The notes below the pieces were generated by a model. It saw nothing but the letters and a program-made list of their open reading frames with translations, did not search any database and was not told the origin of the DNA. Below are positions 1-27,855 of a DNA stretch of 27,855 nucleotides, in pieces (the stretch's first letter is position 1; each line of letters begins with the position of its first letter). The position numbers and the translations under genes are program-made. This DNA comes from Chrysochromulina parva (taxonomy: Eukaryota > Haptophyta > Prymnesiales > Chrysochromulinaceae), in contig PJAB01000389.1 in NCBI GenBank assembly GCA_002887195.1, positions 1 to 27,855 of the forward strand. Direction: 5' to 3'.

Positions 1-196
1 AGCAGTCGACCTCACGCAGCGACAGACGGCACGCGCCGCTCATCAGGGCCGCCTGCCGCTCCAGGACCGCCTCAAACGGCATCCGACCGTCCGTCGTGTA
101 CAGCACGTTCGCGAGCCGCACCTCGGCCAGCGGCGCCGCACTCTCGCGCAGGCCCTCGCCGATGGGACGCGCCGCCTCGGCCGCTCGAGAGCGCCA
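1..196 (-). CDS. Partial exon of an unidentified minus-strand gene
   Basis: A stop-free minus-strand frame runs from 196 to the window edge. Its codons end mostly in G or C, like the confident genes here, and it reads as ordinary protein (for example VRLANVLYTTDGRMPFEAV). There is no start codon at its 5' end. The frame is preceded by TAG at 199-197, and the AG of that stop follows a pyrimidine-rich stretch (CTTGCCTTATTAG), so 196 could be the first base of an exon after a 3' splice site. I could not find the upstream exon in the 135 bp before the GH76 start. I do not recognise the product. It may equally be a decayed gene end. The plus frame over the same bases is also open but reads as Arg/Pro/Ala-rich shadow. 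Confidence 0.35.
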
Positions 197-210
197 CTAA
201 TAAGGCAAGT

Positions 211-244
211 CATCAAACGAAAGCAGTCATCAGACGAAAGCAGT
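211..244. repeat. Two tandem copies of a 17-bp unit
   Basis: Unit 1 is 211-227 and unit 2 is 228-244. They differ at one base (CATCAAACGAAAGCAGT and CATCAGACGAAAGCAGT). They lie upstream of the GH76 start, in the only AT-richer stretch at this end. Their function is unknown. Confidence 0.75.
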
Positions 245-331
245 GATGGATAACACTATTCTTATGAAAATGAAATGAGCGGGTCATGTGAAGCCTTACC
301 GGGTAAGTTTCCGCCCCGGGTCTGCCGAAGG

Positions 332-1926
332 ATGCTGCGTATCTTCGTCTTCTGCGTGGCAGCAACTGCTCCGGCCGTGACGAGTCGCATCGGCGAGGAG
401 CGTGTGGACGTTGCCACGGAGCGTGTCAACGCTGCGCTGGATGGCCTGCAGAAGTACTTCTTTGACGCGAAGGGCCAGTTCTGGAATGCTGTGTGCTCTC
501 ACTGTTCGAATGTCGTTTGCCGCTCAGGAATTCCTGTTGCGCTATTGGAATTACTCACACTGTTGCGCTGCGCTCCATTTGCGCAGTGCGGACAAAATGG
601 TGGCAACGGTGGCAAGGACCCGACAAACTTCACGTGCACCTGCGAGTCCGAATCACCGTACTGCAAGAACTGCTTTCGGTGGTGGATGTCGACGACGATG
701 CAATCACTCATGTCGCTGAACGAGGCACTGCCCGGGCACACGAGCTTCGACCTGACCATGCAGCAACTCGACGGCATGCGTAAGCACTCGCCGTACACGA
801 GCCGCGCACTGCCCTCTTGGGCATACATCGACGACTACCTCTGGTACGTGTTGATGTGGATGCACTCTTACCAGTGGCATGGTGAGACGGGCGACCTCCA
901 GGATGCCGCGAACACCATGGAGCTCAGTGCGCGCACGGAGGTCGCACCTCTCGTGGCCATAGGATGCCAACACAGTTTCCGCTCTCACGCACTTGCACCG
1001 TTCGATCCCCTCTCGTGGCAGTGGCGCAATGGGGTATGGACTACACCTGCGGCGGAATCACGTGGATGTTTCCCGACGTGGATCCACGCAAGAACTCGAT
1101 CACCATTCTTGAAGCTATCCAGAGTTCGGCCCAAATAGCTAAAGCGCTCCAGGTGACAGAGCCCATAAGAGCGTCGACGCATAGACAGCGCGCCCAGGAC
1201 TTGTGGCGCTTCTTTACCGACGTTGGCTTGCTCGGCGACGACTTCCTTGTTCATGACAACGTGACGGGCACCGCCGACGGTTCATTTCACTGCTGCAACG
1301 CCACTGTGAAGCCGTACTGCGAGGCACGCAACACCATCACGTGGAGCTACAACCAAGGCATGTTCCTTGGCGCGATGGTTGATCTGCATGGGCTCACAGG
1401 CGACGATAGCTATCTGAAAATGGGAGTGAAGAACCTCGACTCTGTCGCCACCAAGATGACCCAGGCAATCGGTTCAGCTCACCTCGTCTTGCGGGAGCCC
1501 GTGGGGCTTAAAGTGCAGGACGGAAAGTGCAATTCCCACCACGACCCATCTGAATCAGCTGGGGGAGACCTCTACTCATTCAAGGCTGTCTTTATGCAGC
1601 AACTCCCGCGATTCTTGTCTGCCGCGCGTCACCTGATGCAACCAGACCAGCTCGCAGTCGTTACCCAGCTAGTGAAAGATTCGTCAGACGCTGCGTGGGC
1701 GAGTCGGGCGCTGCCTCCTTTCCCGACGTCGGACGTATGCAACCAGTTCCGTGAGCCTCCGGTTCCGGAAGGTGGCCCGCCCAAGTTCAGCTGGGATTGG
1801 GGCCCGCTGCCTGAAGGAGAGTTCACTTGCATGGATGCCCGCACGCAGTCGCAAGTGCTCTCGCTTTTCGTTGCCGATTTGCAGATTGCCCAGATGCTGC
1901 GCAATTCTGTGAGTGGGGAGGCGTAG
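332..1926 (+). CDS. Secreted GH76-family alpha-1,6-mannanase-like glycoside hydrolase
   Basis: Proposed structure is join(332..514, 587..926, 1022..1926), 475 aa. The start at 332 gives a hydrophobic N-terminus (MLRIFVFCVAATAPAVTS) that looks like a signal peptide; an in-frame ATG at 275 would bury it. GH76 hallmarks in order are FRWWMSTTMQSLMSL, the acidic pair in SWAYIDDYLWY (codons at 830-835; GH76 enzymes use an Asp-Asp pair of this kind for catalysis), TCGGITWMFPD, and WSYNQGMFLGAMVDLHGLTGDDSYL. The family cleaves alpha-1,6-mannan backbones or acts in wall and GPI-mannan remodelling, so an extracellular or wall role is inferred. The second intron is required: without it the catalytic half and the TCGGITWM half are in different frames. 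The first (515-586) is 72 nt and frame-neutral, so it is likely but not forced. A Cys-rich insert (about CSHCSN to CKNC) in the N-terminal part is unusual. Family call fairly sure; substrate inferred. Confidence 0.82.
515..586 (+). other. Probable 72-nt intron in the GH76 gene
   Basis: It starts GTTTGC and ends CATTTGCGCAG, with TTACTCAC as a possible branch region. It is a multiple of three and has no stop, so the frame stays open if it is retained. Removal joins SNV to CGQNGG and deletes a hydrophobic 24-residue stretch that does not fit the Cys-rich surroundings. Confidence 0.6.
927..1021 (+). other. 95-nt intron in the GH76 gene
   Basis: It starts GTGCGCGC and ends CCTCTCGTGGCAG, with CTCAC upstream of the acceptor. 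Splicing joins frame 275+3n to frame 964+3n with a codon split 1/2 (A|TG, Met). That puts the Asp-Asp half and the TCGGITWM half of GH76 in one frame. It is needed to explain the two overlapping frames. Confidence 0.82.
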
Positions 1927-2371
1927 CACACGTCTTCGGACTCGCCTGCACGCCAGCAACGCCTCACCGGTCCGTTCCTCGGGGTGAACCCCCAAGCGCA
2001 ACGTCCGTTTCTAGAGCAGAATCTGCTGCGCTTTCCGCTTTCATAGGCATAGGAGAGTGTTAGGTTTCGAGACGCCGGTCTCGTCACTCGTGGCGTGTCC
2101 TGTGTCCGACCAATGGTGATAACTCCTCTTTCTAAATTTCACAGCCCATCATTTGTTTGTTCATCGCTTCCCAACGACGTACCGCCCGTACGCGGACCGG
2201 TCCGGTCGCCGCGTCCGCCGCGGGAGCGCGGGTCCGTCCGCCGCGGGTCCGTCCGCTCGTACGGCGCTCGACACCGGAAGACACCGGTCGGACCGGCGTA
2301 CGCATATGCATATACGGAGTTCATCGACGCCAGGGGAGTTGCACATTTGCCCGTGTGCGCGGTCTCCATGA
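1927..2371. other. Intergenic region between convergent genes
   Basis: The stretch lies between the GH76 stop and the stop of the minus-strand chromodomain gene, so it should hold both 3' UTRs. It contains GC-rich imperfect repeats of GGTCCGTCCGCCGCGG around 2190-2260 and a short alternating run (GCATATGCATAT) near 2305. I see no gene. Confidence 0.6.
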
Positions 2372-4605
2372 TCACTGTCCCCATGCTCCACCAAAGCCTC
2401 CTTGCGGACCAGAGGTCCATCCGCCTCCGGCTCCGCCAGCATTCCATGCGCCCCAACCACCGCCTCCGCTCATGTCACCACCCATCGCACCGCCTCCCAT
2501 ATTGGTGCCATACCCGCTGACCATCCCCATCGCACCGCCGCCCATGCCAATCTGAGGCATTCCCGGCCCCATGCAAGAACCCACGCTCGTGTTACATCCA
2601 CAACTCGTTGCCCCCATGAGGCCGACCATGCCGCCGCCGCCGATACCAGGCATAAATCCGACCATGCCGCCCCTCATGCTGCCGCCACCCATGTTGCCGC
2701 CCATGTTGCCACCACCCATGTTGCCGCCCATGTTGCCACCACCCATGCTCATGACGCCATGCATGCTTCCACCACCCATTCCGCCGCCCATTGCGCCGCT
2801 CATTCCACTGCCCAGTCCAACACCAGTGGTTCCGATCGACCCACTGCACATGCTGCCGAAGCCCGAACAGCTCGAGAAGCCTCCGGCGATGCCAGAGCTC
2901 GCTGCACCGAAGCCATCAGCAGGGCCTCTGGCGCCATCTCCCTTGAATTTCGCGAGGAGGTCCCCGAGAGAGGATTTGGCAGGGCCTCCAGTTAGGCCTC
3001 CACCGAATCCCGAGGGTGCCGAGCTGCTGCCGCCGAAACCAAGGGGAGCGCTCTGCCCACCGCCACCACTGCATGCCGGCGCAGCCCCTCTTTCTGCTGA
3101 CGGGCGTGCGCCAAAGCCCATGCTGCGAGGCGCATCGTGCATAGAGCTTTGCACCACACTGCCTCCTGGCCCCCCAGAAAAAGGCGCGACTGCGTTGCTG
3201 CCCAGAGCACTCCCGAAAGAGGCTCCGGGCATCGAAGCTGCAGCACGTGTATCAGCTGCTTGCGAGCCACGATCGTGCACAACGAAGCCCGCAGAAGAGG
3301 AGCTGAGCGGCCAGGACCCACCAGGGGGTCTGGCAGGCTGCCTGGGCGGTGGCGCAGGGCGGCGCTGTGGCATGTCATCTTGCTGGCGTTTGCCGATGCG
3401 GTATCCGCCATTGCCTCGTCCGGCGTCTTGCATCTTCCATCGCTGAGCTTCGGCGGCCGTCGCAGGCTCCTCCTCCACCTCGTCCTCTTCGTCACTCAAC
3501 TCTCGTCGGGCGCTTGCACCTGAGATTGCACCCGAGATTGCTCGCTCGGCTTCTCCAGCTATCCCTGCGGCCGAAGCCGCAACTGCTGCTTTGCGCTGCG
3601 CACGAGCCTCTGCAGCTTGGGACAAGCCACCCCCTGCACGTCGCAGTGCCTGCGAGTTCGGCATACCGGCGCGGTCCTTGGAACGATGCAGCGCCATCGG
3701 CTCGAAGAGCGGATGACTACTCTCACTGAGACGCAGCGGATCGGGCGATGCTGCCGCTAAGGGCACCGATGCGTGCGATGCCGTCGTCGTCGTCTTACCC
3801 GGTTTGCAATAGTGAGGCAACGGGGTGCCCTTTTTCGAGGGGATGTCACTTGCCACTTCAAGGGCACGTTTACGGAGAGGCAGAGCAGAGGCCGCCATGC
3901 AGGCCATCGAGGCCTTTGCCTTCGCCTCCTTGCTGGTCACCACCCCTGATGGCTTTTTCGCAGCAGGTTTGGCCGAGGCAGTTGCGGCAGGCTTCCTGGC
4001 TGGTGGAGAACGACCTTTGGCACGCTTCGAAAGCGGCGCATCGTCGTCGTCATTGTCGTCGCTCACCTCAGCATCTCTGTCGTTGTCATTGTCACCGACG
4101 TCGTCGTCGTCATCCGAGAAGGTGGCATTCTTCACGAGGCGGCGACGTGGTGGCTCCTGTGCCGACTCGCTAGCGTTAGCAGTCAGCTTCTCGGCACCGG
4201 CACCGGCATGGGCAGCCGGACTCTGCCGCTTGATCGGCACCGATCGCATCGGCTCCGCTGCCCCTCGAGCCCTTTTGCTGCTTGCAAGCTGCGCCTCAAA
4301 CTCACTGATGAGATCGTCAGCCACATTTTCAGCGGGCTCCCAGGTGTTGTCGTCCCTGCCATGGCAGTTCGAGGTAAGAGTGTGGTGGCATGATGTTTGT
4401 GCGGGGCGGGCTGTTTCGAATCACTGCAGGCTCACGAATCCCAGCCCATCCACTTGATCAGGTACTCGGTCTCACCTTCCCGGATGCGACGCCGGCGGAT
4501 GGCCTCCACCTTGAAAACATCCTCGCCGAGATAGGCGTCGCTGTCCTTTGCACGCCCATCCCAGTAGAACTTGTCATCTTCTTCGCTGCTTGATGAAGAC
4601 GACAT
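2372..4605 (-). CDS. Chromodomain protein with long low-complexity Gly/Met-rich tail
   Basis: Structure is complement(join(2372..4355, 4436..4605)), 717 aa. Exon 1 encodes an acidic N-terminus and most of a chromodomain; the exon 2 side supplies its last strand and helix. Across the splice the protein reads YLIKWMGWDS then DDNTWEPAENV then ADDLISEFE, a textbook HP1/Polycomb-type chromodomain (about residues 28-78). Aligned by eye to HP1, the aromatic cage is F31, W52 and W55, so binding of a methylated lysine, probably on histone H3, is expected. After it come a Lys/Arg patch, an acidic run (about 139-164) and SDEEDEVEEE. The last 250 residues are Gly-, Ser- and Met-rich with GFG motifs and MGGGNMGG repeats, probably disordered. 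No chromoshadow domain, SET domain or helicase is visible. The exon 2 frame alone begins at a GTG (4324) and hides the chromodomain. The BET gene upstream runs in the same direction. Confidence 0.85.
2680..2760. repeat. Short in-frame repeat coding for MGGGNMGGN units
   Basis: On the plus strand it appears as near-identical units of CCACCACCCATGTTGCCGCC, several in tandem. On the coding strand they give alternating Met-Gly-Gly and Asn. The degenerate tandem units are likely to vary in number between copies or strains. Confidence 0.75.
4356..4435 (-). other. 80-nt intron splitting the chromodomain
   Basis: On the minus strand it starts GTGAGCCTGC and ends GAACTGCCATGGCAG, with CTTACCTC as a possible branch region. 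The codon split is TC|G (Ser). In the unspliced frame a TGA follows directly after WMGWDS. Splicing restores the conserved NTWEP strand of the chromodomain. Confidence 0.88.
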
Positions 4606-4935
4606 GTCTCGAAGGTTTCCGACGAGGTTTTCCTTGCGAGTCCGTCGCGTCGCGGCGTCGTTGTTTCATTCACAACACACCAACACGCACAGACCAAACT
4701 CAAACAAAGCGTGAAGGTCGAACACCTCGCACACGTCACAGCCGCTTCATTCTCACGCGTTCACTCGATCACGTTCACACCGTTTTAAGAAAACGGAGAG
4801 ATTTCTTGCACGCGGCATGGTTGCCGGTCGAGTTTTCTGGGTCCTCGCGAGTTGTCGAGCCTCAATGCTCAAACCTCACAGAGAGATCAACTGATACATT
4901 GTAATACCGAGTAGAAGAACGTAGGCATTACGCGT
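4606..4935 (-). promoter_or_regulatory. Intergenic region with the presumed chromodomain-gene promoter
   Basis: The interval lies between the BET stop and the chromodomain start on the same strand, so it should hold one 3' UTR and one promoter. It is poorer in GC than the flanks and rich in CA/TG. A perfect hairpin, CCGTTTT-AAG-AAAACGG, occupies 4780-4796. I see no TATA box I would defend and no gene. Confidence 0.45.
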
Positions 4936-6003
4936 TTACGCGCCTTGCCCCACGGCGAGCACTTGTTCGAGGAGCGGCTCCACGAGGGCTTCGTCAACTT
5001 GGTCGAGGTTGACATCTGCCTCGATGCCAACGTCGGCGCCGCGGCGCCGAACGACGGCGGCCGGGCACACGCGCTCGATGACTTCGACGACGCCCGAAGA
5101 GACCGCAAGATTGCCCGATATGGCGACGCTCGCATCGTAGAGTTCACGCAGGCGCTTGCGTGACGACACGGGCAAGCGATGCGCATACACGTGCGCGACA
5201 GGCCGCGGTGCCTCCTTGAGATCCTTGAGCCGGCGCTCGAAGGACTGCTGCAGGATTTTGACAATGACGCCAACGAAAGAGCCCTCGCCGTTGAAGTCGA
5301 GAGCGTTTTGCCACACCAGCCGCACATCGGCGGCGAAGGCGTCGAATGTTGCTGTTGTGCTGCTGGCCTCGCTGGCATCGCGTGCGCCTCCGAACGAGTA
5401 CCGGTCGGCGTCAAAGCGCGCCTGAATCTCGTCGAGATCCATGGGCTGCTTGCTCGTAAGAGCATTGAGGTAGGCGGCTCCGAGGTTGCTCCAGTCCTCC
5501 TTGCGGCGGAACCACTCGGTCAAGGGATTTCGCCGCAGGTCGGTGAGCAGCAGCTGGCAGCGGGCGATGGGCGGTATGGGTGGCCCACTCCGCTCCACCT
5601 CGCGATACAAGCTCTCGAGGTCTTTCTCGAACTTCTCCAGCTTCTGGCGTCCATCACGGAAGACGTGGTGCGTCGGGTGCTGGTTGAAGAGGAAGCAGTT
5701 CTTGAAGACTAGGCGCACATCATGCGCAAACTCCTCCGCAGTGACGTAGGTCTTCTCGGCCCATTTGCGCTGTGCATCCAATTCGAGATTTTCGCGCACG
5801 GTTCCAAGGTCCATTGGCTGTAGGATGATTTGGCTATAGCCGGGAAGCTCGACCGGCTTGAGAAACTCCTTTGCGGTCGTGCCACGCATGAGCGACTTAA
5901 GCAAGTCGAGCAGCCTCTCGTGCAGCTTCATGTCGACGTACTTGTGCAGCGTCGCCGTGCCGTCGCGCAGGCTGGCAACCACGGGGTGCAAATGACGCTC
6001 CAT
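4936..6003 (-). CDS. Compact BET-family protein: two bromodomains plus ET-like domain
   Basis: 355 aa, one exon. Bromodomain 1 (about 28-135) has FLKPVELPGYSQIILQPMDLGTV and the BC-loop FKNCFLFN, with acetyl-lysine-binding Asn at N107. Bromodomain 2 (about 150-262) has KQPMDLDEI and VWQNALDFN, with Asn N238. The C-terminus (about 277-350) reads like a NET/ET domain: SSRKRLRELYDAS, a GVVEVIERVCP stretch and the acidic IEADVNLDQVDEALVEPLLEQVL. The layout matches BET readers (BRD2/3/4, Bdf1, plant GTE), which bind acetylated histones and recruit transcription machinery. It is short for the family: linkers are minimal and there is no long tail. The WPF-shelf motif is not evident in either domain. 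Bromodomain 2 carries a Ser/Ala insert (about 203-218) that may widen a loop. It is divergent from myosin across 213 bp. Confidence 0.88.
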   Translation of the reverse strand: MERHLHPVVASLRDGTATLHKYVDMKLHERLLDLLKSLMRGTTAKEFLKPVELPGYSQIILQPMDLGTVRENLELDAQRKWAEKTYVTAEEFAHDVRLVFKNCFLFNQHPTHHVFRDGRQKLEKFEKDLESLYREVERSGPPIPPIARCQLLLTDLRRNPLTEWFRRKEDWSNLGAAYLNALTSKQPMDLDEIQARFDADRYSFGGARDASEASSTTATFDAFAADVRLVWQNALDFNGEGSFVGVIVKILQQSFERRLKDLKEAPRPVAHVYAHRLPVSSRKRLRELYDASVAISGNLAVSSGVVEVIERVCPAAVVRRRGADVGIEADVNLDQVDEALVEPLLEQVLAVGQGA

Positions 6004-6216
6004 CTAGAACGCCCGCCTTGTGCCGCATAGAAGAAAGGTATCCGTTCGTCACGCGGACGCTATCATGTAGGAAGGAGAATGCGGTCATCCAACGTAAAGA
6101 CTCGCCAGGAGGTCCACTCCTGATGGTTGACACAATCAGCGAAGACTTGAGACCGGAGGCGGCGACTCTCTATCGAACCCTCGCCGCGGCTCTCGTCGCG
6201 GCGCGGAAAGGGCACA
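6004..6216. promoter_or_regulatory. Divergent promoter region, BET (-) and myosin (+)
   Basis: The 213 bp separate two outward-facing start codons, so both promoters must lie here or overlap the genes. I see no conserved core-promoter motif. The region is somewhat less GC-rich than either gene. Confidence 0.5.
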
Positions 6217-9200
6217 ATGGCCATGCGAAGCGAGGACACGCTGGCCTGGATGCCTTCACCCACTCAGGACGGCGAGTGGCTACAGGCTCGCGCTGTCAGA
6301 CAAGGCGAAGATGGAAGCGTGGACCTTGAGGCGCTCCAAACTGGAGATAAGTACAGCACATCATCCGATAAATTGATGCTCGTGAACGAGCTTCCCGAGG
6401 ACGGCGTCGAGAACATGACACAGCTCAACTACTTGCACGAGCCCGCCCTCCTTGACAACCTTCGGTATCGCTTCTCAAAAGATCACGTCTACACGTACAC
6501 GGGCAAGATTTGCATCGCTGTCAACCCATTCAGCTGGAAGGTGAGCAAGCCTCTCTATGAAGAGAGCCTCCTGGTCCAGTACCGTGGCAAGGAGCTCGGA
6601 GACAAGCCACCACACGTGTACGCGATCGCCGAGGATGCATACCAGCACATTGTGAACGATCGTCGCAACCAGTCTATCCTCGTCTCGGGCGAGAGTGGAG
6701 CAGGCAAGACTGAATCTGTCAAGGTCATGATGCAGTACCTCGCGGTCGTGAGCAAATCGGGGGACCAGAACAAGGTCGCCGCCCAGGTGCTCGCCTCGAA
6801 CCCGCTTCTCGAGGCCTTCGGCAACGCGAAGACGTCGCGCAACAACAACTCGTCTCGTTTCGGCAAGTTCATCGAAATTCAGTTCAACAGGGCCTTCAAG
6901 ATGGTGGGTGCCCGTATCCACGTCTACCTTCTCGAGAAGCCTCGCGTCATCCAGCAAAACGAAGGCGAGCGCAACTACCACGTGTTCTATCAGCTCATGG
7001 CGGGCCTCTCTGACGACGAGCGCAAAGAGATCCACCTCGACGTGGCCATCGATAAGCTCGCGTTACTCAACCAAAGTGGCTGTGTCGCCATTGAGGGCGT
7101 CGACGACCATGAGGAGATGCAAGCAACGCGTGGCGCCATGCACGCCATTGGCATGGAGGAACCTGAGCACAAGCACGTGATGCGCGCGATTGCATCGGTG
7201 CTGCTGCTCGCGCAGCTGACTTTCGTGCAGGATAAGGAAGATCACTCTGGCATCGAGGATGGTTCGGTCGCCTTGCAGCAAGTCGCCGAGCTGCTTGGCT
7301 CGGAGACGCCCGAAGAGCTGAGCAACGCGCTGTGCACTCGGCAGCTCGTCACGCGCGACGACGTCGTGACCGTGCCCCTCAACCTAGAGCAGGCGAGCGC
7401 CTCTCGCGATGCACTCACCAAGGCCATCTATGGCAAACTCTTCTCGTGGCTCGTCGATCGATGCAACGACAAGCTCGTCGACGACGCCAAATCGGCGGCC
7501 TTCTGCGGCATCCTCGACATCTTCGGGTTCGAGCACTTCAAGGTGAACTCCTTTGAGCAGCTGTGCATCAACTACGCTAACGAGCGGCTGCAGCAGCAGT
7601 TTAACTGGGACGTGTTCAAGTCGGAGCAGGCCGAGTACGAGAGGGAGGGCATCGAGTGGAAAGCCATCGAATTCGTCGACAACCAGAAATGCCTGGACCT
7701 GATTGACGACAAGAAGCTGATGGGCATCCTGCATGTCCTCGATGAGGAGTGCGCGCTCCAAAAGGGAACCGACGAGACGCTCGCACAGAAGCTGCGCGAG
7801 CGCCATGGCAAGCACCCGTACTTCGACGCTCCCAAGCGCGACCAGCTCTCGTTTACGGTCAAGCACTACGCAGGCAACGTCACATATCTCTCGACGGGCT
7901 TTCGCGAGAAGAACAAGGACGCGCTGCATCCCGATCTGTCTGCGGTCATGCAAGGCTCGAAGTCGCCATTCGTGCGTCGCCTCTTCCCGTCTGAGGTGGC
8001 CTCTGAGGGTGGTCAGAAGGCCAAGAGCACGAGCAAGATGACGGTCGGCATGCAGTTCATGAATTCACTCGCCTCGCTGATGCGCACCATCAACGAGACC
8101 GACGTGCACTACGTGCGCTGCATCAAGCCGAACGCGGCCAACAAGCCCGCCATCTTCGAGATGGGCAAGTCGGCCCTGCAGTTGCGCTGTGCGGGCGTGC
8201 TCGAGGCCGTGCGCATCTCTCGTATGGCGTACCCGAATCGCATGCCCCACCCGGCGTTTGTGCGCCGCTACATGGTGCTCGCCCCCAAGAGATGGCAAGC
8301 AGACCACAGCGCGCTCCTGGTGAAGGCGCGCGAGGCAGCGCCAGGCGATGCCGAGATCTTCAAGGGTTGCCAGCAGGTGCTAGGCGTCGTGGTTGAGGAT
8401 GCTTCGCGCTACCAGCTGGGCAAGACCAAGGTCTTCTTTCGCGCATTCCTCCTCGAGAGCCTCGAGAAGCGGCGGAGCTCGGCGCTCGGGCTGAGCGCGA
8501 AGGTTCTCCAGAAGATGATGCGCGGCCTCCTATGCCAGAAGCGCTACAGGCAGAAACGGCAGGCAGCCATTCGCCTCGCGAATGCGGTGCGTCGGCACCA
8601 GGCGCAGGTGAGGTACACACGGCAGCGCACGTCGACGATTTCGATCCAGGCCGCGTGGCGCGGCCGTCGGTCACGCAAGTACTTTCGATCGCTGCGCGCA
8701 GCCCTGCGCATCCAGACCGCGACCCGAGCTAAACTTGCGCGCAAGCGCGTCACAGCAATGCGTCGCGACTATCGTGCGACCAAGCTGCAGTCGAATGCGC
8801 GCAAGCGCCAGCAACAGGCGAAATACCACTCCATGCGCCGCGCCGCGATGAAGCTCCAAAGCTTCCAGCGCATGGCGACCCAGCGCCGCCAGTACCGCCG
8901 GGAGCTGGCCGAGAAGAAGGAGGAGGCGAAGCTCTCGACCCAGCTCGCCAAGATGCAAGCAAAGTTGGAGGCGGAGATAGAAGCGCGCAGAAAGATAGAA
9001 GAGGAGCGCGATCGCGAGATGGACCGGCTCAGGGCCGCCGCTGCCGCTGGAGCCAGCAGCGTGAGCGCCGGTGCCGCGAGCGTGGCGCCGGCAGAGGTTG
9101 TCTATGTCGCACGATCCGACCCGGGCATGGGTCTCGAGAAGTTCATGGCCTTGCTGGCCGGGAAGTATGCTCTGAATGTCGATGCTCTCATCAAGGACGC

Positions 9201-10197
9201 GCAGGAGTTCGCCGGGCCGGCAGCAGCCACCGAGCTCGGGCAGATCTCGGGCTTGGGGCGCATGGGCGTCGGGGCCGCGAGCGCCGACGAGACGAGCGAG
9301 ATGAGCAACATGCTCGCCCTCGTGAACAAGGATCGTGAGAAGCTCCGCGAGCGCCTCGCGGCCGAGACCGAGGCACGCAAGAAGCTCGAGTCGGAGCGGC
9401 GCGAGCTCGACCGCAAGGTACGCCTCGGTTCGGCGACGAGCGAGGTGGAAACGCGCAAGGGGCGTTCGGTCGCTGAGGAGCTGAGCCGCAAGAAGGATGA
9501 GCTGGCGCAACACAAGCAGATGATGCAGGCGCAGGCGCTCCAGATCAGCAACATGCAGAGCGAGAGCGCCGCGCAGCAAAAGCGCCTGAGCGAGCTCGAG
9601 AGGAAGATGAACGAGTATGACGACTCCTTTTACTCACTCGAGGCGCGAAACGTGCGCGACCGCACCAAGATGGAGGAGATGGGCAAGGCAAAGGCACGCG
9701 CCGAGGAGGAGCGCAACGTGTACCGACTGATGCTTGAACAGGCGCACGAGCGCTCGCAGCGTGAGCGCACGGACGCGCGCCGTGACGCGGCGGGCAAGCA
9801 GGAGGCGACCGCCCAGCGGCTGCGTGCCAAGAAGCAGCAGGTCACTCGTCTCGAGAACGAAAGGCAGCAGAACGATGAGCTGCTCGCGCAGGCGCAGAAG
9901 GAGAGGACCCAAGCCGAAGAGGAGAAGAATGTGTACCGGCAGCAGTGCCAGGACCTGATGGTGCAGTGCCAGAGCCTGATGGAACAACTCAGCGCTGCCC
10001 ATGGTGGCGAGCCCGTGCAAGTCCCCGTGATCAAGGCACCGTCTACGCCGATGATGTCACCCCCCGGTCAGACTGACCGCGGTGGGGGCGGCGGCAGCAT
10101 CTTCGAGCGGATGAAGAACGCAGCCGCCAAGGGCATCGCCGCCGCCCAAGCGCAGGCCAACGGCAACCGTATGGACGACAGCCCCGGCTCGTTCTAA
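6217..10197 (+). CDS. Myosin heavy chain with IQ neck and coiled-coil tail
   Basis: 1326 aa in a single open frame. An SH3-like N-terminal segment (about 8-60) precedes the motor. Motor motifs are P-loop GESGAGKT (158-165), switch I NNNSSRFGK (209-217), switch II DIFGFE (434-439) with FEQLCINYANERLQQQFN after it, SH-helix region LQLRCAGVLEAVRISRMAYP, and the converter end LGKTKVFFRAFLLESLE (about 735). The neck has roughly six IQ-like repeats (about 765-890; IQAAWRGRRSRKY is the clearest), which bind calmodulin-type light chains. The tail is charged coiled coil in two parts (about 895-940 and 1010-1265) around an Ala/Ser-rich break. It ends with a Gly5 run, IFERMKNAAAKG and a polar tip. I see no DIL, FYVE, MyTH4/FERM or WD40 tail domain, so it cannot be placed in a class from sequence alone. 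An actin-based, probably two-headed transport motor is inferred. No intron is needed over 4 kb. Confidence 0.95.
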   Translation: MAMRSEDTLAWMPSPTQDGEWLQARAVRQGEDGSVDLEALQTGDKYSTSSDKLMLVNELPEDGVENMTQLNYLHEPALLDNLRYRFSKDHVYTYTGKICIAVNPFSWKVSKPLYEESLLVQYRGKELGDKPPHVYAIAEDAYQHIVNDRRNQSILVSGESGAGKTESVKVMMQYLAVVSKSGDQNKVAAQVLASNPLLEAFGNAKTSRNNNSSRFGKFIEIQFNRAFKMVGARIHVYLLEKPRVIQQNEGERNYHVFYQLMAGLSDDERKEIHLDVAIDKLALLNQSGCVAIEGVDDHEEMQATRGAMHAIGMEEPEHKHVMRAIASVLLLAQLTFVQDKEDHSGIEDGSVALQQVAELLGSETPEELSNALCTRQLVTRDDVVTVPLNLEQASASRDALTKAIYGKLFSWLVDRCNDKLVDDAKSAAFCGILDIFGFEHFKVNSFEQLCINYANERLQQQFNWDVFKSEQAEYEREGIEWKAIEFVDNQKCLDLIDDKKLMGILHVLDEECALQKGTDETLAQKLRERHGKHPYFDAPKRDQLSFTVKHYAGNVTYLSTGFREKNKDALHPDLSAVMQGSKSPFVRRLFPSEVASEGGQKAKSTSKMTVGMQFMNSLASLMRTINETDVHYVRCIKPNAANKPAIFEMGKSALQLRCAGVLEAVRISRMAYPNRMPHPAFVRRYMVLAPKRWQADHSALLVKAREAAPGDAEIFKGCQQVLGVVVEDASRYQLGKTKVFFRAFLLESLEKRRSSALGLSAKVLQKMMRGLLCQKRYRQKRQAAIRLANAVRRHQAQVRYTRQRTSTISIQAAWRGRRSRKYFRSLRAALRIQTATRAKLARKRVTAMRRDYRATKLQSNARKRQQQAKYHSMRRAAMKLQSFQRMATQRRQYRRELAEKKEEAKLSTQLAKMQAKLEAEIEARRKIEEERDREMDRLRAAAAAGASSVSAGAASVAPAEVVYVARSDPGMGLEKFMALLAGKYALNVDALIKDAQEFAGPAAATELGQISGLGRMGVGAASADETSEMSNMLALVNKDREKLRERLAAETEARKKLESERRELDRKVRLGSATSEVETRKGRSVAEELSRKKDELAQHKQMMQAQALQISNMQSESAAQQKRLSELERKMNEYDDSFYSLEARNVRDRTKMEEMGKAKARAEEERNVYRLMLEQAHERSQRERTDARRDAAGKQEATAQRLRAKKQQVTRLENERQQNDELLAQAQKERTQAEEEKNVYRQQCQDLMVQCQSLMEQLSAAHGGEPVQVPVIKAPSTPMMSPPGQTDRGGGGGSIFERMKNAAAKGIAAAQAQANGNRMDDSPGSF

Positions 10198-10674
10198 GAG
10201 CACGAGGTCCTTCGAGAGTGAGCATTGGACCACCCACCCGACACCCACCCTCCACAAGCAGAGGGCCCTTGCCGCGACTGCAGATACCTGCTGCTGTATG
10301 CGGCGACCGGGCGCAGCTGCAGAATACGCAAGTGAACAGCCCGACCCGACGGGGCAGCCGCCGTGAGTCGTGTGCATAATGTCCTACGCACTACGCACTC
10401 TCTGGGTTATCTCTGGGCTATGCAAGGGACCGTTTTTGGACCGCTGAAGTGTATCGTGTATGGGCACGAGCGGAACGCCTCACCCAGAGCGCAGAGCCGG
10501 AAGTTAAAACACTCGCGGCAGTGACGTGCGGACTCCACCGGGGGTAACCGGGGTCCGGGGCATTAAGACCGCGAGGCGCAGTTCCGAGCATAATTCATAC
10601 CTCTGACGAATCGACGGAGGTATGAATACGTTTTTGGGTTGCAAGTGCGCGCTTTATTCGACGTGCGCGACCGA
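10198..10674. other. Intergenic region, myosin to nucleoporin
   Basis: It should hold the myosin 3' UTR and the nucleoporin promoter. Visible structure is a short direct repeat (TCTCTGGGTTATCTCTGGGCTAT near 10400) and the inverted repeat at 10593-10627, listed separately. No gene is seen. Confidence 0.55.
10593..10627. promoter_or_regulatory. 11-bp perfect inverted repeat upstream of the nucleoporin gene
   Basis: Arms ATTCATACCTC (10593-10603) and GAGGTATGAAT (10617-10627) are perfect complements around a 13-nt spacer. The repeat ends 48 bp before the ATG at 10675. It could be a dimer-binding site or a 5' UTR hairpin; this is inference from position. Confidence 0.6.
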
Positions 10675-11856
10675 ATGTCGTCCGAGAACATTGCGCCAGG
10701 AATGTCGACGAGGCTCATCAAGCCGATCGTCGAGCCGCAGCGCAAACGCAGGTGGTCTCTCATAGGTGAGGCAGACGGTTCCGCCTTCAGCAAGCCATCA
10801 GCAGCGGCGAACCAGCCGTCCAACAATAGTGATCCAAAACGGATGCGTCTGTCGACGGCCGAGGCGTGGAACGAGGCTGAACTAGCCCGCGTGGCAGCCC
10901 GAGAAGAGCGCGCGAGGGCGCTCAGCACTGCGGGGTCCTTGCGTGAGGCAGCCGAGCACGTCGCTGAGCACATCGCTGAAGCAGCCAAGGCTGATGCCTC
11001 ACGCCTGCTCGAGAGTGCTCGTTCCGAGGCTGAACAGATTCGCGCCGCCGCACGCGCGGAGGCCATCCACATCCTTGAGGTGGCGCGCGCCGACGCGCAG
11101 CGCTTCCGCGAGGAGGCCGCCAGAACGGTAGCCTCTGAGCAGCAGCGGCTTCGTGGGCTGCAGCAGCAAGTGGCAAGTGCCGAGGCTGCGGCGGCCGCCG
11201 CTGCTGCAGCCACCACTGCGAAGGCGAGCGCTGGCCAGGCCGTAACGTTTGCACCCGCTCCTGCATCGCCCTTGCCACCAGCGGCCGCACCCGCTGCTGC
11301 ATCATCGGGCTTCAGCATGCCGACGCCGACGCCGGCATTTGGAGCGTCCGCCAATGCCGCCGCACCTGCTGCTGCCGCTTCGTTCGGAGGCTTTGGTGGC
11401 GGAGCAGCATCGGCAGCAGGGTCAGCACCCGCGCCAGCAATGATGTTCGGAGCTCCCTCTCCGGCGCTCCCGCCAGCCTTCGGTTTTGGCGCTCAGGCTG
11501 CAGCGGCTCCAGTCTTTAGCGCGCCTGCGACAGCACCCACCTTCGGCGCGCCCGCACACACCTTCGGCATGCCCTCGCCCGCCGTCGGTGCAAACGCATC
11601 GGTGCCGGCCTTCGGCGTTGCAACCGTTGCTTCGCCTTCAGCTTCAGCTTTCAACTTTAACTCCGGAGCACCTTCCAGTTTCGGCGGCTTCTCGGGCGGC
11701 CCTGGCGCGGTTTCTGCCACCGCCGCCCCCGCCGCCCCCGCCGCCCCCGCCGCCTCGAGCGCATTATCCGCGACAGCGAATGGCTTCTGCCTCGGTGTAG
11801 ACCCCGGGCAAAACCGCCCTGCCGCACGGAAGTACAAACGGCCAACCAAGAAGTGA
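10675..11856 (+). CDS. FG-repeat nucleoporin-like protein
   Basis: 393 aa from the ATG at 10675; further upstream the frame has only a non-ATG start. A basic, NLS-like N-terminus (QRKRRW, DPKRMRL) is followed by an Ala-rich helical region (about residues 50-180; ARAEAIHILEVARADAQRF is heptad-like and likely coiled coil). Then comes a long Ala/Pro/Ser linker with scattered FG, FGA, GFGAQ, FGG and FGMP motifs (about 200-370). Such FG motifs line the nuclear pore and bind transport receptors. The C-terminus ends in a basic cluster, RKYKRPTKK, reminiscent of the basic ends of Nup1/Nup153/Nup136-type basket nucleoporins. No Nup98 autoproteolytic domain or Nup62 core is visible, so the exact orthologue is open. 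A poly-Ala/Pro run near 11730 is made of repeated GCCCCCGCC. Confidence 0.72.
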   Translation: MSSENIAPGMSTRLIKPIVEPQRKRRWSLIGEADGSAFSKPSAAANQPSNNSDPKRMRLSTAEAWNEAELARVAAREERARALSTAGSLREAAEHVAEHIAEAAKADASRLLESARSEAEQIRAAARAEAIHILEVARADAQRFREEAARTVASEQQRLRGLQQQVASAEAAAAAAAAATTAKASAGQAVTFAPAPASPLPPAAAPAAASSGFSMPTPTPAFGASANAAAPAAAASFGGFGGGAASAAGSAPAPAMMFGAPSPALPPAFGFGAQAAAAPVFSAPATAPTFGAPAHTFGMPSPAVGANASVPAFGVATVASPSASAFNFNSGAPSSFGGFSGGPGAVSATAAPAAPAAPAASSALSATANGFCLGVDPGQNRPAARKYKRPTKK

Positions 11857-12486
11857 GTGGCTCTTGCAGCTGAAGAATGGATGGATCCGAGTCGTCCGCA
11901 ATGGCACGTTGCCAGAAAAGAGGAGCTCTGAACGTACAGAGCTGCCGCGCAAACGGCCGGCCAAACCCCCAATTCGCAATTCATGCCGTGCGTCCTTATA
12001 GCGTCCTTATTGCGGGAAAACAGTCGATATATCATGTGCGGCGTCACGACGGTATTCATTAATTCAAAAGATATGACAGTCAAATTCTCGAGACTCGACC
12101 GCGCAGAGCGGCAGTTCGGAGTTCGGTCGGTGCGTGGCCTGCCGAGCGGCCGTGCGGGCTGCGGCCCACCCCGGACGCCGGCGGGACGGCGGCGACGGCG
12201 GCGGCGCGGACCACGGGGCGCGCGCGGGTTGGGTTCTCGAATCTCGGCATTGTTGCGACTGCGGGCTCTGGGCACGGACTAATAATGGTCTCTAGTAGCT
12301 AACAAATTTCTAAATGTGAGGATGCGATATTTTTCGCGGCCGGCAAAGTCCCATGCTCATCAGTAGGGCAAGCCGCACACTAGTCTCAGAGCGCCCGTGC
12401 ACGCCGCGCATAACCGAAAACGCCTGTGATCGAACTTCCGGAGGGACTCGAGGGAGAGGACCGTGTGTTTGGTGGTTGCAACAACG
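11857..12486. other. Intergenic region between convergent genes
   Basis: The 630 bp lie between the nucleoporin stop and the stop of the minus-strand coiled-coil gene, so both 3' UTRs are here. AT-rich patches (about 11990-12085 and 12275-12340) flank a very GC-rich segment of CGG/GGCG repeats (about 12120-12235). No supported gene. Confidence 0.55.
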
Positions 12487-13305
12487 TCAGTCAGTCGGTG
12501 CATCATCATCGAGTGCTGCGTCCTCCAGTCCGCACAGTGCCCGTCCGTGCATGGCTGCAGCAGTCACACAAAGTTCTCGAAGCGCCTGGGTGCCGATGCG
12601 GCACCGTTCTCGCAATGCGACATGAGCTGTTCTGGTGCGTGCAAGCTCGCCCTCGAGCCGCATGATCTGGGCCCGGAGTGACTCTATTGTAGTCGAGTCC
12701 TGGGATGCGCAGCTGGCGCGGCGACCGTGGCCGTTGCCATCGACACAATCGCTCTCACTGCGCTCGACGACAAGGCGGTGCAGCGCCGGCTTCACCGACA
12801 CTGGCAGCTCTGCAGTGCCGGTGTGGCGAGCAGCTTGAGCTTGCACCATGTTGCTCATGTTGCGCAGGATTTCGGTCTGGTTGTGCGAAGATCGCCAAGC
12901 GTGGAACATGAGCCGTACTAGCCATTGCCGCTGCACCGCTGCCAGGCGCTGTGCCGCTTCGCAACGCTCGCGCACACGGGCGGCGCGGATGGCAGCCCTG
13001 GCGTCGCTGGCGCCCGTCTGCGACACCACATTGAGGTTCGACGGCGGCACCGACGAGCTGCTGCTGCCTCCACTAAAGGGGTTCAACATATCTGGATAGC
13101 TCGCCGCTGCTGACGCTGCTGACGAAGCAGCAGCCGCTGCGTTGGCCGCGGCCAATGCAGATTCTGCGTCCTCAGCACGCTGCCGAACGCGCCGGAGCTC
13201 TTCGGTTCGTTCGTATAGCTCCTGCTTTGCTTCGAGCAGGCTCTGCTGCAGCCGATGGAAGTCCGACAGCGTCACCCTTTCAGACTGCATCCCTTGTCGG
13301 TACAT
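12487..13305 (-). CDS. Coiled-coil protein with an IQ/SFI1-like segment, function unknown
   Basis: 272 aa from ATG 13305; a second ATG at 13290 is possible, and the open frame upstream starts only at a TTG. Residues about 10-60 form a coiled coil (LLEAKQELYERTEELRRVRQ). An Ala/Ser-rich linker follows, then a charged helix with RQWLVRLMFHAWRSSHNQ, which resembles one SFI1/IQ-type repeat that might hold centrin or calmodulin. A second coiled coil (SLRAQIMRLEGELARTRTAH) lies near the end. I cannot name a family. It shares a 162-bp divergent promoter with the coiled-coil gene at 13468, so co-expression is plausible. A centrosomal or basal-body role would fit but is a guess. Confidence 0.6.
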   Translation of the reverse strand: MYRQGMQSERVTLSDFHRLQQSLLEAKQELYERTEELRRVRQRAEDAESALAAANAAAAASSAASAAASYPDMLNPFSGGSSSSSVPPSNLNVVSQTGASDARAAIRAARVRERCEAAQRLAAVQRQWLVRLMFHAWRSSHNQTEILRNMSNMVQAQAARHTGTAELPVSVKPALHRLVVERSESDCVDGNGHGRRASCASQDSTTIESLRAQIMRLEGELARTRTAHVALRERCRIGTQALRELCVTAAAMHGRALCGLEDAALDDDAPTD

Positions 13306-13467
13306 CCCTCGACCTAACAAACTTGACGGGGCCGCCGCCCATTCAAAGTTCCGCCTACGTTCTGAGACTGTGAGTCAGTACGCACGCGCATACCCCTATT
13401 TACCGTTCGAAAGTTTCTGCCTAAGTGCGAACGTAGAGTCGGCGCTGCGGTCACAACGGGTTCGTGG
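13306..13467. promoter_or_regulatory. Divergent promoter of two coiled-coil genes
   Basis: The 162 bp between outward-facing starts include a relatively AT-rich patch (about 13385-13440). No specific motif can be defended. Confidence 0.45.
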
Positions 13468-14922
13468 ATGGCGTCTCCACCACCGCTCGGCTCCAGCGTG
13501 GCGCGGATGAGCGAGACCGCGTTAAGGTTGCGGTCCACGATGCCGGAGGGCCCACCCACGTCGCCCAATTCCAAAAGCCGTGGCAAGCCGGCCACTCTTG
13601 GCGGCCGCAAGGGCCCCGGTGGCGAGCATGTCACGACGGACGTGTCAAAGCTCGCGACCGATTACGAGGTCGTGCGCCACCGGTACGAGGACGTGCTCAA
13701 GGAGAACGAGACGCTCAAGGGTGAGCAGAAGCGGCGCATGGAGAGCTACATGCGCCGCGAGACGAGCTACCAGGCGGAGATTGAGGACCTCAAAGCGGAG
13801 CTCGAGCGGCAGGCCAAGGAGCGGCCGCCCGAGGACGAGCGGTTGCGCGCACTCCGCGGCCAACACCGAAAGGTGATCGACGTCCTCGGAGCGATGCAGA
13901 AGCGCGAGCAGCTCTCGTTGCAGGAGCAGGAGAAGGACCTGCTGCGCGCCTTCCGTGCGCGGCTCTGGGATGTGCAATTCGAGCTTGAGAGCGAGCGCTC
14001 AAAAAAGGACGATGGCGCGCTCGAGTGGATCGAGAAGACGAAGACACTCGGGAAGGAGCTCGACTGGTCGCGTGACGAGGCGCTGCGCCTTGACCGCGCG
14101 AACCAGTTCCTCACCAAGGAGAACGAGCGCCTGAAGACGCAGCTGCGTGCTCAGGAGGACGACCGCGAGTTCATTGTGCGACAGATGCTCACGCTCAAAA
14201 AGGAGAACTCGCGGCTCAAGCAGGAGAACACGGCCGTTCCGACGCCCATGCCTGCCGCGGCCGCTTCTGGAGGCAGCTCCGCCGCTGGCGTGCGTGCGCA
14301 ATCGGCCTGCGTGCGCCGTGGCGATTCCGCATCCAGCATCGTCCGACCGAGCACTGCTGGTGCCGCTGGGTTTCGTGTCGAGGAAGTTGATGCGGCGGCG
14401 GACGGAGGCGGCATCAGTGGTGGTGGCGGTGCTTCGCTCGCCTCGTCCGAGCGCATCAAAGAGCTCATGCTTCAGCAGGCCGAGAGCGAGGAACGCTACA
14501 GAGAGGTTGTCGCGCGCCTCAAGCGGCTGCTCGACGTCGAGCGGCGCAACCTGCGCGCCGTGCGGGCGGCGCACGCCAAGGACCTGCAGTCGCGCACCGA
14601 GCTCGAGTCGCTACTCCGCGCATGCGTCGACGATGTCCGCAAGGAGCTCGCAGCGCAGCGCGCGGTGACAGCCGGCTCCGGCAAGGCGGTTCCCTCGAGT
14701 GGGGGGGGCAGTGGGGCTGGGGGAGCGCTGGCCGGCGAGCTTGGCCCCAAGGAGCGCGAGCGTGTGCTCGAGTTGCTGCTCAGCCAAGAGCGCGTCGTCT
14801 CGTTGCTCTACGAGCGCTCCTTCCCGACGAATCCGCAGGCGAGCACCACGGCGGCCCTGGCGGCGCTGACGGGCAGCAAGTCGGATGGCGAGGATGTGGA
14901 GGAGAACGACGCCAACGATTGA
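13468..14922 (+). CDS. Coiled-coil protein, possibly flagellar or basal-body associated
   Basis: 484 aa. After a disordered N-terminus (1-50), a long coiled coil (about 55-270) contains what reads as a conserved core: LLRAFRARLWDVQFELE, GALEWIEKTKTLGKELDWSR, ANQFLTKENERLKTQ and DDREFIVRQMLTLKKENSRL. A Gly/Ala/Ser linker follows, then a second coiled coil (about 330-405; LMLQQAESEERYREVVARLK), and near the end RERVLELLLSQERVVSLLYERSF. The ordered, low-indel core differs from random coiled coil and suggests a conserved orthologue exists, but I cannot name it. It is 230 bp upstream of CFAP70 on the same strand, which weakly suggests a ciliary role. Confidence 0.72.
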   Translation: MASPPPLGSSVARMSETALRLRSTMPEGPPTSPNSKSRGKPATLGGRKGPGGEHVTTDVSKLATDYEVVRHRYEDVLKENETLKGEQKRRMESYMRRETSYQAEIEDLKAELERQAKERPPEDERLRALRGQHRKVIDVLGAMQKREQLSLQEQEKDLLRAFRARLWDVQFELESERSKKDDGALEWIEKTKTLGKELDWSRDEALRLDRANQFLTKENERLKTQLRAQEDDREFIVRQMLTLKKENSRLKQENTAVPTPMPAAAASGGSSAAGVRAQSACVRRGDSASSIVRPSTAGAAGFRVEEVDAAADGGGISGGGGASLASSERIKELMLQQAESEERYREVVARLKRLLDVERRNLRAVRAAHAKDLQSRTELESLLRACVDDVRKELAAQRAVTAGSGKAVPSSGGGSGAGGALAGELGPKERERVLELLLSQERVVSLLYERSFPTNPQASTTAALAALTGSKSDGEDVEENDAND

Positions 14923-15152
14923 GGTTCGAGCGGGAATCAGTGTGCAAGGAAAAGGGTGTTTGCTCATGCCCCAAAGAGACTGCTGTTGAGACCGCGTCAC
15001 CGGTGTTTTGTGTGTGTCCCGGCTCCCCCCTGTGTTTTTGAACCGGCGTCACGCGGGGCACGAAAAAAACTGGACTCAAATCCTTGAGGTGTGAAAAAGT
15101 CAGCGGTCTGCTGCTTCCGTTCGTTGCGGCTCGACCCTAGCAGTGCACGACA

Positions 15153-18041
15153 ATGCCTGCGCCCCCACGACGAACAGTCCAGTTGGAGGTGCGTGCTCAA
15201 CGCGCCGGACCCGTGACACGCGCACATTCGCCACCTGCTCCTCCATCCCTGCCCTTACCTTGCTGGTCTGCACAGGTGACCATCCTCTCGGCCAAGGGAT
15301 TGGTCTCATCCAAGGGTGAGGGTCAGGCGGTCTCTAGCAGCGCGAGCGTGACGTTCCTCGACCACCCTCCCGTCGATTCGCCGTTGGTCGGCGATACAGC
15401 CGAGCCTGAGTTCAATCTCTCTACGACGGCCTCCTTCCACGCCGATGACACGAGCTGCCTGCTGCTCCTCACGACACCACTCTCGGTTAGCATCTTCGAG
15501 GGCACGGAGAAGTCCCTGCTCGGCACAGCTGTCCTCTCGCTGGAACCGCTCATGCACTCAGCGGGCATGCCCGAGCAATGGGTGCCGCTCACGAAGGACG
15601 GCGTCGCAGCGGGCGAGGTACTCGTCGTGGTCATGGCCGCCATGTCGCTAATGAGTGAGGAGGACTGGGAAGAGTCGGTGCTCTTCACGCTCTCGCTCGA
15701 GAGCCTTTGCAACCTGCCCACGCGCTGGACCGATGCCGCGGATCATCCCTTCGCCTACAAGGCCGTGTGTACCGTCTTTGGCGAGGAGTTCACCTTTGCC
15801 GGCGGCAAACTGGTGCGACCGACGCCACCGGCCGAAGGCGGGCCTGGCGAGGCAGCCGAGCCGGAGTCGGCCGCAGAGGCAACGGCGGCGTGCATCAGCT
15901 GGGCGGATGCCAAGGTGGTGCGCTTCTTCGGACCCGAAGCCACGAACGCGCTGCGCAAGCAGTTGCAGGTGGGCGAGCCGCCCCTCTCAGTCTCGCTCTC
16001 GCGCGCCGTGAACAACGCGGAGACCCACTTTGATAGCAACGGCGGTAAGTACAAGGCGACGTGTGCTCCGCTGCTCGGAGGACTGCTCGTGGTCGACACG
16101 ACCAGCTGCTTCGACCGCACACCCGTCGTGCCGCCGACCCCCCCATTCGAGATGGCTCCACCTCCCGACCCGCCTGCCAAGGGTAAGACCGGGCCCGAGG
16201 TCTTCCCCGTCGAGGAGGAGGAGGAGCACCCGTACACGACGTGTGGCACCTACCTTAAGTTCGCCGTGTCGACGTCGCAGCCACTCGATCCAAAGCCGCT
16301 TCCGCCTCCCCCGCCGCTCCCCAAGGTGGGCGAGCTCATCCCCAAGCGCGTGCTGCCGCAGTTCGCGCCCAAGACCGCCGCGGAGGAGTTCGACACGCAG
16401 GTGGCCAACATTGTCGAGTCGATGGTGGGCGAGTGGTCAGCGCTCTTCCCCGACGTAGATGCGAGCAGCGCCACCGACGAGGCGTCCAAGGATGACCGGC
16501 GGCGCGCGCTGCTGTACGCGCTCAACACGTCGGGCAAGTACTGGATGTTCAAGGAGAAGCTCAAGCGCTCCGTCGTGCGCCTCGTCAAGGACACTATGTC
16601 GCGGCCCACCAACGAGCCGCTCGACTCGCGCGCGAGCGACCTTTTCTACAACGACCTGTACGTGCAGCTCACGCAGCGGCTGCACAAGGCGCTTAACGGC
16701 GTCTTCTTCCCATCGACGGAGGCGGCGCCCGCGCCATCGCTCCCTGACCAACCCGAGGGCGCGGCAACCGCGGCGGTGCTTGGCGCGCTCGCGGACGAGA
16801 TGGAGATGGTCTTCTCGTACGATGCGGCGGCCACGTACCACAAGGAGCGCATCGCCAGCTGCAAGCACCTCGCGGTCGCGTGGTACGACTACGCTCTCTT
16901 CCTGATGCGCGTCAACGACGCGCCCATGGCCGAGGAATGCTCCCGCGAGGCGATCGCTCTCTCGCCGGCGACGCCCGACTACCTGCTGGCGCATGGCGCC
17001 ATCCTTGCGTCGCGCGGCAACCTTGAGGAAGCCGAGGTCTTCCTCAAGTCCGCGCTCGATGCGACGCCGAACGCGGTCGACGCGTGGCTCGTCGTCGCGC
17101 TGCTCTACCACCTGATGGAGCGGGGGCGCGACAAGCGCACGGCGCTCAAGGCTGCCAAGGCGCTGTGCGACGAGGATTTGACGGGCGCTTACCTCGCGCT
17201 CGCACGCAAGCTGCTGCCAATCAACTGCGCTGTGCTCATTGAGCTCGCGCTGCAGCACGAGGAGCAGCTCTCCGGCGGCGTCACCGGCGCGCTCCTGCTC
17301 ACGCGCGGCGAGATGCAGCTGCACAGCGCCAGTGCCGCCGTGGCCGCGAGCACGCTCGAGGCGGGGCTCGACGTCGCGCGCAAGAACGCGTCCGGTTACG
17401 CGCTGCTCGGCAAGGCGAGGCTGCAGCTCGGCGAAGTCGAGGCGGCACGTGCCGCCTTCGAGAAGGCGCTCGAGCGCTCACCGCAGCCCTACCCATTGGC
17501 GACTCTGCTGCTGCTTGGCCGCCTGTGCCTCGACGCAGGCGAGAGCGCGCGCGCCAAGGAGCTCTTCCTCTACGCGTGCCGCCAGCGTCCGAGCTGCACG
17601 TCGTGGCTCGGCGCGGGCCAGGCGTGCCACGCCCTCGGCGAGCTCGAGCAGGCGGAGGAGGGCCTCTCGGAGGCCAACGTGCTCAACAACCGCCACCCGC
17701 TCGTGTGGGGGCAGCTCGCGCTGCTCTGCCTCGAGAAGGGGAGGCTCGAGGAGGCGGAGCAGGCGCTGCACGAGGCGTACAAGCTCGGCCTTGTCGCGGC
17801 GCCACTGCTGCAGCAGCTCGGCGGCGCGCTCATCAAGACAGGCCAGTGGCAGCGCGCCGAGGGCGCCCTGCTGCGCAGCCTGGGCACCGCAGAGAGCCCG
17901 CTGGCACGCAAGCTCCTCGGCGACGCGCTCGTCGAGCAGCAGCGACATGAGGAGGCACTCGCGGCGTACATGGCCGCAAGCGCGCAGGGGATGGACTGCA
18001 AGTCGCAGGCAGCTCTCTGCAAGTCGCGCCTCAATCGGTGA
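15153..18041 (+). CDS. CFAP70: Cilia- and flagella-associated protein 70 (C2 + TPR)
   Basis: Structure is join(15153..15188, 15276..18041), 933 aa. Removing the 87-nt intron gives the start MPAPPRRTVQLEVTILSAKG, the first strand of an N-terminal C2-like domain (about 8-115). Next is a globular middle region, a Pro-rich linker (PPPPPLPKVGELIPKRVLP) and a conserved block from YWMFKEKLKRSVVRLVKD to FYNDLYVQLTQRLHKAL. The C-terminal half is TPR: repeats around AVAWYDYALFLMRVND, DYLLAHGAILASRGNLEEAE, GYALLGKARLQLGEVEAAR, LVWGQLALLCLEKGRLEEAE and LLGDALVEQQRHEEALAAY. This C2-linker-TPR order and length match CFAP70, an axonemal protein needed for motility in animals and green algae. Its presence implies a motile flagellum in the life cycle. 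The intron is frame-neutral, so unspliced translation would add 29 residues inside the first strand. Confidence 0.88.
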   Translation: MPAPPRRTVQLEVRAQRAGPVTRAHSPPAPPSLPLPCWSAQVTILSAKGLVSSKGEGQAVSSSASVTFLDHPPVDSPLVGDTAEPEFNLSTTASFHADDTSCLLLLTTPLSVSIFEGTEKSLLGTAVLSLEPLMHSAGMPEQWVPLTKDGVAAGEVLVVVMAAMSLMSEEDWEESVLFTLSLESLCNLPTRWTDAADHPFAYKAVCTVFGEEFTFAGGKLVRPTPPAEGGPGEAAEPESAAEATAACISWADAKVVRFFGPEATNALRKQLQVGEPPLSVSLSRAVNNAETHFDSNGGKYKATCAPLLGGLLVVDTTSCFDRTPVVPPTPPFEMAPPPDPPAKGKTGPEVFPVEEEEEHPYTTCGTYLKFAVSTSQPLDPKPLPPPPPLPKVGELIPKRVLPQFAPKTAAEEFDTQVANIVESMVGEWSALFPDVDASSATDEASKDDRRRALLYALNTSGKYWMFKEKLKRSVVRLVKDTMSRPTNEPLDSRASDLFYNDLYVQLTQRLHKALNGVFFPSTEAAPAPSLPDQPEGAATAAVLGALADEMEMVFSYDAAATYHKERIASCKHLAVAWYDYALFLMRVNDAPMAEECSREAIALSPATPDYLLAHGAILASRGNLEEAEVFLKSALDATPNAVDAWLVVALLYHLMERGRDKRTALKAAKALCDEDLTGAYLALARKLLPINCAVLIELALQHEEQLSGGVTGALLLTRGEMQLHSASAAVAASTLEAGLDVARKNASGYALLGKARLQLGEVEAARAAFEKALERSPQPYPLATLLLLGRLCLDAGESARAKELFLYACRQRPSCTSWLGAGQACHALGELEQAEEGLSEANVLNNRHPLVWGQLALLCLEKGRLEEAEQALHEAYKLGLVAAPLLQQLGGALIKTGQWQRAEGALLRSLGTAESPLARKLLGDALVEQQRHEEALAAYMAASAQGMDCKSQAALCKSRLNR
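15189..15275 (+). other. 87-nt frame-neutral intron in CFAP70
   Basis: It starts GTGCGTGC and ends GCTGGTCTGCACAG, with CCTTACCTTG near the acceptor. Length is a multiple of three with no stop, so it is invisible to simple frame reading. Removal joins QLE to VTILSAKGL, giving a normal C2 strand. Confidence 0.85.
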
Positions 18042-18697
18042 GAAGCAACAGGGCGGACACAAAAGATGGCGAGGCGTGCTGTGACGCACTGAGAAGGCGC
18101 GGGCAGGCAGGCAGCGCGGCAGCTTCGGGGCTTTCATGCAGCAGACGACATGGGTAAGCGAAGGGGAGGGAAGGGTTGAATACAGCGCGTACGTCATCAC
18201 TGAGAGGCGCCCGTGCGCACGTAAGCACGGGACTCGCGAACTGTGCTGCGTGCGCCATTACGCTTTGCGTTGGCGAATGGCGTTTGTGTCGACAGCGCGC
18301 TCCTCGTGAGTCGTTTGTTCGGTTGGGTAAAGTTGTCCGCGTTTCCTGTGCAACTGCAAAAATCACAACGTGAAGGACGCGAAAGCGACTGCGCTGTGCA
18401 TGGCATCCGACTCGTTGATGAGCATGAGAGCTACATGTACAAATAGACGTTACACGAAGTTTGATCAACGTGAACGAAGTTACAAACTTACATTCTTCAG
18501 TCTTCGTCCTTATGTGCGGAGACGGATTGGCGGGTGTGGCGTGAAACTGCAACGCCTGAAGGGCGAAGTGGATAACCCTATCCCCCTCGTTATACCGGCG
18601 ATGTCACAGTGTGAACACACAGTGTACAGAGTGGCGCTAGTACCGAGCGCCTCCCTACAGAACCTTCTATTGACGAACCTCAATAGCATCTGGAGCA
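18042..18697. other. Gene-free stretch between CFAP70 and the retroelement, with hairpins at its right end
   Basis: The first part should be the CFAP70 3' UTR. Base composition becomes more AT-rich after about 18350. From about 18600 structure accumulates: CACAGTGT occurs twice (18604 and 18618 areas), hairpin GGCGCT/AGCGCC is at 18633-18651, and hairpin CTATTGA/TCAATAG is at 18667-18686. The latter part may be the left end of the element. No coding frame is convincing. Confidence 0.5.
18633..18686. repeat. Two perfect hairpins just left of the first 75-bp repeat
   Basis: Hairpin 1 pairs 18633-18638 with 18646-18651 (GGCGCT/AGCGCC, 7-nt loop). Hairpin 2 pairs 18667-18673 with 18680-18686 (CTATTGA/TCAATAG, 6-nt loop). 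They end 11 bp before the 75-bp direct repeat starts. Confidence 0.65.
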
Positions 18698-18772
18698 ACC
18701 TCCTTCCCTCAGGAGATTTTCAAGCGTCACGTGGCGATGCGGATCAACCACGATCACGCAACGATCGCTCTC
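18698..18772 (+). repeat. 75-bp direct repeat, copy 1
   Basis: Identical, base for base, to 20806-20880 (offset 2108). It starts ACCTCCTTCCCTCAGGAG and ends GATCGCTCTC; the bases just outside differ. This copy supplies the first codons of the YR frame (ATG at 18737, MRINHDHATIAL). Confidence 0.95.
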
Positions 18773-19765
18773 GTGACGCTTGATGACAGAGAGAACGCAA
18801 ACGAAGACAGGGGCAGACTCCTACGGGCACTGGCCCGAGCACACAGCTCGACGGAGGCGTTGCACCTCGAGCTCGGAGGCAAACCGGGCCTCCGCGCGCA
18901 GATCCAGACCCAGCCTGCTGGGCGGATCGCCACCGCCAACGCGATGGCCGGCTGCGCCACACAGCCGCAAGCGACCCCTACTGCGACGGCCCACAACGTG
19001 GACGACGCGCTGCGACGCGCGCTAACCGCGGCACACAAAGCGGCGTCGCGCGGCAAGGAGACGGGCGGGGCGGCACCCATGATGCCCCCTCGCTTGTCGA
19101 GCGCGATCGCCAAGCCTGCGTACGTTCCGTGGCGCGAACACGCACGGCGGCACATTCCGCCCACCGCTCCGGCGAGGCGGCCCGCTGGCCACTCGACCGG
19201 CCCAAAACTCCTTCTGCTCTGCGACCCGATCAAGCCGCCCGACGGGTTCGTCCTGCGGGTGCGGACCTTGACAGGCCCGGGCGGAGCAAGGGAAGGCGAC
19301 CTGCGCCTCGCGGAGGCGGAGCGCATCGTTCCTATGCTGCCCGAATACGTGTGGCAACACGTGCTCGGCGAGACGGCGGCCAGCCTCGCGGCCTGGCCTG
19401 CCGGCAAGCTGGCTGGCAAGCAGCTCAATGCGATCGCAAACATGGAGGGAGCCAACACGCTCGCCAAATGGCGATGCACTTACGTTCACCTTACCTACTT
19501 CCTACGGGCCGAGTACGGCCGCGGAGACAGAGCCCTCGACCAGCCGGTCGGGGCGTCCGTCCTTCAAGAGTGGCTGGAAGGATGGGAAGAGGATGCGGTG
19601 GCGCTCGCCGCGGCCAAAGCGGTGGCGAAGGGAACACCCATCGAGGATACGGCGGGCGGCCTCACGGCCGCGCCGGCCCGGCTTGGGTGCCTGCGCGCGA
19701 TGCAGCGCCTGCTCGGCCCTCGACGAGGTACGCGTCGTGTACTCCGGCTGCTGCGAAGGCCGTGA
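18737..19765 (+). pseudogene. Tyrosine recombinase gene, N-terminal piece (left of inversion)
   Basis: The frame opens in the 75-bp repeat with ATG at 18737 and runs to a stop at 19765, only 18 nt past the proposed breakpoint at 19747. The first 230 residues are Ala/Arg/Pro-rich with no clear domain. Residues about 230-335 look like a SAM-like core-binding domain of tyrosine recombinases: NTLAKWRCTYVHLTYFLRAE, VLQEWLEGWEEDAVALA, then a last helix PARLGCLRAMQRLLG. The catalytic domain that should follow is on the other strand immediately downstream. Calling it YR is inference from helix pattern plus the C-terminal pieces, not from a single diagnostic motif. Confidence 0.62.
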
Positions 19766-20460
19766 TCATCACACTCTTCAGAGAGTGCATCGTGATCGCC
19801 TCGGCCGCCTCCCGCGTCACGAGATGCGGCGTGACTGCTACCCATGGAGAGTCATGGGCGGGCCGGAGCCCGGGGCGTCCAGGCTGGACGCGTACGTCCG
19901 CCCTGCTCAGCGCACGCAGCGTCGCCACCCATTCGTGGCCCGTGGGCGGGCGGTCGAGCCATCGGGTGGCCCTGTAAGGGTCGCCCTCGGCGCCGTCGTG
20001 GGCGCGCAGCAGGCTCGCTACGCGATTGCCGTAGCCGTCGCGATCGAGCACGGCTTTGGCAGTGTGCCACCACTCGCTCGTGCCCGAGAAGCCTTTTGTG
20101 TGGCATAGGAGGGGCCTCCCCGCCTGTCCCCACTGGTGCTTCTTTAGATCGACGCCGGCCCTGCCGACGCCCATGCAGTTTGCTGCATCCTCGAGCCCCC
20201 CCGAGCGTTCCGCAAGCGCGGTGCGTACGCATACCTGTATCAGGAGGGCGGCCATAGCGTGAGATCCGCGAACGACCTCGCCCCCCATCGGGAGGGCGGA
20301 GATTTTGTGGCTAAAGTCCGCAGCGCCGAGTTCGAAATGTATTGCATGCGCCAGTTCGGGCGTGTGGGCCTGTCGGCCCTCGCGCTTTTGCGGTGCGACG
20401 GCCAGTGGGTCGAGCACCGACGCGTCCGCGCTGATGTGCACCCGGCGCACACGCCGGGAG
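19742..20460. other. 706-bp inverted segment with short inverted arms, splitting the YR gene
   Basis: Left arm CTCCGG is 19742-19747 and right arm CCGGGAG is 20454-20460; they are inverted complements apart from one extra base. The block between them is 19748-20453. Read as 18737-19747, complement of 19748-20453, then 20454-21061, the frame is continuous: join 1 gives CTC CGG | CGT GTG and join 2 gives GCA G | CC GGG AGC. The total is 2325 nt, exactly 775 codons, with the only stop at the end. In the present order each of the three frames stops or opens within about 20 nt of a breakpoint, or runs into antisense. The right arm sits in a perfect hairpin (CCCGGC/GCCGGG, 20441-20458). Confidence 0.8.
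19748..20453 (-). pseudogene. Tyrosine recombinase gene, catalytic middle piece (inverted)
   Basis: Read on the minus strand, this block encodes ELAHAIHFELG, CVRTALAERSGGLEDAANC, a Lys-containing VDLKKHQWGQ, WWHTAKAVLDRDGYGN, YRATRWLDRPPTGHEWVATL and TMHSLKSVMITAFAAAG. HSLK (19776-19787) fits the HxxR/K box of tyrosine recombinases; Arg in CVRTALAERS is a candidate for the first catalytic Arg. The frame stays open beyond 19748 only into antisense of the N-terminal piece. The minus frame is stop-free and protein-like, while the plus frames over the block are Arg-rich shadow. Confidence 0.62.
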
Positions 20461-21061
20461 CACGATGGAACGCCTCTCGCTGGACGCGGCGCGTCAGCAG
20501 GCCGAGTTAGTGAGCTCGACGATCACAACACCGAGCGGGCTACAGACGGCCCGCGGCTATGCGCACAAGGGCCTGGCGGCCAGCCACGCCACCAATGTAT
20601 GCATGGTAACCGGGCTGGCAAGAGCATATCTTGCTGCCGTCGGCACAAGCGCGATCCCACGCGAGGGCGGCTGGCGCGCGCTGGCGGTATGGGTGCAGAG
20701 CCTATGCCACGGAGCCGCAGGGGCTCTGGCAGCGCCGCCGAGGGCTGCCGTCACCGCCGTCCGGGCGCCGGACGCGCTCTGGGTGACGGCGGCGCCTGCG
20801 CAGGTACCTCCTTCCCTCAGGAGATTTTCAAGCGTCACGTGGCGATGCGGATCAACCACGATCACGCAACGATCGCTCTCCCCCCTCCCACCCAGCGACG
20901 AGCCAAGGCCACACGCGCGCCGCAAGGACGGCGCGCCCACGACAGCGCCCGCGCGCGATAAATACGAGCGCACGCACGCACCGCACGGCCAGTGCGGGAC
21001 CGAGACGATGCGCTCGCTTGCGCCCAGATCACCCCCGCCTCAGACGGCGGTCAGTGAGTAA
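20454..21061 (+). pseudogene. Tyrosine recombinase gene, C-terminal piece (right of inversion)
   Basis: A plus frame, open from 20435 and stopping with TAA at 21059-21061, encodes RLSLDAARQQAELVSSTI, TARGYAHKGLAASHATNV and LARAYLAAVG. Its codons end mostly in G or C, as in real genes. Joined to the inverted block it places Y (codon 20558-20560) 43 residues after the Lys of HSLK. That is longer than the usual 30-36 of classic YRs, so this Tyr is a candidate nucleophile, not a certain one. The last 80 or so codons run through the second 75-bp repeat and tandem copy A in frames unlike protein, so the functional end probably lay near 20805. Confidence 0.5.
20806..20880 (+). repeat. 75-bp direct repeat, copy 2
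   Basis: Identical to 18698-18772. Here the YR frame crosses the repeat in a different phase, so the two copies encode different residues. Conservation is therefore of DNA, not protein. The tandem duplication starts 7 bp after its end. Confidence 0.95.
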
Positions 21062-21235
21062 CCACCCAGCGACGAGCTAAGGCCACGCGCGCGCCGCAAC
21101 CAGTACAGCGCGCCCACGACAGCGCCCGCGCGCGATAATACGAGCGCATGCATGCACCGCACGGCCAGTGCGGGGCCGAGACGATGCGCTAGCTCGCGCT
21201 CAGATCACCCCGCCTTAGACGGCGGTCAGTGAGTA
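20888..21235. repeat. Tandem duplication of a 174-175-bp unit
   Basis: Copy A is about 20888-21061 and copy B about 21062-21235. They share CACCCAGCGACGAGC, CCCACGACAGCGCCCGCGCGCGAT, a CACGGCCAGTGCGG palindrome-like core and GACGGCGGTCAGTGAGTA, with scattered substitutions and small indels. Each copy ends in TCAGTGAGTA(A), the sequence holding the YR stop on plus (copy A) and the Gag stop on minus (copy B). Confidence 0.9.
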
Positions 21236-22378
21236 AAGCGGCACGCGGCGCCGCGCGTGCAGCGACCCTGGATGAAGTCGTTGCACTTGTCGCGAACGAC
21301 AAGCGCCCCCGGCGGCCTTCACCGGAGTGCCGTCCTCGTTGAGCGTCTCGACGAGGGCCGCCGAGGTGACGCCCGCGACGGCGCCCGCCGCGACGGCGCC
21401 GACGCGACTTGCGAGCACGTACCGGATGCTCTCGAGCCGATCGACGACCTTCGGATACCAGATATCGCAGGAAGCCGCCTCGCTCCACTGATGCATCTGA
21501 TCCTGGAGCAGCTTCAGCTGCTCCAGGAGCAGCATCGTATCGATATCCTTCAGGCGGTGCAAGGCAAGGATGACCGCCCTGAACAGAGCCGGGTCGCTCG
21601 AGAGCCGAGCCCCCGAGCCGAGGAAAAGGACTGGCTTAGAGACCTGCGCGGCGCACAGGTCCCACGCGAGCAGCCACACCGCCTTCGACCCGATGAGGGA
21701 CGCCGAGGTCGGCTTGGCCGGGTTGTGGGCGAGAACATTCTCCTCCGTCAGGACGGCGTCAAAGGGCGCGTCCTTGTACGAGGGGGGACGCGGCTTGCGC
21801 ACACCCGCGTCCGGCAGCACCGACGAGTGGAAGGCCATCACCGACATGAGGCGGCCGCCCGCGCGATCCCATGGAAAGTCCGGCTTGGCCCTCCCGGTGG
21901 CATAGCCGGCGGCGAGGATGCCCGCCACCTCGGCCTCGTTGAGCGTGCGAGCACGCGCCGTAAGCTTGTCTGCCGCAGCCGAGCCTCCGATCGCATCGGC
22001 AATCGTCTGCGGCGTGAGATTCCCGCCTGGCGCAAGACGGGCCAGCTCGTTACGAGCCGCACGGTGGAGGCGCATCAGCGGATGGAGGATCTCCTCCGCG
22101 CAGTCATCCTCCGAGCCGGTCAGGCCGGCGAGGCCACCGAGCCCAGGGATGCCTGCGACGGCAGCCTGGGCAGCCACCGCAGCGGTGACGACTACGCCGG
22201 CGCCGTTGCGAACCTCAGCGACGGCGACGACGGCGACGGCCGGGGCGACCCCGTTGCGGACGCCGATCAGGAGCTTCGCGTACGTGAGCGGCGACTTGGC
22301 AAACTCGCCAAAGTTCATGTCGACGAGGTGCTCCACATTGAGACCATCGCACTTCGCCGAATCGCCGGCGTGCTCCAT
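21226..22378 (-). CDS. Gag-like protein with C-terminal CCCH zinc finger (one frameshift)
   Basis: The start ATG at 22378 is followed by DSAKCDGLNVEHLVDMNFGEF. The frame runs through an Ala/Val-rich segment, a helical part (LLLEQLKLLQDQMHQWSEAAS, DIWYPKVVDRLESIRYVLAS) and TLNEDGTPVKAAGG. Just after that the zinc finger lies in another frame: CNDFIQGRCTRGAACRFTH, spacing C-X7-C-X5-C-X3-H, followed at once by TGA (21228-21226). The switch falls at a run of five C on plus (21306-21310). One base fewer there gives 383 residues ending in the finger; as it stands the frame misses the finger and stops further on. CCCH or CCHC fingers at the end of a basic structural protein are the usual mark of Gag, which packages the element RNA. 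It is divergent from RT and convergent with YR. Confidence 0.65.
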
Positions 22379-22509
22379 GGCCGCGATGAGGCCCCAACCT
22401 CGAACGCACTCGGCGGGCACTCATCGCCGAGTGGCAAGCGATTGCCGAGAGCCTTCGGCCGCTATCAAAGCAGCTCGCGTGCACTGGGCCAGCCTATACG
22501 AAGGTGATC
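22379..22509. promoter_or_regulatory. Region between divergent Gag and RT starts
   Basis: Only 131 bp separate the Gag ATG (22378, minus) from the first RT ATG (22510, plus), so an internal bidirectional promoter is expected if both are read from DNA in this form. The RT frame is already open from 22390 and reads like coding sequence (RRALIAEWQAIAESLRPLSK), so part of this region may be RT coding sequence with a non-ATG or lost start. Confidence 0.45.
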
Positions 22510-24606
22510 ATGAAAGAGGCAAATCTCCTCATGGTCGCCGCATGCATCGAGGTGCTGGAGTGGCCGGACGTTTGGCTTGCTCACGACCTTCACTTTGGCA
22601 TGCATGCAGCCGGGAATCGCTCCGAAAGGGAGCCCGGGATGCGCGACACCGGGGTGTTCAGGGCGCACGCGCGACCTGCGGCGTACTCCCTCGCCGACCT
22701 TTGCGCCGGCAACGCCCGGCCACTGATAGCCAGGCTGGCCGAGTACGGCGGCCACAAAATCTGGCTGCATGAGCCAGGCCCGGCCCTCATGTCATCGGCG
22801 GCGTGGTTCGACCACCTGCTGCAGCTATGCAAGAAAAGGGCCGTAAAGGCCCTGGACAAGGCCGGGGTAAGCGCGGCCGAGATGGCCGCCGCCGCAGCGC
22901 AAGCGACCAACTCCCGCAACCCGAGCGACGCCCTGTGGCTCGGCATCCGGGCGCGATGCTCGACCGATCAGCTGGATGGACTCAACAAGATGTGGCTTGC
23001 TGAGACCATGTCGCACAAGGAGGTGCGAGCGGGCACGATGCTCGTGCCCATGACACCGCGCCAGTTCACGGCGTGGGCCGACGCTCAGTGTGGCGGAGTG
23101 CGTCACACAAGACCGGCACCCCGCTACGTCATTGAGCAGGGCCTCAAGGAGGACGGCTCGCAGCGACTGCGTTGCATCGACGACGACCGTGTCACCGGCG
23201 TCAACGACGCAACCGGCGAAGTAGAATCGCCCGACCTTATCTCGCCCGTATGGGTCGTGATGATCGTGGTGGCCATCGCAGCCCGATGCATGGCCGCCGG
23301 CGTCGCGATGACAAGGTGCATCGTGGCGCTCGATGATATGAAACACGCCTTCCGGACTATGCCGCAGCGCATCCAGGAGGTGAGCACCGTGGCGTACTAC
23401 TCCTTCGCGAAGGGTACCGCCGTGTTTCAGCAGATCCCCGGCCACAGCTTCGGCAAGCGCGCCTCCCCGCTGAACTTCAGTCGCCTGCCTCGGCTGATAT
23501 GTCACGCTGCAGCATGCTTCCTGCTGGTGCTGGCGGCCCATTATGTCGACGATTTCCCGAGCGTGGACGTCAAGGCCGGCGGCCCGATGTCCTCGCAGGA
23601 AGCCCTGCAAGCCGTCTTCATCGCCTTCGGGTGGAATGTCGAGCTCGGCAAGCGCAAAGTCGGCAAGCTCGCGAACATCGTCCTCGGAGTGTTGGTGAGC
23701 CTCGCACGCATCCTAACTGACGGCGTCGCCGTCGTGTCGCCGGTCAGGACCAAAGTCGAAGCCGTCCTGGCCGACCTGCGGAAATGCAAAGCCAGAGGCA
23801 AGCTATCCTCCGGCGAAGCCTCATCCTTCTGGGGCAGGCTTGGCTGGCTCAGCTCGTCGACGTACGGGCGCATCGGCCGCGCCGCCACGCAGTGCCTCAT
23901 GCAACGGTCGCATGAGGAAGCAAAGGACTGGAATGACCAGCTCGACGCGATGCTCGAGTTCCTAACCGCCGTCCTAGCCGAGGGCGTCCTGCCCCCCCTC
24001 GAATTCAGCATGACACCGGGGCGGAAGGCCCCCGTGATTGTCTACACTGATGCCTCCTTCCGCTGGCTCCAGGAACCAGGCAAGGAAAGAGTCCCTGTGG
24101 CGATCCTCGGATTCTACGTCGTCGACCGGGTGACCGGCGTGGAGCTGATCTCTGGGATGATGGTCCCGCCTTTCTTCTTCGCCTTTCTCTCGACCGACCT
24201 CGAGACGTACATATCACAGATGGAGCTCGTGGCTGCCATCGCGGTCTATTACACCCTACCGGCGCTGCTCGCCGGCCGGGCGGTGATACACTTTATCGAT
24301 AACTTCGCGGCGCTATCCGCGCTGGTTCACGGGTACGCTTCCAAGCCTGACCTTGCCCGCCTCGTTAACTTATTCCACGCGCAGATGGCTGCCCTTCGGT
24401 GCCTGTTTTACGGCGACTGGGTGCCGTCGAAGGCCAACCCAGCGGACGTCCCGACGAGGGCGGAGCGCGCGCACGAGGTGCCACCCTCGGCCACATGGGT
24501 GCAAATGGTACTCCCCGCCCTGGAGGCGGTAGAGCGCGACGTAGGCGCGTGGATCCGCGAGGTCCGCGCCCACGTGACTGAGTCCAGGGCCGCTCACAGC
24601 GACTGA
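22510..24606 (+). CDS. Reverse transcriptase-RNase H of a DIRS-type (YR) retrotransposon
   Basis: 698 aa from the ATG at 22510; a GTG at 22504 and an open, ATG-less frame from 22390 precede it. The N-terminal 200 residues are element-specific. RT motifs are RLRCIDDDRVTG (fingers), the Asp-containing CIVALDDMKHAF (motif A), QIPGHSFGKRASPLNFSRL (motif B region) and HYVDDF with the catalytic Asp pair (codons from 23542), then GKRKVGKLANIVLGV. RNase H follows: VIVYTDASF (first Asp, about 24048), ISQMELVAAIAVYY (Glu), VIHFIDNFAAL (Asp) and KANPADVPTR (last Asp). All expected acidic residues are present. The IDDD and YVDDF style matches RTs abundant in haptophyte and dinoflagellate genomes. No protease, aspartic or DDE domain is fused. 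It would copy element RNA to DNA and remove RNA, with YR doing integration. It is the only intact gene of this element. Confidence 0.88.
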   Translation: MKEANLLMVAACIEVLEWPDVWLAHDLHFGMHAAGNRSEREPGMRDTGVFRAHARPAAYSLADLCAGNARPLIARLAEYGGHKIWLHEPGPALMSSAAWFDHLLQLCKKRAVKALDKAGVSAAEMAAAAAQATNSRNPSDALWLGIRARCSTDQLDGLNKMWLAETMSHKEVRAGTMLVPMTPRQFTAWADAQCGGVRHTRPAPRYVIEQGLKEDGSQRLRCIDDDRVTGVNDATGEVESPDLISPVWVVMIVVAIAARCMAAGVAMTRCIVALDDMKHAFRTMPQRIQEVSTVAYYSFAKGTAVFQQIPGHSFGKRASPLNFSRLPRLICHAAACFLLVLAAHYVDDFPSVDVKAGGPMSSQEALQAVFIAFGWNVELGKRKVGKLANIVLGVLVSLARILTDGVAVVSPVRTKVEAVLADLRKCKARGKLSSGEASSFWGRLGWLSSSTYGRIGRAATQCLMQRSHEEAKDWNDQLDAMLEFLTAVLAEGVLPPLEFSMTPGRKAPVIVYTDASFRWLQEPGKERVPVAILGFYVVDRVTGVELISGMMVPPFFFAFLSTDLETYISQMELVAAIAVYYTLPALLAGRAVIHFIDNFAALSALVHGYASKPDLARLVNLFHAQMAALRCLFYGDWVPSKANPADVPTRAERAHEVPPSATWVQMVLPALEAVERDVGAWIREVRAHVTESRAAHSD

Positions 24607-25157
24607 GCGGCAAGAGAGAGCGCGCGCGGCGCGCGACATGCGCATACAGCATAGGCGGGTGGCGTCGTGCTCTGGTGGACTCGGCGGTCTGAGTCCGCCG
24701 CACCACGCGCCTATACCCTGTCGAGCGTCCCTGGACGGGAGAAGGGACTAGCGCTAATAGCGTTATGCTCCCGGTCCCGGACACGGGACCTCACCTACCC
24801 AATGGTCCGCACTCCCAAAAGGAAGTGCTAACCCGACGGGCATCTTAATGACCGATCCAGTACGTACCGTACCACCCCTGTGTCCCGAGTGTGACACAGC
24901 AGCAGAGCGGCGCGCGAAAAGCGCGACGAAACCCATAGTGGATTATACAACTTTCGCACGCACAGGAGTTGTAAACCGAACGGACCAGGCCCACGTTCAC
25001 GTATTTTTGATAATAGTGGGGTGTGAAACCCTTCATGTACCATGTTGAACCTGCTAATGTACAAACGCAGGTCCGCCTTTTAAGGTTCGGAAGTGGCCCG
25101 GCGACGTCGTCGCCCGCTCGAGCACGACGCAAAAGGGCGAAGTCCATTTTGCTCGGA
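24607..25157. other. Gene-free stretch between the RT gene and NOG1, structured in its left half
   Basis: The left part (24607-24840) carries several hairpins, listed separately, and is likely the 3' end of the element. The right part (about 24840-25157) is less GC-rich and should hold the NOG1 promoter and 5' UTR. The NOG1 frame is open back to 25023 but without the conserved N-terminus there. No tRNA fits. Confidence 0.5.
24682..24836. repeat. Cluster of hairpins downstream of the RT gene
   Basis: Four inverted repeats lie within about 155 bp: GGTGGACTC with GAGTCCGCC (one G-T pair, 8-nt loop, near 24682-24708); AGCGCTAATAGCGTT around 24750; GGTCCCG-GACA-CGGGACC (near 24772-24790); and GCACTCCC-AAAA-GGAAGTGC (near 24808-24828, one mismatch). 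Such density suggests a folded RNA end or recombination site. I could not fit it to a hammerhead or HDV-type ribozyme by eye. Confidence 0.55.
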
Positions 25158-27329
25158 ATGGTCGTGTACAACTTCAAGAAGATCGAGACCGTGCCCACCG
25201 CGGCCGACTTCATCGATGTGGTGCTCTCGAAGACTCAGCGCAAGACACCGACGGTGGTGCACCCCGGCTACAACATCGTGCGCATCCGCCAGTTCTACAT
25301 GCGCAAGGTCAAGTTCACGCACACTGCCTACAGCGAGAAGCTCACTCAGATCCTCACCGACTTCCCGCGGCTCGACGATATCCACCCGTTCTACGCTGAC
25401 TTGATCAATGTGTTGTACGACCGCGACCACTTCAAGCTGGCCCTCGGTCAGATGAACATTGCCCGCCAGTTGATCGATCGAGTCGGCCGCGACTACGCCA
25501 AGCTGCTAAAGTACGGCGACTCTCTGTACCGTTGCAAGACGCTCAAGCGCGCCGCACTCGGCCGCATGTGCACCATCATGAAGCGGCAAAAGGGCGCGCT
25601 CGAATATCTTGAGCAGGTGCGCCAGCACATGATGCGTCTGCCGTCCATCGACCCCACAACGCGCACGATCATTGTCGCCGGCTACCCAAACGTGGGCAAA
25701 TCGTCCTTTGTCAACAAAGTCACACGCGCCAACGTCGAAGTGCAGCCGTACGCTTTTACGACCAAGTCGCTCTACGTTGGGCATATGGATCACAAGTACA
25801 TGCGCTGGCAGGTCATCGATACGCCTGGGGTGCTCGACAAGCCGCTCGAGGAGCGCAACACCATCGAGATGCAGTCCATCACGGCGCTCGCCCACCTGCA
25901 CTGCTGCGTGCTCTACGTGGTTGACATTTCGGAGCAGTGCGGCTTCTCGATCCAGCAGCAGGTTGCCCTCTTCGACTCGATCCGCCCCCTGTTCCACAAC
26001 AAGCCGCTCGTCGTCGCCATCAACAAGATCGACGTGCGTACGGAGGCAGACCTGACGGAGGCGGAGCGCGCGGCGTTGCGCACGCTCGAGACGAATGGCG
26101 CGACCATCGTGTACATGTCCACATTTACAGAGGAAGGAGTGATGGACGTCAAATCTGCAGCGTGCGACCTGCTGCTTGCGCAGCGCGTGGAGCAGAAGAT
26201 GGCCTCCACCAAGGTCGAGTCGGTCATCAACCGCATCCGAGTGGCCGAGCCCAAGCCGCGAGGCGACGGCAAGCTGCGCGGCGTGTTCATCCCGGAATCC
26301 GTCGAGCGTGCGCGTGCAGCCGCGGCCATGGCCGAGGCGAGCAGCGGTGGAAGCAGCGGGGCGGCCGCCGCAGGCAGCAGTACCGACCTACCCGATGCGT
26401 CGAGCGGGAGCGGCCGGAGGACGCAACGCGACTTGCAAGAGGAGACGGGCGGTGCGGGCGTGTACACAGTGCCACTCCAGACGCACTGGCAGCTCAAGAC
26501 GCCCGCGTGGGTGAATGACATCATCCCCGAGATCATGGATGGAAAGAACATCATGGATTTCGTCGACCCAGACATCGACCGGCTGCTGGCCGAGCTTGAA
26601 CGCGAGGAGGAGCAGCGCGTCGAGCTTGCGGAGATGGAGGCAGAGGAACAGGACGAGGATATGGACGAGGAGCGCGTGGAGGCGCAGAACACGGTGAGAG
26701 CGCTCGCCAAAAGCATCCGCAAGAAGAAGGGCATACTCAAGGAGAAGGCACGGATGGCCAAGAAGAACAACCACCCCACGCTCTCGCGCGCGGTGGCCGC
26801 CCGCACCAAGTCATTGGGCGAGTTCGTCGAGCACATGGGCCAGATGGGCGTACGCACGGCGTCGAAAGCGCTCTCGAACCTGCGCGGCAAGGCAACGCTC
26901 AAAGGTGGCGCGGACGCGCTGCCTGCACGCGAACGGCGGGCGGCAACTGCGGGCGCGTCGACCGAACGCCGCGGACGATCGCCTACCCGCGGCGGCGACG
27001 AGGACGCGATGTCGACGGGCGGGAGCTCGTACGCAGACTCGATGGTCGGCCACAAGCGCGCGCGTGGCGACGGCAAGAAAGCAAACCAGGTGCCTCGCGA
27101 TCGCTCGAGCACGGCGCGCGATGCCGCCAAGGTCGCTCGCTCGCGCTCGCCGTCCGCTTCGGGCTTGCGTGACGAGGCCCAGCAGGTGAAGCTTCTGAAG
27201 CTTGGGCGCAATAAGGCCTTCAAGATGAGCAAGAATGGGCGCATCGAGTCCGACCGACGCATCCCAGACCTCAAGCCCAAACATCTCTACTCGGGCAAGC
27301 GCGGAAACGGCAAGACGGACTGGCGCTGA
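25158..27329 (+). CDS. NOG1: Nucleolar GTP-binding protein 1 (NOG1/GTPBP4)
   Basis: 723 aa from the ATG at 25158, which gives the conserved N-terminus [18 protein letters not shown]; an upstream GTG in frame (25023) adds 45 unlike residues and is rejected. The N-terminal helical domain (1-170) includes [13 protein letters not shown] and [17 protein letters not shown]. The OBG-type GTPase domain has G1 GYPNVGKSS (175-183), the G2 Thr in PYAFTTKS, G3 DTPG (221-224) and G4 NKID (289-292). The C-terminal part contains [18 protein letters not shown] and ends [19 protein letters not shown], as in other NOG1 proteins. NOG1 acts in nucleolar and cytoplasmic maturation of the 60S subunit, near the peptidyl-transferase centre and exit tunnel. 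It is longer than the animal or yeast protein (about 630-650 aa), mainly from a Ser/Gly/Ala insert (about 385-425) and a basic, Arg/Ser-rich stretch near 600-680. Confidence 0.96.
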
Positions 27330-27855
27330 GTTTTGTGCAGCGAGGAAGAAGTATGGTGGGCCAGGCGCCATGGCCAAAGCGCCATGGCCAGGGGCGCAGC
27401 ACGTCGCACAGGGACGGGGTGGCGGGCACCGTGTGGTGTTTGCAGGAAGTCTGTAGGTTGGTGACGTGGACACATGAGGCATATGCGAAGATGCGCCTCT
27501 GGCCTCGGGTCTGCGGCACCGGCCGTCGTGATGACCGAGCCCGGGTACCGTGTCCGAGTCGCGGGCGTACTGCGTGGGGTCAGAGCTGCGCGTGGCTGCG
27601 GCTGCCCAAGTACTCACTGAGTAAACTCTCAAAACCACGCCACACACTCGAGTGACCCAAAGGGGGTGAACAGTGTGGACCCTGAAAAGTTCACAGACTT
27701 GACTTGCCTTGCCTTAGGAACCTACATGTAAGTTGATCCTAAGTCTTCTACCCGGAGTTCGCCAACGACGCGTAACCACACGATCCAGGGTCCCTGAGCG
27801 ACCCCGATAATTGCGTGACGAAACCATTCATTCAAATCAATTAAATCCTGCATAA
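27330..27855. other. Gene-free right end of window
   Basis: It should start with the NOG1 3' UTR. Visible items are a 12-bp direct repeat GCGCCATGGCCA (27365-27376 and 27379-27390) and a long palindrome with arms CTTAGGA/TCCTAAG (27713-27743). The last 200 bp are more AT-rich. No coding frame is convincing. Confidence 0.5.
27713..27743. repeat. 31-bp palindrome with TACATGTA core
   Basis: Outer arms CTTAGGA (27713-27719) and TCCTAAG (27737-27743) are perfect. The inside, ACCTACATGTAAGTTGA, continues as a near-palindrome around TACATGTA. It might be a transcript-end hairpin or a regulatory site; nothing decides. Confidence 0.6.

What the first reader, a model, noticed from the sequence alone, without database searches (positions are those of the whole stretch)
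19742..20460. A 706-bp inversion between short CCGG-type arms breaks a recombinase gene; flipping it restores a 775-codon frame
Three separate frames (plus 18737-19765, minus 20453-19748, plus 20454-21061) meet at 19747/19748 and 20453/20454. Reversing 19748-20453 joins them in frame at both ends with no internal stop, and the order becomes core-binding domain, catalytic boxes with HSLK, C-terminal piece, as in a tyrosine recombinase. The breakpoints coincide with inverted arms CTCCGG and CCGGGAG, and the right one with a perfect hairpin. Such a switch could be a one-time rearrangement, an assembly error, or a reversible ON/OFF inversion, perhaps made by a related recombinase. The last would be a self-controlling retrotransposon, analogous to bacterial invertible genes; that part is speculation.
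Basis: partly seen in the sequence, partly recalled or inferred. Interest (0 to 1): 0.92.

Follow-up and report, generated by a model that had tools for sequence, protein, structure and literature searches.

The report
Back-to-front block breaks retroelement recombinase-like gene
In one copy of a likely retrotransposon, a 0.7-kilobase block in the middle of a gene that likely encodes a recombinase lies back to front compared with a related gene elsewhere, splitting the gene into three pieces; this is likely a recent one-time accident, because the block's ends lack the matching sites that a reversible on/off switch would need.

Summary
The inversion is in the assembled sequence and is derived. 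One unbroken 754-aa metagenome protein (P0003) matches, in order, the first plus piece, the minus-strand middle block and the last plus piece. Middle and last piece are contiguous in 4 of 4 homologues that reach that junction; the first junction is shown significantly by P0003 alone (1 of 8 homologues). Codon-position composition agrees on the strands. The CTCCGG/CCGGGAG arms then do not flank the block and are chance level; frame restoration alone is weak, since 925 of 2774 nearby pairs achieve it. No other copy of the gene was found in the assembly. Best reading: a recent, loss-free, one-time inversion that broke a recombinase-like gene; a reversible switch is unsupported, and untestable without reads. 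The recombinase label is itself inferred: no Pfam match, unusable structure models, but part of the active-site spacing equals XerD's, with Ser/Thr where the catalytic Tyr should be.

The parts
18513..24971 (.). whole element, about 6.46 kb, likely a retrotransposon
   Evidence: left terminus shared with contigs C1040, C362, C1962, C746, C2188, right terminus with C565 (C769 stops 12 bp earlier); flanks differ
18737..19718 (+). first piece of the recombinase-like gene
   Evidence: 87% identical to P0007 over 187 aa, 62% to P0006 over 299 aa, 36% to P0003 over 170 aa; end
19719..20440 (-). inverted block, about 722 bp: middle of the same gene, coding on the minus strand
   Evidence: 46% identical to P0003 residues 347-579 (E 7.4e-53); GC by codon position; ends
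20441..20755 (+). last piece of the gene, the part with homologues (the frame stays open to 21061)
   Evidence: 32% identical to P0003 residues 572-700 (E 3.5e-5)
19715..19724 (.). left breakpoint zone, best at 19718/19719
   Evidence: ten best pairs
20434..20443 (.). right breakpoint zone, best at 20440/20441
   Evidence: ten best pairs
20441..20458 (.). perfect hairpin, 7-bp stem and 4-nt loop, beginning at the right breakpoint
18698..18772 (+). direct repeat copy A1, 75 bp
   Evidence: identical to A2
20806..20880 (+). direct repeat copy A2, 75 bp
   Evidence: identical to A1
20888..21236 (+). tandem repeat B1 (20888-21061) and B2 (21062-21236)
   Evidence: 161 of 177 alignment columns identical
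21215..22420 (-). 401-aa ORF of unknown function; Gag-like only by guess from its place
   Evidence: open frame, codon-position GC favours the minus strand; no Pfam match
22504..24606 (+). 700-aa ORF with reverse transcriptase and RNase H motifs recognised by eye (recalled motifs)
   Evidence: no Pfam or PDB match

Best explanation
Inside a likely retrotransposon, a block of about 722 bp (near 19719-20440) lies inverted relative to a homologous gene and splits one predicted recombinase gene into three frames on two strands, likely through a recent one-time, loss-free inversion rather than a programmed switch. Shown: the three pieces, their order in an unbroken homologue, and the lack of inverted sites above chance at the best-scoring ends. 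Inferred: that the protein has the tyrosine-recombinase fold, that this copy no longer makes it whole, and that the event was breakage and end-joining or template switching, in the chromosome or while the element's DNA copy was being made. The copy would then be dead or dependent on relatives for integration.
For: Order in P0003; middle and last piece contiguous in P0001, P0003, P0004 and P0005; none of the 8 homologues shows the window's arrangement. Coding strand by codon-position GC is plus, minus, plus; AT skew is negative in the three windows covering 19500-20499 and positive in the windows on either side. Both joins in frame at the best pair, with little or nothing lost or gained. No inverted arms above chance at the best pair. 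No stop in 673 codons of the three pieces, so the break is recent if the gene is free of selection since then: about 1-2% neutral substitutions per site with assumed indel rates, at most 5.6% from nonsense changes alone. A1 and A2 are identical over 75 bp.
Against: No reads could be examined, so an artefact or a mixed population is not excluded. The first junction (first piece to middle) is significant in one homologue only, P0003; P0001 does not match the first piece significantly (E 0.24), and the tail of P0007 that resembles the start of the middle is not significant alone. One near-best pair (19724/20434) has an 8-base inverted run nearby, seen in 1.5% of random pairs, six pairs tested. 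Loss-free exchange is also what a recombinase would give. AT skew is also negative elsewhere in the element, e.g. 24000-24499. B1 and B2 differ at 16 of 177 columns, so not every repeat points to a recent insertion.
Confidence: 0.7

Rival explanations
1. The element's own or a related recombinase cut and rejoined two poorly matched sites inside the gene, during or after integration: a one-time, self-inflicted conservative inversion.
For: The inversion seems loss-free; the broken gene likely encodes a recombinase; an archaeal tyrosine recombinase catalyses low-specificity inversions, though on matching segments of about 104 bp (PMC5495485, abstract).
Against: No matching pair of sites above chance at the best-scoring ends; HxxR and the canonical Tyr are absent in 5 of 5 members examined.
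Confidence: 0.14
2. Assembly or chimeric-read artefact: the real locus has the block in the other orientation.
For: The assembly is fragmented (2199 contigs) and other copies of the element stop at contig ends; only one copy of the gene is assembled.
Against: The contig has no N and no long inverted repeat at the best-scoring ends that would mislead an assembler; the block is single-copy in the assembly.
Confidence: 0.1
3. A reversible ON/OFF inversion switch of the recombinase gene.
For: Both joins are in frame and the pieces have stayed free of stops, as expected if the gene is still used in the other orientation.
Against: One third of nearby pairs are in frame anyway. No second orientation was found in the assembly. 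None of the 8 homologues is inverted.
Confidence: 0.04

Closest known systems
PAT-type retrotransposons with an inverted recombinase domain: Kangaroo of Volvox and an element of Daphnia pulex (PMC4157794, passages read)
   Same: a retroelement in which recombinase coding sequence is reversed relative to the rest
   Different: there the whole domain is turned as an established family state; here only the middle of one gene is turned, which breaks it, while homologues are unbroken
Ngaro retrotransposons (PMC8547959 and PMC3783388, passages read)
   Same: length of about 6 kb, likely RT-RNase H and recombinase-like genes, direct repeats
   Different: repeat order here is A1 - gene - A2 - B1 - B2 with no B copy found at the right end; PF00589, reported to detect Ngaro and DIRS recombinases, does not match
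Bacterial invertible switches such as the fim switch (recalled)
   Same: a reversed block at a gene, with both joins in frame here
   Different: no inverted recombination sites above chance at the best-scoring ends and no second orientation seen
Inversions made by the pTN3 integrase in Thermococcus (PMC5495485, abstract and outline read)
   Same: a mobile element's recombinase as possible cause of inversions outside its normal sites
   Different: there matching segments of about 104 bp recombine; here only a few bases match at the ends

Membership tests
tyrosine recombinase | match to the profile PF00589 | tested here: not met
   no match for the three pieces (E up to 10), for 4 homologues or anywhere in the genome (E up to 1; controls 14 of 14 positive)
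tyrosine recombinase | His of box II with His/Trp at +26 | tested here: met
   His, then Trp at +26 in 4 of 4 homologues and His at +26 in the window, counted across its two pieces; XerD has His at +26
tyrosine recombinase | HxxR and catalytic Tyr at +35 | tested here: not met
   HxxK, and Ser or Thr at +35, in 5 of 5; other Tyr are conserved at +66, +89 and +95 in 4 of 4 homologues, two Tyr in the window at +62 and +85
tyrosine recombinase | box I Arg and Lys at XerD-like spacing | tested here: inconclusive
   Arg to Lys +27/+28 (XerD +24), but Arg to His 136 in two homologues and 146 in the window against 96 in XerD
tyrosine recombinase | fold | tested here: inconclusive
   AlphaFold mean pLDDT 32.5 and 36.8, unusable; no fold search was run
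YR retrotransposon (Ngaro, PAT, DIRS) | reverse transcriptase and RNase H gene | tested here: inconclusive
   motifs by eye in 22504-24606; no Pfam or PDB match
YR retrotransposon (Ngaro, PAT) | split direct repeats with a copy of B at the right end | tested here: not met
   A1, A2, B1 and B2 found, but B1 and B2 stand in tandem and no B copy is found at the right end (repeats with indels may be missed)
invertible DNA switch | inverted recombination sites at both ends | tested here: not met
   longest inverted run 5 bases at the best pair, chance level; 7 and 8 bases at two near-best pairs, lying inside the block for the 8-base one
invertible DNA switch | both orientations present in a population | not testable with these tools
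   no reads; one orientation in the assembly

The most novel reading that the evidence does not exclude
A retrotransposon of an unnamed eukaryote carries a recombinase of a new type (HxxK, Trp/His at +26, Ser/Thr in place of the catalytic Tyr) that flips a block inside its own gene and so shuts itself off, possibly reversibly: self-limitation by DNA inversion in a eukaryotic element.
Probability: 0.05. Interest if true: 0.9.

Novelty: new variant of a known kind. Interest (0 to 1): 0.4.

Why it matters
Reversed recombinase domains arose more than once among recombinase-type retrotransposons (PMC4157794, passages); in what I read I saw no account of how such reversals begin. This copy would be an almost base-resolved example of a recent inversion inside the gene. 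It also points to a family of recombinase-like proteins without a profile match and without Tyr at the canonical position in the five members examined, which would be worth an enzymology test. If reads showed both orientations, it would be a self-switching eukaryotic element.

Tried and rejected
Rejected: breakpoints at 19747/19748 and 20453/20454. Rejected: the CTCCGG/CCGGGAG arms as recombination sites; the region 18839-20805 holds 1228 exact inverted 6-mer pairs. Rejected: the middle block being native on the other strand or unrelated to the gene. Considered and dropped: the 8-base inverted pair inside both ends of the block (19730-19737, and 20418-20425, read), because an end there would put a stop codon into the last frame, which opens only at 20435.

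Led nowhere: four viral-contig scans; NCBIfam and PHROGs scans of the pieces; PDB sequence searches (best E 0.33, 0.57 and none); two structure predictions. Searches of the own genome gave no second copy of the gene, only fragments of element ends or short matches. Short junction-only protein tests had no power except the last: P0007 tail 125 of 300, P0001 1-30 55 of 300, P0001 247-263 205 of 300, P0001 263-300 216 of 300 and P0003 572-624 0 of 300 shuffled queries reached the best score; in the first four the best-scoring place was not the YR region. Rows left out: the first window piece was misaligned and left out of the alignments used for structure, as were P0002, P0006, P0007 and P0008.

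Literature: searches (15 of 18 listed; 15 of 49; 12 of 72; 5 of 5; 5 of 5; 1 of 1; 6 of 6), open-licence PMC only. I saw no paper in those listings whose title or abstract start names an invertible or internally inverted recombinase gene in such retrotransposons; unlisted papers and subscription journals were not seen. Read: passages of PMC4157794, PMC8547959, PMC3783388 and PMC3266345; abstract and outline of PMC5495485; the rest as search listings only.

Full report
Observation.

Is the middle block inverted? Three protein searches returned eight homologous proteins. P0003 (754 aa, one frame) aligns with the first plus piece at its residues 168-337, with the minus-strand middle at 347-579 and with the last plus piece at 572-700. 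Searched against the whole genome at E up to 0.1 it matches only three stretches, all in C389: plus 19193-19771 (E 8.5e-16), minus 19695-20435 (E 7.4e-53) and plus 20435-20794 (E 3.5e-5). P0001, P0003, P0004 and P0005 carry middle and last piece contiguously, 4 of 4 that reach that junction. For the first junction the evidence is thinner: P0003 alone is significant; P0001 has no significant match to the first piece; P0007, 87% identical to the first piece over 187 aa, runs on into LDPFAVAP, which resembles the start of the middle block, but that tail is not significant alone. P0002 (68% identical over 120 aa of the middle) stops aligning after the HSLK region, and P0006 and P0008 leave the homology before the first junction. 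None of the 8 shows the window's arrangement.

Composition agrees. GC by codon position gives plus, minus, plus as the likely coding strands of the three pieces. AT skew is negative in the windows covering 19500-20499 and positive on both sides, though it is negative elsewhere in the element too, e.g. 24000-24499. I take the inversion as real in the assembled sequence and as derived.

Where are the ends? Each piece was scored apart against homologues (P0001, P0003, P0007 for the first junction; P0001, P0003, P0004, P0005 for the second) and the scores were added for every in-frame pair of breakpoints. The best pair is 19718/20440; the ten best run from 19715/20443 to 19724/20434. The homologues share a stretch (ILAEPGAWAGSK in P0003) whose left part is matched by the minus frame down to about 19719 and whose right part is matched by the plus frame from 20441. 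The block is thus about 722 bp, with little or nothing lost or gained, as far as protein alignments can tell.

Arms. Of six pairs tested, one near-best pair has a run of 7 (5.7% of random pairs reach it) and one of 8 (1.5%); the 8-base one lies inside the block at both sides. CTCCGG is inside the refined block and CCGGGAG outside. A perfect hairpin with a 7-bp stem begins at 20441, at the right breakpoint; it is one of 19 listed of that class in the element, some overlapping. So no recombination site is visible at the best-scoring ends; a hairpin-prompted break or template switch is possible but not shown.

What the element is. Its left terminus at 18513 is shared, with different flanks, by contigs C1040, C362, C1962, C746 and C2188 (shorter fragments on C2185 and C239), its right terminus near 24971 by C565, while C769 stops 12 bp earlier. 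Five of these contigs (C1040, C362, C1962, C565, C769) end about 120 bp inside the element, as expected when a short-read assembly meets a multicopy repeat (inferred). The window's copy is 80-91% identical to those end fragments, and it is the one copy of the gene found assembled. It carries a 700-aa ORF with reverse transcriptase and RNase H motifs recognised by eye (no Pfam or PDB match), a 401-aa ORF of unknown function on the opposite strand, the broken recombinase-like gene, an identical 75-bp direct repeat pair and a tandem B repeat. This resembles, without matching, the layout of Ngaro and PAT retrotransposons (passages).

Is the gene a tyrosine recombinase? By profile, no: PF00589 is absent from the pieces, the four homologues scanned and the whole genome, although it is reported to detect Ngaro and DIRS recombinases. 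By fold, unknown: both models are unusable. By spacing, partly: from the conserved His, Lys at +3 and Trp (homologues) or His (window) at +26 fall where XerD has Arg and His, checked on the E. coli K-12 sequence. Against: +35, the XerD catalytic Tyr, is Ser or Thr in 5 of 5, and box I Arg lies 136-146 residues before the His, against 96 in XerD. Either the nucleophile lies elsewhere, or the family works differently or not as a recombinase at all.

How it likely came about. The pieces carry no stop in 673 codons. If the gene has been free of selection since the inversion, that bounds its age to about 0.8-1.9% neutral substitutions per site with assumed indel rates of 5-15% of substitutions, and to 5.6% from nonsense changes alone. 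A1 and A2 are identical, which suits a recent insertion; B1 and B2 match at only 161 of 177 columns. I read the event as a recent one-time inversion by end-joining or template switching, in the chromosome or during copying of the element; a one-time reaction by the element's own or a related recombinase comes second, an assembly artefact third, a reversible switch last. None of these was tested with reads or at the bench.

Noticed in passing
20441-20478 (+), with homologues P0001, P0003, P0004, P0005: At the place of the catalytic Tyr of XerD (+35 from the box II His) the window and the four homologues have Ser or Thr, although the Trp/His at +26 is kept.
   Followed up: partly
18698-18772 and 20806-20880: Identical 75-bp direct repeats around the recombinase-like gene, the second followed at once by the tandem B repeat; the order differs from the A1-ORFs-B1-A2-B2 order described for Ngaro.
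   Followed up: partly
21215-22420 (-): A 401-aa ORF on the strand opposite to the reverse transcriptase-like ORF, with coding-like codon-position GC; perhaps a second strand reversal in this element or its natural layout.
   Followed up: no
L013 4396-4860 (C740) and C88:20830-20997: Short relatives of the RNase H-like part (36% over 80 residues) and of the 401-aa ORF (45% over 56 residues, with one TAG) elsewhere in the genome, likely remnants.
   Followed up: no
L012 1300-1905 (C746): An ORF that by eye looks like a fucoxanthin-chlorophyll light-harvesting protein lies close to another copy of the element's left end, which suggests an algal host (label recalled).
   Followed up: no
P0006 and P0008: Both metagenome relatives of the first piece leave the homology at the same place and continue with the same unrelated tail, perhaps a frameshift common to that lineage.
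   Followed up: no
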